A stretch of 64,000 nt of DNA. It comes from Psychrobacter lutiphocae DSM 21542 (GTDB lineage Bacteria; Pseudomonadota; Gammaproteobacteria; Pseudomonadales; Moraxellaceae). The stretch covers positions 1 to 64,000 of the forward strand of contig NZ_KB907632.1 of assembly GCF_000382145.1 (NCBI RefSeq). Reading direction: 5' to 3'. Shown here in pieces: positions 1 through 64,000 of this stretch; position 1 is the first letter of the stretch; each line of letters starts with the position of its first letter. The notes beneath the pieces are model-generated. The model saw only the letters and a program-made list of their open reading frames with translations, searched no databases and was not told the DNA's origin. Position numbers and translations under genes: made by a program.

Positions 1-205
1 GTAAGCCAAGTAATTCACCGCTACCTTTGGTGTATTCGTTTAGGTCATAGGCTGATAGGTCATAGGCTAAAAACAACTTGCCTGTTCGCCTTAGGTGTTT
101 GTAACTTAGGTCATTGACATAGTTCCACGCATAGTTGACACTCCCAGCTATTTTGTTTAGCTGGTTTGCGTGTTTGTCTTTGATGCGTAGCTTGAGTGTT
201 TTCAT
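1..205 (-). pseudogene. TnpB (IS200/IS605 OrfB) N-terminal part, cut by window edge
   Basis: Reading leftwards from an ATG at 205, the frame gives MKTLKLRIKDKHANQL, then a stretch containing AWNYVND, RRTGK and YTKGSGELLGL. This is the N-terminal domain of the RNA-guided nuclease/transposase-accessory protein TnpB. The frame is open to position 1, so I cannot tell whether the rest exists outside the window. A short in-frame duplication (AYDLSAYDL) replaces the single AYDL usual at this place. The same N-terminus recurs as a relic at 34207-34305. Upstream lie remnants of an IS end, interrupted by a MITE. Listed as a probable relic because the neighbouring IS605 pieces are all decayed. Confidence 0.65.
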
Positions 206-430
206 AGGGTTGGTGTGTCAAATTTACTGTTTGGCTGCAAGTATAGTTGTAGTCGAATAAATGAGTTACCAGGCAACCGAGTGCAAGTACTACTGAAGTA
301 GGCTAAACGAGGTTAACACTGTAACTCTTTTATGTGGCTGTGACTATAATTATGCGATAGTCTGTGCTGCCTTATATCTGCCGCTTAAAGTCGGTGGTTT
401 TACGGCAACCTTGGATAAATTTGAGTAAAA
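206..430 (-). mobile_element. IS605-type left-end remnant, interrupted by a MITE
   Basis: The stretch 349-425 (GCCTTATATCTGCCGC, then AAAGTCGGTGG and CAACCTTGGATAAA) matches 34375-34432 upstream of a second TnpB N-terminus. It also matches, in reverse complement, the IS end at 1751-1785. These are therefore copies of one IS left end upstream of tnpB. In this copy a 103-bp MITE (244-346) lies between the tnpB start and the terminal region. Confidence 0.5.
244..346. mobile_element. MITE family A, copy 1 (103 bp, TA target duplication)
   Basis: The element starts TAGTTGTAGTC and ends GTGACTA, with an imperfect terminal inverted repeat of about 28 bp containing GAGTTAC on both arms. It is flanked by TA at 242-243 and 347-348. 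A second copy of exactly the same length lies at 57671-57773 and a diverged copy ends at 34553. It has no coding capacity. The TA duplication is typical of elements mobilised by IS630/Tc1-mariner-type transposases; that assignment is inference. Confidence 0.75.
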
Positions 431-1137
431 AATAATATTGACATATTTCGTTACATATTTAATGGCACTTTGTCATCTTGTTGTCAAAATCGTTACTGAC
501 TTTTTTGGTGCAAGCCATTATTATATTTAATGGTATAGGGTTAGTTTACGTTATATAAGTTGAATTGTTAGTGCTTTATATATTTCCCTTAACTTACTTC
601 TTCTATCACTTAACTTTTCTATTTTAAGCTTAAGGCTCTATTTTGAGCTTAAAGCAATTTAAGGTAAGCGACTTATATTGATTTATTATCAATAAAAACA
701 GGTACTTATACTTTAGGTGTTTATGTTACTTTAGGTACTTATGCTAAAGACAAACAGCTAGATCTTTGGTGGTAACCCGAATGATTACTGTCAAGCCTAT
801 ATGATGTATTCTAATCATATGTACCTTATTGATAGTTATACTGTAATACCTGCAATCTAAATGTTTAGCTTATTAAATACTTACCAAACATAGAAATAAA
901 GTATATTATTAGCTATATAAAAAACAAACAGGCAATATTTCGTTAAAAATTGTATCTAAATATAATGTTTAATGAGATTTACTTTAACTTGTAATATAAG
1001 TGATGTATAATCGCTAACGAATTCTGACTCTTCAAGATTTGATTATAAAAAGTTAGTTGACAGTAAATACTTTCTTTTTTCTGAGTAACTTTTTATATGA
1101 TGTTGTGTCAGTTATATTTCACTATTTGGAGAAAATT
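431..1137. other. AT-rich non-coding stretch
   Basis: About 700 bases of AT-rich DNA with frequent stops in all frames. Short near-repeats of the type TTAGGTRYTTATG occur around 700-745. Apart from a candidate promoter at 984-1011 and the ribosome binding site of the next gene (GGAG at 1128-1131), I see nothing functional. Confidence 0.5.
984..1011 (+). promoter_or_regulatory. Candidate sigma-70 promoter of the Ala-rich lipoprotein gene
   Basis: A perfect TATAAT lies at 1006-1011, with TTAACT (four of six matches to TTGACA) at 984-989 and a 16-bp spacer. It is about 125 bp upstream of the ATG at 1138. Another TTGACA at 1057 has no good -10 partner. Sequence pattern only. Confidence 0.4.
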
Positions 1138-1515
1138 ATGAATCTTAAGCTAATCGCACTTTCAGGTCTAATGGCCGCTACTCTTGGTCTAACTGCATGT
1201 GGTAACAAACAAGAAGAAGCACCTGCTGAGCAACCAGTTGTTGAAGAAGCAGTAACTACTGAAGAAGTAGCCGCTGAAGAAGCTTCTATCGATGCTGAAG
1301 CTGCTGCTAGCGATGCTGAAGCCGCTGCTGGCGACGCTATGGAAGCTGCTGGTGATGCCGCTGCTGCTGCTGGCGATGCTGCTACTGACGCTGTTGCTGA
1401 AGCTGCTGACACAGCCGCTGATGCTGCCAATGCCGCTGCTGATGCTGCTACTGACGCCGCAGAAGCTGCTGGTGATGCTGCCGAAGCTGCTGCTGACGAA
1501 GTTACTGCACAGTAA
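1138..1515 (+). CDS. Ala/Glu/Asp-rich lipoprotein of unknown function
   Basis: A 125-residue protein. The ATG at 1138 is preceded by GGAG at 8 nt, so it is preferred over the in-frame upstream codon at 1057. Residues 1-21 form a lipoprotein signal (MNLKLIALSGLMAATLGL) ending in the lipobox LTAC, so the mature N-terminal Cys should be acylated. A Glu-rich linker (about residues 24-50) follows. The rest is built of degenerate AAGDA, AADAA and SDAEAAA-type units, giving a long amphipathic helix with Ala on one face and acid residues on the other. The architecture resembles Lpp/OprI-like alanine-zipper lipoproteins without clear homology. A strong terminator follows, so it is probably monocistronic. 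The repetitive DNA creates long antisense frames that are not genes. Confidence 0.75.
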   Translation: MNLKLIALSGLMAATLGLTACGNKQEEAPAEQPVVEEAVTTEEVAAEEASIDAEAAASDAEAAAGDAMEAAGDAAAAAGDAATDAVAEAADTAADAANAAADAATDAAEAAGDAAEAAADEVTAQ

Positions 1516-1670
1516 TTTAAAAAGCAGTAATTTAGAAAGCAATCTCGTAAACTCGTGATTTAGCATTAGGTTTAGTGGATGCAGTTAATTAAACTCAGTC
1601 CTAACTAAACCATACAAGTCATAAAAGTCGCTAAGTAGCTTGTGTATCTTACATCTACTTTGCAACTGCA

Positions 1671-1701
1671 AAAAAAGAGAGCCAATTGGCTCTCTTTTTT
1701 T
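1671..1701 (+). terminator. Rho-independent terminator, bidirectional
   Basis: The perfect stem AGAGAGCCAA/TTGGCTCTCT is flanked by a run of A on the left and a run of seven T on the right. It ends the lipoprotein transcript and could also work in the opposite direction. Confidence 0.9.
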
Positions 1702-1750
1702 GTTGATGTTGATACGTCTGTTAATACATCTGTTAATCAACTCTTACACT

Positions 1751-1794
1751 TTATCCAACGTTGTCTTATCCACCGACTTCAAGGGATGGATAAG
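1751..1794 (-). mobile_element. IS605-type terminal sequence with subterminal hairpin
   Basis: TATCCAACGTTG, then CTTATCCACCGACTTCAAG, is the reverse complement of the end at about 34395-34425. Within it, CTTATCC (1765-1771) and GGATAAG (1788-1794) form a 7-bp hairpin of the kind TnpA (Y1 transposase) recognises at the ends of IS200/IS605 elements. It lies 19 bp beyond the TnpA remnant stop codon. Confidence 0.6.
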
Positions 1795-1812
1795 GCAACT
1801 GTGTAGCCATGC

Positions 1813-2010
1813 TTACGCAAAAAAAGCTGTTTGGTGTGGCGTATTTTGCTGTTCGATATACTGGTGGATAATCTCAATTGGAGCACCGCCACAGCTACCT
1901 GCAAAGTAACTGGGTGACCACAACGCACTACCCCATAACTGTTTAGAGATAGATGGATATTGCTTTTTGCGAATAAGCCGACTAGAAACGCCTTTCAAAC
2001 TATTAACCAA
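1813..2010 (-). pseudogene. IS200-type TnpA transposase, C-terminal remnant
   Basis: The minus frame ending at 1813 encodes LVNSLKGVSSRLIRKK, then QLWGSALWSPSYFAG, GGAPIEIIHQYIEQQ. This is the conserved C-terminal third of Y1 transposases (TnpA of IS200/IS605). The N-terminal part with the HUH motif is absent. Homology stops at about 2010, where plus-strand TnpB homology begins. tnpA and tnpB therefore point away from each other, as in IS605, and their 5' halves have been deleted. Upstream codons in the same frame are not TnpA-like. Confidence 0.75.
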
Positions 2011-2567
2011 GCTTGAGATAGTACAAGACAGTCGTAACCGTTGGTATGCCTGTATCACTGTTAAAGACTTTCCTAAACAAGCTAGCGGTAAAGGGAGTCT
2101 CGGTGTTGATTTAGGCTTAACAGAGTCAGCCACTACCTCAAATGGTGATAAGCTGACAACCAAACAAACTCAAAAATAGGCGGATACACAAATTCACCAC
2201 CCAATTAGTCAAAGATAATGCCTTGATAGTGGTTGGTGATGTTAAATCACGCTCATTTACAAATTCGATGACCAAACTGGCTAAATCAACATACGATGCA
2301 GGATGGTTTGAATTTAAGCGACAACTGGAATATAAATGCAAGTATGCAGGTTGTCAGTTTGAGATAGTAAATGAGAGTTACACTACCCAGACTAGCTCAC
2401 ACTGGCGCAAAATAAGCGATAGTAGTCCGAAAGGTAGAGCATCTCTTGGAATAAGAGAATGGAGGTGTGCTAAGTGTGGCACATGGCATGATAGAGATAT
2501 CAATGCTGCGAAAAACATCCTTGCGGTCGGGCTTGACCGTCTAGATGTAGGAATCTCCTCAGTTTAG
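2011..2567 (+). pseudogene. TnpB (IS605 OrfB) remnant, deleted and frameshifted
   Basis: Two frames carry TnpB homology. Positions 2011-2179 encode LEIVQDSRNRWYACITVKD and GVDLGL, the first RuvC Asp region, ending at a premature stop. From about 2181 another frame encodes RIHKFTTQLVKDNALIVVGD, AGWFEFKRQLEYK, CAKCGTWHDRDINAAKNIL and the natural C-terminus. Missing are the N-terminal half, the Arg-rich segment between the first two RuvC motifs (about 50 residues by comparison with the family) and the first zinc knuckle, which reads QTSSHWRK instead of a CxxC. It cannot make an active protein. Confidence 0.8.
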
Positions 2568-2586
2568 CGAGGGGAGGAAGTCAATG
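2524..2586 (+). mobile_element. IS605 right end / residual omega-RNA scaffold
   Basis: Two adjacent hairpins overlap the tnpB 3' end and its flank: CGGTC/GACCG (2524-2539) and CTCC...GGGAG/CCTC...GAGG (2555-2575), followed by GAGGAAGTCAATG. The order (tnpB stop, hairpin, element end) is that of the right end of IS605-family elements. There the guide (omega) RNA scaffold is transcribed through the tnpB 3' end. That TnpB in this copy is dead is seen; whether this RNA is made is not known. Confidence 0.45.
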
Positions 2587-2774
2587 AACCTTGGTCTTAG
2601 CTAAGCAACACTTAGACTTAGCTAAAAACCCAAACTTGCTAAAAACTTAGACTTTGCAAACAAATAGACACTATAATTTATAAAACTTATAAATAGACGC
2701 TTAGTTAAAATTGGTACATATGTTAATCAGGAGTATAGTTATAGTTTAGCTAATGATCTAGTCATTAACTAATG

Positions 2775-2822
2775 GCTTAGTTAATTAAGAGCTTAGTTAA
2801 TTAAGAGCTTAGTTAATTAAGA
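2775..2822. repeat. Tandem repeat, three 16-bp units
   Basis: Three perfect head-to-tail copies of GCTTAGTTAATTAAGA, followed by a partial unit. They lie in a non-coding stretch (2568-2864) between the IS relic and the 3' end of ihfA. Each unit contains the palindrome TTAATTAA. No further feature is seen in that stretch. Confidence 0.9.
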
Positions 2823-2864
2823 GCTTAGTCGTCAATTAAAGCCCTTAGTCAGTTAAGTTACAAA

Positions 2865-3176
2865 CTATACCACTTGCCTCTCATCTACTTGACGACGAAG
2901 CTTTTGGCCTGCCCTAAAAGTAACAACTCGGCGTGCACTGATCTCTACTTCTTCACCAGTCTTTGGATTACGCCCTGGACGGCTTTTTTTATCTTTTAAT
3001 AAAAAATTGCCAAACCCAGAAAGTTTCACCTCTCTACCTTCTACTAGGTGGGCATAGATTTCATCAAAAAATGAATCTACCAATAATCGACCTTGCTGGC
3101 GAGTAAAGCCAAACTTATCAACCAAATGGTCGATAATGTCCGCCTTCGTCAAGGTATCTGATTTTAATAATGTCAT
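2865..3176 (-). CDS. ihfA: Integration host factor subunit alpha
   Basis: A 103-residue HU/IHF-family DNA-bending protein that should pair with IHF-beta, encoded elsewhere. The start at 3176 gives MTLLKSDTLTKADIIDHL, matching the family's usual length of about 98-100 residues. AAGGAAG lies 5 nt upstream, so I prefer it to the in-frame ATG at 3284 that would add 36 unconserved residues. The signature GREVKLSGFGNF (about residues 46-57) and the DNA-intercalating loop GRNPKTGEEVEI (about 64-75) are intact, as is the C-terminal RRVVTFRAGQKL. It follows pheS-pheT in the same direction, the classic arrangement, but after an unusually long 422-bp gap. Confidence 0.93.
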   Translation of the reverse strand: MTLLKSDTLTKADIIDHLVDKFGFTRQQGRLLVDSFFDEIYAHLVEGREVKLSGFGNFLLKDKKSRPGRNPKTGEEVEISARRVVTFRAGQKLRRQVDERQVV

Positions 3177-3598
3177 TACGGCTTCCTTATCATCTAAAAT
3201 CCTTTGGTCATCCTTAAAAAACCAGGGAGGGTGAGCGCTATTCTTATGATAGCTATTGGGCTTTTTAGGGCGCATCATACACACACCCTAAAGCTTTCTC
3301 TTACAATTATACTTTATATTCAGGTCTGTTATTCTATATTATGCGTAATTAACAGCATAATATCCATTATTTTTATTCAGGACTGGATAGAATTGACAAA
3401 TATCACTAATAGAGACTGTTATTGTGCAATACGCAATAATATATGTAACACTTAGGCGCTCTAAGTGCATAGACTTTACAAGATCTTAGCAAAAATAGTC
3501 CTGCCTCTTTGAGCTAATGCTAAATATCAATTCTATACAAGCCCCTAGCTTTACTCTGCTTTAGCTTTTTTGTAGCAGAAACCTACCTTATAGATGAC
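3177..3598 (-). other. Non-coding gap between pheT and ihfA
   Basis: AT-rich, with no credible gene. On the minus strand a perfect TATAAT occurs at 3311-3306 but has only a poor -35 partner. Two short perfect inverted repeats are present: ATTATGC/GCATAAT (3338-3361) and CACTTAG/CTAAGTG (3449-3467). ihfA may have its own promoter here; this is inference. Confidence 0.4.
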
Positions 3599-6010
3599 TT
3601 AGCTATCCCTTAACTGAGCCCCATGCTCGCTTTGCAAGGCTTGAACTACCTTATCCATTACCGTATTTACCATCTCATCTGATAACGTTTGTACTGGATC
3701 TTGCCAAATTAGAGCAAAAGCAACCGAACGCATACCTTCTGGTGTATGCTCACCTTGATAGACATCAAACAACCAATGCTGCTGAAGCAACGCTCCACCT
3801 GCCTTACGTATGGTGGCAGACAGTGCTTGACGAGGAATATCAGCATTGACCAAAAGCGCAATATCACGGCGCACTTGCGGAAACTTAGATAAGCGAACAA
3901 TCGCTTGCGTCTCACGAGCCTGCTGTAATACAGGAGTCAGACTTAATTGTGCAACCCAAGTAGTGGGTAAGTCAAGTTTTTGAGCGACACTAGGATGCAA
4001 TTGACCCAACCATCCGACAGCCTCACCATCGATTAATAAGGTTGCACTTTGACCTGGATGCAAAAAGCTTAAATCACAGCGCTCGTAGCTGAGTCGTGCA
4101 TCGTCAACAGCGACAGGAAGTAGTTGCTCTACATCATGCTTTAGGTCAAAAAAGTCCATCGCGCGGCTACCATGCGCTTGCTCTGGATATACATTACCCG
4201 TTGCTATAATCGCCAGACTTGGAGTCTGTACTAGCTCAGCAACTGTCGCTCCCACGAAGCTTAATCCAGTCTCAAAGAAACGCACTCTTGGCTGCTGACG
4301 ATTTAAGTTGTATTGAACGCAGGGAATTAAGCTTGATAGTAGCGTACGGCGCATGACTGCTAAGTCAGCTGAAATAGGATTGGCTAATGGCAGTAGATTA
4401 CCCAGCTTTGGATCATCAAGGATTTGTTCGACCTTGTCATCACTGAAGCTAAAACTGATGGCTTCCATATAGCCAGCATCCACCATAGTTAACTTCAGGC
4501 GATGAGTCAAATCATAGCTATCATCATAGCGCATATCCACACCAAGCTTAGGCAAAATACTTGGAATATTATCATAGCCATAAATTCGGGCGACTTCTTC
4601 AATCAAGTCTTCTTTGATTTCAATATCAAATCGATGACTAGGTGGCACACAGCTAAGAATTACTTGACCTTGCTGCTCAGTTTGAGTGACCTCAATTTCA
4701 AGCTGAGTTAGAATATCGATAATACGCTGGGTATCTATATGCAGTCCAATAACCTCAGATACCTTATTAGCTGGCAATATCACCGCCTCACGCTTTGGAA
4801 GCTGCTTAGGATTCTCAGCAACAGTAATCTGCCCCACTTGTGCGTGCGCAATATCACTGATTAAACTGACAGCACGATTTAGTGCCGTTATCGGCAACTC
4901 AAAATCTACACCACGTTCAAATCGCTGTGACGCATCCGTATGCAAGCCAAAACGGCGAGCACGACCCGCAATCGCTAAGGGATCAAAAAAGGCACTTTCT
5001 AACACGATATTGGTGGTGACATCTGTCACACTGCTGCGCATACCGCCCATAATCCCAGCCAACGCCAAGATACCTTCATCATCTGCAATGACCAGCTCAT
5101 CACCGGTTAAGGTTACTGTCTGCTCATTTAGCAGTTCTACGCTTTCGCCAGCTGTCGCCAAACGAACCTGAATATCACCAACAATTTTATCCGCATCAAA
5201 GGCATGCAAGGGCTGACCTAGCTCTAGTAACACATAGTTGGTCACATCGACCAAGAAGTTGTGTAGGCGCTGACCACTTTGCAGTAACGTTTTTTGCATC
5301 CAGTCTGGGGTCTCAACTTGACGGTCAATATTAAGCACTGGCTGAGCCAAATAACGTGGACAAGCTTCCGTCGCGGTAACCTGTACTGCTTGACGGGTTT
5401 CAATATTTGGCGCTTGCTGTTGGATATCTGGCGGGGTACAGCTTATACCATTAATCACCGCAATTTCACGGGCGATACCACGCACGCTAAAGCAGTCACC
5501 ACGGTTTGGCGTAATTGAGATGTCTAAAATCTTATTGTCCAAACCTAAGTATTTACGGATGTCTGTACCGACAGGCGCATCATCAGGAAGTTCAAGCAAG
5601 CCGTCTACCACATCTGGCAAGTCAATTTCTGAAGCACCGCACAGCATACCCTGTGACTCAACACCACGCAGCTTACTTTTTTTAATTTTAAAGCCTTTGC
5701 CATCATCGGTAGGCAACTTAGCACCAATAGTCGCCACTGGTGCACGCATACCCACACGTACATTAGGTGCACCACACACAATCTGTAACGGTGCATCGGC
5801 ATCAATGTTCACTTGGGTCACACGCAGCTTATCAGCATCAGGATGCGGCTCAACTGAAATAACCTCACCGATAACCACACCACTAAAGTCGGCTGCAACG
5901 GTTTCGATATCATCGATTTCTAGTCCGACCATCGTTAGCTGATCGGCCAGCTGCTGTGTATTGTTGTTGGGATTTGCCCACTCACGTAACCACTGTTCAC
6001 TAATTTTCAT
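3599..6010 (-). CDS. pheT: Phenylalanine--tRNA ligase beta subunit
   Basis: An 803-residue protein close to the usual length of about 795. With PheS it forms the alpha2-beta2 enzyme that charges tRNA-Phe; the beta chain carries editing and tRNA anchoring. Domains in order are: an N-terminal EMAP-II-like tRNA-binding fold (about residues 39-150, VISVEPHPDADKLRVTQV), the B3/B4 editing region (about 210-390, with HAFDADKI), the B5 domain (about 400-475), the catalytic-like core, and the C-terminal FDX-ACB anticodon-binding domain (about 710-800, FPQVRRDIALLV). It starts 81 bp after pheS on the same strand and is presumably cotranscribed. Nothing is missing. Confidence 0.97.
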   Translation of the reverse strand: MKISEQWLREWANPNNNTQQLADQLTMVGLEIDDIETVAADFSGVVIGEVISVEPHPDADKLRVTQVNIDADAPLQIVCGAPNVRVGMRAPVATIGAKLPTDDGKGFKIKKSKLRGVESQGMLCGASEIDLPDVVDGLLELPDDAPVGTDIRKYLGLDNKILDISITPNRGDCFSVRGIAREIAVINGISCTPPDIQQQAPNIETRQAVQVTATEACPRYLAQPVLNIDRQVETPDWMQKTLLQSGQRLHNFLVDVTNYVLLELGQPLHAFDADKIVGDIQVRLATAGESVELLNEQTVTLTGDELVIADDEGILALAGIMGGMRSSVTDVTTNIVLESAFFDPLAIAGRARRFGLHTDASQRFERGVDFELPITALNRAVSLISDIAHAQVGQITVAENPKQLPKREAVILPANKVSEVIGLHIDTQRIIDILTQLEIEVTQTEQQGQVILSCVPPSHRFDIEIKEDLIEEVARIYGYDNIPSILPKLGVDMRYDDSYDLTHRLKLTMVDAGYMEAISFSFSDDKVEQILDDPKLGNLLPLANPISADLAVMRRTLLSSLIPCVQYNLNRQQPRVRFFETGLSFVGATVAELVQTPSLAIIATGNVYPEQAHGSRAMDFFDLKHDVEQLLPVAVDDARLSYERCDLSFLHPGQSATLLIDGEAVGWLGQLHPSVAQKLDLPTTWVAQLSLTPVLQQARETQAIVRLSKFPQVRRDIALLVNADIPRQALSATIRKAGGALLQQHWLFDVYQGEHTPEGMRSVAFALIWQDPVQTLSDEMVNTVMDKVVQALQSEHGAQLRDS

Positions 6011-6091
6011 AAAGTTCTCAAAAGGATGTCAATTTATTGTATTTTGTCATGTTTTGTCGTATCGACTAAGCAATTATATGAGCCTACGGAA

Positions 6092-7249
<1,158 letters not shown>

Positions 7250-7303
7250 TCAATTGCGGAAATTAAAAATAACACGAATAATAAAATTGTAAGCAAATTA
7301 AAC

Positions 7304-7338
7304 AAAAAAAGCCATCGATATGCGATGGCTTCTTTTTT
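7304..7338 (-). terminator. Terminator after rplT, bidirectional
   Basis: The stem GCCATCG/CGATGGC with loop ATATG lies between A-rich and T-rich flanks (AAAAAAA on the left, TTCTTTTTT on the right). It separates rpmI-rplT from pheS on the minus strand. Confidence 0.88.
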
Positions 7339-7370
7339 GTACGAGCTGCTTAGCGTTTAATTAATGCTAA

Positions 7371-7727
7371 TTAAGCCAAAGCAGCTTTTGCTTTTTCAGT
7401 CAAAGCGGTGAATGCAGCAGCATCATGCATAGCGATATCCGCTAGGACACGACGATCAATTTCGATGTTTGCTTTTTTCAGACCGTTGATGAAACGGCTA
7501 TAACTTAAACCATTTAAACGTGCACCAGCGTTAATACGAGCGATCCAAAGACGACGGAAAGTACGTTTTTTGTTGCGACGGTCACGGTATGCGTATTGGC
7601 CAGCTTTAGTAACTGCTTGAACCGCTACACGATAAACACGTGAACGAGCGCCGTAATAACCTTTAGCGCGTTTTAAGATTTTTTTGTGACGACGATTGGC
7701 TTGAACACCACGTTTTACACGGGCCAT
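7371..7727 (-). CDS. rplT: 50S ribosomal protein L20
   Basis: A 118-residue protein, exactly the family length. The conserved N-terminal block [19 protein letters not shown], the [12 protein letters not shown] segment and the core [15 protein letters not shown] are all present. It binds 23S rRNA early in 50S assembly and autoregulates its operon in E. coli. It lies 98 bp downstream of rpmI and is followed by a strong terminator. Confidence 0.98.
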
Positions 7728-7825
7728 AAGATACTCCTAATAAATTGATTTGCCTGTACTTATACGTTTAATTAAATCATTTTAATTAAGTAAAGTAATA
7801 TAAGAACAATAAGAATTAAGTGGGT

Positions 7826-8023
7826 TTATAAATAAGGGCACATACGGCGAACCGCAGCTACATCAGCAACATGTACCATTTTCGTACCACGTAATTGGCG
7901 AATACGTTTAGGAGACTTTTTGGTCAGAATGTGACGTTTGAACGCTTGCTTGCGCTTAAAGCCGTTAGCAGTTTTTTTGAAACGCTTAGCAGCACCACGT
8001 TTTGTTTTCATTTTAACTTTCAT
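7826..8023 (-). CDS. rpmI: 50S ribosomal protein L35
   Basis: A 65-residue protein of the family length. The opening [19 protein letters not shown] and the internal [16 protein letters not shown] are characteristic. It is first in a short rpmI-rplT unit. infC, which precedes rpmI in most gammaproteobacteria, is not upstream: the next gene is hisIE on the opposite strand. Confidence 0.98.
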
Positions 8024-8533
8024 AAGAACCTCTTATTCTTTGTTGTTAGCTTCTAGTGATATCATTACTATTAAATAAATAAATATTTAATTAATAATAA
8101 AAACAACACCTTGCTTAACAGCCAAGGGAAAACCTGTTCGTCAGTGAATTATTCATCATCTTTACTGTATTGTTAACCAATTTAATTTGGCACGCAATTT
8201 TTAAAATCGCTGCCTCAACCAGTCATAGTAAAAGACGCAAATAACCCTGCCTTGAGGTGGGAAGTGCGTATTCTAGCAGAACTGCCTCGATTAACCAACC
8301 TTATTTGTGCGAAATTTGACCAGACCTTCGTTTAATTCAACTAAAATAGGTTTATTTTTGTTATTTCATCTCAAATGCCAGTTTGCAATAATGATGATTG
8401 AGGGATAAACCTATATACTAGAGCTGTTTCCTATTTGCAGTGTTAAGTTGCTACGTTATGATTAAGTAGACGCTGTGACTCAATAGACACTGTGACTAAA
8501 CCGACGTTATGATTAAATATAGAGTATGATCTC
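8024..8533. other. Divergent intergenic region rpmI / hisIE
   Basis: About 510 bases without a gene, between divergently transcribed rpmI and hisIE, so it should hold promoters for both. Short near-repeats occur just before hisIE (GTTATGATTAA twice; GACRCTGTGACT twice, 8455-8515). I could not identify an infC-like reading frame or a confident L20-binding leader. Confidence 0.45.
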
Positions 8534-9574
8534 ATGTCCCATCTAGATCCAACTAAATCAACAAAATCGACACACTTAACGACTGCGTCAAATCAGCCAG
8601 AACAGAGCCATGACACCCCTACGCATGGAGAGTCATGGTTAGATGAGGTTCAGTTCAATGCAGATGGTCTTATTCCTGCCATTGCTCAAGATAAAGCCAC
8701 TGGTGATATCTTGATGATGGCATGGATGAACCGAGAATCACTGCTACTAACAGCACAGACCAAAACCGCAGTCTATTTTTCACGCTCTCGTAACAAACTA
8801 TGGCACAAAGGCGAAAGCTCAGGTCATACCCAAATTGTGCATCAATTGTATTTAGACTGCGATGCCGATGTTATCGTGCTAGAAGTCACCCAAATTGGTA
8901 ATATTGCCTGTCATACTGGGCGTAAGTCTTGCTTTTATCGCCAATTAGATTTATCAAACTCATCCAACCCAAGTTGGAAAAATGTGTTACCAGTAGTCAA
9001 AGACCCAGACGCTATTTATGGTAAGCGTGGTAGTGATATAATAACCGCAGAAAATGCCAACCAACCAGCGTCTGACACAAACAATGCTACTGAAGCAAGC
9101 AGCACCCTAGGCCTAAATGGTACCGTAGAAGTAGAAGCCAGCATCATTCTAAAACAACTGGATCAAGTATTACTTGAGCGCAAACAAGCTGATGCTGATA
9201 GCTCTTACGTAGCAAGCTTATACGCTAAAGGCATCAACAAAATTTTAGAAAAAGTAGGTGAAGAGGCGGTTGAAACTATTATTGCAGCCAAAGACTTGGC
9301 ATATTATGAGGCCAGCGCTGAATATGACCACCTTAATAACAACTCTATTGACGAGCAACACCTAACTGATAAGCAATTCCTTACGAATGAGCAACAACTG
9401 ACCCATAAACACGTACTAAAAAACAACTTAATCTATGAGATCACAGATGTCTGGTTTCATACCTTAGTCACCTTGGCCTGGTTTAATATTGGCTCTGAGC
9501 AGATATTAACAGAGCTTGCTAGACGCTTTGGCTTATCAGGCATTGAAGAAAAAAATAGCCGCACTAAGCAGTAA
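8534..9574 (+). CDS. hisIE: Bifunctional phosphoribosyl-AMP cyclohydrolase / phosphoribosyl-ATP pyrophosphatase
   Basis: A 346-residue fusion catalysing steps 2 and 3 of histidine synthesis. The HisI part (about residues 33-140) shows [11 protein letters not shown], the metal-binding DCDAD and [11 protein letters not shown]. The HisE part (about 195-340) shows [35 protein letters not shown] and, after an insertion, [17 protein letters not shown]. Fusions are usually about 200-260 residues; this one is longer because of a 30-residue polar N-terminus, a linker of about 40 residues, and a Gln/His/Asn-rich insertion of about 45 residues ([20 protein letters not shown]) splitting the HisE helices. 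tatABC follows on the same strand. Confidence 0.93.
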
Positions 9575-9709
9575 CACAATAAGCAGTAAGCAGTAAATAG
9601 GTATCCGTAACCATAGCGCATAACTATACTCAATGCGCTCTAGCAACTTCTATTTCTCACTTTTTATATTTATAAAAATTTTTCTGCAACTTACTAAAAG
9701 GACAAGACA

Positions 9710-9964
9710 ATGAGCTTATCTCCAATGCAGTTACTAATTATTCTAGGTATTGCCCTACTTATCTTTGGCACCTCGAAGCTAAAAAATGCTGGCAAAGACC
9801 TTGGCGGCGCAGTGAAAGGCTTTAAAGATGCGGTCAAAGATGAAGATGAAGCACATGCCAAAAAGCAGCACAAAGTCATTGATCATGATAGCAATGTGAG
9901 CAATAGCGTGAACAGCAGCAATATAGATGATGCGAAAGTCAAAGAAGATTCGCATCAGTCTTAA
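9710..9964 (+). CDS. tatA: Sec-independent protein translocase TatA
   Basis: An 84-residue protein. It has the canonical layout: a short periplasmic N-terminus, one membrane helix (about residues 5-20, [15 protein letters not shown]), a hinge, the amphipathic helix with the FG-TSKL motif and [14 protein letters not shown], then a charged tail. TatA oligomers form the twin-arginine protein-conducting pathway with TatB and TatC. AAAAGGA lies 8 nt upstream of the ATG. It is first of a tatABC cluster behind hisIE. Confidence 0.95.
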
Positions 9965-10033
9965 GCCGTTAACGTGAACCTCGTTACTTAATTCAGCCTT
10001 GCTATTTAGACAGTCATAGGACAAAAAGCGGTT

Positions 10034-10993
10034 ATGTTTGACTTTAGTTTTTATGAGCTCTTGGTATTTGGGGTCATCGCCCTGATTGTGCTAGGCCCTG
10101 AAAAGCTGCCGCAAGCGGTGCGCACTTTGGGTACTTATTACGCCAAATTTCGCCGTACTGTCGGCACTATCAAAGCAGAAATGGAAGCAGAGCTAGACTT
10201 AGCTGAGACTCGACAACTGATGCAAGAAGAACTGGCCAAAATACGTCAAACTGAAGCCAAAATGAAGCGTGAAATGGATCAGTTACGCGACAGTATGCAA
10301 GAGTTTGAACAACAACAAAACTCACAACTGAAGCAGACCCTACACTCAGACAGTCCTACGGCTGATACCTCGGCTGCTAAGCTCGATACGCCTGCCCCAA
10401 CGCAAAATATCAATTATCTGAATGAAAAAACTGATGCGCAGGAAAGTGCCGAGCTTACCGAACACAACGCCTCGGCTCAACAGCCAGTCGATAATGACAG
10501 CAATGCAGCGCAGAGCCGTATCGATACAAGTAACCGTAAGGTTATTGCCAAAGCCAAACGCCCAGAGCATGACAACTGGGTGCATCCTGTGGCTGGTGCT
10601 ACGCCAACTACTATTGCTGCTTCAACCACTATTGCTGCTCCAACCACTATTGCTACACCAACTACGATGGCTGCGTCAGAGATTGAATCAGAAGCGGCTG
10701 ATCCAGACACTCAGCTAGCTCAAGCGAATGCTGACAGCCATACCCATACAAACGAGCGCTCTGATAAACATTTGGATGAGGGCTGGCGCTTACCAATGTG
10801 CCGTCCTTGGGAAAATATGTGGTTTTTGCTCGGTGATTATGATCGTGCAAAACGCTTACCACCAGCGCCGTTTTTGCCCAATCGCAAAGCCAATCCATTA
10901 TTAAATGCAATAACTAGCAACCATACGACAATAAACGCGACAACGCCATCATCCCTTACATCGGTTTCCTCTAGTCCTGAGGTCAATTCATGA
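10034..10993 (+). CDS. tatB: Sec-independent protein translocase TatB
   Basis: The N-terminus MFDFSFYELLVFGVIALIVLGPEKLP is a textbook TatB membrane helix plus hinge, followed by an amphipathic and coiled-coil segment (about residues 25-100). At 319 residues it is nearly twice the usual 150-170. The excess is a low-complexity region containing degenerate PTTIAAS/TTIAAPTT repeats (about 190-213) and an unusual tail GWRLPMCRPWENMWF (about 250-265) that may be a second structured element. TatB with TatC forms the receptor for twin-arginine signal peptides. Its stop overlaps the tatC start (ATGA at 10990). Confidence 0.93.
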   Translation: MFDFSFYELLVFGVIALIVLGPEKLPQAVRTLGTYYAKFRRTVGTIKAEMEAELDLAETRQLMQEELAKIRQTEAKMKREMDQLRDSMQEFEQQQNSQLKQTLHSDSPTADTSAAKLDTPAPTQNINYLNEKTDAQESAELTEHNASAQQPVDNDSNAAQSRIDTSNRKVIAKAKRPEHDNWVHPVAGATPTTIAASTTIAAPTTIATPTTMAASEIESEAADPDTQLAQANADSHTHTNERSDKHLDEGWRLPMCRPWENMWFLLGDYDRAKRLPPAPFLPNRKANPLLNAITSNHTTINATTPSSLTSVSSSPEVNS

Positions 10994-11865
10994 GCGTATT
11001 AGATAAAGACCATCAGAAATCGACCTCAACAAACAGCAACCATCCCTCGCAAAACAGTAACCATCCTTTAGAAAGTGATGCAAGTGATACTATGGCAAAT
11101 AAAGATGACAATCATCTAGCAGACATGCCCTTAACTGAGCACTTAGTTGAATTAAGGGCTCATTTGATTAAGATTGTGGCAGTTATTGCGATTATCTTTT
11201 TGGCCTTGGTCGGTTTTTCACGTCAGCTATATGACTTAATCTCTGCACCTTTGGTCGAGATACTACCGACTGCCTCGACCATGATTGCCATAGATCCTGT
11301 GGCTAACTTTATGGCACCAATTCGCTTAACGCTGTTGACTGCTGCATTTATAGCCATGCCCTTTATCCTATATCAAATCTGGTCATTTATTGCCCCTGGT
11401 CTGTACAAGCATGAAAAACGGATTGCAGTACCGATACTACTTTCCTCTATTGTGCTGTTTTATACTGGAGTGGCGTTTGCCTACTTTATTGTATTAAAAC
11501 GAGCATTAAGCTTCTTGATTACCTTTTCGCCTTCAAGCGTGGTGCCAATGACCGATATTGAAAGCTACTTGAACTTTGTCACTAAGCTATTAATGCTGTT
11601 TGGTATTACCTTTGAAATACCTGTGGTGGTGCTGATTTTGGTCGTTACTGGTATAGTGTCTGTTTCATCCTTAGCTTCAAAACGTCGCTATGTGATCGTA
11701 GGCTGTTTTGCAGCAGCTGGTGTGATGTCTCCACCAGATGTACCCTCCATGTTTTTGTTAGCATTGCCAATGATCTTATTATTCGAGTTTGGCTTGTTAA
11801 TGGCTCGCATATTAGTTAAAGAAAAAAAAGCAGCGCTTACTGATAAAGAAGAAGACCAAATCTAG
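10990..11865 (+). CDS. tatC: Sec-independent protein translocase TatC
   Basis: A 291-residue polytopic inner-membrane protein with six predicted helices. Family signatures are MPLTEHLVELRAHLIK (about residues 38-54), FIAPGLYKHEKR (about 128-140) and GVMSPPDVPSMF. The N-terminal 37 residues are a Ser/Asn/His-rich extension. Translation is probably coupled to tatB by the 4-bp overlap. TatC is the core receptor for twin-arginine signal peptides. Confidence 0.96.
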   Translation: MSVLDKDHQKSTSTNSNHPSQNSNHPLESDASDTMANKDDNHLADMPLTEHLVELRAHLIKIVAVIAIIFLALVGFSRQLYDLISAPLVEILPTASTMIAIDPVANFMAPIRLTLLTAAFIAMPFILYQIWSFIAPGLYKHEKRIAVPILLSSIVLFYTGVAFAYFIVLKRALSFLITFSPSSVVPMTDIESYLNFVTKLLMLFGITFEIPVVVLILVVTGIVSVSSLASKRRYVIVGCFAAAGVMSPPDVPSMFLLALPMILLFEFGLLMARILVKEKKAALTDKEEDQI

Positions 11866-11922
11866 GTATTTTCTTACTATCCTATCTGTAACTTAAATCA
11901 ATATTTTAATAGGTAATTGTCC

Positions 11923-13437
11923 ATGTCTGTTACTGAGTACTCATCCGATTCAATGCCCACTTACATGAGCGATCCGACCGATGAGCAGTTGGCAGCGTTA
12001 AACATGGCGATGGATGGTAAAACCTTCAAAATCGTTGCTTACGCTGGTGCAGGTAAAACCACCACACTTAAGTTAATCAGTGAGCGCTTACGTGGTCGTG
12101 GCTTGTATTTGGCCTTTAACAAAGGCATTGCCACCGAGGCAAAACAAAAATTCCCAGGTCATGTCGATTGCCGTACCTTTCACTCACTGGCTTATCGCCA
12201 TGTTCCCAGAGACATTACCGCTAAGCTGTCACTGCCACGCTTTTCTCCCAAACGCTTAGGCGATGATTTGGGACTGCGTACGGTACAAGTACGCCGTCAA
12301 ATTGAAGGCAAAACCAATTATGTTAACTTGACGCCAGCCCGCCAAGCCCGCTTTGTCAGTGATGCAGTCAGCTACTTTTGTAGCACCCATGCCAGCTACC
12401 CTGCCCCACGCCATTTGCAGTTTCCAAGCTGGGTCAACGAATCAGACGCTGAACAGCTACGTGATATGCTGTATCCTGCTGTCGAAAAGCGCTGGCTACA
12501 ATCGATAGATGCCCGCCACCCTGCTGGCATCGGTCATGATATTTATCTAAAACTATGGGCACTATCAAAACCAACCATCCCTGCGGATTTTATTTTGTTT
12601 GATGAGGCGCAAGATGCGGATCCGTTAATGATGGGTATTTTGACTCAGCAGCCACGGCAAGTCATCTACGTTGGGGACGCACACCAGCAAATTTATGAAT
12701 GGCGTGGTGCAGTAAATGCCATGAAAAAACTACCTTTACCACAAACGCTTCTCACCCAGTCGTTTCGCTTTGGTGAAGATATTGCTGATGTGGCCAATTT
12801 GCTATTAAAAGAGCTACAAGAAGAGGTGCCACTAAAGGGCAACCCAAAGAAAAAATCATCTACTACCAAAATTAGCGCTCAAGGCAAAAAAGATGCCATC
12901 TTGTGTCGAACCAATGCGGCAGCTATGACTCAACTGTTGGCTGGATTAAAAAGTGGGCATAAGGTTGCCTTGCAAGCAGATGCCGATAGAATGCTGAAGT
13001 TTTGTAAAGCAGCAGAGAGCTTAAAGGCCGGTAAATCAGCTTATGGTGTCCCTGAGTTGGCTTACTTTTATCAGTGGAGTGATGTGCAAGATTATGCAGA
13101 AACCAATGAGGGCAGTGACCTAAAAACTTTGGTTAAACTGGTTGATGATCATGGCACAGAAGTACTGAGCAAAGCGGTCAACAGCTTAACCGATGTCAAA
13201 GATGCTGACTACGTTATCTCTACTGCACATAAGGCCAAGGGGCTAGAGTGGGATCAGGTGCAACTCGACGATGATTTTTATTATGACGTTACGCCACATG
13301 GGCTAAAGATAACTCCAGAAGAGTTACGCCTGCTATATGTGGCCTGTACTCGCGCTAAAGATAACTTGGATATTCATCACATCAAAGACTTAATCTCAGG
13401 GTTAAAAACGGGTAAAAAAGTGATTTATGGATCTTAA
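11923..13437 (+). CDS. UvrD/Rep-superfamily helicase (FBH1-like)
   Basis: A 504-residue SF1 DNA helicase. Motifs in order are: Walker A AYAGAGKTTTL (about residue 42), DEXX-type LFDEAQDADP (about 227), motif III VGDAHQQIYEWRGA, motif IV LLTQSFRFG, motif V STAHKAKGLEWD and motif VI LLYVACTRAKDNL near the C-terminus. It is shorter than UvrD, Rep or PcrA (about 700) and resembles bacterial homologues of eukaryotic FBH1, which act on recombination intermediates; its role here is inference. The ATG at 11923 is preferred to a TTG at 11917, because AGG lies 9 nt upstream. It follows tatC by 57 bp. Confidence 0.85.
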   Translation: MSVTEYSSDSMPTYMSDPTDEQLAALNMAMDGKTFKIVAYAGAGKTTTLKLISERLRGRGLYLAFNKGIATEAKQKFPGHVDCRTFHSLAYRHVPRDITAKLSLPRFSPKRLGDDLGLRTVQVRRQIEGKTNYVNLTPARQARFVSDAVSYFCSTHASYPAPRHLQFPSWVNESDAEQLRDMLYPAVEKRWLQSIDARHPAGIGHDIYLKLWALSKPTIPADFILFDEAQDADPLMMGILTQQPRQVIYVGDAHQQIYEWRGAVNAMKKLPLPQTLLTQSFRFGEDIADVANLLLKELQEEVPLKGNPKKKSSTTKISAQGKKDAILCRTNAAAMTQLLAGLKSGHKVALQADADRMLKFCKAAESLKAGKSAYGVPELAYFYQWSDVQDYAETNEGSDLKTLVKLVDDHGTEVLSKAVNSLTDVKDADYVISTAHKAKGLEWDQVQLDDDFYYDVTPHGLKITPEELRLLYVACTRAKDNLDIHHIKDLISGLKTGKKVIYGS

Positions 13438-13503
13438 TCCTTACAAATAGATTGAAATGATACAGTGTAAATTTTTATTAGAATAGAAGACAATCCATAC
13501 TCT

Positions 13504-14505
13504 ATGAGCCAAACCACCGCCTATCAGCACCAAGCAGCTCAGCAGCAAGCAACTGCGAAGTTATTCGCCAACCCTGTGCGTCTGCTTGCCCCTATGGAGG
13601 GGCTTACTGACCCGTTAATGCGCCAAATATTGACTGAGATTGCGCATGACTTAGGCCGTCCGTATGATTGGTCAGTCAGTGAGTTTATCCGTGTCACTCA
13701 TCATGTGCTGCCAGCACACGTTTTTTATCGCTATGTGCCTGAGCTTAAACATAACAGCAAAACGGCCAGTGGAACACCCATTCATATTCAGCTACTAGGT
13801 AGTGAGCCTGAGTTAATGGCACAAAATGCAGTGGCGGCATGTGGGCTGGGTGCTCCAGCCATAGACTTAAATTTTGGTTGCCCAGCTAAGACGGTGAACA
13901 ATCATCGTGGCGGTAGTGTACTGCTCGATGAGCCTAGCTTGATGCGAGACATCATATCTGCGGTACGAGACGCAGTACCAAGCCATATTCCAGTATCTGC
14001 CAAGATACGTCTAGGCTACACCGATACTAGCAATCTTGATGATATTCGCCATGCTATCGGTGACAGTGGCGCTAACTGGCTGACCATCCATGCCCGTACT
14101 AAGACACAAGGCTATAAACCCCCTGCATATTGGGAAAAAATTGCTGACTTTACCCGCTTACCGATACCCATTATTGCCAATGGTGAAATCTGGAATAACC
14201 AACAGGCGCAGCGCTGCATCGAGCAAGCCAACACTCCACATCTGATGCTTGGGCGTGGTGCTGTGACTCGTCCAGACTTGGTGGCGCAGGTTGATAATCC
14301 ACAAGCTTTAGTTGAATGGCAATCCCTTATTTCACATCAAATTGCATTTTTAAATGGCGATGCCAAAACCGACAAGGGACTGATAGGACGTTATAAACAG
14401 TGGTTAGCAATGCTAAGTAAAGGTTATGCTGAAGCCAATTCGCTATGGCATATCATAAAAAAAATGCGTGACAAACAGGCCATTATCGACCAGTTGCACG
14501 CTTAA
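13504..14505 (+). CDS. dusC: tRNA-dihydrouridine synthase, DusC-like
   Basis: A 333-residue FMN enzyme reducing specific uridines in tRNA. Family marks are LLAPMEGLTDPLMR (about residues 28-41), IDLNFGCPAKTVNNHRGGSVLL with the catalytic Cys (about 119-141), AKIRLGYTD, WLTIHARTKTQGY and the phosphate-binding IIANGEIW and LMLGRGAVTRPDL. The SEFIRVTHHVLP segment after the first block resembles DusC (U16 modification) more than DusA or DusB. It stands 66 bp after the helicase and precedes a large palindrome. Confidence 0.87.
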   Translation: MSQTTAYQHQAAQQQATAKLFANPVRLLAPMEGLTDPLMRQILTEIAHDLGRPYDWSVSEFIRVTHHVLPAHVFYRYVPELKHNSKTASGTPIHIQLLGSEPELMAQNAVAACGLGAPAIDLNFGCPAKTVNNHRGGSVLLDEPSLMRDIISAVRDAVPSHIPVSAKIRLGYTDTSNLDDIRHAIGDSGANWLTIHARTKTQGYKPPAYWEKIADFTRLPIPIIANGEIWNNQQAQRCIEQANTPHLMLGRGAVTRPDLVAQVDNPQALVEWQSLISHQIAFLNGDAKTDKGLIGRYKQWLAMLSKGYAEANSLWHIIKKMRDKQAIIDQLHA

Positions 14506-14601
14506 GCTTATTAAAACAACCCCATTCTCAACATCAATAGCTAGCAACATTAATAATTGATTTATGGACAGTATATTTCGTTTATCTATTGCAAAATACT
14601 G

Positions 14602-14742
14602 AAAAATGTAGGGAGCCCCCCTTTCTCAAAGGGGGATTTAGGGGGATTTTAGTTATGTTATGTTTGGCCTAAAATCCATCCCCAACCCTTCCTTTTAAAA
14701 AGGAAGGGAGCCAAACCTTACATAAGCTACGACCTACATTTT
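14602..14742. repeat. Long imperfect inverted repeat (MITE-like palindrome)
   Basis: The two arms of about 60 bp pair almost throughout. AAAATGTAGGGAGC at the left is answered by CCTACATTTT at the right, and CCCCCTTTCTCAAAGGGGG plus GGGGGATTTTAG by CTAAAATCCATCCCC plus CTTCCTTTTAAAAAGGAAG. Each arm contains its own internal hairpin. The 13-mer CTTATTAAAACAA occurs on both sides (14509-14521 and 14763-14775). No reading frame. Could be a mobile palindrome or a very large bidirectional terminator between convergent dusC and the MAPEG gene. Confidence 0.7.
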
Positions 14743-14784
14743 AAGTTGAGATTGGTATTAAACTTATTAAAACAAAACTGACAG

Positions 14785-15210
14785 CTAAAACGCCATACGC
14801 ATGCTTAAATAAAACAGCATAAAGCAGCACACCATAGACAATCCCCAAATAATAGAGCGGAGTGTGGGTAGGTTAGTGATATAAGCAATGCCATAAGCAA
14901 TACGCAATACCACATACATCACTGCCAAATAGTTAACCACTATCTGAGGCACAAAAAATAGCATGGCGACAATCACAGAGGCCAAAAATATCGGCAAACT
15001 TTCAAAACTATTTTGCTGAGCGGCATTGGCTCTAGCTGCTACGCCTGTCATATTGGACAGCTTCTCACGCGGATGGGCATTATCTGCCATACGAAATCCA
15101 CCCAATACTTTGGCAAAAGCTGCAAATATAAAGGGCAAAGCACTGGCAATAATCAGACACCAAATGGCCACACCCGATGACTCAGGGATTAATGCAAAAA
15201 ACCAACTCAT
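14785..15210 (-). CDS. MAPEG family membrane protein
   Basis: A 141-residue protein with four hydrophobic helices. Family features are RMADNAHPRE in the first loop (about residues 40-49), then RANAAQQNSFESLPIF (about 60-76) and YVVLRIAYGIAYI (about 98-110). MAPEG proteins include glutathione-dependent enzymes of eicosanoid metabolism; bacterial members of this size are mostly uncharacterised, so no substrate is proposed. It is convergent with dusC. Confidence 0.82.
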   Translation of the reverse strand: MSWFFALIPESSGVAIWCLIIASALPFIFAAFAKVLGGFRMADNAHPREKLSNMTGVAARANAAQQNSFESLPIFLASVIVAMLFFVPQIVVNYLAVMYVVLRIAYGIAYITNLPTLRSIIWGLSMVCCFMLFYLSMRMAF

Positions 15211-15267
15211 CTCATCTCTCTTTACAACGTCTCTAAATTGTCGTCTTTATTGTGATTGTTAGTGTTA

Positions 15268-15369
15268 TACCAAACCTGAAAATTAAGATATCGAGGAAAA
15301 CGAGTGTAAACGCTACAAATAGTAGGTTTAGCGAGTTTGACAAAGATAGGTTGTTTTTCAGAAAAGGTA
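15268..15369. mobile_element. MITE family B, copy 1 (102 bp, TTA duplication)
   Basis: Begins TACCAAACCTGAAAA and ends TTTTTCAGAAAAGGTA, with terminal inverted repeats of about 15 bp, flanked by TTA at 15265-15267 and 15370-15372. Other copies lie at 22011, 31359, 33218 and 55547. It sits between the MAPEG gene and the OsmC-like gene. Confidence 0.85.
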
Positions 15370-15387
15370 TTATATTATCATAGACAA

Positions 15388-15834
15388 CTAACCCACTACC
15401 ACCTCATAGCTGTGGGTAACTCGCACTCCACCATCAACAAGCATTTTGCTAGCTGAGCAGTATTTATCCGCAGATAGTTCTACTGCTTTGGCTACCTGCT
15501 TTTCTTTCACATCATTACCTGTGACTACAAAGTGCAAATGAATATCGGTATATACCGCAGGCACGGCATCTGCTCGCACAGCCGATAGCGCACAGCGCAC
15601 ATCGAGCACATCTTGACGGCATTTGCCCAAAATACTGACCACATCATAACTGGCACAGCCACCAAGTCCTAATAACACCAACTCCATGGGACTTGCACCT
15701 GCCTCTTTATTGGCATCAATATCCACCACCTTGCCTGACGGTGCAGTGCCAATAAAATGCTTGTCTTCTTTCCAAACCACACTGCCTTGAAGTGGCATAC
15801 TTGTTGGCGCTATTCTTGGGGCGTCATTACTCAT
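15388..15834 (-). CDS. OsmC-like family protein (YhfA type)
   Basis: A 148-residue OsmC/Ohr-fold protein. The two conserved cysteines, in GLGGCASYDV (about residue 59) and KYCSASKML (about 124), are in the expected positions and form the redox-active pair of the peroxidase family. The short form with a PMELVLLGLGGC block resembles E. coli YhfA rather than Ohr. It may reduce organic peroxides, but this subgroup is little studied. Monocistronic; the stop lies 19 bp from a MITE. Confidence 0.85.
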   Translation of the reverse strand: MSNDAPRIAPTSMPLQGSVVWKEDKHFIGTAPSGKVVDIDANKEAGASPMELVLLGLGGCASYDVVSILGKCRQDVLDVRCALSAVRADAVPAVYTDIHLHFVVTGNDVKEKQVAKAVELSADKYCSASKMLVDGGVRVTHSYEVVVG

Positions 15835-15970
15835 TTGGACTTACTCCTGATACGAGACCTGTACTATTTTATTTTACAGTAGTTTAACATCAGCTGCTGC
15901 TAATCCTAGCATGACCATCGGCCAATGCAAATAATCTTTGGTAACTCCCTGACGCTCACTACCTACTCGA

Positions 15971-16042
15971 TTCAACTATTAATTCAACTATTAATTCAAC
16001 TATTAATTCAACTATTAATTCAACTATTAATTCAACTATTAA
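15971..16042. repeat. Tandem repeat, six 12-bp units
   Basis: Six perfect copies of TTCAACTATTAA followed by a partial unit. It is non-coding in context, between the OsmC-like gene and the terminator of the esterase gene, though one plus frame reads LLIQ repeats. A likely site of copy-number variation. Confidence 0.92.
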
Positions 16043-16050
16043 TTCAATAT

Positions 16051-16079
16051 AAAAAGCCAGTATCAATTGGCACTGGCTA
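16051..16079 (-). terminator. Terminator of the esterase gene
   Basis: The stem AGCCAGT/ACTGGCT with an 10-nt loop is followed on the minus strand by TTTTTATATT. It lies 100 bp beyond the esterase stop codon. Confidence 0.75.
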
Positions 16080-16179
16080 TAATATAGGCGCTGGCTGGCT
16101 GTATAATAAATACTCGCCACAAGATTGTACTTAATGTATCTTATTCAACTTGTCTTGCCTAAGCCATCTTATTCGATGC

Positions 16180-18117
16180 TTAAAACTTACCACTCACCCC
16201 AACAAATACACTGGTCATGTCATCGTCATCACCAGTGGCATGTGATACCCCAGCATTGGCAGTCAAAGCACCAAACTGACGTGAGATACCAAGGCTAACA
16301 CCAAAGCTATCATCATCTAAGTCTAACCTAGGTGTACTAAAGGGCATATCTGGCTGCGTATTTAAACGGGCAGTTACTTCTCTGTGATTGTCATTGAGCT
16401 GTTTTTGATAATGTACATCGCCAAATACATGAGTCTTATCATTTAATTGACTGCTCGCCTTCACTCCTACTGTGCCATAGGTGGTGCTGTATTTTTGCTT
16501 ATCAAACTGCATGGCCATACCAGTCGTTTCTTTTTCTTTGATCGCATCTAGCTTAACTTGATTGGCTGTCGCTGCCAAATATGGTGTCATACTGATTTGG
16601 CTAAACTGGGCAAAGTCATTTAATGGCAATGGATACCCAGCCTGAAGTGTAGCATAGTAACGCTTACCATCAGCATCTGATTTGAACTGTTGCTGAATAG
16701 TATCAAGCGCAACAATACGGTTGATGTCTATATCAATTTTGCCATAGCCAATTGCACCATTAAGCTGCACATTGCCCAATTTATTGCTGTGGTATAGACC
16801 AACACCGATTTCATCAAAATCAATCTTATTGATACCACTACGCATACTCTTATCCAGCTTAGCTTGGCTGATGTGACCATAAATACCGCTGATGGCGTCT
16901 GCTGAGCCTGGATAATCATAGTCTAAGCCCAGTAGCAGCTGCACATTGCCACTGCTATCAAATCCTGCTACATCCAATGAGCTTATATCAGCAGATGCCC
17001 AAACTGATGGGCCTGAAGACTGGCGTGCTGGCTTGATACTTTGACCTTGATTGAGGTGAGCTTGTAACCGCTGGGTCGTTGCTAAACCTGACTGAGTGAC
17101 AATGTGCGGTAACAAACCAACCTGGCTTGGCGCAGTTACTACCGCATTGGCATAGTCTGCAATCATGCGATGTGCCCGCCCTGTTGGATGAATACTGTCA
17201 GCAAAAAAGTAGCTATTTTCCGCACCCGCCTCTACCAAATCATCACGACCACATTCAAGCGAGCTGGTCTCGCCACAGGCCTTTTCTGTTAAGTTGCTAT
17301 AACCATAAGCCGCTGGATTGGCCGCCACTTGTTGCAACAAACTAAAGGTGTCTAACGGAATAATATTGGCACCGGTTTTTTGAGCTGCTGAATACATGCT
17401 CTCGTTATACTGTGTCGCAAACTGAGTGCTTAGGTCTTGGAAAAAACTGCCGGCGGCGACAGCGCTTGGTGTCAGTCCCACATCTGGGATATTGGGTACC
17501 AAAATATAATTGGCGCCATTGGCTTGTAACTTTTGAATAACAGCCACTTGATCGGCAGCAGCCTCTTCAATAATACTATTGGCTGCACCTAGATTTTCAA
17601 CGACGGACAGTAAGTCATTGGCACCAATCCAGACTGCATATAGCCCGTTGGGATCAACCGATTTTGACGCCAAAAAGCTGTCTAACTGGCTGCGTGCTGA
17701 GGCGATAGGAATACCTGAGCGATCAACATCAATCCCAGCTCGTGCGCCACCTATGGCATAGTTGTTACCTGAATTATCGCCACCCAAAGTATTGGGCACA
17801 GCAGCCGTGCCTAATTGCTGAGCCAATGAGCTGGCCCACGTATTGTCTGGGTTGGTGGTAAATTGGCCGGACTCTTCTTGGGGTGATAGTGGCTTAAAAT
17901 AACCGCCATCGGTCAGACTGTCACCAAAAAAGGTGACACTGCTGTAATCGCTATTATAGTTACTGGCGTAAGCGCTGCCGGCTGTGACCAAACTGACTGC
18001 TAAAATTGCTTTGGTTAAGGTTTTTAAAGCGCTCGACGTTTTAGTTTTTGATGAGGCTGATTTTGATGTAGCTGGTTTTGATGAGAACGATTGAACATAA
18101 AGATGAGATGTAGACAT
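16180..18117 (-). CDS. EstA-like autotransporter GDSL esterase
   Basis: A 645-residue type V secreted esterase. An extended basic N-terminus (about residues 1-33) precedes a signal-peptide core and AYA cleavage site near residue 51. The passenger is a GDSL/SGNH hydrolase: FGDSLTDGG (nucleophile Ser, about 67), GGDNSGNNYAIGGARAG, WIGANDLL and DSIHPTGRAH (Asp/His of the triad, about 310-316). The C-terminal about 270 residues form the beta-barrel with a terminal Phe (VGVSGKF). It should be displayed on the outer membrane and cleave short-chain esters or lipids, as does Pseudomonas EstA. AAGGAAG lies 6 nt upstream of the ATG. Confidence 0.93.
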   Translation of the reverse strand: MSTSHLYVQSFSSKPATSKSASSKTKTSSALKTLTKAILAVSLVTAGSAYASNYNSDYSSVTFFGDSLTDGGYFKPLSPQEESGQFTTNPDNTWASSLAQQLGTAAVPNTLGGDNSGNNYAIGGARAGIDVDRSGIPIASARSQLDSFLASKSVDPNGLYAVWIGANDLLSVVENLGAANSIIEEAAADQVAVIQKLQANGANYILVPNIPDVGLTPSAVAAGSFFQDLSTQFATQYNESMYSAAQKTGANIIPLDTFSLLQQVAANPAAYGYSNLTEKACGETSSLECGRDDLVEAGAENSYFFADSIHPTGRAHRMIADYANAVVTAPSQVGLLPHIVTQSGLATTQRLQAHLNQGQSIKPARQSSGPSVWASADISSLDVAGFDSSGNVQLLLGLDYDYPGSADAISGIYGHISQAKLDKSMRSGINKIDFDEIGVGLYHSNKLGNVQLNGAIGYGKIDIDINRIVALDTIQQQFKSDADGKRYYATLQAGYPLPLNDFAQFSQISMTPYLAATANQVKLDAIKEKETTGMAMQFDKQKYSTTYGTVGVKASSQLNDKTHVFGDVHYQKQLNDNHREVTARLNTQPDMPFSTPRLDLDDDSFGVSLGISRQFGALTANAGVSHATGDDDDMTSVFVGVSGKF

Positions 18118-18711
18118 CTTGACTTCCTTGTCATAAATAAAATAAGGTCAGTTAAAAATAACTGATAGTGAACAATTGTATATGCTTTACTAAAAGCTGG
18201 CAATCATTTTGCAAAAACCACAATCAGAATCAAATACCTAGCCGCTTATACCGCTTGTACTATTTACACCGCGTCTATTAACATCCCTTCTATTTATACG
18301 TCTTCTATTTATATGGATTCCATCTTGCTTGCCAATCTCAACGCTTGCCCCCATATAATTAGTATCAAAAGCTTAAAACACAGCTGACATTGCTGACAAA
18401 ACTAACGCCCTAGTTGGCAACAACATACAGTCAAAAACACTAAAAATATGCCAAATAAGTTCAATATGTTAGCGTATTTTACCAAGAGGGGCGGTCAGCT
18501 AAACTGTGAAACATTTTATATCAAAATATCATTACCATTTAACTTGATTTACTGGTTTAATAGAAGCAACGATAATCAAACTGTTAATTCTTTGTTTTGA
18601 TTGCAGATTCAGTTGCAGGTTTACTTGCCTATTAAAATGATAAAAGATGCAAGCTAATAAAGAATAATAGATTGATCTACTTCAACATTTTTAAATTTTA
18701 AGGTTTTCGTC
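18118..18711. other. Divergent intergenic region esterase / rppH
   Basis: About 590 AT-rich bases between two divergent genes; it must contain both promoters. A short repeat TTCTATTTATA occurs twice near 18290-18313. I see no reading frame, RNA gene or clear operator. Confidence 0.4.
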
Positions 18712-19233
18712 ATGATTGATGCAGACGGCTTTCGAGCCAATGTCGGTATCATCTTGGCAAATACACAAGGACAAGTACTATGGGCAAAACGAGTTGGTCA
18801 TGATTCTTGGCAGTTCCCTCAAGGGGGTATTGATAAGGGAGAAACTCCCCTCGATGCCATGTACCGAGAGCTGTGGGAGGAGGTAGGCTTATATCCTCGA
18901 CACGTTCAGCTTTTAGCTGCTACTGATAACTGGCTAAGATATCGCCTGCCCAAGCGTTATATACGCCATGGACAGCATCCTTTGTGTATTGGACAAAAGC
19001 AAAAGTGGTTTTTGCTCCAGCTAGATGAGCCGAATACTGAACATATCCGCTTTGATACAGCTAAGCCAGAGTTTGACCATTGGAAGTGGGTCAGCTATTG
19101 GTATCCGTTAGGTCAAGTGGTTCACTTTAAACGAGGGGTATATCGCCGTGCATTGCGAGAGCTGGCACGTGAGTTACCGCTAAAAAAAGAATTGGTTTTA
19201 CCTGAGCAGACGAATCACTTACTGCAAGTTTAA
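18712..19233 (+). CDS. rppH: RNA pyrophosphohydrolase
   Basis: A 173-residue Nudix hydrolase that removes pyrophosphate from the 5' end of mRNA and so starts RNase E-dependent decay. The Nudix box is exact: [20 protein letters not shown] (about residues 39-58), with EEVGL following. The N-terminal [15 protein letters not shown] and the WQFPQGG segment are diagnostic for RppH/NudH. The length fits (E. coli 176). Monocistronic with its own terminator. Confidence 0.96.
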
Positions 19234-19287
19234 TAGGTGTAACCTTTACTTTTATTTGTTTAACTTGATTTTACTATGTAACAAAAG

Positions 19288-19318
19288 AGGCCTGTATCCA
19301 TTGATACGGGCTTTTTTT
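19288..19318 (+). terminator. Terminator of rppH
   Basis: The stem GCCTGTATC/GATACGGGC (one G-T pair) with loop CATT is followed by seven T. It lies between the convergent rppH and NRDE genes. Confidence 0.88.
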
Positions 19319-19350
19319 GTGCGCTATTCTATCTTTAATACACGCCAGCT

Positions 19351-20217
19351 TTAATACGTACCAGCCTTATATTCTCGACTGAATAAAGTTAACTCAAGCT
19401 TCTTGTTAAAGTCTGTCATATTATCTTTATATTGATTTGGACTTTGCTCTTTATTAATGATCGTCTGTTTTAACGTCAAAATGCTTTGAGTCCTAGTACC
19501 ATAGTTAGGTAACTTAGGTGTATCAATACAGATGGATGACAAGGATTGTTCCAGCTCTGATGGCATACCTGTATCTGGCAAGGCTGTACCTTTTGGGGCT
19601 TGCCTACTATCTGACAGCACCTCCCAAGCCGCTGGTTGCCAGTAGCTCATATCACCCTTATAAAACTCAAAACTCTCAGCGATAAGCGGTAGGATCTCTT
19701 GACGTACTCGCCCACGCAATTTTTCACACTTAAACCATTCATCATCTGGCTGACCATTAGAGATAACATGCAGGCCACTATATAGAGGGGTCGGTGGATA
19801 CCCTCGGTTGTTTACAATGACTGCTTGTTTGTCATCGCCAACAATCAGGTTGAAGCCTGCATAGGCCTGTAAATCGATTTGTTTGGCATAAACCAAAGGC
19901 GATACATCGCTAGTTAAAAAGTTGGTGACCAACTCACCACGTGAGCGCTGATTTTCAGTCGCTTGTATCCCATCTCTAAAATTTAATACTGTGGCCCATC
20001 GTCCATTTTGTCTTAATAGTGCTTCCGAACCATTGACTTGTTTTTGGTGAATACCGAGCCATGTTCCACCGCTTGTATTATCACGTCCAGCATAAATAGG
20101 CGCATCTAACCACTGATGTACTGATGTGGTCGGGCGTGCTAAAAACTCATCTCGATTTGACAGTAATACTAATGGCATCTCATCAAATAACTGCCAAGCA
20201 ATGGCGACAATGCACAT
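19351..20217 (-). CDS. NRDE family protein (TANGO2-like)
   Basis: A 288-residue protein. The family-defining N-terminus MCIVAIAW (with Cys2 as candidate N-terminal nucleophile) and the LLSNRDEFLARPT block (about residues 17-29) are present, followed by YAGRDNTSGGTWLGI and FNLIVGD. NRDE/TANGO2 proteins are linked to haem handling and lipid or coenzyme A metabolism in other organisms, with no settled bacterial role. The residue after Met is Cys in a form expected of Ntn-type hydrolases. Convergent to rppH. Confidence 0.85.
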   Translation of the reverse strand: MCIVAIAWQLFDEMPLVLLSNRDEFLARPTTSVHQWLDAPIYAGRDNTSGGTWLGIHQKQVNGSEALLRQNGRWATVLNFRDGIQATENQRSRGELVTNFLTSDVSPLVYAKQIDLQAYAGFNLIVGDDKQAVIVNNRGYPPTPLYSGLHVISNGQPDDEWFKCEKLRGRVRQEILPLIAESFEFYKGDMSYWQPAAWEVLSDSRQAPKGTALPDTGMPSELEQSLSSICIDTPKLPNYGTRTQSILTLKQTIINKEQSPNQYKDNMTDFNKKLELTLFSREYKAGTY

Positions 20218-20248
20218 AGCAACTCCTTATTTAAGTGTGTCATTTTTT

Positions 20249-20296
20249 ATGACTATTTTTATTAATGACTATTTTTATTAATCACTATTTTTACTG
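20249..20296. repeat. Tandem repeat, two and a half 16-bp units
   Basis: ATGACTATTTTTATTA occurs twice in tandem, followed by a third unit with three changes. Located just upstream of the NRDE gene start in the shared regulatory region with urtA. Confidence 0.85.
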
Positions 20297-20324
20297 AGTG
20301 TACTCACTCACTTCCTTACTCTTA

Positions 20325-20371
20325 TGGTGCAAATACTCCGTTTCTAATACTTGCATCACCAATATGGTGCA
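20325..20371 (+). promoter_or_regulatory. Candidate NtrC binding sites upstream of urtABCDE
   Basis: The palindromic TGCATCACCAATATGGTGCA at 20352-20371 closely fits the NtrC consensus (TGCAC, spacer, GGTGCA). A half-site TGGTGCA at 20325-20331 lies 40 bp (about four helical turns) upstream of the equivalent TGGTGCA at 20365. Both lie on one face of the helix about 65-105 bp upstream of a sigma-54-like promoter, the normal geometry for an NtrC enhancer. Confidence 0.65.
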
Positions 20372-20430
20372 AAAACAAGAGGTAATTCTCTAAAAAATAA
20401 CGGTTTAGGTACATTTTAATGTATTTCAAC

Positions 20431-20447
20431 TTGGCATGGATATTGAA
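20431..20447 (+). promoter_or_regulatory. Candidate sigma-54 (-24/-12) promoter of urtABCDE
   Basis: TTGGCATGGATATTGAA fits the RpoN pattern TGGCAY-N5-TTGCW except that the -12 GC is GA. It lies 77 bp before the urtA ATG and downstream of the NtrC-like sites. Urea transporters are nitrogen-regulated in other bacteria, which supports the reading. Confidence 0.55.
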
Positions 20448-20523
20448 CTATTAGTATCAGTCAAACACAACAGGTTTATATTTACCACCCTGCTACTTTT
20501 TTTATTTTTTTAGGAGAAAAATT

Positions 20524-21894
20524 ATGTCGTTATCTTCATCCGTTGCCACACTGAACATGACATCTACTGATGCACTAACAGCTATCCAACATACACCCAC
20601 CTCATTCAAGTCACGCCTATCGTTATTAGCCGTTGCCGTTGTGGGTAGTCTAAGTCTTATCGGTTGTCAAAAGCCTGCTGAAACCACACCAGCAACAGAA
20701 ACATCTGAAACTTCAACCGAAACAACCTCAACGCCAGCAACAGATGGCGATACGATCAAGGTCGGTATTTTACACTCACTGTCAGGCACTATGGCCATCT
20801 CTGAAACCTCGTTAAAAGACACCGCCTTGATGACCATTGATGAGATTAATGCAAATGGCGGTGTATTGGGCAAAAAGCTTGAACCTGTCGTGGTTGATCC
20901 TGCGTCAGATTGGCCATTATTTGCGGAAAAGGCACGTCAGCTATTAACCCAAGACGAAGTTGACGTTATCTTTGGGGGTTGGACGTCTGTCTCTCGTAAG
21001 TCAGTACTGCCTGTGGTGGAAGAGTTAAATGGCTTGATGTTTTATCCTGTTCAGTATGAAGGTCAAGAGCAGTCTGAAAATATCTTTTACACAGGAGCTG
21101 CGCCCAACCAACAAGCTATTCCTGCGGTTGAGTACCTAATGAGCCCTGAGGGCGGTAGTGCAGAGCGCTTTGTATTACTGGGTACGGATTATGTTTATCC
21201 ACGCACCACCAATCAGATTTTACGTGCTTTCTTAAAGTCGAAGGGCGTGGCGGATGAAGACATCATGGAAGAGTATACCCCATTTGGCTTTAGTAACTAT
21301 CAAACCATCGTAGGTAATGTTAAAAACTTTGCAGCAGGTAAAAAGACAGCGGTCATCTCTACTATTAATGGAGACTCAAACGTGCCGTTTTATCGTGAGC
21401 TTGCTAACCAAGGCATTAAAGCTTCTGACATCCCTGTTATGGCATTTTCGGTCGGTGAGGAGGAGCTACGGGGTATCGATACCAGCTTGTTAGAGGGTCA
21501 TTTGGCAGCATGGAACTATTTCATGTCGATCAAAAACCCAATTAACAACGACTTTACCAAAAAATATCAGCAATATGCCGTAGATCACAACCTACCTAAT
21601 GCCGATAAAGTTGTGACTAATGATCCTATGGAAGCCACTTATGTGGGCATCAATTTGTGGAAGCAAGCGGTTGAAAAGGCAGGTACCACAGATGTAGATA
21701 AGGTACGCATAAGTATGGGTGGTCAGACCTTTGATGCACCATCAGGCTATACCTTAAAAATGGATGAAGAAAACCATCACTTATGGAAGCCTGTGATGAT
21801 TGGACAGATTCGTACAGACGGTCAGTTTGATGTCATTAACAAAACACCAGAAGTGATTCGTGCTGAGCCTTGGAGCCAGTATATTCCAAAATAA
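20524..21894 (+). CDS. urtA: Urea ABC transporter, substrate-binding protein
   Basis: A 456-residue periplasmic binding protein of the branched-chain amino-acid/amide type. The signal region is long (hydrophobic core about residues 32-46) and ends in the lipobox LIGC, so it is probably a lipoprotein. A Thr/Glu-rich linker follows. The mature domain begins DTIKVGILHSLSGTMAISE and contains FGGWTSVSRKSVLPVVEE, MFYPVQYEGQEQS and NDPMEATYVGINLW, strong UrtA signatures. The start is supported by AGGAG at 7 nt. First gene of urtABCDE, though a MITE separates it from urtB. Confidence 0.95.
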   Translation: MSLSSSVATLNMTSTDALTAIQHTPTSFKSRLSLLAVAVVGSLSLIGCQKPAETTPATETSETSTETTSTPATDGDTIKVGILHSLSGTMAISETSLKDTALMTIDEINANGGVLGKKLEPVVVDPASDWPLFAEKARQLLTQDEVDVIFGGWTSVSRKSVLPVVEELNGLMFYPVQYEGQEQSENIFYTGAAPNQQAIPAVEYLMSPEGGSAERFVLLGTDYVYPRTTNQILRAFLKSKGVADEDIMEEYTPFGFSNYQTIVGNVKNFAAGKKTAVISTINGDSNVPFYRELANQGIKASDIPVMAFSVGEEELRGIDTSLLEGHLAAWNYFMSIKNPINNDFTKKYQQYAVDHNLPNADKVVTNDPMEATYVGINLWKQAVEKAGTTDVDKVRISMGGQTFDAPSGYTLKMDEENHHLWKPVMIGQIRTDGQFDVINKTPEVIRAEPWSQYIPK

Positions 21895-22010
21895 AGCGGC
21901 TTTTTAATACAGATAAGTCTTTTTTCTACACCTTCAACCCTCTTTCTTACGGCTGTTGCTGCTTTCATTGCCTTCAACCATTAACAAGAGGGTTGTTATC
22001 GACTTAATTA

Positions 22011-22112
22011 TACCAAATCTGAAAATTAAGATATCGAGGAAAACGAGTGCAAATGCTACAAGTAGTAGATTTAGCGAGTTTGACAAAGATAGGTTATTTT
22101 TCAGAAAAGGTA
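22011..22112. mobile_element. MITE family B, copy 2, between urtA and urtB
   Basis: 102 bp from TACCAAATCTGAAAA to TCAGAAAAGGTA, with TTA at 22008-22010 and 22113-22115. It has inserted in the 244-bp urtA-urtB spacer, within what should be a single transcription unit, 26 bp upstream of the urtB ATG. Confidence 0.88.
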
Positions 22113-22138
22113 TTACATGACCACTAAGGAGCCGCTCT

Positions 22139-23986
22139 ATGCTGCACCCGACTTTAAGCGCAGTGACAGAAGATGCCTTGCCCGACCATTCCAATCACAC
22201 CCAATCAGATGTGTCATCGCACACTCAGCTTTTTTTTCAGCGCTGTGCCAATGCTAAATTTACATGGTTACCATTATTACTTGTCAGTTTGTTAACCCTA
22301 TTACCTACGGCTCATGCAGATGACTCAGCTGTCACATTATCATCACAAACTGCAACAAATACCTCTGACATTGCAGCAAATCAAGTAGGTCAAGCATCAG
22401 ATACTGAGCAAGTAAACAGTGCCTCAGGTGATGTGATCGAACAGTTTGTAGCAGCAGATTTTTCCAAGCGCCAAGCCATGCTAAATAGTTGGCCCGGTAG
22501 TGTTGAAAGCTTAGATACCTTAGTTGACCTTATCAGCAAAGATGAGCTCTATCAGGGCAATGGAGGTCAGACTTATCTATTAAGCAGTGATGATCAATTA
22601 TTTACTTATCCAGATAAACAACAAACCTCAGACTGGCCCAGTGACTTATCTCAAGTCACTTTGACCAATGCTTTACGCTCAGCACTGATTTTTGGGCAAG
22701 CTAAGTTAAAACTGGCCTCAGAAAACCCCTCGCAGCGTTTAGAAGCGGTAGAAATTTTATCGGATAATATTGATCAAGTTGACCCAGCTCTTATCAGTAG
22801 CGCAACAACCAATGAAAGTAATCATAAGGTTGTTGAAGCCCTTACAGCGTTGCAAGCGCGTATTAATTTTAGAGATGGTAATCTTGCCACTAAAATTGCA
22901 GCTGTCCATCAGTTAGCGAACAGTGATAATCCGCAAGTATTGGTAGATATCCAGTCGGCATTGGCTACTGACAACCTAGATCCACAGTTACTAGATCCAC
23001 AGTTACTAGATCCACAGTTACTAGATCCACAGTTAAAAGCCGCACTTATAGATGCTGAAAGCAGTGTTTCTAATCGTATCCAAATCAGTACTTGGACGGG
23101 TCACTTATTCACTGGCATGAGTACTGCCAGTATTTTGTTACTCGCCGCTTTAGGCTTGGCCATTACTTTTGGTCTGCTTGGGGTGATAAACATGGCTCAT
23201 GGTGAGCTGATTATGATTGGTGCCTATGCCACCTATATGGTGCAAAATCTATTCCAAGCCTATTTACCAGGCATGGCAGGTTGGTACTTAGTGGCAGCTA
23301 TTCCTGTGGCGTTCTTAGTCAGCGCTATTATCGGTATGATTATTGAGCGTATCGTCATTCGACCCTTATATGGCCGTGAGCTAGAGACTTTACTTGCCAC
23401 CTTTGGTGTCAGCCTTATCTTAATGCAGTTGGTACGCATGATCTTTGGTGCACAAAACGTTGAGGTTAGTAACGTAAGCTGGTTAAGCGGGGCTTATCAA
23501 GTGTCTTCTAGCCTATCCCTACCATATAACCGCATCGCCATTATCGGTTTTACCATCATTGTATTGGCGCTGCTGGTTTATTTGCTAAACAAAACCCGTT
23601 TTGGCCTATTCGTCCGAGCAGTCACTCAAAACCGTCAAATGGCACGCTCTGTGGGTATCCCTTCAGCACGTATAGATATGTTGGCCTTTGGCCTAGGCTC
23701 AGGTTTAGCAGGTCTTGCTGGCTGTGCCTTGGCTCAAGTAGGTAACGTGGGTCCAGACTTAGGTCAAACTTATATTATTGATGCCTTCTTAGTGGTGGTA
23801 GTCGGTGGTGTAGGTCAGGTATGGGGGGCTGTATTGGCTGCTCTAGGCCTCGGTGTCAGTGGCACTGTTCTCGAAATCGGTATTGGTGCTGTAATGGCCA
23901 AAATAGTTTTATTGGTTCTTGTCATTCTGTTTATTCAGAAACGTCCACAAGGTTTATTCGCACTCAAAGGCCGCTTTGTGGATTAA
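22139..23986 (+). CDS. urtB: Urea ABC transporter, permease UrtB
   Basis: A 615-residue permease. A signal-like segment (about residues 45-61, ending AHA) leads into an extracytoplasmic domain of about 250 residues typical of UrtB and absent from LivH. The LivH-like membrane domain follows (about residues 325-610): GLLGVINMAHGELIMIGAYA, RPLYGRELETLLATFGVSL, VGGVGQVWGAVLAALGLG. A 15-bp repeat in the gene adds LDPQL four times in a row (about 280-299). AAGGAG lies 8 nt before the ATG. urtC starts 10 bp after the stop. Confidence 0.95.
   Translation: MLHPTLSAVTEDALPDHSNHTQSDVSSHTQLFFQRCANAKFTWLPLLLVSLLTLLPTAHADDSAVTLSSQTATNTSDIAANQVGQASDTEQVNSASGDVIEQFVAADFSKRQAMLNSWPGSVESLDTLVDLISKDELYQGNGGQTYLLSSDDQLFTYPDKQQTSDWPSDLSQVTLTNALRSALIFGQAKLKLASENPSQRLEAVEILSDNIDQVDPALISSATTNESNHKVVEALTALQARINFRDGNLATKIAAVHQLANSDNPQVLVDIQSALATDNLDPQLLDPQLLDPQLLDPQLKAALIDAESSVSNRIQISTWTGHLFTGMSTASILLLAALGLAITFGLLGVINMAHGELIMIGAYATYMVQNLFQAYLPGMAGWYLVAAIPVAFLVSAIIGMIIERIVIRPLYGRELETLLATFGVSLILMQLVRMIFGAQNVEVSNVSWLSGAYQVSSSLSLPYNRIAIIGFTIIVLALLVYLLNKTRFGLFVRAVTQNRQMARSVGIPSARIDMLAFGLGSGLAGLAGCALAQVGNVGPDLGQTYIIDAFLVVVVGGVGQVWGAVLAALGLGVSGTVLEIGIGAVMAKIVLLVLVILFIQKRPQGLFALKGRFVD
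22976..23035 (+). repeat. In-frame tandem repeat inside urtB (4 x 15 bp)
   Basis: Four perfect copies of CTAGATCCACAGTTA, encoding LDPQL each. Fifteen bases keep frame, so slippage would change only the number of pentapeptides in the extracytoplasmic domain. Confidence 0.95.
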
Positions 23987-23996
23987 GGAGAACACC

Positions 23997-25064
23997 ATGA
24001 GCTTTACCCAATTATTATCAGACAAACCCCGTAATGCCCTACTTATTGGCCTATGTTTCTTAGTTCTATTGATGTTGCCTTGGCTACATTTAATGCCTGA
24101 AACTTCGGCATTGCATTTATCCGCTTATTGGATAACTCTAATTGGCAAAATTATGGCATTGGCCATGGTCGCCTTAGCACTAGACTTGGTTTGGGGCTAT
24201 GCGGGTATACTCAGCTTAGGTCACGGCTTGTACTTTGCCTTAGGTGGCTATGCTTTTGGTATGTACTTGACTCGAGAAACTGCTGGAGATGCCCTACCTG
24301 ACTTTATGCGCTTTTTAAGTTGGACTGAAATGCCTTGGTATTGGGCAGGAACCCAATATTTCTGGTGGTCAATAGCTTTAGTGGTATTGGTTCCAGGGTT
24401 GGTGGCTTTTATTTTTGGTTATTTTGCTTTTCGCTCAAAAATCAAAGGCGTTTATTTCTCCATCATCACCCAAGCCATGACCTACGCTGCGGCGCTGCTG
24501 TTCTTCCGTAACGAAACTGGCTTTGGTGGTAATAATGGCTTTACTGGATTTACTACTGTCTTAGGGTATGACATTACCGCAGCCTCTACTCGAGCCATGC
24601 TCTGCTTTGTAACCGCTTTGGCCTTGCTATTGTCCTATATCGGGCTGCGTTATCTTATGAACCAACCTTATGGTCGTGTGCTTGGTGCCATTCGTGATAG
24701 TGAAAACCGTTTGCAGTATCTAGGTTATAGAACCTTGTGGTACAAGCTATCTGCTTGGGTATTGTCTGCGATTATTGCAGGGATTGCCGGGGCATTGTAT
24801 GTGCCACAAGTAGGCATTATCAATCCAGGTGAAATGAATCCCGTTAACTCCATCGAGATGGCGGTATGGGTAGCTGCTGGTGGTCGTGGCACGTTAATTG
24901 GTGCGATTGTTGGCGCTGGTGCGGTGAATGCGATTAAAACTTACTTTACCGTAGCTTATCCAGAGTTTTGGCTACTAATTTTAGGGGGGCTGTTTGTTGT
25001 CGTTACCCTATTTTTACCAAATGGCATTATCGGTCTGCTTGATCGCTTTAAGAAGGAAAAGTAA
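23997..25064 (+). CDS. urtC: Urea ABC transporter, permease UrtC
   Basis: A 355-residue LivM-type permease. I chose the ATG at 23997 (AAGGAG at 7 nt) over an in-frame codon at 23919 that lies inside urtB. Hydrophobic helices run throughout; signatures include DLVWGYAGILSLGHGLYFALGG, NNGFTGFT and AVWVAAGGRGTLIGAIVGAG. The urtD start follows the stop by 2 bp, so translation is probably coupled. Confidence 0.95.
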   Translation: MSFTQLLSDKPRNALLIGLCFLVLLMLPWLHLMPETSALHLSAYWITLIGKIMALAMVALALDLVWGYAGILSLGHGLYFALGGYAFGMYLTRETAGDALPDFMRFLSWTEMPWYWAGTQYFWWSIALVVLVPGLVAFIFGYFAFRSKIKGVYFSIITQAMTYAAALLFFRNETGFGGNNGFTGFTTVLGYDITAASTRAMLCFVTALALLLSYIGLRYLMNQPYGRVLGAIRDSENRLQYLGYRTLWYKLSAWVLSAIIAGIAGALYVPQVGIINPGEMNPVNSIEMAVWVAAGGRGTLIGAIVGAGAVNAIKTYFTVAYPEFWLLILGGLFVVVTLFLPNGIIGLLDRFKKEK

Positions 25065-25066
25065 TA

Positions 25067-26014
25067 ATGACAAATCAAATCACCTTACCAAATACAGCAC
25101 AGCCAGATCCAGATACAGGCATTAGTGATCCATCATATACTAACCAACTATCTACGACACTATCTACTAATAGTCATCAACCAGTAACTGGCTTAGAGTT
25201 AGGTATAGAAGATCAGAATTTTGCTAGCGCAGCAGGTCTTGTCCATCCTGTCCCTAAGTCAGGGCCTGATTTAAGTCACGGCATTGCCTTATATCTTGAA
25301 GAAGTCAGTGTTTGGTTTGACTCCTTTCGTGCACTTAACAACCTATCATTATACATTGAAAAAGGTGAGTTGCGCTGTATTATTGGGCCTAACGGGGCAG
25401 GCAAGACCACGCTAATGGATGTGATCACAGGTAAAACTCGCCCGACAACAGGCACCGCTTTTTTTGGTCAAGTCCATGATTTATCCAAGCTGTCTACCGA
25501 GCAAATCGCTGAAGCTGGTATCGGGCGCAAATTCCAAAAGCCGACAGTTTTCGAAAACTTTACCGTACTAGATAACTTGATGTTAGCAGCTCCTAAAGAC
25601 AAACGGGTTTCAAAAAGTTGGTTTACTAAAATTGATGCTGATACCCAAGCTACGCTGGAATCAACGCTACAGCAAATTCGTTTAACTGAAATGTTACACA
25701 AGCCAGCGGGGCTATTGTCACATGGTCAAAAGCAGTGGCTAGAGATTGGTATGCTTTTGATGCAAAGTCCAAAACTTATTCTACTCGATGAGCCTGTGGC
25801 AGGAATGACTGATGCAGAAACCGAACACACTGCTGAATTATGCCTACGCCTGAAGCAAAACCATACTTTGGTAGTGGTCGAGCATGACATGACCTTTATC
25901 GATGCCATCAGCGAAAAGGTGACTGTACTGGCTAACGGTGCCATCTTGGCAGAGGGAACCTTAGATGAGGTTCAAAATGATGAGGCGGTTATTGAAACTT
26001 ATTTGGGTCGATAA
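25067..26014 (+). CDS. urtD: Urea ABC transporter, ATP-binding protein UrtD
   Basis: A 315-residue LivG-type ATPase. Walker A GPNGAGKTT (about residue 107), signature LSHGQKQWLEIGM, Walker B LILLDEPVAGM and the H-loop VVEHDM are intact. The core family is about 250 residues; the extra 65 or so at the N-terminus are polar and unconserved (Thr/Asn/Asp-rich). The start is supported by AAGGA at 9 nt. Confidence 0.94.
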   Translation: MTNQITLPNTAQPDPDTGISDPSYTNQLSTTLSTNSHQPVTGLELGIEDQNFASAAGLVHPVPKSGPDLSHGIALYLEEVSVWFDSFRALNNLSLYIEKGELRCIIGPNGAGKTTLMDVITGKTRPTTGTAFFGQVHDLSKLSTEQIAEAGIGRKFQKPTVFENFTVLDNLMLAAPKDKRVSKSWFTKIDADTQATLESTLQQIRLTEMLHKPAGLLSHGQKQWLEIGMLLMQSPKLILLDEPVAGMTDAETEHTAELCLRLKQNHTLVVVEHDMTFIDAISEKVTVLANGAILAEGTLDEVQNDEAVIETYLGR

Positions 26015-26111
26015 TTTGTCTTAATTTACAAGTCATGGTCTGCAAATTAGTAGGCTCTGTTTCGGTTAAAAAATAAACAGCTTTGTTTTCATAAATTTTT
26101 AGGGCGTTGTT

Positions 26112-26810
26112 ATGTTAGAAGTTAATGCGATAAATCAATACTATGGTGGTAGCCATATCTTACGCGATGTGTCGCTGATAGCACCTATTGGTGAGTGTAG
26201 TGTGGTACTGGGCCGTAATGGGGTCGGTAAAACCACTTTGCTTAAATGCTTAATGGGTATTTTGCCTATCAAATCGGGAGAGATTTTATTAAATGGGCAA
26301 GATATCAGCAAGCTGACGCCTGAACAGCGTGTACGAGCAGGCTTGGCTTACGTGCCACAAGGACGTGATATTTTTTCTACGCTTACCGTAGAGGAGAACA
26401 TCCTTATTGGTATGGCTAAGTTTTCGCAGAGTAAGGCCAGTAAAGTACCCAAACATCTCTATGATATATTTCCCGTCCTTGATGAAATGAAACATCGCCG
26501 TGGCGGTGACTTATCAGGGGGGCAACAGCAGCAGCTTGCCATTGCCCGTGCTCTTGCCTCTGAACCTAAAGTACTGATATTAGATGAACCCACTGAGGGT
26601 ATTCAGCCGTCCATCATTAAAGACATTGGGCGGGTGATACAAGATCTGGGTCGTCAAGGCAATATGGCCATTGTCTTGGTTGAACAGTTTTATGAGTTTG
26701 CCGAAGAATTGGCTGACAACTATACCGTATTATCAAGAGGACAAGTCGTTGCTCAAGGAAGGGGCGATGAAATGGCTGCCAATAATATTCAAGAGTTGGT
26801 TGCCATATAA
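26112..26810 (+). CDS. urtE: Urea ABC transporter, ATP-binding protein UrtE
   Basis: A 232-residue LivF-type ATPase. Walker A LGRNGVGKTTLLK (about residue 37), LSGGQQQQLAIARAL and LILDEPTEGIQPSI are intact. The opening MLEVNAINQYYGGSHILRDV is typical of UrtE. Last gene of the cluster, 97 bp after urtD, followed by a terminator. No urease genes are within the window. Confidence 0.95.
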   Translation: MLEVNAINQYYGGSHILRDVSLIAPIGECSVVLGRNGVGKTTLLKCLMGILPIKSGEILLNGQDISKLTPEQRVRAGLAYVPQGRDIFSTLTVEENILIGMAKFSQSKASKVPKHLYDIFPVLDEMKHRRGGDLSGGQQQQLAIARALASEPKVLILDEPTEGIQPSIIKDIGRVIQDLGRQGNMAIVLVEQFYEFAEELADNYTVLSRGQVVAQGRGDEMAANNIQELVAI

Positions 26811-26833
26811 CAGGCGCCACTGTCAGCTCACAT

Positions 26834-26868
26834 GACTGATGCGCTAGCGTTCAATCAGTCTTTTCTTT
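26834..26868 (+). terminator. Terminator of the urt operon
   Basis: The stem GACTGAT/ATCAGTC with a 13-nt loop is followed by TTTTCTTT. It overlaps the 3' end of the convergent DUF4139 gene, so the two genes share these bases. Confidence 0.6.
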
Positions 26869-28508
26869 GCCGGATAACTAATGGTGGTCGTGGTTTTAAC
26901 CGTTTGTGTTTGTTGCGGTGCCAACTCAAATTTCCAAGCAACAACGCCTTGTTGATCATTCCATTTTTGGGTGGTCACCGCAGGTGTATGTGTGGTCTCA
27001 AGCTTGATACCACTATCTCGGCTCACCGGCTCACTACCCAGTACTTCTAACTGTACTGTGCGATTGTGCAAGTTGGTGAATTGGTAAGCTTTGACCCGTG
27101 TTTGCTGTCTGCTTTGATTAAACACGCCACCTGCATCCCCTTTAACCGTATCGTCTGTCAGCTGTTTGATCACAATATTTGTGTCAGACCCAAAGCCAAT
27201 GCCCTGCTCTGTTAGACGTTGATAGTTGTATTGGGTTTGTCCTATATAGTTGTCATCACGATACAGCTGCATGCTACCATCCGCCCACTCTGGCGTTATA
27301 AATGGCGCTGTCGCATACCAATAGGCTTTTTGCTCTACCTCTGGCGTGCTGCGTAACCACAGACTACTTTGACCAGATTTTTCGTCAATTTTGGTACGGA
27401 CACGTCGACCATCGCTGGCGATACTGACTTTTTGTGGTAGGCGATATTCGGTGATGCCATTTTTGTGAGCGCTACTGACATCAAAGCTTGGCAACGGCAT
27501 TTGCTCATCTGCTGCCGCCTCAGCATAGACTCTGTCCGCACCACCCCCACCCATGACAATGACAGGCGCTGGGGTGGGCACCAGCTCTTCTCTTTGCGGT
27601 GGTATCTCGTAAAGATCGAAATAAGACACCCTTGGCAGTCGATTTGCAGTGCTTTGATTGGGATTAACCGTACTGAGTACCACAGGAATATTGTTCCAGT
27701 TTTCACCGGTTTGTTGCGCAATCACAGCAGAAGCGGTAATGGCAAGTTGCCCTGTATTGGTATCCAAACGTGCTTGATAGCTTGGCTGCCAGCTTGCGCC
27801 TTGTACCTGATAATGCAGCTTGACTGTCCCTGAACCACGACTCGCCATACGCACACTGACCTGAGTCACCGTATTGTTATTGCTGTTCGTATTGCCCACA
27901 GAAGCCATCAGCTGATCTAGATCGTCTTGCATCTTGGCTTGCTGTTGTTGCAACTGAATCAGACGTTTGTTTGTATGAGCAGCTTGGGTTTGTAACTCAT
28001 TGGCCTGTTTACCAATACCGCCTTCAATATTGATATTGGACGCCTTGGTTAAATGGGTTAAATAGGCTTGCGTCAACTTGGTCGCTTCAAGCTCTGCATT
28101 GATATTATCTAGCTTATCTTGATAATCACGAGCGTTGCTATCATCTTGGTAACAGCACAAATTGGCCTGCTCACCTGATACACGCCGAATGCTAATTTCA
28201 CCAATATTGATACCTGGGCTAGCTTGAACACTGATGCTATTGTCGTCAATTTTTGGTGATAAACAAGAAAACAGCAAAACTTGCTCACCATTTTTGCTAC
28301 CATTTGTATGTATTGGGAGACTGCGAGTCACACTCGCTAAACCTTGATAAATGGTGACTTCTTCGATTTGACTGATATTGGCATGGGCGGACAGATGAGT
28401 CATGATCAACCCAAAAGCTGTTGAGGTTGCCAACATAGAGAGCTTTAGCGCAGCTTGCTTTAGTTTTCCATGCTTGAACTTGCTATCTGTGACGGATACA
28501 CCTGACAT
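26844..28508 (-). CDS. DUF4139 (MuiA-like) exported protein
   Basis: A 554-residue protein. The signal peptide lies at residues about 20-42 (cleavage near AHA). After it come ISQIEEVTIYQGLASVTR, as in the DUF4140 N-terminal domain, a Gln-rich coiled coil (about 120-190, QLQQQQAKMQDDLDQL), then the DUF4139 beta domain (about 205-550) with LHYQVQGASWQPSYQARLD. The family was named for a mucoidy-inhibitor gene; the biochemical role is unknown. It is convergent with urtE and its last codons lie inside that operon's terminator. Confidence 0.85.
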   Translation of the reverse strand: MSGVSVTDSKFKHGKLKQAALKLSMLATSTAFGLIMTHLSAHANISQIEEVTIYQGLASVTRSLPIHTNGSKNGEQVLLFSCLSPKIDDNSISVQASPGINIGEISIRRVSGEQANLCCYQDDSNARDYQDKLDNINAELEATKLTQAYLTHLTKASNINIEGGIGKQANELQTQAAHTNKRLIQLQQQQAKMQDDLDQLMASVGNTNSNNNTVTQVSVRMASRGSGTVKLHYQVQGASWQPSYQARLDTNTGQLAITASAVIAQQTGENWNNIPVVLSTVNPNQSTANRLPRVSYFDLYEIPPQREELVPTPAPVIVMGGGGADRVYAEAAADEQMPLPSFDVSSAHKNGITEYRLPQKVSIASDGRRVRTKIDEKSGQSSLWLRSTPEVEQKAYWYATAPFITPEWADGSMQLYRDDNYIGQTQYNYQRLTEQGIGFGSDTNIVIKQLTDDTVKGDAGGVFNQSRQQTRVKAYQFTNLHNRTVQLEVLGSEPVSRDSGIKLETTHTPAVTTQKWNDQQGVVAWKFELAPQQTQTVKTTTTISYPAKKRLIER

Positions 28509-28671
28509 CTTAAATCCTTTTATGCTATGAATCGATATTGCTCGTAAAACGATAATAGCACTTTTGGTTACATATAAAAATCAAGATATAAGGTTTAATT
28601 TTTGCTATGATAGGCATCATTTTCCTAACATTTTTTGACACACTCTTTTACTAACTTTGTGATAATACGCC

Positions 28672-29559
28672 ATGATGATTCATCCTCAATTTAATCCTGT
28701 TGCTCTATCACTTGGCCCCATCCAAGTCCATTGGTATGGCTTTATGTACCTGTTGGCATTTGCTGCTGCCTATGGCTTGGCTTGGTATCGCAGCAGCAAA
28801 CGTGAAGGCTGGACAAAAGATATGGTATCCGACCTCGTGTTTTATGGCGCATTAGGGGTTATTTTAGGGGGTCGCATTGGTTATGTTTTCCTATATCAGT
28901 TTAGCGAGCTACTGGCCAATCCAGCCTATCTATTTAAGGTATGGGAAGGCGGAATGTCCTTTCATGGTGGCTTTGTTGGTGTGGCACTGGCAATGATTTA
29001 TTTTGCGCGCAAATATAAAAAGCCCATTTTTAATGTATTAGACTTTATTGTGCCTTGTGTACCAACTGGACTTTTATTTGGACGTTTAGGCAACTATATT
29101 AATGGTGAGCTGTGGGGACGGGTATCTGATGGTGGCTACAACTGGCTTACTTACTTTCCACAAGCCGCCCGCTTTGATGCAGAGCTGCTTAACAGCACAC
29201 CAGCACTTCAATCACTTGCAATGCAGTTCAATGACTTTGAACTATTACCACGCCATCCATCACAACTTTATGAAGCCTTTGCCGAAGGTTTATTAACCTT
29301 CATCTTAGTATGGTGGTTTTCTTCTAAGCCACGTCCACGTATGGCGGTATCTGCCTTATTTATGCTCTGCTATGGCATTAGCCGCTTTACTATCGAGTTT
29401 TTCCGTCAGCCTGATGCTGGCTATGAGCTAATTTTTGGCTGGATGAGTAAAGGGCAGCTATACACCCTGCCGATGATAGTCTTTGGCTTGATACTTATGA
29501 TCTTAGCCTATCGCAACCAAGTGTATGACTGGGGCAAATATGCCGCCAATCAAAACTAA
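28672..29559 (+). CDS. lgt: Prolipoprotein diacylglyceryl transferase
   Basis: A 295-residue inner-membrane enzyme that transfers diacylglycerol from phosphatidylglycerol to the lipobox Cys, the first step of lipoprotein maturation. Signatures are VHWYGFMYLLAFAAAYGL, the essential-Arg segment GGRIGYV, FHGGFVGV and the motif GRLGNYINGELWGR (about residues 141-154), with HPSQLYEA later. It lies ahead of thyA and folA, a common order. lnt, the last enzyme of the same pathway, is also in the window (48667-50244). Confidence 0.97.
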   Translation: MMIHPQFNPVALSLGPIQVHWYGFMYLLAFAAAYGLAWYRSSKREGWTKDMVSDLVFYGALGVILGGRIGYVFLYQFSELLANPAYLFKVWEGGMSFHGGFVGVALAMIYFARKYKKPIFNVLDFIVPCVPTGLLFGRLGNYINGELWGRVSDGGYNWLTYFPQAARFDAELLNSTPALQSLAMQFNDFELLPRHPSQLYEAFAEGLLTFILVWWFSSKPRPRMAVSALFMLCYGISRFTIEFFRQPDAGYELIFGWMSKGQLYTLPMIVFGLILMILAYRNQVYDWGKYAANQN

Positions 29560-29653
29560 AGTGCACAGAACTAACCACTGCCTAAAACAAGCAAAACAGC
29601 TTGAGCTCAGACTGATAAAAAGCGAAGCAAATCCTTAACTCTGTTGTTTTTAT

Positions 29654-29695
29654 TTTCTATTATTAATGACGTTATTTCTATTATTAATGACGTTA
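29654..29695. repeat. Direct repeat, two 21-bp units
   Basis: TTTCTATTATTAATGACGTTA occurs twice in tandem (the unit is 21 bp; first T omitted gives the same pattern) in the lgt-thyA spacer. Confidence 0.85.
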
Positions 29696-29765
29696 CTTAA
29701 GCAACTTGAATGAATCTGGTTGCTCATTCATCACATCACTGAATCATAAAATTAAACAAAACGAT

Positions 29766-30632
29766 ATGACTATGACTCCTGTAAAAAATGAAGCCGCTTA
29801 CCTAGATCTCATTCGCTACGTACGTGACCATGGCACGCCAAAAGGTGACCGTACTGGTACTGGAACCCTAAGCCATTTTGGCGCCCAAATGCGCTTTGAT
29901 CTAAAGGATGGCTTTCCGCTATTAACCACCAAAAAAGTACACATGAAATCCATCACCTATGAGCTATTTTGGTTCTTAAAAGGCGATACCAATGTGCAGT
30001 ACTTACAAGATCATGGCGTGCGTATCTGGAATGAATGGTCTACTGCCGAACAGACCGCCCGCTTTGGTCGACCTGAAGGTGAGCTGGGCCCTATCTATGG
30101 GCATCAGTGGCGCAACTATGGTGCCAGCAAAAGTGATGATGGTGGCTTTAATCAAGATGGGGTGGATCAAATTACCCAAGTCATTGAACAGATTAAAAAC
30201 AACCCCAACTCACGCCGCTTAATCGTATCAGGTTGGAACCCAGCTGAAGCCAATTTAGTTGCGCTGCCGCCTTGCCATACCTTATTCCAATTCTTTGTCG
30301 CTGACGGTAAGCTATCTTGCCAGCTATATCAGCGCTCAGCAGATTTATTCTTAGGCGTGCCTTTTAACATCGCCAGCTACTCACTACTGACCCATATGAT
30401 TGCGCAAGTATGTGACTTAGAAGTGGGCGAATTCATTTGGTCTGGCGGTGATTGTCACCTGTATCAAAACCACTTAGAACAGGTCAACGAGCAGCTATCT
30501 CGCACCCCTTATGAGCTACCAACTTTGTGGTTAAATCCTGAGGTAAAAGATATTTTTGACTTCACTTTTGATGACATTCGAGTGCAAAATTATCAGTCAC
30601 ACCCTGCCATTAAGGCACCTGTGGCAGTTTAA
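29766..30632 (+). CDS. thyA: Thymidylate synthase
   Basis: A 288-residue enzyme that methylates dUMP with methylenetetrahydrofolate. The catalytic Cys lies in [32 protein letters not shown] and [10 protein letters not shown] are conserved. I use the ATG at 29766; a second ATG two codons later is possible, and the TTG at 29706 would add unconserved residues. The protein is longer than E. coli ThyA (264) and keeps an insertion ([15 protein letters not shown], about residue 120) found in the longer class. folA follows at 63 bp and regenerates its cofactor. Confidence 0.96.
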
Positions 30633-30695
30633 CTGTTTTGCAAAATTTGCTAAACCAAATACTTCAAATATTTTCTAAGTATTTAAGGACATGAC

Positions 30696-31277
30696 ATGAG
30701 TTACGCTGGTACCCAAGTTGCCCAAATCGCTGCCATTAGCAACAATCGCTGTATTGGCAAAGGTAATGATTTGCCTTGGCACATTCCCAATGATTTAAAA
30801 CACTTTAAAGCACTGACCACAGCAGAAACCGATGCCTATGTGGATAGCGGTGTCAAAGGTATTGTCATCATGGGACGTAAAACCTTTGAGTCCATGAATT
30901 GTAAACCCTTACCAAAACGGGTTAACTTTATCATTACCACTCAACTAGATTATGCAGATACCCATAATCTCACTGACTACAAAGACGTCTATGTGGCACA
31001 CAACCTTGATGATGCACTGACGCAAGCTGCCAGCATAGCACATGGACTTAAATTTGATACGATTTGGGTCATTGGTGGTGAGCAAGTGTTTAAACAGGCG
31101 ATGATGTTTACTGATCGTATTGAACTTACGGTTGTCGATACAGAGATTGAAAATGGTAATGCTTTTTATCCAGAAATTTCTGATGAGTTTAAAAAAGTGG
31201 CAAATTCTGAGGTTCAACACGATGATAAAAGTGGGCTGGCATTTGAGTTTATGACTTATATGGCAAAAGAGGCATAG
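30696..31277 (+). CDS. folA: Dihydrofolate reductase
   Basis: A 193-residue NADPH-dependent enzyme, somewhat longer than the usual 160-170. Marks are VAQIAAISNNRCIGKGNDLPWH (about residues 8-29), VIMGRKTFESM and IWVIGGEQVFKQAM. The extra length is an insertion TTAETDAYVDSGVKG before the MGRKT motif. AAGGA lies 7 nt before the ATG. It pairs with thyA upstream. Confidence 0.95.
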   Translation: MSYAGTQVAQIAAISNNRCIGKGNDLPWHIPNDLKHFKALTTAETDAYVDSGVKGIVIMGRKTFESMNCKPLPKRVNFIITTQLDYADTHNLTDYKDVYVAHNLDDALTQAASIAHGLKFDTIWVIGGEQVFKQAMMFTDRIELTVVDTEIENGNAFYPEISDEFKKVANSEVQHDDKSGLAFEFMTYMAKEA

Positions 31278-31358
31278 TGTATCACGTACACAAGCCAAGA
31301 GATGGCTTTAACACACGTAACATGCTTGTGTCCTAAGGTGTGACACTAATGAAGTTAA

Positions 31359-31460
31359 TACCTTTTCTAAAAAATAACCTATCTTTGTCAAACTCGCTAA
31401 ACCTACTACTTGTAGCGTTTGCACTCGTTTTCCTCGATAGCTTAATTTTTAGATTTGGTA
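31359..31460. mobile_element. MITE family B, copy 3 (inverted)
   Basis: 102 bp in the opposite orientation to the other copies: starts TACCTTTTCT, ends AGATTTGGTA. TAA stands at 31356-31358 and 31461-31463. It occupies the folA / DUF4153 convergent spacer. Confidence 0.87.
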
Positions 31461-31556
31461 TAAGTTGAATCAACTATACAGCCCATTAATTACTCTATGT
31501 TTTCTACCCTAATAACATTAAAAAATAGAAGCGGAATTAAACCTGAGTTATAAACC

Positions 31557-33191
31557 TTAACTTGGTGTAATAATGTGATATGTAGGCACTAATAAGACAA
31601 TAAATACAGCCCATAAGGCATATACAGGTAGATAATCTGCAATTGACTTTTTAAGCAAACTATCACTAGCCTTTGGTTGACACCAAAATTGTATATAACG
31701 ATAGCTTATCCAACATAAATGAATAAATACAACGATATTCACACCAAGTACAATAAAACGATTTAACGTAAAACCGTACGTGATAAAACGCTGTATCATA
31801 GCGTATAAAATAGTTAGGTTAAATAAGCTAACTACCAGTAGCATAAATACAGTTAACTTATCCATCATACCAAATGTTTGATGAGCCTGCTCACTAGAAT
31901 CTCTAGCGATAATATGAAACACACTTAACACCCAAATAACAACCATCAAACCATTTGTCAGAATAAGTGCATCCCTATTTTCTGTGGGGCTAACACCACC
32001 ATATAGCATGCTTAATAAATATAGAAAAAAAGTAACACCGCAAAGGGGAGAAAAAACTTTCAACAACATTGAAGCTAAGCGGCTACGTTCATTAAATACT
32101 GTTAAATACAAGTGACTTGCCACCACAGGCGTAGCCACTATGCCTAGTGGCACAATATTAGTAAAATATGTTTCGCTAATATCTACGACATTAGACCTCT
32201 CAAATAATATAATCGTTAAACCCGTTAAAAGCACGCCTCCAAACAAAATAAGTATCGACAAGATACCTACCTCACCCAGATATTGAATATAAGCAAGCCT
32301 TGCCTGCTTGGATTTAATAGCATGGCTGTACATGACAGCACCTAATAAGGCCATAGCAATGATGGGACTATGCATAAACATCAAAATAATGGAGTCATCT
32401 TTATAGACCTCGGTAGCATCAGCCGACTGCGAAATAACCACAAACATATAAATAATATAAGCAACAAAGCCCATCAGCCATGTTTTTTGCTGTCCTAATT
32501 GTTGTTTTTGAATAAAAAAGAAATAAAGTGCCACTCCAAAAACCACTAATAACGGAGTTATTGCAAGATGATAAAAACCATGACTAATATGTAAAAAACT
32601 GGGCACTAAATTCCAGTCCTTAAGTTTTACCAATGACCATACTATGATGGATAAGGCTACAACTAACCACCAAGAAGCAGCTTGATAACTTTTAAGAGAG
32701 CTTAAGAAAATGGAAGTGCCAGACTGGTTTTGTTGAATAAAAGATTGAGATGTCAGCTCAGAGGTTAGCTCATAAGAATCTTGTTGACCTGATGACAGGT
32801 TGCACTGATGAGCTGGGTTGCTAACATTTTCAGCATGAGTTTTTGCTGTTAACTCCTCAAATCTTATCTGCCAGCCAACCATAAAACCTGCTAGCAACTC
32901 ATCATCAGCTAAATTCATTTGCAAATCTAGCAATGTGGTATTTAACTTTGATAAAGCGTGCTCTACTTCATCTAACTCCATTGACTGTAACTGCATTAGC
33001 CTACTTTCAATGTGCATTGCTAATGTATGTAAATCTTCAATACTATGCTGGCTTTTTAAATAAACTAAGCAATGTTCTTCTATTGATTGTTGCCGTTGTT
33101 TCAATAACTCTTCTTCATTAGATTTGATGCTATTTTTAGCAAGAGAATTGGGTGCTGGTGTAGAAGAATGTTTTTTAGGTGGGGTCGTCAT
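31557..33191 (-). CDS. Polytopic membrane protein, DUF4153-like
   Basis: A 544-residue protein from the ATG at 33191 (MTTPPKKHSS). An in-frame start at 33293 exists, but its first 26 codons lie inside a MITE and are not ancestral. The N-terminal about 170 residues are soluble and rich in Leu/Gln/Glu, probably helical. After that come roughly 12 hydrophobic helices. LTGLTIILFERSNVVDISE and LYLLSMLYGG resemble DUF4153 proteins, but I hold the family name loosely. Function unknown. It stands between two MITEs. Confidence 0.65.
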   Translation of the reverse strand: MTTPPKKHSSTPAPNSLAKNSIKSNEEELLKQRQQSIEEHCLVYLKSQHSIEDLHTLAMHIESRLMQLQSMELDEVEHALSKLNTTLLDLQMNLADDELLAGFMVGWQIRFEELTAKTHAENVSNPAHQCNLSSGQQDSYELTSELTSQSFIQQNQSGTSIFLSSLKSYQAASWWLVVALSIIVWSLVKLKDWNLVPSFLHISHGFYHLAITPLLVVFGVALYFFFIQKQQLGQQKTWLMGFVAYIIYMFVVISQSADATEVYKDDSIILMFMHSPIIAMALLGAVMYSHAIKSKQARLAYIQYLGEVGILSILILFGGVLLTGLTIILFERSNVVDISETYFTNIVPLGIVATPVVASHLYLTVFNERSRLASMLLKVFSPLCGVTFFLYLLSMLYGGVSPTENRDALILTNGLMVVIWVLSVFHIIARDSSEQAHQTFGMMDKLTVFMLLVVSLFNLTILYAMIQRFITYGFTLNRFIVLGVNIVVFIHLCWISYRYIQFWCQPKASDSLLKKSIADYLPVYALWAVFIVLLVPTYHIITPS

Positions 33192-33217
33192 AATGGTTAT
33201 CCAAAGACAAATGCTTA

Positions 33218-33319
33218 TACCAAATCTGAAAATTAAGATATCGAGGAAAAAGAGTGCAAATGCTACAAGTAGTAGGTTTAGCGAGTTTGACAAAGATAGG
33301 TTGTTTTTCAGAAAAGGTA
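33218..33319. mobile_element. MITE family B, copy 4
   Basis: 102 bp, TACCAAATCTGAAAA to TTCAGAAAAGGTA, with TTA at 33215-33217 and 33320-33322. It lies 26 bp upstream of the DUF4153-like gene start and supplies an in-frame hydrophobic false N-terminus (MSNSLNLLLVAFALFFL). Confidence 0.88.
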
Positions 33320-33481
33320 TTATTTTAAATCATGTCAGATTTTGAATATAGAGCTAGAACAGTTAAACGAACAGCGATTTTATAAGATTTCATGACATTT
33401 CCATCAATCATTCATCAAAGCGTACAATTATTACGCTTAATACATTAACACCACAGTAATTAGCTCTCTGACAATATTAGT

Positions 33482-34093
33482 CTAAGCTTGAGCAATTAAC
33501 GTCAACACATCTGTAGTAAATGAGCCATCTGCTTGTATCTGAAAATACTCTTTGACCTCTTTGCCCACTTGTTGTTGTAATGATTTAATAGCCTGTACAT
33601 AATGTACTGGCGTCCTCATTCTGCTAATCCAGCTCACAAACTGTAAGGGCAATTTATGAGTTTGTATGCTGTCAATTGCTAAACCTGCTTGACTCACCAT
33701 TGACTGCCACTGTTGTGCTGAATAGTCACGCACATGGCTATTATCCCGCAATAGCTCGATAGTTTGTAAAAATGTATCACATAGTGGAACAGCTGGTGCC
33801 ATAATATCCACTATGATAATGCGACCTTTAGGCTGACAGACTCTACGCATCTCTCTTAATGCGATTGGCACGTCTTGCCAGTGGTGAGCCGAAAAGCGAC
33901 TAATCACCAAATCAAAACTATTGTCTGCAAAAGGTAAAGATTCGGCCACACCTTGCACCGTTTTAATATTACTAAGTTCTCTGTCTTTCGCTACCGTTTT
34001 CACAACTTCGAGCATATCCGTTGATAAATGAATTTTGCAAAGAGTATAGCCACTTTTTAACCCCTTATGCTCCAAAGTACAAATTAGAGACAC
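33482..34093 (-). pseudogene. Class I SAM methyltransferase, 5'-truncated
   Basis: Homology to UbiE/BioC-like methyltransferases starts abruptly at LSTDMLEVV and continues GVAESLPFADNSFDLVISRF (motif II/post-II), HHWQDVPIALREMRRV, PKGRIIIVDIMAP and on to a natural C-terminus. The glycine-rich SAM-binding motif I, normally about 20 residues before LSTDML, is missing. The first about 22 codons of the frame are unrelated sequence. A TnpB N-terminal relic begins 110 bp further out, so an IS605-type event and deletion probably removed the 5' end. No function expected. Confidence 0.7.
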
Positions 34094-34206
34094 GCACTAT
34101 TTCCAACTTATACTATAATTATAAAGCTGAGGGTCGTTTGACCATGACTTAAAAGCAGTTACTTAACTACAAACAGACCCCGTATCGTATGCTTAGTGTT
34201 AATACG

Positions 34207-34305
34207 TAGGTCATTGACATAGTTCCACGCATAGTTGACACTCCCAGCTATTTTGTTTAGCTGGTTTGCGTGTTTGCCTTTGATGCGCAGCTTGAGTGTT
34301 TTCAT
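34207..34305 (-). pseudogene. TnpB N-terminal relic (33 codons)
   Basis: From the ATG at 34305 the minus frame reads MKTLKLRIKGKHANQL, then NYAWNYVNDL. It is nearly identical to the first 33 codons of the frame at 1-205, then homology stops. The terminal sequence of the element is at 34375-34432. The rest of tnpB is gone. Confidence 0.8.
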
Positions 34306-34432
34306 ATACTTAGTATGCCGAGGTTAATATTGATATACAACCCTTTAACCGCTTTTTACGACAGTTTGTGTCGCCTTATATCTCCCTCCTGAAGTGGGTG
34401 GATAAGGCAACGTTGGATAAAATTTACCAATG
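34306..34432 (-). mobile_element. IS605-type left-end remnant
   Basis: CGCCTTATATCTCCCTCC, then CTGAAGTGGGTGGATAAGG and CAACGTTGGATAAA, matches 370-425 and, reversed, 1751-1790. It marks the end of the element whose tnpB relic is at 34207-34305. Confidence 0.6.
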
Positions 34433-34462
34433 CAATATAACTAGAGCCTGTCCCTAAAAAAG

Positions 34463-34553
34463 TCTAAAATGGTTACTAGCCAAGCGAGTGCAAGTACTAC
34501 TCTCGTAGGCTTAATGAGGTTAAAACTGTAGCAGCTTTAAAGTGAATTGACTA
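34463..34553. mobile_element. MITE family A, diverged copy 3
   Basis: The core GCGAGTGCAAGTACTACT and TCGTAGGCTTAATGAGGTTAA is shared with the copies at 244 and 57671. The right end ATTGACTA is followed by TA. The left arm has diverged and I cannot place its end; CTAGAGCCTGTCC at 34441 may belong to another element. Confidence 0.55.
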
Positions 34554-34620
34554 TAACAAACCCCCAAGCTTATGAAGACTTTGACAATACATCCAATCAC
34601 ATTACCACAAAGAACACACT

Positions 34621-36168
34621 ATGTTGATAAGCCTATTTAAAAAACTACTGATTGTAATATTGGCACTATTAGCCATACTCATTATACTGGGCGTCCTAAG
34701 TCACAAAAGCTTGCCTGATAACACGCAGCGCACAACCTCTACCTTCCTGCCTGTCGATCCCAATAGCCCCTTAGCACAAAAAATCTTACCCGCTATGGAT
34801 CAGCGACCTGGACTGAGCGCGCTCTACCTCTTAGATGACAGTCATGAAGCTTTTTTGGCACGATTGACATTAGCAGCTTCAGCACAAAATACACTTGATG
34901 TACAATATTACATTTGGCACGACGACACCACAGGACACCTACTCATGCAAAGCTTGTATCAAGCTGCTGAGCGCGGTGTACGGGTGCGCTTACTCCTCGA
35001 TGACAACAACACTGACGGCATGGATGAGCTACTTGCCAGCGTTAATGCTCATCCTAACATTGAAGTCCGTTTATTCAACCCCTTCATGCAGCGCACGATG
35101 CGCCCTCTAGGCTATTTAAGTGACTTTTTTCGCCTTAACAGACGAATGCACAATAAGTCCTTTACCGCTGACGGCTTAGCAACCATCACTGGTGGTCGTA
35201 ATGTGGGGGATGAATACTTTGGTTTTGGCAGTGGCGTAATGTTTGCAGACTTAGACATGGTTGCTATTGGTCCTGCGGCCAAAGATGTCGTACAAGACTT
35301 TGATCGCTATTGGGCCAGCAACTCAGCTTATCCTGCTGAAAACATCATTAGTCAAAGTCAAAACCAACCGCCATTTGATACCACGCCAGACTCAGATCCT
35401 AATACTCAGCAATTCCTACAAGAGTTAAAAAACTCTGCCTTTGTAACCCAACTGCGCGAAGGTACGTTACCCCTCATTTGGACCAAAGTACAACTGATCA
35501 GTGACGACCCTGCCAAAGGACTCCAAAAATCAAAAGAAGCAGACTCCGTACTGGCTCACATCGCCCCCATCATGCAACACACTCAACATGAACTACTGGT
35601 CATCTCCCCCTACTTTGTGCCCACCAAACTAGGCAAAAACCTCTTTACCCAGCTTGCCAATGATAACAAGCGAGTCGCCGTACTGACCAACTCTTTAGCA
35701 GCAACAGATGTCATCCCTGTGCATGCTGGCTATGCCAAATATCGCAAGCCACTACTCGCATCAGGCGTTGAATTATTTGAGCTAAAACCGATGGCAACCG
35801 TCACCACAAAAAACCACGGCGGCATTATCAAAAGTAGCGGTGCGAGCCTACACGCCAAGACCTTTATCGTTGATAACAAAACGCTATTTGTCGGATCATT
35901 TAACATGGATCCTCGCTCAGCGAGCTTAAATACAGAGATGGGGTTTTTGTTTGACAGCAAACAGATGGCAAACTATCTGGCTGAAAATATGAAAAAAAAC
36001 CAGATGCAGTATAGCTATGCAGTCACACAAAACCCTAATGGCAAACTACACTGGCAAACCGAAGAAGACGGCAAAATACTAGAATTTGATGATGAGCCAC
36101 ACAGCAGTCTATTCTCACGCTTTGGCGTTTGGGTCTGCTCCCTGCTACCCATTGAGTGGTTGTTGTAG
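34621..36168 (+). CDS. Phospholipase D-family protein (cardiolipin synthase C-like)
   Basis: A 515-residue protein with one N-terminal membrane anchor (about residues 8-27). Two HKD motifs are visible: MHNKSFTADG (about residue 176) and LHAKTFIVDN (about 411), each followed by a GS/GG-R/F-N-type element (TGGRNVGDEY; VGSFNMDPRS). This paired layout is that of the PLD superfamily and matches ClsC-type cardiolipin synthases, which use phosphatidylglycerol and phosphatidylethanolamine in E. coli. The N-terminal anchor and length fit; substrate is inference. Convergent with the AraC-type gene. Confidence 0.85.
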   Translation: MLISLFKKLLIVILALLAILIILGVLSHKSLPDNTQRTTSTFLPVDPNSPLAQKILPAMDQRPGLSALYLLDDSHEAFLARLTLAASAQNTLDVQYYIWHDDTTGHLLMQSLYQAAERGVRVRLLLDDNNTDGMDELLASVNAHPNIEVRLFNPFMQRTMRPLGYLSDFFRLNRRMHNKSFTADGLATITGGRNVGDEYFGFGSGVMFADLDMVAIGPAAKDVVQDFDRYWASNSAYPAENIISQSQNQPPFDTTPDSDPNTQQFLQELKNSAFVTQLREGTLPLIWTKVQLISDDPAKGLQKSKEADSVLAHIAPIMQHTQHELLVISPYFVPTKLGKNLFTQLANDNKRVAVLTNSLAATDVIPVHAGYAKYRKPLLASGVELFELKPMATVTTKNHGGIIKSSGASLHAKTFIVDNKTLFVGSFNMDPRSASLNTEMGFLFDSKQMANYLAENMKKNQMQYSYAVTQNPNGKLHWQTEEDGKILEFDDEPHSSLFSRFGVWVCSLLPIEWLL

Positions 36169-36273
36169 GGTTTATTGCTTTCTTATTCACTTTTATTTTA
36201 ACTATCTTTAGACTATTTAATGAAGACGGTCGTTTTTGTAATTATATATACTTAAATAAGTTTACCTGAGATC

Positions 36274-37266
36274 TTAGCTTCTTAGTGATAATAGCTCTCT
36301 ATCTATAATTGACTGCCGAAACTGTGAAGGCGTCAGTTCATTGGTTTCCTTGAATAACTGACTAAAATGTGCTGCTTGATAACCACAAATTTCAGCAATT
36401 ACTCTAATCTCAAGATCAGGTTTTTGTATAAGCAAAGTCTTAGCTTGATTTAAGCGGTATTGAGTCAAATATTCATGGATACTTTGACCCGTATATTGTT
36501 TAAAAAATCTTTTAAGATAAGAGGTATTTGTACCAATCCGCAAAGCTAACTCATTAATGGTTAGCGGCTGTCCATATTCAGCATGGATAATAGAGCATGC
36601 TTGCATCACAAAACTTTTCGCTCTATTTTCAAACTCATTACTATTTGCAAAATCACTAACCTTATTGATCTTAGTAGTACTATCAATAATGCTTGCCAGC
36701 CAATCCAAAGCTTTAGACTCAATACGCAATGAATCACTAATTTGATTGGTAGTTGGCATCTGACATATCTGCCAAGCAAGGTGTCTAAGTACTGGTGATA
36801 CACTAACTCGCTCAAATATCTGTTTCGGCTTATTTAATACCAGTTTTACTAGCCAATGCGGCAGAGGCTGCTGTTCATTTAGGGATTCAATAAAGTGCTT
36901 ATCAAACTGAAGGCTAACGTAATACAACTGTTTATTAGTGGCATATATGGTCTCAGCATCAAATTGATAGCCATTGGTGATATTCAAATCTTTATGGTAG
37001 ATTTCTTTAAATGCCAAGTCTTTGAGATTAACACTGTCTGGCGCAAAAACAAAACAAATGCCAATATAATCATTTTCAAAAGGCTTATAACACATCGGAA
37101 CTGACGTATAAGTATGCTCTCGAACTAAGCGAAATCCCTCCCGGATACAATGTGTTTCACGAGTGATATTTACTGGTTTCTTACTAACAGCTTCACTTAC
37201 CTTTTCAACCTGTGAATTTCCCACCTTTTTGGCCTGCCAATGTAGCTCATCATAAACTATTGTCAT
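36274..37266 (-). CDS. AraC-family regulator of the siderophore locus
   Basis: A 330-residue protein with a C-terminal double helix-turn-helix of the AraC/XylS type (about residues 225-325): ELALRIGTNTSYLKRFFKQY and VIAEICGYQAAHFSQLFKE, then LTPSQFRQS. The N-terminal about 200 residues form a ligand-sensing part without clear homology. Size and position, divergent from siderophore uptake genes, recall PchR/AlcR regulators that sense the ferric siderophore. The spacer shared with the permease genes holds a Fur-like box. Confidence 0.85.
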   Translation of the reverse strand: MTIVYDELHWQAKKVGNSQVEKVSEAVSKKPVNITRETHCIREGFRLVREHTYTSVPMCYKPFENDYIGICFVFAPDSVNLKDLAFKEIYHKDLNITNGYQFDAETIYATNKQLYYVSLQFDKHFIESLNEQQPLPHWLVKLVLNKPKQIFERVSVSPVLRHLAWQICQMPTTNQISDSLRIESKALDWLASIIDSTTKINKVSDFANSNEFENRAKSFVMQACSIIHAEYGQPLTINELALRIGTNTSYLKRFFKQYTGQSIHEYLTQYRLNQAKTLLIQKPDLEIRVIAEICGYQAAHFSQLFKETNELTPSQFRQSIIDRELLSLRS

Positions 37267-37394
37267 ACTCTCTATTTTTTATCCCTACAATCAATACGCA
37301 GCATAAACTCTATCGCCTGTGTTTAATACCAATAAAAATTTCCGATTTCTAAAATCACTTTTTCCGATTATCACATAAATAAAAATAATTTTGT

Positions 37395-37413
37395 AGATAA
37401 TAATCATTCTCAT
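37395..37413. promoter_or_regulatory. Fur-like box in the divergent regulator/permease spacer
   Basis: AGATAATAATCATTCTCAT matches the Fur consensus GATAATGATAATCATTATC well on its right two thirds (GATAAT-AATCATT). It lies 22 bp before the first permease start, where a repressor would block transcription. Confidence 0.65.
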
Positions 37414-37434
37414 ATTCAAGTAGATGATTAACGA

Positions 37435-38376
37435 ATGGTTTTTAGGTTATCACTTTTATTGCTAATTTTATGTGTTGTCTCCTTATTGGTTGGTGCAAAC
37501 CAAATCACATGGTCTGACTTTCTAAACCCTTCAAGTAATATTTGGCTAACACTCACTGCCAGTAGGTTACCTCGCTTATTTACCTTGATATTAATTGGTG
37601 TTGGACTGTCAACCAGTGGAGTGATTTTACAACATATTGTACGCAATAAATTTGTTGAACCTGCAACATCGGGTGGTTTGGATGCTGCAAAACTAGGAAT
37701 TTTATTAACGATTATTCTACTACCCAATGCGACGATAATAACTAAGATGACCTTCTCTTTACTTTTTTGCTTTGCTGCAAGTTTGTTTTTTATTGCTTTG
37801 GTTAAGCAAGTCAGGTTTAAAAATACAGTGCTTATCCCTGTGCTTGGGTTGATGTATGGCAGTGTATTAACTGCCATTGCAGAGTTTTATGCTTATAAAA
37901 ACAATATGCTACAAAACATGCAAGGCTGGCTACTTGGCGACTTTTCACGCATCGTTCAAGGTCATTATGAATTGGTGTATCTCATCATTCCAATGGTCGC
38001 ACTGATCTATTTGTACGCTCAGCGTTTCACGCTGATGGGTATGGGTGAAGATATAGCAACAAGTTTAGGGTTAAATTATATTGCGATGAGCTTATTGGGA
38101 GTGTTACTCGTATCAGTTACGGTAGCAACATCAGTAATTACGGTAGGTGCGATACCATTTGTTGGTTTAGTAATACCAAATTTAATCGCCTTAAAATATG
38201 GTGAAAATTTATCTCGTACCCTGCCATTGGTAGCACTAGGAGGGGCTTGTTTACTGCTCATAAGCGACATTATAGGACGCTTAGTAATATACCCATTTGA
38301 AGTGCCTGTTGGTCTGACAGTAAGTGCTATTGGTGGGATTATCTTCCTTATTTTAATAATAAGGGGCATACGTTAA
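37435..38376 (+). CDS. Iron-siderophore ABC transporter permease (FecCD family), first
   Basis: A 313-residue polytopic permease. LTASRLPRLFTLILIGVGLSTSGVILQ (split here as LTASRLPRLF and GVILQHIVRNKFVEP) is the FecCD N-terminal signature. GAIPFVGLVIPNLIALKYG near residue 240 is the conserved loop that contacts the ATPase. Nearest in layout to FatD/CeuB/VctD-type permeases. The stop overlaps the next start (TAATG). Part of an apparent six-gene operon. Confidence 0.92.
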   Translation: MVFRLSLLLLILCVVSLLVGANQITWSDFLNPSSNIWLTLTASRLPRLFTLILIGVGLSTSGVILQHIVRNKFVEPATSGGLDAAKLGILLTIILLPNATIITKMTFSLLFCFAASLFFIALVKQVRFKNTVLIPVLGLMYGSVLTAIAEFYAYKNNMLQNMQGWLLGDFSRIVQGHYELVYLIIPMVALIYLYAQRFTLMGMGEDIATSLGLNYIAMSLLGVLLVSVTVATSVITVGAIPFVGLVIPNLIALKYGENLSRTLPLVALGGACLLLISDIIGRLVIYPFEVPVGLTVSAIGGIIFLILIIRGIR

Positions 38377-39398
38377 TGAAAAGTTTAATTCAAGTATCAC
38401 TACCAAATAATTTCTGGTCAATGATATTTGTGGTTTTCTTTATTTTAGGACTAATAGCAACCTTTATGTTGTATGGCTTGGATTACAGTACTGGTTTTAG
38501 TGGTTTAGATTTTGACTACTTACTCCGTAAGCGCTTACTCCGATTAGCCACACTTATTGTTGGCAGCGTGTGTTTAGGATTATCTGCAACAACCTTTCAA
38601 ACACTGGTAAGAAACCGTATCTTAGTGCCGTCTATCATGGGTTATGAAGCAGTATATTTGCTTTGGCAAGCATTACTATTACTCTTTTGTGGTACACAAG
38701 GTGCGATGTTATTAGGTATATCTGGGCATTTTATTATGTCTTTATTATTGATGCTCGGTTACTCGTGGATGCTACATCGTTGGCTATTGCCCAAGTGTAA
38801 AAACGATATGTTTACCTTATTATTATTCGGTTTTGTTTTAACCATGATACTCACAGCAATAACTCAATTTATTCAAATACGTATTAGTCCTAGTGAGTTC
38901 TCAATATTACAAACAGTGAGTTACACCTCTTTTAATCGTAGTCAGCCACAGACCCTACTTTATGGTGTCATCGCAGTGCTAATCGTCATATGGATAATCC
39001 GTAAAAACTTACCAATATTAGATGTCATGGCATTGGGACGAGAGCAAGCATTATCACTGGGTGTGGACTATGAGCACTATACTCGCTTATTTTTGGCATT
39101 GATTTCAATTCTAGTAGCAATATCAACTAGCCTAATTGGTCCTACTGTATTTATAGGTATCTTTATTGCCAATATCGCCTATGCCTTAGTCGCCAATCAC
39201 AAACACAGCCATAAACACAAACTCATATTACCAGTTGCTTGTTTAGTATCCATCACCTTGTTTTTAATCGCTCAGTTACTGGTTGAGCATATCTTTAATT
39301 ACAAAACCACCGTTAGTATTTTGGTGAATTTAGTATGCGGTATTTATTTTCTTTTATTAACCATACGTACAACCAAATTAAGCAAGGGTGTCGCATGA
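38376..39398 (+). CDS. Iron-siderophore ABC transporter permease (FecCD family), second
   Basis: A 340-residue permease, the partner of the preceding gene (FatC/CeuC-like position). LRKRLLRLATLIVGSVCLGLSATTFQ is reflected by KRLLRLATLIVG and SATTFQTLVRNRILVPSIMG; GPTVFIGIFIANIAYALV is the C-terminal coupling region. It overlaps both neighbours by 1 and 4 bp, a sign of translational coupling. Confidence 0.92.
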   Translation: MKSLIQVSLPNNFWSMIFVVFFILGLIATFMLYGLDYSTGFSGLDFDYLLRKRLLRLATLIVGSVCLGLSATTFQTLVRNRILVPSIMGYEAVYLLWQALLLLFCGTQGAMLLGISGHFIMSLLLMLGYSWMLHRWLLPKCKNDMFTLLLFGFVLTMILTAITQFIQIRISPSEFSILQTVSYTSFNRSQPQTLLYGVIAVLIVIWIIRKNLPILDVMALGREQALSLGVDYEHYTRLFLALISILVAISTSLIGPTVFIGIFIANIAYALVANHKHSHKHKLILPVACLVSITLFLIAQLLVEHIFNYKTTVSILVNLVCGIYFLLLTIRTTKLSKGVA

Positions 39399-40171
39399 TT
39401 AAGATTAACAATATTTGTAAACACTACGGCAAACATAAAGTTCTAAGCAATATCAACGTCAGTATACCCAAAGGTCAGATGACCTCGCTTATTGGACCAA
39501 ATGGGGCAGGAAAATCTACCTTGTTAATGATAATTGCTAAGCTATTAAATCCCACGAGCGGTGCGGTTTGGCTAGATAAACGTACAATCAATACCATTAA
39601 AACAGCCAACTTTGCTCATCTAGTTGCCACACTTCGCCAAACCAATAACTTTAATTTACGCTTAAATGTCGAAGAATTAATAGCCTTTGGACGCTTCCCA
39701 TATAGTCATGGAACATTAACGAAAGCAGACTGGCAAATTATTAATGACTCTATCGACTTTATGGGATTAGACAAACTACGTCACCGTTATATTGATGAAA
39801 TTAGTGGTGGACAACGGCAAATGGCTTTTTTGGCAATGACTATTGCACAACAAACTGATGTGTTACTTCTTGATGAACCATTGAACAATCTTGATATGAA
39901 GCACTCTGTGCAAGTTATGCAAGCACTACGACGTTTAAGTGATGAACAAGGACGTACCGTTGTATTAGTCATTCACGATATTAATTTTGCTGCCAATTAC
40001 TCGGACTTCATCATTGCGTTGAAAGATGGAGAAATTCTGTTTGATGGCGCAGTCAATAAAGTAATTAATCAAGCAAACCTAAGTGAATTATACGAGTTAG
40101 AGTTTCAAATCCATCAACTCAAATTTAATAATAATTATAAACAAGGATATTTATGCAACTACTTTATGTAG
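39395..40171 (+). CDS. Iron-siderophore ABC transporter ATP-binding protein
   Basis: A 258-residue FepC/FhuC-type ATPase. The ATG at 39395 overlaps the upstream stop (ATGA) and gives the family N-terminus MIKINNICKHYGKHKVL; the in-frame codon at 39335 lies inside the permease gene. Walker A GPNGAGKSTLL (about residue 35), signature ISGGQRQMAFLAM, Walker B LLLDEPLNNLDM and the H-loop VIHDINFA are intact. It energises the two permeases upstream. Confidence 0.95.
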   Translation: MIKINNICKHYGKHKVLSNINVSIPKGQMTSLIGPNGAGKSTLLMIIAKLLNPTSGAVWLDKRTINTIKTANFAHLVATLRQTNNFNLRLNVEELIAFGRFPYSHGTLTKADWQIINDSIDFMGLDKLRHRYIDEISGGQRQMAFLAMTIAQQTDVLLLDEPLNNLDMKHSVQVMQALRRLSDEQGRTVVLVIHDINFAANYSDFIIALKDGEILFDGAVNKVINQANLSELYELEFQIHQLKFNNNYKQGYLCNYFM

Positions 40172-40205
40172 AACGGAATAACGTAGAAAAATTGAGGATT
40201 AGAAA

Positions 40206-41240
40206 ATGGCTATAACAATAAATTTATGTAAAAAAAGCTGCTATTACATGACCTTTATACTGAGTATGATTCTCTCAATACAAGCCTGTCAAAAACCTAT
40301 TGACGACTCAACACAGCTTACAGAGCAATCTACAACAGCAGTTGAAGATACATCATTGTCTACTGAACTAAAACAAAGCTTCCCCATAACTATTAAACAT
40401 CAACTTGGTGACACCCTAATTGAAAAGAGGCCAACGAAGATAGCTGCTTTATCAATGAATGAGGTTGATTTCCTTGACCAGCTTGACGTACCTATTGCTG
40501 GCATGGTTAAAGACTTTATACCTAGTTTTTTATCAAAGTACAAAAATGACAACAATATCGTCGATTTAGGTGCAATCGTACAACCCAATATGGAACGTAT
40601 TTACACCTTACATCCTGATTTAATTTTGATAACTCCATTACAAGCTCAAAACTATGAGGAACTATCACAGATTGCACCAACCTTGCATTTTGATATTAAC
40701 TATAAAAATAGTCAAAGCGGGCATGTCACAGCCATAAAACAGCATCTGATAGCTTTGGGGCAGATTTTTAATAAAAAGGAGTTGGCCGCTCAAAAGATTA
40801 CCGAGATTGATGACAAATTAGCCCATATCAATACCATCACTCAAAAGTCGGATGATAAAGCATTAGTCATTCTGCATAACAATGGGGCATTTAGTAATTT
40901 CGGGGTACAGTCGCGTTATGGCTTTATCTTTAGCGAGTTGGGGGTTAAGCCAGCCAGCAATATAGTTGAAACCAGTTTACATGGTGAACCTATCTCTAGC
41001 GAATTTATTTTAAATGCAGACCCTGACATTTTATATATCATCGATAGAACATCCGTCATGCAGCATCAACAAGTCATTGATGCCAACAGTGTCAGTAATC
41101 CCTTACTTAAAAATACCAAAGCTTGGAAAAACGGTAAAGTGATATTTGTTAATCCAGATGCTTGGTACACCACTTCTGCTAGCCCTACTTCAATAAATAT
41201 TATTATAGATGATGTCTTAAAAGGCTATCAGTCTTTTTAA
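40206..41240 (+). CDS. Siderophore-binding periplasmic lipoprotein (FatB/CeuE-like)
   Basis: A 344-residue cluster A-8 binding protein. The N-terminal hydrophobic stretch ends in the lipobox IQAC (about residue 28), so it should be membrane-anchored. Family features: KRPTKIAALSMNEVDFLDQL, HPDLILITPLQ, LHNNGAFSNFG and NPLLKNTKAWKNGKV. Such proteins (FatB, CeuE, VctP) bind catecholate or mixed ferric siderophores; the actual ligand cannot be read from sequence. GAGGA lies 9 nt before the ATG. Confidence 0.9.
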   Translation: MAITINLCKKSCYYMTFILSMILSIQACQKPIDDSTQLTEQSTTAVEDTSLSTELKQSFPITIKHQLGDTLIEKRPTKIAALSMNEVDFLDQLDVPIAGMVKDFIPSFLSKYKNDNNIVDLGAIVQPNMERIYTLHPDLILITPLQAQNYEELSQIAPTLHFDINYKNSQSGHVTAIKQHLIALGQIFNKKELAAQKITEIDDKLAHINTITQKSDDKALVILHNNGAFSNFGVQSRYGFIFSELGVKPASNIVETSLHGEPISSEFILNADPDILYIIDRTSVMQHQQVIDANSVSNPLLKNTKAWKNGKVIFVNPDAWYTTSASPTSINIIIDDVLKGYQSF

Positions 41241-41274
41241 AACTCACCCAATTAACTAAACAATAGGAACATTC

Positions 41275-43488
41275 ATGTATTTATCAAATGACAAAAACTG
41301 CACAAAAAACTCCTCTAAAGATAAGGTTAGATTACAACGAAATTTTATCATTTCTTCAAAGATTACTTTTATATATAGTTCGGTCCTAGGGGCATTCATC
41401 ATTTTAAGTCCGTGTGCTAGCGCTCAAAACCAACCTAATACTGGAACTGAGTTACCAAGCGCAGTATTTCCTAAAATTACAGTAATCGCAGAAGTAAATG
41501 GTCCGATATCTTATGCTGGAGAACAAGTCTCTTATATCAATCATCTCGGCTTGTTAGGTAATAAAGATATTTTAGAAACTCCTTTTAATACCATAAGCTA
41601 CACTGAAAAATTTATTAAGGATACCCAAGCAACAGAAATTACCGATATTATCACCCACACCGACCCTTCGGTATATAGCAGTAACATTAATGGGCAGAAC
41701 CTTGAATATTACAACATTCGCGGCTTTACCCAAACTGCTAATGATGTAAGTGTAAGTGGGCTTTATGGTATTGCACCTTATTATCGTAGTACGCCAGAAA
41801 TGTATGAACAAGTTGAAGTACTAAAAGGACCGTCTGCCATGCTAAATGGAATGGCGCCAACAGGCTCGGTTGGCGGTACAGTTAACTTAGTTCCCAAACG
41901 AGCCAACGACATCCCATTGACCCAAGTTACTGCAAGGTATTTATCAGACTCACAGCTTGGAGGTCATGTCGATATTGGACGACGCTTTGGTGATGATAAC
42001 CAGTTTGGCGTTCGTTTTAATGGGGTGTATCGAGATGGTGATACCACCACAGATAAACAATCACAAGAAACGCAATTTGCATCGTTAGCTCTTGATTATC
42101 GTGGTGATAATGCACGAGTAAGTTTAGATGCATATGATAGCCAAGAATACGTTAATGCACCTACACGAGGTATTCAACTTGCGCCAAATGTACCACTCCC
42201 AAAATTACCTGATGCCAATACCTCATTAAATCCTACTTGGGCATATAACGACTCGCACGATAAAGGACTAATGCTACAGGGTGAGTACGATTTTTCTAAT
42301 AGTACAACTGCTTATGTCAGGGCTGGTCGTAGTAAAACAGCATTTGAATCCCAAAGTGCATCACAGGCAACGGTTATCAATGAGGCAGGAGACTACAAGA
42401 CCTCGCTAGGTGAAGTGGCTGATGATTGGCAAAGAGACTCATATGAGATTGGTGTGCAAAGTGACTTTAAAATAGCTGAGATCAACCATCAACTTGCGGT
42501 GAATGCAACCAAATATAAAGAAGATCACAATTTAAATGCCCGTTTTATAAGTGGGTTGGATGTGACTACTAATATTTATAATCCAGTATGGCCAGCATTT
42601 AATGAGCCTCTCATTGCACCAGCACTGCTCAACACTAAAACAGATTTAACCAGCTTCGGCATTGCCGATACCTTGTCTTTTGCTGAAGATAAGTATCAAC
42701 TTACCTTAGGAGTACGCCATCAACAAGTTGAAGTAAATCAAACAGGGCTACTAGCATCAGGTAATGACTATGATGAAAGCGCCATCACGCCTTCTGTGGC
42801 TTTCTTAACTAAGATTAATGAGAATACTTCAGTTTACGGAAATTATATTGAAGGATTAAGTCAGGGCGCCACTGCACCTACTACCGCCACAAACGCTGGC
42901 GAAACATTCGCTCCTTATAAAACCAAACAAAAAGAGATTGGGATAAAGTACGATATGGGTGAATTCGCCCATACTCTCAGCTTATTTGAGATTAAAAAAC
43001 CCATCAGTTATCTTGACCCTAGTAGCAATGTATTTTCGTTCGATGGAGAGCAACGCAACCGAGGAGTTGAGTGGGGCTTTTTTGGAAAACCTATATCTGA
43101 TATTACCTTAATGGGTGGTGTCACCTATATTGATGCCGAACAAATCAAAGGAAATAATGCTGGTAAAGAAGCTGTAGCTGTACCGAAATGGCAAGGCAAG
43201 CTAGGAATCGAATGGGCTCAACCTTATGTACCTAATTTGACCTTAACCGCTAATGCCACCGTAGTAGCAGAGCAATACATTGATGCTAATAATGATGTTT
43301 CCATACCGAGTTATACCTTATTGGATGTGGGAGCTCGTTATGAAACTTCTTTAAGGCAATATCCATTGACTTTGCGTGGTGTGGTTAAAAACGTCACCGA
43401 CAAGCATTATTGGGCAAAACCCTATTATCAAAGCCTTGGTATCGGTGAACCTCGTACTGCTATGGTATCAGCGACTTTTGATTTTTAA
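41275..43488 (+). CDS. TonB-dependent siderophore receptor
   Basis: A 737-residue outer-membrane receptor. A long basic N-terminus precedes the signal core and ASA cleavage near residue 51. The plug domain (about 85-215) shows TPFNTISYTEKFIKD, YNIRGFTQTANDVSV, VEVLKGPSAMLNGMAP and GGTVNLVPKRA. A 22-strand barrel follows, with the C-terminal RGVVKNVTDKHYWAKPYY and terminal Phe (SATFDF). I see no N-terminal signalling (FecA-like) domain, so regulation should be through Fur and the AraC-type protein rather than an ECF sigma factor. AGGA lies 6 nt before the ATG. Confidence 0.95.
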   Translation: MYLSNDKNCTKNSSKDKVRLQRNFIISSKITFIYSSVLGAFIILSPCASAQNQPNTGTELPSAVFPKITVIAEVNGPISYAGEQVSYINHLGLLGNKDILETPFNTISYTEKFIKDTQATEITDIITHTDPSVYSSNINGQNLEYYNIRGFTQTANDVSVSGLYGIAPYYRSTPEMYEQVEVLKGPSAMLNGMAPTGSVGGTVNLVPKRANDIPLTQVTARYLSDSQLGGHVDIGRRFGDDNQFGVRFNGVYRDGDTTTDKQSQETQFASLALDYRGDNARVSLDAYDSQEYVNAPTRGIQLAPNVPLPKLPDANTSLNPTWAYNDSHDKGLMLQGEYDFSNSTTAYVRAGRSKTAFESQSASQATVINEAGDYKTSLGEVADDWQRDSYEIGVQSDFKIAEINHQLAVNATKYKEDHNLNARFISGLDVTTNIYNPVWPAFNEPLIAPALLNTKTDLTSFGIADTLSFAEDKYQLTLGVRHQQVEVNQTGLLASGNDYDESAITPSVAFLTKINENTSVYGNYIEGLSQGATAPTTATNAGETFAPYKTKQKEIGIKYDMGEFAHTLSLFEIKKPISYLDPSSNVFSFDGEQRNRGVEWGFFGKPISDITLMGGVTYIDAEQIKGNNAGKEAVAVPKWQGKLGIEWAQPYVPNLTLTANATVVAEQYIDANNDVSIPSYTLLDVGARYETSLRQYPLTLRGVVKNVTDKHYWAKPYYQSLGIGEPRTAMVSATFDF

Positions 43489-43519
43489 CTTTTAAATGGA
43501 ACTTAATAGGGGCAGAAAC

Positions 43520-43840
43520 ATGACTTTAAAAATAAATAACATCAGTAATGAGCTCAACAATATCACCGAGTTTTGGCAACCTAAGACGATTACTACATTC
43601 AACCAAATGCAAATAAAAATGGCGAGGCTTAAAAACGATTATGACTGGCACAATCATAAATATGAAGATAAGCTATTTTATGTGATAGCTGGACAATTGT
43701 TTATAAAGCTAAAATATGATGATAAAAATGTGACCGTCAAAGTAAATGCAGGTGAGTTGGTCGTTGTTCCCAAAAATACACTTCATAAGCCGTTTGCGCC
43801 TGTTGAGGCTAGTGTGCTATTTTTTGAACCACTAAGTTAA
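43520..43840 (+). CDS. Small cupin protein at the end of the siderophore locus
   Basis: A 106-residue single-domain cupin. I use the ATG at 43520 (AGGGG at 8 nt) rather than that at 43496. Motif 1 is DWHNHKYEDKLFYVIAG, giving the HxH...E metal ligands (about residues 46-52); motif 2 is GELVVVPKNTLHKP with its His. It starts 31 bp after the receptor gene and precedes a terminator, so it is the last gene of the operon. The role is unknown; metal or siderophore-derived ligand handling is a guess from context. Confidence 0.85.
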   Translation: MTLKINNISNELNNITEFWQPKTITTFNQMQIKMARLKNDYDWHNHKYEDKLFYVIAGQLFIKLKYDDKNVTVKVNAGELVVVPKNTLHKPFAPVEASVLFFEPLS

Positions 43841-43868
43841 TCATTTTTTAGCAAATGAGCATCAAATA

Positions 43869-43910
43869 AATAGGGTCTATTGAAGTCTCAACAGACCCTA
43901 TTATATTTTT
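43869..43910. terminator. Terminator after the siderophore operon
   Basis: The perfect 10-bp stem AATAGGGTCT/AGACCCTATT with a 14-nt loop is followed by ATATTTTT. It lies between the convergent cupin and aminopeptidase genes. Confidence 0.8.
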
Positions 43911-43970
43911 AGATATCGTACAGAAAAATAATCTAAAACTTAAGCTATAAATAAATATAAAACATTTAAA

Positions 43971-45821
43971 CTAAATAGCCTTTGTACGCTCAGTCAACCA
44001 AGCCAAAGCGTCTCCCTCTACACGATCTTTTAGCTCATTGTAGACGTGACTGTGATACTCATTTAACCAGTCGATATCTTCTTGATTGAGCACGCTTGGG
44101 TCAACCAAACGGGTGTCGATTGGGCACAGGGTGACTGTTTCGAAGTGTAGATAGTGGCCAAATTCGGTTTCTTCTGGGGTTGGAACAGGTTGGTTGATAA
44201 CCAAATTTTCGATACGAACGCCCCAACGACCTTCACGATATAGACCTGGCTCATTGCTGGTAAACATGCCGACTTTCATCGCACGCTCTGGCGGTGTGGT
44301 GGCGCTGTAAGCAATGACTTGTGGGCCTTCATGGACGTTGAGGAAGTAGCCAACGCCATGACCGGTACCATGTCCATAGTCACGTTGCGCCTGCCATAGT
44401 GGTGCACGGCAGATGGCGTCAATCAATGGTGAGGCGATGCCATCTGGGAAGCAAGCTCTGGCAAGGGCGATGTGCGCTTTTAGGACGATGCTAAAGTCAC
44501 GTTTTTGCATGTTATTGACGTTGCCGATGCCGACCACACGGGTGATGTCTGTGGTGCCATTTTGGTATTGGGCGCCTGAGTCGATAAGCAATAGACCGTC
44601 GCCGTCAAGGTAGCTAAACTTGTCTTCGGTGGCACGATAATGTGGCAATGCACCGTTCTCATTAAAGCCGGCGATGGTTGGGAAGCTTGGTGACACATAG
44701 TGTGGCTGCTTGCTACGCACCTCGATAAGCATGCTGTCAACGTCTAGTTCGCTTAAGCGTTCGCCTTGGTTTAAGCGATTTTCAAACTTACTGAAAAATT
44801 GACACAAAGCAGCACCATCTTGACGCATGGCTTCACGGATGTGCTCAATATCTTGTTCTGATTTAACTGATTTTAATAGGCTGCTTGGCGCAATGCTCTC
44901 AATCATGCCAATGTCATCGGCTAAGTCGTTTAAGGTGCCCACCGCCACTTTATTCGGATCCAATAGTAGCAAGTCTTCTGGCGTTAACTCGCCTAGCGCT
45001 GATTGTACTTGCTCGTATTCAGCAACTTTAATGCCAGCGTCGGCAAGTAATTTGGCAATATCAGCACTGACCTTATTGGTGTCCACATATAAGGTGGCAC
45101 TGTCGGCACTGATCAGCATGTGTGCCAAAAATACGGGGTTATAGTCGACATCATTGCCACGTAAGTTGGTTAACCAAGCAATGTCATCTAGGCTTGAAAT
45201 CAGATGATGCGTCACTTCTAACTGTTGCATTTGCGCACGCACGTCGGCCAGTTTTTCTTTTGCAGATTGTGAGACAAACTGGGCATCATGGGTGTACAGT
45301 GGTGCGCTTGGCAGGGCTGGACGGTCTTCCCAGATTTGGCTTAATAAATCTTCTTCTGTAATCAGACGAATACCGTAGTCTTCATCTTCATTGTCATCCT
45401 CATTATCATGGTCTTCTGCGGTATCTGCAAAAGCGGCCAACAGTCTGTCTTGCTCAGCCAGCGACAGCACATTGCCATCAATGGCGATGCTATCCCCTGC
45501 TTTTAGATTAGCAGCCAACCAGTCGGCATGATTGGGCGCACCGGATTGTAGCTTTTGTAGCTCAATGCCTGTGCCCTCTAGCTGATCAGCAGCTTGTACC
45601 CAGTAGCGGCTGTCTGCCCACAGACCTGCAAAGTCTTCAGTAACCACTAGCGTCCCTACTGAGCCAGTAAAGCCAGATAACCACTGGCGCCCTTGCCAAT
45701 ATCCTGGTAGATATTCTGATAAATGCGGATCTGCTGATGGCACAATGATCGCATTGATATCATTGGCTTTCATCACATCACGTAGGTTGCTGATGCGTTG
45801 TTGAATGACTGTTTTGCTCAT
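43971..45821 (-). CDS. Xaa-Pro aminopeptidase (M24B, XPNPEP1-like)
   Basis: A 616-residue three-domain aminopeptidase P that removes an N-terminal residue preceding proline. The long form with two creatinase-like N-terminal domains resembles eukaryotic XPNPEP1 more than E. coli PepP (441). Metal ligands are visible: LLIDSGAQYQNGTTDITR (two Asp, about residues 415-430), HGTGHGVGYFLNVHEGP (His), SNEPGLY (Glu) and RIENLV (Glu). An acidic run EDHDNEDDNEDEDYG (about 136-150) is an unusual insertion in the second domain. Cytoplasmic, no signal peptide. Confidence 0.93.
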   Translation of the reverse strand: MSKTVIQQRISNLRDVMKANDINAIIVPSADPHLSEYLPGYWQGRQWLSGFTGSVGTLVVTEDFAGLWADSRYWVQAADQLEGTGIELQKLQSGAPNHADWLAANLKAGDSIAIDGNVLSLAEQDRLLAAFADTAEDHDNEDDNEDEDYGIRLITEEDLLSQIWEDRPALPSAPLYTHDAQFVSQSAKEKLADVRAQMQQLEVTHHLISSLDDIAWLTNLRGNDVDYNPVFLAHMLISADSATLYVDTNKVSADIAKLLADAGIKVAEYEQVQSALGELTPEDLLLLDPNKVAVGTLNDLADDIGMIESIAPSSLLKSVKSEQDIEHIREAMRQDGAALCQFFSKFENRLNQGERLSELDVDSMLIEVRSKQPHYVSPSFPTIAGFNENGALPHYRATEDKFSYLDGDGLLLIDSGAQYQNGTTDITRVVGIGNVNNMQKRDFSIVLKAHIALARACFPDGIASPLIDAICRAPLWQAQRDYGHGTGHGVGYFLNVHEGPQVIAYSATTPPERAMKVGMFTSNEPGLYREGRWGVRIENLVINQPVPTPEETEFGHYLHFETVTLCPIDTRLVDPSVLNQEDIDWLNEYHSHVYNELKDRVEGDALAWLTERTKAI

Positions 45822-45914
45822 AATGTCCTCTGTTTGTCTTATCTGTATTTTGTCGATGTTTTCACTTATAAAATTCTGTATTAGCTTATTATCTTTATTA
45901 CCTTATTAAAAGGT

Positions 45915-45956
45915 AAAAACGTGCTACCACAATTATGGTAACACGTTTTGTTTTTT
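45915..45956 (-). terminator. Terminator after the POT transporter gene
   Basis: The stem AAAACGTG plus TACCA pairs with TGGTA plus CACGTTTT (one mismatch each side), with A- and T-rich flanks. It can act in both directions and separates the POT gene from the aminopeptidase gene. Confidence 0.82.
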
Positions 45957-46060
45957 GAACCGTTTTCAGTTAGTAAATGTAGGGCTTAAACACTCACTGC
46001 CAACGGTTAAAAAGATTAATGATTAAAAATATTAACGATCAAACCATTATCCATCAACCA

Positions 46061-47635
46061 TCAACCATTATTATCTCTGATCTTATCTTCCGCTTCACTG
46101 CGATCCAACATGGCTCTTACCGGTTTAGCAACTGCCAATAAAAGCACAGCGGTCACCACTAAGAAGATAACCATGGTCTTAAACAAGTCTGGCAACCCAT
46201 CAATGGTGTCAGCAGAGACATGCCCACCAAAGAAGGCAGCCACTAAGTTACCCATCGCATAAGAGGTGAAAAACAACCCCATCATTTGTCCCTGCATGCC
46301 TTTTGGTGCCAACTTAGTCATCGACGATAAGCCCACTGGACTCAATGCCAATTCCCCTAGGGTTAATAATAATAAACTACTGGTTAACCATAAGGGCGAT
46401 ACCAAAGTGCCTGGGCTGGCGACCACTGCTTTGGCGGCAAAAATCATCACTCCAAAACCAGCAGCGGCCAGTAACATACCGATGGCAAACTTAGTCATAC
46501 TATTGGGCTCAAGTCCACGGCTGCCCAGCTTCACCCAAAGAATACTGACAATAGGTGCCAATAGCAAAATAAAAATCGGGTTTAATGACTGAAACCAGAT
46601 ACTTGGAATACTAAAGCCCATCACATCCAGATTGGTATAGCGATCTGCAAATAAGTTAAAAGAGGTCGGTTGCTGCTCAAAGCTAGACCAGAATAAGGTT
46701 GAGCCAATAATCAGTAAGAAACAAATCAGCAGGCGCAGTTTATCGCTCTTATCTAACTTAGGCGCAATAAACATATAGGCAAAATATAAAACCACCATAC
46801 CAGCAATGACATAGGTCATATATTCCGCAACCATAGAGGGATTAAATGGCATGATGCCTGTCGCAATCAAGACGATCAGTGCCACCAAAGCAGCCATAAA
46901 TATGCCCACCCAACGCCCAATATTTTGATACTGGCTATTGGGTAGCTCCCACGAAGCTGTGATGCCTTTTGCTCGTGCATAACGCTTTAAGTTTTTGCGT
47001 GCAGCAAAGCGGTATACCAACAGTGAAATTAACATCCCGATACCACCGACGCCAAAGCCAACATGCCACATCTGGCGCTCTTGGAACATACCAACAATCA
47101 ATGCCGCAACCAATGCACCAATATTGATACCCATATAAAACAAGGTAAATCCAGCATCACGGCGAGTGTCACCCTCTTGATACAGCGCCCCAACCATGAC
47201 CGAAATACAGGTCTTAAATAAACCTGAACCCAGCACAATGCAGGTCAAACCAATAAAGAATAGTGACATACCCATAAAAGCAGACAAGGCAATGCACAAA
47301 TGACCTAAGCCAATGATAATACTGCCCCACCATAATGCCCGCTCTTGCCCAAGCCAGTTGTCTGCCAGCCAGCCACCTGGTACCGCAGCCAGATATAATG
47401 TGCCTGCAAAGATACCGTAGATCGCAGACGCTGTGGCATCATCAAAACCAAAGCCACCACTACTGACAGATGCCACCATGAATAACACTAATAGGGGACG
47501 AATACTATAATATGAAAATCGCTCCCACATCTCGGTAAAAAACAAAGATCGCAGTGGCTGTGGGTGTCCCATAAATCCATTATCAAGCGCTTCAAACTCA
47601 GCTGAAGGCTTGGGTGATTGTGATTCTATACTCAT
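46061..47635 (-). CDS. POT-family proton-dependent oligopeptide transporter
   Basis: A 524-residue member of the PTR2/POT family (about 14 membrane helices) that imports di- and tripeptides with protons. The ExxERFxYY motif is present (TEMWERFSYYSIRPLL, about residues 34-49), as are GGWLADNWLGQERALWWG and FTLFYMGINIGALVA, the two PTR2 signatures. I use the ATG at 47635 with AAGGA at 9 nt; ATG codons at 47644 and 47671 are in frame but poorly placed. The window also carries an oligopeptide ABC system (60181 onward). Confidence 0.93.
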   Translation of the reverse strand: MSIESQSPKPSAEFEALDNGFMGHPQPLRSLFFTEMWERFSYYSIRPLLVLFMVASVSSGGFGFDDATASAIYGIFAGTLYLAAVPGGWLADNWLGQERALWWGSIIIGLGHLCIALSAFMGMSLFFIGLTCIVLGSGLFKTCISVMVGALYQEGDTRRDAGFTLFYMGINIGALVAALIVGMFQERQMWHVGFGVGGIGMLISLLVYRFAARKNLKRYARAKGITASWELPNSQYQNIGRWVGIFMAALVALIVLIATGIMPFNPSMVAEYMTYVIAGMVVLYFAYMFIAPKLDKSDKLRLLICFLLIIGSTLFWSSFEQQPTSFNLFADRYTNLDVMGFSIPSIWFQSLNPIFILLLAPIVSILWVKLGSRGLEPNSMTKFAIGMLLAAAGFGVMIFAAKAVVASPGTLVSPLWLTSSLLLLTLGELALSPVGLSSMTKLAPKGMQGQMMGLFFTSYAMGNLVAAFFGGHVSADTIDGLPDLFKTMVIFLVVTAVLLLAVAKPVRAMLDRSEAEDKIRDNNG

Positions 47636-47751
47636 AATTTTCATTCCTTGCCTGTCGGTGTTTGCAAACATGCTAAAAAATAAGATGATATATTCATGTT
47701 CAAACGGTTAAATTCATATAGGATAAAAAAAGCCATATAGACTAAAAACAG

Positions 47752-47790
47752 AAAAAGCCCGCTTAATCCATTGATTAAACGGGCTTTTTT
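47752..47790. terminator. Strong bidirectional terminator
   Basis: AAAAAGCCCGCTTAATC, loop CATT, GATTAAACGGGCTTTTTT forms a stem of 13 bp with one mismatch. Ends the minus-strand transcript of the acidic membrane protein gene. Confidence 0.92.
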
Positions 47791-47952
47791 AATAGTTCTA
47801 CTCTGGGTTATCTGACTTGATAGTATGACAAAATAGACTGGTCAGAAGCTGATAATAAACCTGTATTAACAACTGACTAACGCGACTACGTGGCTGGTTG
47901 CAAGCAGCAACAGCCAGCTTGCGTATTAGACAACTAATAACCAAACCTAAAA

Positions 47953-48372
47953 CTACTGAGCTATTTCTTCTTCAGTAGCTTCATCTGCCACCTCTACTTC
48001 AACAGTATCATCTGCGGCATCAGCAGTAACTTCCGTAGTGGCTTCGACCGCTGCTGCAGTGGCTTGAGCGCTACTAGAGTCTGCATTGTCTGCAACGACT
48101 TCGGCAATATCCATATCATTTGCAGCACCTGCTTCTGCTACCATTTCTTCTGCCGCAGCTTCTTCTGTGGTAGGCGCTTCAGATGCTTCTGCTGTTGCCT
48201 CTTCTGCGACTTCTGTTACCTCTTCTACGGCAGATTCAGGCTCAACATGACTGCCTGCTGGGCGTAAGAAAGCAGAAATAGCAATCAGAAGAACGAGGGC
48301 CAAAAAAACAACTGTGCCAATCAGTGCGTAGGTAAATTCTTTCTTCGGTTTATTTTGGCTTGCATCTGCCAT
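47953..48372 (-). CDS. Single-span membrane protein with acidic Ala/Glu tail
   Basis: A 139-residue protein of unknown function. A short Lys-rich N-terminus (MADASQNKPKK) precedes one membrane helix (about residues 14-34, YALIGTVVFLALVLLIAI). The remaining about 100 residues are almost only Ala, Glu, Asp, Val and Thr. Charge distribution predicts the acidic tail outside, in the periplasm. Composition recalls the Ala-rich lipoprotein at 1138, but I see no real alignment. The spacer upstream (48373-48666) has nothing clear except a weak hairpin. Confidence 0.7.
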   Translation of the reverse strand: MADASQNKPKKEFTYALIGTVVFLALVLLIAISAFLRPAGSHVEPESAVEEVTEVAEEATAEASEAPTTEEAAAEEMVAEAGAANDMDIAEVVADNADSSSAQATAAAVEATTEVTADAADDTVEVEVADEATEEEIAQ

Positions 48373-48609
48373 AGGTCACCTATCCGTATAGTTTAGTGGT
48401 GTCAAAATTAGCTCAAAATGGCATCGCAATCTTCATATTAATGCGTGATTAGCAGATCGCTGTCTTAGCCAACTTTGACAATCAATAAAAGTTAAAAGAG
48501 TGTGGCTCTGTACGGGTTACTCGCCCAAGAACCTGTTACATTTTTTGCTATTATATCGCAATTTGCTACATTTTGTGAAAACGCCATATCCTATTTGTGG
48601 ATTAACAGT

Positions 48610-48642
48610 ACATTTTTAATAAAACAGTTGCTTACCTGTTTA
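48610..48642 (-). terminator. Possible terminator after lnt
   Basis: On the minus strand AAACAG, 8-nt loop, CTGTTT is followed by TATTAAAAATG. The stem is short, so efficiency is doubtful. Confidence 0.4.
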
Positions 48643-48666
48643 AGTTTAACCTGTTAATTCAATAGT

Positions 48667-50244
48667 CTACCTATGCTTTGCACCCCGTTTTGCCAATACA
48701 CTTAATAACAATAATAAACCAATAAATATTAAAATCGGATAATTACCAAAGCGCACATAAGGGGTCATCCCTGTGCGTGACTGCACTTCACCGCGCAATA
48801 CCGTACGCTCAAACTGTGGCGCACGCTGCACAATACGACCTTTATGGTCAATAATGGCGGTCACGCCTGTATTGGTGGCACGCAAAAACCAACGACCGGT
48901 TTCTAAAGAGCGCATTTGCACCATTTGTAGATGTTGCAGCGGGCCAGCGGACGTCCCAAACCATGCATCATTAGAAATGGTTAATAAAAAGTCAGTGCCT
49001 TTTGCATTACGGCGGGTGGTATCTGGATAGGCGACCTCATAACATACAGCTGCGCCTAGATTGTGACCCTTGACTTGAAGTGGTGACTGATTGGCATCAC
49101 CACGACTATAACTTAAAATATCTGGGCTCCCTGCCAGCTTAGGAAACAAGTCGAGCGCCCCTTCTAGTGGAATATACTCTCCAAAAGGTACCAAGCGCTG
49201 CTTTTTATAGATGCCATTTGCTTCTGCACCCAATGCCAATACGCTGTTATAAAAGGGGGTGTATTTGTCAGTTTCTGGGTCATAAGCAGTATCGTCTTTG
49301 TACGGTACGCCAGTCAGCCACACAGTATTGGTCAGCTTGGCAATCCGATCTACCTCAGCAATAAAATCCCACGCCTCGGTCTGAAACATCGGAATAGAAG
49401 ACTCAGGCCAAACAATAATATCTTGATCCCACTGGTTGCTGGTTAAGTTGGCGTAGATTTCTAACGTTTTATACTGATACTCAGTTAGCCATTTTAAGTC
49501 TTGTGGGATATTGCCTTGAATCAGCGAAACCGTTAAATTTTTGCTGTTTGCTTTTGGCTGAGTCCAAGCAGGGTTTATAAGCCATAGACCAATACTCACC
49601 GCCAACAATAAGGCAGACACCAGCAAATAGCCGGCCTGCTTGCGAAATGCCTCTACCAAACTTGCTGCTAATAATACCGCCACAAAAGATATCGCAAATA
49701 CGCCAGCCACTGGTGCTAACGATGACAGCCAGTATTGCTCAGTAAATGCATAACCAACGAATAGCCAAGGAAAACCAGTAAATAGCCAAGTTTTTAGCCA
49801 CTCTTGCAGCACCCAAAGCGCAGCAAATGCCAACGGCTGCTTACCCACAAAGCGGTTAAATATCAATGCTAAAAAAGCATGGAACAGCCCCATGCCAAGC
49901 CCCATCACCGCAATCGCCAATAAAGATAAAGGCACAGACACATAGCCGTACTCATGAATGGAGGTATATAGCCAAAATGCTCCGACACACCACAGCCCCA
50001 TACCGTAGGCTTCACCAATGATAAAAGCCCGCTTATTGGACATGGGTGCTAGCAATAGCGCATATAATAAGGCCGGTGATAACAAGGCAATAATCCAATA
50101 GCCATAAGGTGCCAGCGACAACATAAACATCGCACCAGATAGCCAAGCCACTATTACCGCTAGACCAATAGGCAGACGTGAAACCTGCTCAGATGCTGTT
50201 GGCGTATTGAGTCGCTTTTGAAGATGTTGGGTGGTGGCTCGCAT
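48667..50244 (-). CDS. lnt: Apolipoprotein N-acyltransferase
   Basis: A 525-residue inner-membrane enzyme that adds the third acyl chain to lipoproteins. About six N-terminal helices (residues about 25-225) anchor a periplasmic nitrilase-like domain. The catalytic triad is visible: Glu in IIVWPESSIPMF, Lys in IYKKQRLVPFGEYIP, and Cys in GAAVCYEVAYPD. A last membrane helix (about 500-520) closes the protein. Length equals E. coli Lnt (512) plus a short N-terminal tail. Confidence 0.96.
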   Translation of the reverse strand: MRATTQHLQKRLNTPTASEQVSRLPIGLAVIVAWLSGAMFMLSLAPYGYWIIALLSPALLYALLLAPMSNKRAFIIGEAYGMGLWCVGAFWLYTSIHEYGYVSVPLSLLAIAVMGLGMGLFHAFLALIFNRFVGKQPLAFAALWVLQEWLKTWLFTGFPWLFVGYAFTEQYWLSSLAPVAGVFAISFVAVLLAASLVEAFRKQAGYLLVSALLLAVSIGLWLINPAWTQPKANSKNLTVSLIQGNIPQDLKWLTEYQYKTLEIYANLTSNQWDQDIIVWPESSIPMFQTEAWDFIAEVDRIAKLTNTVWLTGVPYKDDTAYDPETDKYTPFYNSVLALGAEANGIYKKQRLVPFGEYIPLEGALDLFPKLAGSPDILSYSRGDANQSPLQVKGHNLGAAVCYEVAYPDTTRRNAKGTDFLLTISNDAWFGTSAGPLQHLQMVQMRSLETGRWFLRATNTGVTAIIDHKGRIVQRAPQFERTVLRGEVQSRTGMTPYVRFGNYPILIFIGLLLLLSVLAKRGAKHR

Positions 50245-50414
50245 GATAGCTCCAATAACTATTTAGGGCTTTTCCCTATTTATATTTTATAATTCAAATT
50301 TGATAGGCGTATCATAACAGCCTAACCGCAAAAAATCTTAAAGCTGATATAGTATAAACAATAGACGCAAAGATAAAGCGCTAGTCAGCAAATGATAAGC
50401 GACGTTCACATTAA

Positions 50415-50466
50415 CTAGCATTCACGCTATTATTTACTAACATTCACGCTGTTATTTGTTAACCAG
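50415..50466. repeat. Imperfect direct repeat upstream of recG
   Basis: CATTCACGCTATTATTTACTAA is followed 28 bp later by CATTCACGCTGTTATTTGTTAA-like sequence (first 20 bases comparable, three changes). Lies in the lnt/recG divergent spacer. Confidence 0.6.
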
Positions 50467-50520
50467 ATGATTTACTCACACCCCATTTGTCGACACTTAC
50501 TGTTCACCAAGAGGCTCACT

Positions 50521-52776
50521 ATGCCCCATACTGCTCATCCACATGCTGCACTTCACTCAAAGCCACCTGCCAGCGCCGTTGATCTGCCAGTCAACGTGCT
50601 GGCAGGTGTCGGTAGCAAAATTGAAGGCCAGCTTGAGCAACTGGGCATCACTCGTTTATTTGAGCTGTTATTACACCTACCAAGAGACTATGAAGATCGC
50701 AGTCGCTTGGTGAATATTCGCGACTTACAAGATGGTCAATCTGCATTAATTGAAGGGCAAGTTACCTTTGTCGATAACAAACGCAGTGGTATGACAGTGG
50801 TGGTTGAAGATGCCACCGGCGCCATTCAATTGCGCTTTTTTAAAGTCTATGCCAGCTTGGCGCAAACCATGACCTTAGGCACCCAATTACGTGTGTTTGG
50901 TGAGGTCAAATACAGCCGTTATGGCATCCAAATGGCGCATCCTGAATATAACGTCATTGCCCCTGGAGCACCTGTGGTCAATACTGGGTTGCAGCCCATT
51001 TATCCCATCGTTAAAGGCTTACATCAAAACAAGCTGCGCACCTTAGTTAAGTTGGCACTACAAACCATCTATCAGCAAGGCCTACCGCTCAGTGTGTTTA
51101 ATGCCTCAGACTGGGAGGCTATCAATCACTTGCCAGCGCCACTGCCGACCAACAGTTATGGCCTGTCTATTCAGCCAAGTCAGCCAAGCACAACTGCGCA
51201 ACAACAGAGCGTACAGCCAACTTCTCACCATGCTCCCAGTTGGCAGAATCTAACCTTATTTGAAGCGCTGACCTTAATTCACACCCCGCCGATGCACACC
51301 GACATCAGCTTGCAAGTAGCGCAGCTTGAGCAATTAAAAGAGCGCACCCATCCTGCCTGCCAGCGTTTGATTGTCGAAGAGCTGACTGCGCATCAACTAA
51401 GCATGCTGTATCGCCGCAAGCAGCTACATCAGCACAAGGCGCCTAAGTGTGACAGTGACAGTCCGTTGGCTAAGCAGCTACTTGATAACCTACCGTTTAG
51501 CTTAACCAATGCGCAAGACAGAGTGGTGAAAGAAATCACCAGCGATATGGCAACCTCCATTCCCATGTTGCGACTGGTGCAAGGCGATGTTGGCGCTGGT
51601 AAAACCTTAGTGGCAGCATTGGCGGCCTGTTATGCCCTCGACAGTGGCTGGCAAGTAGCTGTCATGGCACCCACAGAAATCTTAGCTGAGCAGCATCTGA
51701 TTAACTTTAAAGCGTGGTTTGAGCCACTAGGCATTGGGGTCGGCTGGCTTGCTGGTAAGCAAACCGCCAAACAGCGCCGTGAAGCTCTGGAAGCAGTGGC
51801 TGAAAATGAAGTACAAGTCGTGGTCGGCACGCACGCTCTTTTTCAAGAATCGGTGGTGTTTGCCAAATTGGGCTTGGCCATTATTGATGAGCAGCACCGC
51901 TTTGGGGTTGAGCAGCGTATGGCATTAACCGACAAAGGAGTCGCCGACAGCACACCGCATCAGCTGATTATGACCGCCACCCCTATTCCACGTACGCTAG
52001 CGATGAGTGCCTATGGCGACATGGATACTTCCATTATTGATGAACTTCCGCCAGGACGTACTCCGATTACCACAGTCACCATTGACCGTGCTCGTCGTGA
52101 TGAAGTCATCGAGCGCATTGCCGCCAACTGTAAAAAGGGTAAACAAGCCTACTGGGTCTGTCCATTGGTCGATGACTCAAGCACCTTAAATGCTCAAGCT
52201 GCAGAAGCAACCTATGCAGATTTAAGTGCCCGCTTAGACATTCGCATCGGCATGGTGCATGGCAAAATGAAGTCGAAAGAAAAGCAACAGATAATGGCTG
52301 CCTTTAAAAATGCAGAACTCGATTTATTGGTAGCCACCACAGTGATTGAGGTTGGCGTTGATGTGCCCAATGCCTCACTCATGGTCATTGAAAATGCCGA
52401 ACGTTTGGGCTTATCACAGCTGCATCAGCTGCGTGGGCGGGTTGGCCGTGGCTCGACCAAAAGCTTTTGTGTATTGCTGTACCAAACGCCATTATCCGAG
52501 ACGGGTATTGAGCGCCTAAACGTACTCAGAGATAGTAATGACGGCTTTGTCATAGCCCAAAAAGACTTGCAACTGCGTGGTCCCGGCGAGCTATTAGGCA
52601 AACGCCAAACTGGTAATGTGGGCTATTATGTATCGGATTTAACCCGAGATGAGAACTTATTAATGATAGCCAGTCACTTGGCAAAACGCTTGATTAATGA
52701 TGACTCACGCAAGACGGAAGTCACCCAACTGATTCACCAATGGATACCGGAGGCAAGTAAATATACCAATGTGTAG
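50521..52776 (+). CDS. recG: ATP-dependent DNA helicase RecG
   Basis: A 751-residue SF2 helicase acting on stalled forks and recombination intermediates. The ATG at 50521 (GAGG at 6 nt) is preferred to one at 50467. The wedge/OB domain occupies about residues 60-160 (LLLHLPRDYEDRSRLVNI). Helicase motifs: QGDVGAGKTLVAALA, MAPTEILAEQH, IIDEQHRFGVEQR, MTATPIPRTLA, VATTVIEVGVDVPNA and LHQLRGRVGRG. A Gln/Ser/Pro-rich insertion (about 215-240) lies between wedge and motor. The C-terminal block PGELLGKRQTG is typical. Confidence 0.97.
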   Translation: MPHTAHPHAALHSKPPASAVDLPVNVLAGVGSKIEGQLEQLGITRLFELLLHLPRDYEDRSRLVNIRDLQDGQSALIEGQVTFVDNKRSGMTVVVEDATGAIQLRFFKVYASLAQTMTLGTQLRVFGEVKYSRYGIQMAHPEYNVIAPGAPVVNTGLQPIYPIVKGLHQNKLRTLVKLALQTIYQQGLPLSVFNASDWEAINHLPAPLPTNSYGLSIQPSQPSTTAQQQSVQPTSHHAPSWQNLTLFEALTLIHTPPMHTDISLQVAQLEQLKERTHPACQRLIVEELTAHQLSMLYRRKQLHQHKAPKCDSDSPLAKQLLDNLPFSLTNAQDRVVKEITSDMATSIPMLRLVQGDVGAGKTLVAALAACYALDSGWQVAVMAPTEILAEQHLINFKAWFEPLGIGVGWLAGKQTAKQRREALEAVAENEVQVVVGTHALFQESVVFAKLGLAIIDEQHRFGVEQRMALTDKGVADSTPHQLIMTATPIPRTLAMSAYGDMDTSIIDELPPGRTPITTVTIDRARRDEVIERIAANCKKGKQAYWVCPLVDDSSTLNAQAAEATYADLSARLDIRIGMVHGKMKSKEKQQIMAAFKNAELDLLVATTVIEVGVDVPNASLMVIENAERLGLSQLHQLRGRVGRGSTKSFCVLLYQTPLSETGIERLNVLRDSNDGFVIAQKDLQLRGPGELLGKRQTGNVGYYVSDLTRDENLLMIASHLAKRLINDDSRKTEVTQLIHQWIPEASKYTNV

Positions 52777-52924
52777 GTTTATAATAGACCTAGACTTAAC
52801 TTAAAGCTGTATTGTAACGGTGATTCACTCAGGCTTTGAACTGTTAAATCAGCCGTAGATAAGTCGTTTTTATTTGAATAAATAGTTGTTTTTACTAATC
52901 TAAATTATGATATGATTTACAAAT

Positions 52925-52943
52925 GAGAATAGTTATTATTCAT
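52925..52943 (+). promoter_or_regulatory. Possible Fur box upstream of small membrane protein gene
   Basis: TGAGAATAGTTATTATTCA is an imperfect palindrome rich in the GA(T/G)AAT units of Fur sites. It lies 52 bp before the ATG at 52995. Evidence is pattern only. Confidence 0.35.
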
Positions 52944-52994
52944 TTTTAATAAAATAAGCCCAAAAAAGATAAGCTAAAAACTCAAGGTAGCCCT

Positions 52995-53480
52995 ATGTCA
53001 AATAGTGATCATCTTGATCTAAAGAAGATAACAAAGGAGATCGAATCACTTGCAAAAATTCTTGGAATTTCCGCAGGGTTAATACACCTTTTGATAATAG
53101 CGCATTTTTTCTATAAACCCATAACTCACGAAAGATTTTTCAGCGCTATTGATTGGGTACTGGCATCCATATTCATTGTCTCCATTGTGATGTTAGCTAT
53201 AAAAATTCCAAAAACATTAACTGGCTTGAATACTCGTTTTACGGACGAACAATTAAAAACCAGAACGGACCAGTTGTTAGGCTATAATTCTAATAAGCTA
53301 AAGAGCTCTATGGCTTTACTGCCAGTGTTCATAATGATGTTGGGTTACTTATATTTTGTATATTATGTCTCTTTCATCAAGAATTACAGTAGCCAAAGCT
53401 TTTTAAGTGTGGGATTGGTTGTTTTGATTGGACTTCTATTTATGCTATGGCATGAGGGTAAAAAACTATTGACCCAATAA
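52995..53480 (+). CDS. Small membrane protein of unknown function
   Basis: A 161-residue protein that I do not recognise. It has a hydrophilic, Lys/Glu-rich first 20 residues and four hydrophobic helices (about 24-42, 53-70, 103-123, 133-150), with a basic/polar loop TDEQLKTRTDQLLGYNSNKLK between the two pairs. It is more AT-rich than the recG gene before it. A weak Shine-Dalgarno (AAGG) precedes the ATG. The monooxygenase gene starts 13 bp after its stop, so the two may be cotranscribed. Confidence 0.65.
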   Translation: MSNSDHLDLKKITKEIESLAKILGISAGLIHLLIIAHFFYKPITHERFFSAIDWVLASIFIVSIVMLAIKIPKTLTGLNTRFTDEQLKTRTDQLLGYNSNKLKSSMALLPVFIMMLGYLYFVYYVSFIKNYSSQSFLSVGLVVLIGLLFMLWHEGKKLLTQ

Positions 53481-53493
53481 TTATAACCGTTGG

Positions 53494-55278
53494 ATGAATG
53501 GCTCTATTCTTAGAAACAAAAACTACCTTATCTCGGCTATCGTTGGTAAACTAAGGGACAATCTCCAAGTAGCTTATCAAGGACGAGTCATGTTATCTCT
53601 ACATAGACGCCACAAATCCACCACCAAGGGCAATATCCCTCATATCTCTTTACGTCAAAAGCTCCCGCAACTACCACGCCTCCCTAATCTACCTAGGCGA
53701 GCTGTCGCTAAGCTTCGTAAAATAAAGCCAAAACTGCCTTTTATAGGAGGTAAGTCGCCGCAACTGGATATTTTAATTATTGGCGCAGGTATCTCGGGGA
53801 TAGCTATGGCAAGCCATATCCAGCGTGACAAATTACTTAGTCAGTCCATTAAAAAAGGACGGGTTAAAATTGTCGAAAAACGTAACGCCATAGGCGGCAC
53901 TTGGGATTTATTTAAATATCCAGGCATTCGCTCTGACTCTGACATGACTACTTTTGGCTTTGCCCATCGACCTTGGATAGGAAACAAGACCTTGGCAGAC
54001 GCTGCCTCAATTAAGCAATACCTTGAACAAACAGCACAGGATGAAGCAATTGATAGGTTAATTCAGTTTGACACCAAGGTCATTCGCTTGGACTGGTCAA
54101 GCAAAGATCAGTATTGGACGGCCACTTTAGAAGAGGTCACAACAGGCAAACAGCGCAAAATCAGCGCCCGCTTTGTAGTGGGTGCTACTGGCTATTATGA
54201 TTATGACCAAGGTTATCAGCCTCAATTTAAAGGACAAGATGATTTCACAGGTCAGATAGTGCATCCACAGCATTGGGATGACAAAATTGATTATCAAAGC
54301 AAACGTGTGGTGGTCATTGGTAGTGGCGCCACAGCGGTAACCCTATTGCCAGCGCTTATTAAGCCCTTGATTGATCCAAACAGCACAGAGACTCAAGCCG
54401 CTGCTCACGTCACCATGCTCCAACGCACCCCGACTTATATCGGCAGTGTGCCCAGTGAAGACCCTAGTGTCGATATCTTAACCACCCGCTTTAAGCTAAA
54501 TCCAAAGATTGCTTATCGCTTGGTACGTGGCCGCAATATCTTATTCCAGCAAGGCATCTATCAATTGGCAAAAATAGCACCCAATACGCTCAAAAAAGGC
54601 ATCATAACCAAAGCCAAAAAAGAGCTGGCTGGTAGCGGTGTACAGCTCAAGCACTTTATCCCAGACTACAACCCATGGGATGAGCGCTTGTGCGCTGTCC
54701 CTGATGGCGATTTGTTTAAGGCGCTACATACAGGCCATGCAGAGATTATCACCGACCATATCGATCGCTTTACAAAAGAGGGTATCCAACTTAAATCTGG
54801 TCACCTTCTACCTGCCGATATTATCGTTACAGCGACTGGGCTTAAGCTACAAATGCTAGGTGGTGCTCAAGTCATTATCGATGGTGATGAGCGCAAAGTC
54901 AGTGAGCGTATGACTTACAAAGCGGTGATGGTAGATGATGCACCCAATCTAGCGGTGTTATTTGGTTATACCAATGCTTCTTGGACCTTGAAAATAGACC
55001 TTGCTTGTGGCTATATAACCCGACTGCTACGCCACATGCACTATTATGGCTACACCACAGCCGTACCTCAAGCGACAGCCACCGATGGTGAACACGTGAC
55101 TAGGCAACCTTATACAGTCATGGATACACTCACCGCAGGCTATATACGCCGTGCGCAAAATGTATTGCCCAAACAGGGGGATCGCTACCCTTGGATTGTC
55201 ACCAATAACTACTTGAGCGATATCATCATGCTTAAATATCATCGTATTGAGGATAAATGGTTACGCTTTTATCGCTAA
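53494..55278 (+). CDS. Flavin-containing monooxygenase (Baeyer-Villiger-like)
   Basis: A 594-residue FAD/NADPH enzyme. The FAD Rossmann motif is LIIGAGISGIAMA (about residues 91-103), then GGTWDLFKYPGIRSDSDM, a BVMO/FMO landmark. The NADPH motif is VIGSGATAVTL (about 270-280). The fingerprint FxGxxxHxxxW appears as FKGQDDFTGQIVHPQHW with one extra residue. The first about 85 residues are very basic (RRHKSTTKGN, LPQLPRLPNLPRRAVAKLRK) and not part of the family core; an internal start at 53590 is possible. The substrate is unknown. Confidence 0.87.
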   Translation: MNGSILRNKNYLISAIVGKLRDNLQVAYQGRVMLSLHRRHKSTTKGNIPHISLRQKLPQLPRLPNLPRRAVAKLRKIKPKLPFIGGKSPQLDILIIGAGISGIAMASHIQRDKLLSQSIKKGRVKIVEKRNAIGGTWDLFKYPGIRSDSDMTTFGFAHRPWIGNKTLADAASIKQYLEQTAQDEAIDRLIQFDTKVIRLDWSSKDQYWTATLEEVTTGKQRKISARFVVGATGYYDYDQGYQPQFKGQDDFTGQIVHPQHWDDKIDYQSKRVVVIGSGATAVTLLPALIKPLIDPNSTETQAAAHVTMLQRTPTYIGSVPSEDPSVDILTTRFKLNPKIAYRLVRGRNILFQQGIYQLAKIAPNTLKKGIITKAKKELAGSGVQLKHFIPDYNPWDERLCAVPDGDLFKALHTGHAEIITDHIDRFTKEGIQLKSGHLLPADIIVTATGLKLQMLGGAQVIIDGDERKVSERMTYKAVMVDDAPNLAVLFGYTNASWTLKIDLACGYITRLLRHMHYYGYTTAVPQATATDGEHVTRQPYTVMDTLTAGYIRRAQNVLPKQGDRYPWIVTNNYLSDIIMLKYHRIEDKWLRFYR

Positions 55279-55287
55279 GATTAAATA

Positions 55288-55418
55288 GGACTTATGCACG
55301 GGTAGATATTATGGCAACTGGTAATCATTTGTGAATCCTCTGAAGGTAGAGCCAGACGCTCCATAAATAATAACCAGTCGCTTTTAAAGCCTTGAAATCG
55401 TATTTTTGCGTAAGTCCT
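55288..55418. mobile_element. MITE-like element, family C (131 bp)
   Basis: Starts GGACTTATGCACG and ends TTGCGTAAGTCC, an inverted repeat of about 11 bp, with TA on both outer sides (55286-55287 and 55419-55420). No coding frame. Only one copy in the window. It starts 10 bp after the monooxygenase stop. Confidence 0.6.
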
Positions 55419-55435
55419 ATTAATAATATCTCTAG

Positions 55436-55509
55436 AGTCTGTTGAACAGTCATCTTCGTGGAAAAGGTTTGTCTTATTGTTATCACCATTTTCAAAATGA
55501 AGACACGCC
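55436..55509. mobile_element. MITE family D, copy 1 (74 bp, CTAG duplication)
   Basis: Flanked by CTAG at 55432-55435 and 55510-55513. Its reverse complement begins GGCGTGTCTTCATTTTGAAA and ends GTTCAACAGACT, matching the ends of the copy at 57136-57215. The middle is divergent. A four-base CTAG-type duplication points to IS5-related transposases (inference). Confidence 0.7.
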
Positions 55510-55546
55510 CTAGATTGCTATCTTAGATTAACATATGAAGTATTAA

Positions 55547-55647
55547 TACCAAATCTGAAAATTAAGATATCGAGGAAAACGAGTGCAAACGCTACAAGTA
55601 GTAGATTTAGCGAGTTTGACAAAGATAGGTTGTTTTTAGAAAAGGTA
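55547..55647. mobile_element. MITE family B, copy 5
   Basis: 101 bp, TACCAAATCTGAAAA to TTTTTAGAAAAGGTA (one base shorter than the others), with TAA at 55544-55546 and 55648-55650. Confidence 0.88.
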
Positions 55648-55687
55648 TAAGACGTGTGATGAGTGTTCAATATACCTTAATAATCAA

Positions 55688-55717
55688 GAAGAGGAGAGCC
55701 TATACCCTCCTCTTTTT
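55688..55717 (+). terminator. Rho-independent terminator
   Basis: The stem AAGAGGAG/CTCCTCTT with a 12-nt loop is followed by TTTTAG. It may end the transcript of the monooxygenase gene, about 410 bp upstream, now separated by three MITEs. Confidence 0.65.
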
Positions 55718-55861
55718 AGTCACTTTCTTTTTTGTATTAGTGTATCTTTTGTGCTATATCTAGTTATTTTACCTAGCATCTGTTGATGTAGGACAGCAGT
55801 GCAACCTGTTATTAGAATAGCGCAATTAGGATAACGCTAGCACACTTTGATAAAAACTAGA

Positions 55862-56104
55862 CTACTTCTTCTTTTTATCCTGTTTTTTTTGCTTAGAGTC
55901 TTTTTTCTTATCCTGTTTTTTGTTTTTCTTGCTATCTTGCTTTTTACCCTTCTTAGACTTCTTCTTATCTTTTTTAAGCTCGTTCTTTAACTCTTTAAGA
56001 TCTTGCTTCTTCTCAGCAATCTCTTTTTTTAGCTTCTTTTTCGCAATCTTGATGTCTTTTTCAAGTTCTTTTTTTAGCGCTTTTATTTCTGACTTCTTAG
56101 CCAT
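55862..56104 (-). CDS. Lysine-rich small protein
   Basis: An 80-residue protein made largely of Lys, Glu, Asp and Gln. The start at 56104 (MAKKSEIKALKKELEKD) has AAGGAG at 6 nt, a strong site that supports translation. Residues 5-45 fit a charged coiled coil with heptads (LKKELEKDIKIAKKKLKKEI). The last about 35 residues are a basic tail of KKQDK/KKDSK-type repeats. Such tails resemble H1-like nucleoid or RNA-binding proteins; function here is unknown. It lies immediately downstream (in its own direction) of a parS site. Confidence 0.7.
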   Translation of the reverse strand: MAKKSEIKALKKELEKDIKIAKKKLKKEIAEKKQDLKELKNELKKDKKKSKKGKKQDSKKNKKQDKKKDSKQKKQDKKKK

Positions 56105-56172
56105 TTTCAACTCCTTGGGTGGTTAGTTAATTTGCTTACTACTTCATTCACGACTTAGTTTAATTTTTACAG

Positions 56173-56188
56173 TGTTTCACGTGAAACA
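56173..56188. promoter_or_regulatory. parS centromere-like site (ParB binding)
   Basis: TGTTTCACGTGAAACA is a perfect 16-bp palindrome identical to the bacterial chromosomal parS consensus. It lies in the non-coding gap between the Lys-rich gene and the DUF2058 gene (56105-56333). There is no T-run or RNA-hairpin context, so a terminator is unlikely. I found no second copy in this window. Confidence 0.88.
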
Positions 56189-56333
56189 GGGGTAATAGCC
56201 ATTAAGTGATATTGGCATAAAACATTAGCTGTGATTAATACAAAATTTAATAAAAACAAAAAACTTACCTTGATAATAGCAAATCCACCTAGTAACTCAA
56301 GGGGTCACTGTATGCGCTGTGTAACATCTTGAG

Positions 56334-56867
56334 TTACCACATCAAGTCATCAGGGATCACGTACTGTGCATACGGATCATCTTCTGCTGGCTCATCTTCT
56401 GCTTTGTCATTAGATTCCACGATGAAGCCTTCCAGCTTTTCATTAATTCGATCTGCCAATGGGCGTGGTAGCAAGGCGTAGCCCTCTTCTAAGCGAGCGA
56501 TACTGACATGACCAGCGACAATTTGGTCAAACAGCTTTTGGGTAATATTTATCTTTTTAATCTTACTGTCATCGACAAAGCGATATTCAATCTCGCCTTG
56601 GGTGTCAGTAATCTGATGCTGTTGAATCATTTGTACGATGTTGGCTCTCAGCGTTTTTTCTTCTAGCGCCTGTTGTCGTTGCTGATTAAGCTGTTGGTCT
56701 CTTTTTAACTTCTCAGCTTGTGCTTCAGCCACTGCCTTCTTGATGTCAGCATCGGGTGCTTGACCAGTACGTTTGGCATGCTCTGCCTGCTTGGTGAGTT
56801 TTTTCGCTTTTTTGCTGTCTACCAATCCAGCTTTTAATAGCTGAGCTTGTAGTGCGTTTTTAGCCAT
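56334..56867 (-). CDS. DUF2058 protein (YaiL-like)
   Basis: A 177-residue protein. The ATG at 56867 (AAAGGAA at 7 nt) starts MAKNALQAQLLKAGLVDSKK, the family N-terminus; an in-frame start at 56942 would add 25 unconserved residues. A long charged helix (about 18-85) with KLTKQAEHAKRTG and KLKRDQQLNQQRQ leads to a compact domain with IEYRFVDDSKIKKI and ARLEEGYALLPRPLADRI. Function unknown; E. coli YaiL is described as nucleoprotein/polynucleotide-associated, which is only a hint. Confidence 0.85.
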   Translation of the reverse strand: MAKNALQAQLLKAGLVDSKKAKKLTKQAEHAKRTGQAPDADIKKAVAEAQAEKLKRDQQLNQQRQQALEEKTLRANIVQMIQQHQITDTQGEIEYRFVDDSKIKKINITQKLFDQIVAGHVSIARLEEGYALLPRPLADRINEKLEGFIVESNDKAEDEPAEDDPYAQYVIPDDLMW

Positions 56868-57135
56868 AACAAATTCCTTTGAGTCTGGGTTTATGTTGCT
56901 GATAGGATAATAAGTTTTATGACTTGTTGTCGGTAGTTGCAACCATAATTATTACCACTTACTGATATTAATCTACCAGATAACTAGATAGTGAGTATAT
57001 TAAAGATATGACTGTATTGTTGTTCATAAATTACGAACAATCGAAAACCATAAACACTATTATTGACAATATTCATTTTATTAGAATCAACAAATGAGGT
57101 ATGCTTAATAATAGAAAAAATCATCGTAAGACTAG

Positions 57136-57215
57136 GCCGTGTCCTCATTTTGAAAATTGATAATATAAATAAGATACATCGCTATTAAACACATGAGATA
57201 AATGTTCAACAGATC
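57136..57215. mobile_element. MITE family D, copy 2 (80 bp, CTAG duplication)
   Basis: Begins GCCGTGTCCTCATTTTGAAA, ends GTTCAACAGATC, with CTAG at 57132-57135 and 57216-57219. Opposite orientation to copy 1 at 55436. It lies upstream of the DUF2798 gene, in an otherwise empty AT-rich spacer. Confidence 0.72.
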
Positions 57216-57287
57216 CTAGGAAAATAACACAGATAATATCATGATATTAACCAAATAAAATAAAAGGAAAAGGATAAATACATTACT

Positions 57288-57557
57288 ATGACAACCAGAA
57301 CAGCCACTACAACTCATGTTCGGATTCATCGTAAATATCAGCGTTTAATCTTTACTGGATTGATGGCGCTGTTAATGTCGTTAATTATTTCAACTGCATT
57401 AATTTTATTAAAAGATGGTTATAGTGAGATATTCTTTAATGATCTTTTGCGCTCATGGCGCACATCATTCGTATTCGCTTGGCCTAGCGCTTATGTGTGC
57501 GCCTACTTGATTCAAACTCATATCCTTAGCCGTATTCACTTCCATGACGATAAATAG
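57288..57557 (+). CDS. DUF2798 membrane protein
   Basis: An 89-residue protein with two hydrophobic helices (about residues 20-43 and 58-77). The pattern FTGLMALLMSLIISTALILL, then WRTSFVFAWPSAYVCAYLI, is that of DUF2798 (small two-helix proteins with a WP motif). No function is known. AAGGAAAAGG precedes the ATG. A strong terminator follows at once. Confidence 0.78.
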   Translation: MTTRTATTTHVRIHRKYQRLIFTGLMALLMSLIISTALILLKDGYSEIFFNDLLRSWRTSFVFAWPSAYVCAYLIQTHILSRIHFHDDK

Positions 57558-57590
57558 AAAAATCACTGCCTAACAAGCAGTGATTTTTCT
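57558..57590 (+). terminator. Terminator of the DUF2798 gene
   Basis: The perfect stem AAAAATCACTGC/GCAGTGATTTTT with a 7-nt loop begins one base after the stop codon. Confidence 0.93.
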
Positions 57591-57630
57591 ATTATCACAG
57601 TCTAGAGCCTAAGATACACCCAACGACCAC

Positions 57631-57885
57631 TTAATTATCGACAGCATCTTACAGTTGGAATGGAAAAGTATAGTTGTAGTCAGATAAATGAGTTACAAGG
57701 CAACCGAGTGCAAGTACTACTGAAGTAGGCTAAACGAGGTTAACGCTGCAAATCTTTTATATGGCCGTGACTATAACCGCATCAAACGCCAATGCAAAAG
57801 GTAACAACACCAATTTACCCACAGTGCTTGTCCCACTATTAGTGGTAGGTGTAGTTTGAGTAATAAAAACCACATGCATCCATAT
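57631..57885 (-). pseudogene. Decayed paralogue of the 59324-60082 lipoprotein gene, split by a MITE
   Basis: On the minus strand, 57868-57776 reads TQTTPTTNSGTSTVGKLV and LLPFALAFDAV, aligning with TKTSQNGTSTAGKLV and LLPFALAFDVV of the intact gene. After a 103-bp MITE the frame continues FPFQL, stop, DAVDN, stop, against FPFQLLDAASQ. Removing the MITE and one TA joins the two parts with Thr exactly where the intact gene has it. Only the last about 35 codons survive. Confidence 0.8.
57671..57773. mobile_element. MITE family A, copy 2 (103 bp, TA duplication)
   Basis: Begins TAGTTGTAGTC, ends CCGTGACTA, with TA at 57669-57670 and 57774-57775. Same length as the copy at 244-346. It interrupts the paralogue fragment, which lets the insertion point be reconstructed base by base. 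Confidence 0.88.
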
Positions 57886-57989
57886 ATCTATTTTTTTGAA
57901 TAAAACACCAGCTCAGTGATATTATTGGCTCAATTAAATATGCGTTTATAATAAAAACTCTTTTAATTTATACCTTCTATTTATACCTT

Positions 57990-58931
57990 CTATTTTATAC
58001 TCTGACGAAAGTTTTTATAATCTTCAGCAGAGCTTTTTACCGCCTCGAGTACAGGCACATGCCCTACTTTTGGCATCATAATGACTTTTGCTTGTGGAAT
58101 AATCGTTTTGATATAAGCTGCCGTCTCAGGTTTAATAACACTATCCTCCTCTCCCCATGTTACTAGGGTCGGAATGTTATATTGAGCGATGATCTTTGCC
58201 TTTTCTTCCACACTATCCTCGATGATTTGTGCCAGAATCTTGGACTCTAACGCTCTGTTTTCTATTCTCTGCTGCGCTAATACCGCTTTTACTGTCGTCG
58301 GAATGTAAGGTGGATCATACATGACCAAGTCAGTTAGTCTATCAAAATCATCATAGCTACTAATTAATAGTGGATTATTATCAAGGGTTGCGCCTTCCAA
58401 TGATTTGGGTACACCAACTGACCAAAATCCTGCACTATCAATCAGCCAAACACTAGCCACCTCTTCTGGATACAAGGCCGCATAAGCTACCGCGATAGAG
58501 CCGCCCATAGAGTTACCACCAATATGTAGGTTGGTCGCCATGCCATTGGCAGTCACCAGCTCGTGCAATCTCTTGGCTTGAGCATCCGCTCGATAATCTT
58601 TGTCCATCGGCTTATCAGAGTCACCAAACCCCAGTAAATCTGGGATGATGACGTGATATTCACTAAACTCTTCGGCAATACGGGCAAAATTATGAATATT
58701 ACCGCCAAAACCATGCACTAATAATAAAGGCTTACCAGAAGTGTTATTGTTGTCGGCATAGACTAGGGTGTCCCCTGACGATAGCTCAAAAGATTTTAGC
58801 TCTAAGCCCGAACTATTTAGCTCATGCTGTAATAACTTTTCAGTTGTAGCAATCGTGAAGGAGTTGGGAGTAGTACAGCCCATTACTGTTATAGCCAATA
58901 GCGCCACTAGCCCTTTTTTTAATAATTGCAT
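57990..58931 (-). CDS. Alpha/beta-hydrolase lipase, lipoprotein (Lip1-like)
   Basis: A 313-residue lipase. The signal ends in the lipobox VMGC (about residue 19). The oxyanion segment is LLVHGFGGNIHNFAR, the nucleophile elbow GGNSMGGSIAVAY (Ser about 143), the acid in TWGEEDSVIKPETA and the His in MMPKVGHVPVLEA. I recognise it as very similar to the cold-active lipase Lip1 of Psychrobacter immobilis, family I/V lipases of psychrophiles (remembered, not searched). It hydrolyses acyl esters. The gene lies between a fragment and an intact copy of a lipoprotein gene family. Confidence 0.92.
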   Translation of the reverse strand: MQLLKKGLVALLAITVMGCTTPNSFTIATTEKLLQHELNSSGLELKSFELSSGDTLVYADNNNTSGKPLLLVHGFGGNIHNFARIAEEFSEYHVIIPDLLGFGDSDKPMDKDYRADAQAKRLHELVTANGMATNLHIGGNSMGGSIAVAYAALYPEEVASVWLIDSAGFWSVGVPKSLEGATLDNNPLLISSYDDFDRLTDLVMYDPPYIPTTVKAVLAQQRIENRALESKILAQIIEDSVEEKAKIIAQYNIPTLVTWGEEDSVIKPETAAYIKTIIPQAKVIMMPKVGHVPVLEAVKSSAEDYKNFRQSIK

Positions 58932-59323
58932 TATATCCCCTTGTCAAACAAAAAATACTTATAAATCCTCTAATGCTATGGACTTACGATTTGCAAACGA
59001 GAGTTAATAATAGCATTATTCAATAGTTTAGCTAAGGGCAATCTTTAAAATATTAATTTAAAGGGCAGGTTTAGACCCATTAAGAAGACCAATGTAACAG
59101 GATAAGTTATTTACTGTTGAACCGCTTCAAACATATAAGTTAATTTTAAGAGCTAGCTAAAATTTACCTTACTAAACAGAGTATTTACTAAAGTAAATTT
59201 AACTTAAACAATCATAACTTTTAAAATAGGAGACTAGAGTTTCTGCCTAAAATATTTAATGCTATTTTTATACTGTATAAGCCATTTTAAGTTGGATAAA
59301 TCTGTTGAGCTAAACCTAACTAA
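58932..59323. other. AT-rich spacer upstream of the lipase gene
   Basis: About 390 bases without a credible gene. It must hold the lipase promoter and the 3' end of the transcript of the 59324 gene. A palindromic stretch around AGAGCTAGCT (59150) has no T-run. Nothing else seen. Confidence 0.4.
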
Positions 59324-60082
59324 CTATTGGCTTGCCGCATCCAATAACTGGAATGGGAAAGTGACCACATCAAAGGCTAAAGCAAAGGGTAACAACACCA
59401 GTTTACCCGCAGTGGACGTCCCATTTTGGCTAGTCTTAGTGGTCTCTGTCTTGGTATAAATAGACACTGGATAAGGCTTGGTTAAGGCATTATACTTTTG
59501 TTGTATCAGACTCAAGTTACTGACTGCTGGATAGACACCACCTTTGATCGGAATGGTAAAGCAAAAGCGCTGTGCTTCAATACGAGCATCACTGGCATCC
59601 GTACATTCCTTACCACCACTTTGCAAGAAAAACTGGTAATCTTTGCGCTGAAACTCATCTTTGAGCTTGGCATAAGACAGCTTCATCTCACCCTGAAAGT
59701 GACCATCATTGTTGGGCGAATAAAAGGTCATGTCATTTTCAACACGAATGTTTTGAGGGGTTAAGTTGGTCAATAGTTGCACCATCTCAGGTCCGCCTTG
59801 GCTTAACACATAGCTTTGTTTTTCACCGACAATGACCACACTACTTGCCGGCATATTTGGCAACGCAGTCGCAGGACGACCAAAGGCAACCAATTGATCT
59901 TCAACCAACACTTGCTTAGTGCTGGCAGTGCTTGTGGTGGTACCAGAGTTTAATAGCTCAGAAGTGGCACAACTAGATATCCCCAGCATGGTAGCTACCA
60001 CACTAACTAACACCAAACCCTTAGCATTAGCTTTAAAAAAATCTGAACCTTTGTTTTGTGGCTGTTGATGGTTTAACTGCAT
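59324..60082 (-). CDS. Lipoprotein of unknown function
   Basis: A 252-residue protein I do not recognise by family. Residues 1-39 hold a basic N-terminus, a hydrophobic core (GLVLVSVVATMLG) and the lipobox ISSC. A Ser/Thr linker follows. The mature part has a predicted beta-rich domain with QSYVLSQGGPEMVQLL, VENDMTFYSPNNDGHFQGEM and two cysteines (GKECTDASDA, AQRFCFTIP) that could pair. The hydrophobic C-terminus KLVLLPFALAFDVVTFPFQLL may sit in a membrane. The same C-terminus occurs as a decayed copy at 57631-57885. Confidence 0.7.
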   Translation of the reverse strand: MQLNHQQPQNKGSDFFKANAKGLVLVSVVATMLGISSCATSELLNSGTTTSTASTKQVLVEDQLVAFGRPATALPNMPASSVVIVGEKQSYVLSQGGPEMVQLLTNLTPQNIRVENDMTFYSPNNDGHFQGEMKLSYAKLKDEFQRKDYQFFLQSGGKECTDASDARIEAQRFCFTIPIKGGVYPAVSNLSLIQQKYNALTKPYPVSIYTKTETTKTSQNGTSTAGKLVLLPFALAFDVVTFPFQLLDAASQ

Positions 60083-60180
60083 ATCATGTCCTTATGAAGC
60101 TTGATTAAATTTAATGAAACTTGATGAAAATAGATGCCTAAATCTTACGGCATAGTCAAACTAGTCGCAATCTATATTTG

Positions 60181-61239
60181 CTAAGCCACCTCATGTATGT
60201 CTGCGACCTTGTTCTTTAAACAAGCAACTTGGTGTTCAGCAGTCCCCTCAAGCTTTGGTTTGGTTTGAGCGCAGCCCTCATCGGCAATCGGGCAGCGGGT
60301 ACGGAATACACAGCCAGAAGGTGGATTGATTGGACTTGGTAAATCACCTTCTAACAGTTCAATGGTTTTATTGCGCTCAATCTCAGGGTCTGGAATCGGC
60401 ACCGCTGACATCAAAGCCTTGGTATAAGGATGAGTGGGCTGCCCATAAATGGCACCGCCCTTACCCAGCTCGACTGCATTACCCAAATACATCACCAGCA
60501 CCCGATCAGAGATGTGCTTGACCACAGACAAGTCATGGGCAATAAAGATCAGAGCCAACCCCATCTCTTGTTGCACGTCTTGCAGCAGGTTAATCACTTG
60601 CGCTTGAATCGATACGTCGAGTGCAGACACTGGCTCATCACAAATAATTAACTTGGGTCTTAAAATCAGTGCTCGGGCAATACCAATGCGCTGACACTGA
60701 CCACCAGAGAATTCATGCGGATAACGGTTGACTTGGTTTGCCAGCAGCCCCACCTTCTCCATCATCTCCCGTACTTGGGCGTCCACTTCAGACTTAGCCA
60801 TCTTTGGATAATAGGTGCGCAGTGGCTCGGCAATGATATCGCCCACTGTCATGCGTGGATTGAGTGACGCCAGTGGATCTTGGAAGATCATTTGAATGTC
60901 TTTGCGCTTAAGACGCATTTGCTTTTTACTGCTACCTACCAGCTCTTCGCCGTTAAATTTAATGCTACCAGAGCGGGCTTTAACCAGACCAATAATGGTA
61001 CGTGCCAAGGTCGATTTACCACAGCCTGACTCACCGACCACGCCGAGCGTTTCACCAGCGAATAGATCAAAAGAAACGCCATTGACTGCCTTTAAGGTAG
61101 CCGGCTTTTGCCAAAAGTAACTGCCTTTTTGCTTAATATCAAAGCTGGTCACCACCTCTTTGACTTGCAGCAAAGGGGTGTCAGAGCCTGAATGGATTGG
61201 ATTGCTATTGCTATTGCTATTGCTATTGCTAGGTATCAT
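60181..61239 (-). CDS. oppF: Oligopeptide ABC transporter, ATP-binding protein OppF
   Basis: A 352-residue ATPase. Walker A VGESGCGKSTLARTI (about residue 60), signature FSGGQCQRIGIARAL, Walker B LIICDEPVSALDVSI and H-loop FIAHDLSVV are intact. The C-terminal oligopeptide-transporter extension PTHPYTKALMSAVP and the cysteine cluster CVFRTRCPIADEGC (possible Fe-S site) are typical. The N-terminus carries SN repeats from a hexanucleotide repeat. The start lies 4 bp after the oppD stop, so the genes are coupled. Confidence 0.94.
   Translation of the reverse strand: MIPSNSNSNSNSNPIHSGSDTPLLQVKEVVTSFDIKQKGSYFWQKPATLKAVNGVSFDLFAGETLGVVGESGCGKSTLARTIIGLVKARSGSIKFNGEELVGSSKKQMRLKRKDIQMIFQDPLASLNPRMTVGDIIAEPLRTYYPKMAKSEVDAQVREMMEKVGLLANQVNRYPHEFSGGQCQRIGIARALILRPKLIICDEPVSALDVSIQAQVINLLQDVQQEMGLALIFIAHDLSVVKHISDRVLVMYLGNAVELGKGGAIYGQPTHPYTKALMSAVPIPDPEIERNKTIELLEGDLPSPINPPSGCVFRTRCPIADEGCAQTKPKLEGTAEHQVACLKNKVADIHEVA
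61201..61230 (-). repeat. Hexanucleotide repeat in the oppF 5' end
   Basis: Five perfect copies of ATTGCT (minus strand AGCAAT) encode alternating Ser and Asn at residues about 4-13. Length changes keep frame, so no on/off switching is expected. Confidence 0.9.
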
Positions 61240-61243
61240 GGCG

Positions 61244-62314
61244 TTATCCCTCCTGCTTGGTCACAACGGTTGGTGCATCTTGCGGCTCAACTTTTGCCAC
61301 CTCATCTGGTTTCCAGTGACACGCACGTTGGCGATTATTAGACAAAAATTCTAACGGTGGTGGCACATCACGGCAGATGTCCATTGCATACACACAACGC
61401 TCAACAAAGGGACAACCCTTTGGTAGATTAAGCAGGTTTGGCGGACTGCCAGGAATGGTTTGCAGCTTACCACTGGTGTTGTCTAATCGTGGAATGGCAC
61501 GCAGTAACCCTTTGGTATACGGATGGGTGGGGTTATAAAAGATGTCTTCCGTTTCGCCATACGCCATGGTGCGCCCAGCATACATCACCAATACCCGATC
61601 ACAGATACCGGCCACCACCCCTAAGTCGTGGGTAATCATAATAATGGTGGTGCCAAAGTCACGCTTTAGCTCATTCATTAAAGTCATGATTTGTGCTTGT
61701 ACCGTCACATCCAGCGCTGTGGTAGGCTCATCGGCAATCAGTAGCTTGGGGCGACACAAGAGCGCCATCGCAATCATCACCCGCTGACGCATACCACCTG
61801 AGAACTCGTGCGGATACATGCCAATACGCTTACGTGCTTCTGGAATCTTAACCGCATCGAGCATTTTTATCGCCTCTTCCCAAGCGTCCTTTTTGCTCAT
61901 GCCTTTGTGCAAGATAAGCACTTCGGCCAGTTGATCGCCGATTTTCATATACGGGTTTAACGAGGTCATCGGATCTTGGAAGATCATTGATACCTGCTCA
62001 GCACGCAGCTTATTAAGCTCTTTTTCGGGCAAGCCTAACAGCTCACGCCCTTCAAATAATACCGAGCCTTTGGTCTGACCATTTTTGGCAAGTAACCCCA
62101 TAATGGCAAAGGCAGTTTGTGATTTGCCTGAGCCAGACTCACCGACAATGCCTAAGGTCTCGCCTTGATGCAGGTTAAAGTTTAGCCCGTTTACCTCAGT
62201 CACCAGCCCCTCTTCTGTACTAAATTGTACCGATAGGTCTTTGACTTGCAGTAAAGCAGTAGTCTCAATATTTTCTATACTGCTCGTGTTTATCGTGTCC
62301 TGTACATTACTCAT
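61244..62314 (-). CDS. oppD: Oligopeptide ABC transporter, ATP-binding protein OppD
   Basis: A 356-residue ATPase, partner of OppF. Walker [16 protein letters not shown] (about residue 56; Gln replaces the usual Thr after KS, as in OppD/DppD), [30 protein letters not shown] and [13 protein letters not shown] are present. The C-terminal [14 protein letters not shown] cluster occurs as in OppF. It lies 112 bp after oppC in the same direction. Confidence 0.94.
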
Positions 62315-62426
62315 AAAGGTTGTCTCTATCTTGGCTATTTGGCTATGTTGTTGTGGCTCATTAGCTATCGATTACGGGTGCGGTTATAAGTTGTCTATTG
62401 TTGTAAAACCTCTATTGCCCCAAAAC

Positions 62427-63332
62427 CTAACGGTCTTTTGGATCAAACGCATCACGCAGACCATCACCAATAAAGTTAAAACAAAATAAAGTCACGACCA
62501 AAAATACAGAAGGAATCAAAATCTGCCACGGTGCAACCTGCATCGTCTGCGACCCTTCTTGCAATAGCGCACCCCAGCTGGTCATCGGCTCTTGCACACC
62601 CAAACCTAAGAAACTTAAAAAAGATTCAAACAAAATCATGCTTGGCACCAACAGCGAGGCATAAACCACCACCACGCCTAACACGTTTGGCACAATATGA
62701 CGCATGATGATATTAAAGCCAGACACCCCGCCAACATGCGCCGCTTCGATAAACTCTTTGCTCTTTAAGCTTAAGGTCTGACCACGCACAATACGTGCCA
62801 CATCTAGCCAAGACACCAAACCAATGGCGATAAAGATAAGCATCAAGTTACGACCAAAAATGGTGACCAATAAGATGACAAAGAACATAAACGGAAAGGC
62901 GTTTAAAATTTCCAAAAAGCGCATCATCACCGCATCAATTTTACCGCCCAAATAACCAGAGGTAGCACCATAGACAGTGCCGAACAATACCGCCACCGTC
63001 GCTCCAGCAATACCCACTAACAAGGAAATACGACCACCGATTGCGGTACGCACCAACAAATCACGCCCAAGCGAGTCGGTACCAAAGTAGTGCTTATTAT
63101 CAAATGACGGCGCACCCTGCATGTAACCCCAGTCGGTATCGGCATAGCCAAAGGGGGCGAACATAGGCACAAAGATGACAAATAAGGTCACCAAAAACAA
63201 TATCACCAAGCTGGCAATGGCGGCTTTGTTTTTGTAAAAACGGCGCCAAGCATCTTGCCATAAGCTACGCCCTTTGACTGCAGCTTCGGTTGGTGCGACT
63301 AGATCTATGGGCTTATCAGTGAGTGCACTCAT
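62427..63332 (-). CDS. oppC: Oligopeptide ABC transporter, permease OppC
   Basis: A 301-residue permease with about six helices. GRSLWQDAWRRFYKNKAA at the N-terminus and FGTDSLGRDLLVR (about residues 97-109) are OppC/DppC marks. The EAA coupling loop is EFIEAAHVGGVSGFNIIMRH (about 195-214). The C-terminus FNFIGDGLRDAFDPKDR is typical of OppC. It follows oppB by 48 bp. Confidence 0.95.
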   Translation of the reverse strand: MSALTDKPIDLVAPTEAAVKGRSLWQDAWRRFYKNKAAIASLVILFLVTLFVIFVPMFAPFGYADTDWGYMQGAPSFDNKHYFGTDSLGRDLLVRTAIGGRISLLVGIAGATVAVLFGTVYGATSGYLGGKIDAVMMRFLEILNAFPFMFFVILLVTIFGRNLMLIFIAIGLVSWLDVARIVRGQTLSLKSKEFIEAAHVGGVSGFNIIMRHIVPNVLGVVVVYASLLVPSMILFESFLSFLGLGVQEPMTSWGALLQEGSQTMQVAPWQILIPSVFLVVTLFCFNFIGDGLRDAFDPKDR

Positions 63333-63380
63333 AATTATCCTTGTCTTTCATAAACATTGAATACTTAGTACTTTTAACGA

Positions 63381-64000
63381 TTAGTACTTAATCTGTGGAT
63401 CAATCACAGCGTATAAAATATCGACAACAGCGTTAAACGCGATGGTCAACACCCCGACCAAAATTGTCAAACTCAGCACCATGCCATAGTCACGGTTTAA
63501 CGCACCGTTGACAAATAATTGACCGATACCGGGCAGACCAAAAATAGTTTCAATGACGATCGATCCAGTAATAATGCCCACAAACGCAGGGCCTAAGTAA
63601 GAAATGACAGGCAACAAGGCAGGACGCAACGCATGCTTGAACACAATGCGCTGCATCGGCAAGCCTTTGGCTCGGGCAGTACGGATAAATTGGCTGTTCA
63701 TCACCTCAATCATCGAGCCACGCATGATACGGGCAATACTGGCAGTGTAAGCCAAGGCTAAGGCGGTAACCGGCAGGATTAAGTTCGGCAGTGCGCCATC
63801 ATTCCAGCCACCACCAGGCAGCCACTTTAAGGTAATGGCAAAGATAAGTACGAGCAGCGGCGCTTTCACAAAGCTAGGAATCACCACCCCGATATTGGCA
63901 AACGCCATCACGATATAGTCTATCCATGAGTTTTGCTTTAAGGCGGCAACAATACCAAAAACCAGTCCCAGCACTAACGCCAACACAAAAGCATAAACTC
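63381..64000 (-). CDS. oppB: Oligopeptide ABC transporter, permease OppB (5' part outside window)
   Basis: The frame is open to the right edge, so only the C-terminal about 205 residues are seen. WLPGGGWNDGALPNLILP, then RTARAKGLPMQRIVFKHAL (EAA loop) and ETIFGLPGIGQLFVNGALN are OppB features; the last residues are AVIDPQIKY. An ATG at 63986 is internal and not the start. oppA would be expected beyond the edge. Confidence 0.95.
   Translation of the reverse strand, partial: VYAFVLALVLGLVFGIVAALKQNSWIDYIVMAFANIGVVIPSFVKAPLLVLIFAITLKWLPGGGWNDGALPNLILPVTALALAYTASIARIMRGSMIEVMNSQFIRTARAKGLPMQRIVFKHALRPALLPVISYLGPAFVGIITGSIVIETIFGLPGIGQLFVNGALNRDYGMVLSLTILVGVLTIAFNAVVDILYAVIDPQIKY

Follow-up and report, generated by a model that had tools for sequence, protein, structure and literature searches.

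According to one review (PMC7022226), the origin domain of bacterial chromosomes contains the par operon together with the majority of parS sites, an arrangement described there as usual rather than obligatory. Among the closest described systems is the chromosomal ParABS of Pseudomonas aeruginosa, in which the perfect parS is given as TGTTCCACGTGGAACA (PMC4368675) and for which a parS competence zone of ~650 kb is reported (PMC5098823). Transposon work in Caulobacter and Pseudomonas, as presented in two papers, indicates that a new parS is tolerated mainly near the origin (PMC5815017, PMC5098823). On the protein side, an Arg and a Gly are described as fixed in all ParB proteins, telling ParB from Noc (PMC7383237).

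Here, we describe a 16-bp palindrome at positions 56173-56188 of a 64,000-base stretch of Psychrobacter DNA (hereafter, the window), which comprises bases 1-64000 of contig C11 in a 3.17-Mb draft genome of 78 contigs. With a probability of roughly 0.93, judged from sequence comparison, this palindrome is a chromosomal parS, at which the ParB clamp would be loaded and which is one of the outliers in a set of ~15 such sites around oriC. The site itself is ordinary, and the interest of the system comes mostly from the remote position of the parAB genes. The analysis provides a case in which sequence alone marks a window of a draft assembly as origin-proximal, and it outlines the chromosomal ParABS of a genus on which the literature found, at the level of titles, was mainly concerned with plasmids.

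The palindrome and its immediate setting

The 16-mer TGTTTCACGTGAAACA at 56173-56188 is its own reverse complement, combining a CACGTG core with a 16-bp palindrome of the parS type, and a direct sequence check identified it as an exact copy of what we take to be the general chromosomal parS consensus. It is the sole match in the window with two or fewer mismatches, and 100 dinucleotide shuffles of the window yielded a mean of 0.01 such matches, with a match in 1 of the 100. With G+C set to 0.42, base composition predicts 0.00002 exact copies per 64 kb and 0.001 per 3.17-Mb genome, compared with the six observed, and 1.2 matches with up to two mismatches genome-wide. A chance match was accordingly dropped as a candidate on the strength of the shuffle mean in the window and the exact expectation per genome, and for the exact sites across the genome, chance is excluded by that expectation, as calculated from base composition.

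The palindrome is intergenic, located 68 bp from the ATG (56104) of a Lys-rich open reading frame of 80 amino acids (55862-56104) and 145 bp from the stop codon of a DUF2058 gene encoding 177 amino acids (56334-56867), both on the minus strand. The DUF2058 assignment comes from Pfam (PF09831, E 2.7e-56), and the named relatives of this protein are mostly from Psychrobacter, the nearest being those of P. pasteurii, P. phenylpyruvicus and P. piechaudii at 93-94% identity. The Lys-rich ORF matched no family in Pfam or NCBIfam. Searches of the window against Rfam at the gathering threshold and for tRNAs produced no match, and the reading of the site as a structured RNA or tRNA was dropped. Membership in a terminator was dropped as well, the only terminator-like structure in 55600-57000 being located elsewhere, at 55689-55714. 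The site thus agrees with the earlier note, which had described an exact, palindromic, intergenic 16-mer that is outside any terminator and not expected by chance in 64 kb, and which had placed a Lys-rich protein and a DUF2058 protein in the same region. Of the "several MITEs" that the same note had seen nearby, one MITE-like element of 82-88 bp was identified, present in the window in two copies of opposite orientation, the first at 55432-55513, with the ends CTAGRRTCTGTTGAACA and GACACGSCCTAG, and the second, inverted, at 57132-57219. The nearest edges of the two copies are ~660 bp (left) and ~940 bp (right) from the palindrome, and the possibility that the parS is carried by the element was dropped.

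The array around the replication origin

Across the draft genome, 15 sites with up to two mismatches were detected: six exact, four with one mismatch, and five with two. Fourteen of these are on contig C4 (12,337 to 119,516), where dnaA is located at position 112106; the remaining one is the palindrome of the window on C11, and the other 76 contigs contain none. Together, C4 and C11 account for 6.7% of the assembly, yet hold 15/15 sites, and a control search with the reversed pattern returned 0 matches in this genome. Against a genome-wide expectation of 1.2 matches with up to two mismatches, one or two of the five weakest sites could have arisen by chance. The earlier note had specified beforehand that a 16-mer scattered at random would speak against a parS; the confinement of all 15 sites to the dnaA contig and C11 is the opposite of such scatter.

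Of 105 Psychrobacter genomes, 96 contain the exact 16-mer and nine do not. In a closed genome of a relative, G055 (3,160,997 bases), all 14 sites with up to two mismatches fall between 1,765,300 and 1,950,133 (185 kb), with dnaA at 1,833,363; the reversed-pattern control gave one match in G055 and up to two in other close relatives, among the matches listed. The GC skew switches sign at dnaA both in G055 and on C4, and a dif-like site, found with a pattern that we assume to represent dif, lies 0.47-0.50 of the contig away from dnaA in 5/5 genomes measured, so that dnaA can be taken to mark oriC. Several copies clustered around the replication origin, as is characteristic of parS, are accordingly found both on the contigs of the window's genome and in G055.

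The two arrays were compared by projecting onto G055 16 positions of the window's genome, namely, the 15 sites and a three-mismatch site at C4:103556. Measured from the nearer flanking match, 13 of the 16 projections land no more than 120 bp from a G055 site. The projection of C4:103556 is off by 236 bp from the nearer flank and by 35 from the other, and those of C4:89669 and C4:89746 are ~3 kb off from the nearer flank and 187 and 110 off, respectively, from the other flank. The projected positions reach 13 of the 14 G055 sites, with neighbouring sites of the window's genome sharing a partner; the G055 site at 1,803,791 is the nearest to none.

The placement of C11 relative to the origin was derived from the synteny that C11 and C4 share with 220 kb of G055 and with 100 kb of another close relative, G038. 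The segment C11:43970-56867 corresponds to G055 1.7517-1.7662 Mb in direct orientation, and C11:59324-89215 corresponds to 1.8851-1.8520 Mb in reverse; C4:71064-122784 mostly corresponds to 1.7828-1.8456 Mb, in direct orientation, and the parts of C4 to the left of 71064 match both 1.767-1.783 Mb (direct) and 1.893-1.961 Mb (reversed). Because the direction of the G055 match flips across the interval 56,868-59,323 of C11, and because G038 retains the G055-like order on the DUF2058 side, with the counterpart of C4:48.6 kb adjoining DUF2058, an inversion around the origin is indicated for the window's genome, one breakpoint of which falls between DUF2058 and the next gene in common. This interval (56868-59323) also holds the inverted copy of the MITE-like repeat.

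At its right end, C4 encodes the C-terminal portion of a DDE_3 transposase (Pfam match) on the reverse strand, and the right end of C11 contains what appears by eye to be the first part of a transposase, for which no Pfam family was matched. The two pieces are oriented as they would be if a single copy bridged the right ends of C4 and C11; they are perhaps one repeat at which the assembly broke. For this draft assembly, synteny and the contig-end transposase pieces suggest that C11 follows C4, and with the two contigs joined at their right ends, the palindrome would be 45-52 kb from dnaA. In the 220-kb stretch of G055 compared, the counterpart of C11:35510-89215 falls within ~84 kb of dnaA, which supports the proposal of the earlier note that the window, or at least its right part, is probably origin-proximal. 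At ~0.05 Mb from oriC, the site would be well inside a zone of the size reported for P. aeruginosa (~650 kb), in line with a parS.

Chromosomal position, neighbouring genes and alternative readings

In G055, the corresponding gap contains TGTTTCACGTGAAACC, which is identical to the palindrome of the window at 15 of 16 positions and is located 68 kb from dnaA. The distances to the Lys-rich ORF and to DUF2058 are 68 and 145 bp in the window vs 133 and 330 bp in G055, and the intergenic DNA aligns poorly (on one flank, 140 columns align with 98 identities, alongside 195 gap columns), so that the orthology of the two sites rests on their position and on the 16-mer. In six close relatives (G037, G038, G039, G044, G046 and G073), the best match within 1.5 kb 3' of DUF2058 had five to seven mismatches, and the site is accordingly dispensable in this clade. 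A Lys-rich ORF is present 3' of DUF2058 in five of eight close genomes, namely, the window's genome, G055, G037, G039 and G044, the last three of which lack the 16-mer there. A tree of DUF2058 groups the window's genome with G055 at a support of 0.76, a value that does not discriminate between a single gain and repeated losses.

In a broader survey of 30 DUF2058 loci, sampled from the 103 genomes with a DUF2058 match, a match with up to three mismatches was found within 1.5 kb of the gene in three, those of the window's own genome, G055 and G080. Among 80 named DUF2058 loci, inspected up to 10 kb on each side (both full 10-kb flanks were present in 55 of the 80), one locus, L174, contained parS-like sites. 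The site is thus not carried along with the DUF2058 gene, and the hypothesis that it belongs to the DUF2058 neighbourhood was rejected on these counts. The L174 locus, a contig of 15,105 bases from a Psychrobacter metagenome-assembled genome, has three parS-like sites near DUF2058, and the gene may be origin-proximal there.

The distance between DUF2058 and dnaA, determined on 24 contigs, is at most 68 kb in four (G030, G044, G046 and G055), 0.06-0.07 of the contig in G072 and G017, and 0.19-0.45 in the other 18. Three of the four, G030, G044 and G046, have no adjoining parS, and origin proximity of DUF2058 is therefore insufficient for the presence of the site. Among the contigs measured, the gap site is found solely where DUF2058 is near the origin, a pattern as expected if new parS sites are tolerated mainly in that region. 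Since DUF2058 persists in six close relatives that lack the site, we infer that the site goes with chromosome position and not with the neighbouring genes.

These observations bear on the possibility that the main role of the site is to regulate the Lys-rich gene (or DUF2058), with ParB bound upstream repressing or tuning the promoter, as at parS3 and parS4 of P. aeruginosa. Such a function would be compatible with the location of the site 68 bp upstream of the Lys-rich ATG and has a precedent in the repression through parS3 and parS4 described in a review (PMC7022226). However, G037, G039 and G044 retain a Lys-rich ORF although the site is missing there, the spacing is not conserved (133 bp in G055), and the promoter-like matches, 3 vs a shuffle mean of 3.7, do not exceed those in shuffled sequences, so we consider a primarily regulatory role unlikely. 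That the 16-mer is a chance or decayed sequence seems highly improbable: although the six close relatives lack the site and ~1.2 matches with up to two mismatches are expected per genome, exact matches have an expectation of 0.001 per genome, synteny places the site in the origin region, and the same gap of G055 contains a 15/16 counterpart. Even less credence is given to a palindrome that serves another regulator, such as a Noc-like protein, in place of ParB. The site is palindromic, and the best-scoring NCBIfam model for the ParB of this genome is TIGR04285 (Noc), but that score is below the cut-off (194.3 vs 315), whereas the sole ParB-family match, to TIGR00180, is over its cut-off; moreover, this ParB has Arg and Gly at the positions typical of parS binding, its gene comes after rsmG and a parA-type gene, and no contig other than the dnaA contig and C11 carries the sites.

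If the palindrome is a parS, as we favour, established ParABS biology predicts that ParB would load at TGTTTCACGTGAAACA and slide onto the flanking DNA, and that ParB at the site would assist ParA in segregating the origin region and aid the loading of SMC, in redundancy with the sites nearer dnaA. The DUF2058 segment would have come near the origin in this clade, and the site would have been acquired there, or retained, both in the window's species and in G055.

The partition genes and comparison with known systems

The earlier note had made its reading depend on the presence of parB in the genome, and a single ParB-family match (TIGR00180, over the cut-off of that model) was found, beside a ParA-type ATPase and RsmG. 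The genes occur in the order rsmG, ParA-type ATPase, parB on contig C16 (L105:6351-9722, about 46,351-49,722 of the contig), which contains neither dnaA nor parS. The ATPase, encoded next to parB as in ParABS systems, contains KGGVGKTT and matches Pfam AAA_31 and CbiA over the cut-off, with the NCBIfam ParA models scoring below theirs; an SMC gene that passes its cut-off is located on C1. The ParB protein carries GERRWRA (CTP motif), and its alignment to the Caulobacter chain, with residue numbers transferred onto the crystal chain by an inferred mapping with an offset of 10, puts Arg and Gly at the pair of residues distinguishing ParB from Noc, and Leu and His at the variable positions (179 and 184 in Caulobacter). 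Under this mapping, the genome appears to encode a ParB with both parS-type specificity residues and the CTP motif; the Gln/Arg pair by which the protein partner of a Noc-binding site is defined in one paper (PMC7383237) is not found at these positions of the alignment.

The par operon is outside the origin domain throughout the chromosomes measured: parB is located 0.34-0.47 of the contig from dnaA in 24/24 chromosome-scale Psychrobacter contigs, among the matches listed, and in the window's genome it sits on the separate contig C16. The earlier note had anticipated neither this remoteness of parAB nor the outlying place of the site in the array and its recovery from the same gap of a single relative. 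The 24 contigs, of 2.4 to 3.7 Mb, were picked by eye from 105 genomes, and some are unclosed. In G020, G027, G075 and G076, which are outside the 24, the raw separations between dnaA and parB are 1.24, 1.36, 1.30 and 1.38 Mb, respectively, and parB is 0.05-0.14 of the contig from the dif-like site in 5/5 genomes measured. The dnaA match of G006 (C1:2018848-2020276) is split in two, under the cut-off, with two stops in one piece, perhaps through sequencing error or as a broken copy.

Outside the genus, 20 chromosomes were examined over their first 20 kb, namely, one from g11 and 19 from g15, another genus of the family that is probably Acinetobacter; the six in which this stretch held no dnaA (five of g15 and that of g11) were dropped from the distance count. 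In all 14 measurable g15 chromosomes (14/19 with dnaA in the first 20 kb), parB is 0.37-0.47 from dnaA. Four of the 20 stretches, all among the 14 of g15, contained parS-like sites and 16 contained none, with one side of the origin covered, so that the parS half of the pattern is at most tentative for g15. Of 299 genomes of the family, five yielded no ParB match.

In the genomes measured, the separation of parAB from parS is shown by coordinates, and it looks old; that it is kept for a regulatory reason is speculation. Tentatively, and with more doubt than confidence, we propose that in Psychrobacter, and probably in much of Moraxellaceae, the centromere and its genes were anciently separated, with parS at oriC and rsmG-parA-parB stable in the terminus half. 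With this placement, replication would reach parAB late, and faster growth would lower its dose in relation to that of parS; the parS array would be free to gain sites, the palindrome of the window being an example, on segments brought near the origin by inversions. The titles and abstract openings of the literature found contain no mention of the place of parAB in Moraxellaceae, and we do not claim that it is unreported. Spanning many species, the separation offers a natural test of the importance of parAB-oriC linkage for segregation.

The Psychrobacter system resembles that of P. aeruginosa, where parS1-4 are the nearest to oriC among ten putative parS, in having several 16-bp palindromic parS, strong and degenerate, around oriC, along with genes for a ParA-type ATPase, ParB and SMC. 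It differs in the prevailing sequence, given that TGTTTCACGTGAAACA accounts for six of the 15 sites in the window's genome and the P. aeruginosa form TGTTCCACGTGGAACA for one (C4:66032), and in the location of parAB in the terminus half. With Spo0J/parS of B. subtilis and ParB/parS of Caulobacter, it shares the palindrome with the CACGTG core, the clustering at the origin, and the Arg and Gly at the specificity positions, whereas the G055 array extends over ~185 kb, compared with the 5 kb given for the five strongest Caulobacter sites (PMC5815017). Noc and its binding site likewise combine a ParB-family protein with a short palindrome, but the ParB of the window's genome has Arg/Gly instead of Gln/Arg, and the DNA to which it would bind is of the parS type.
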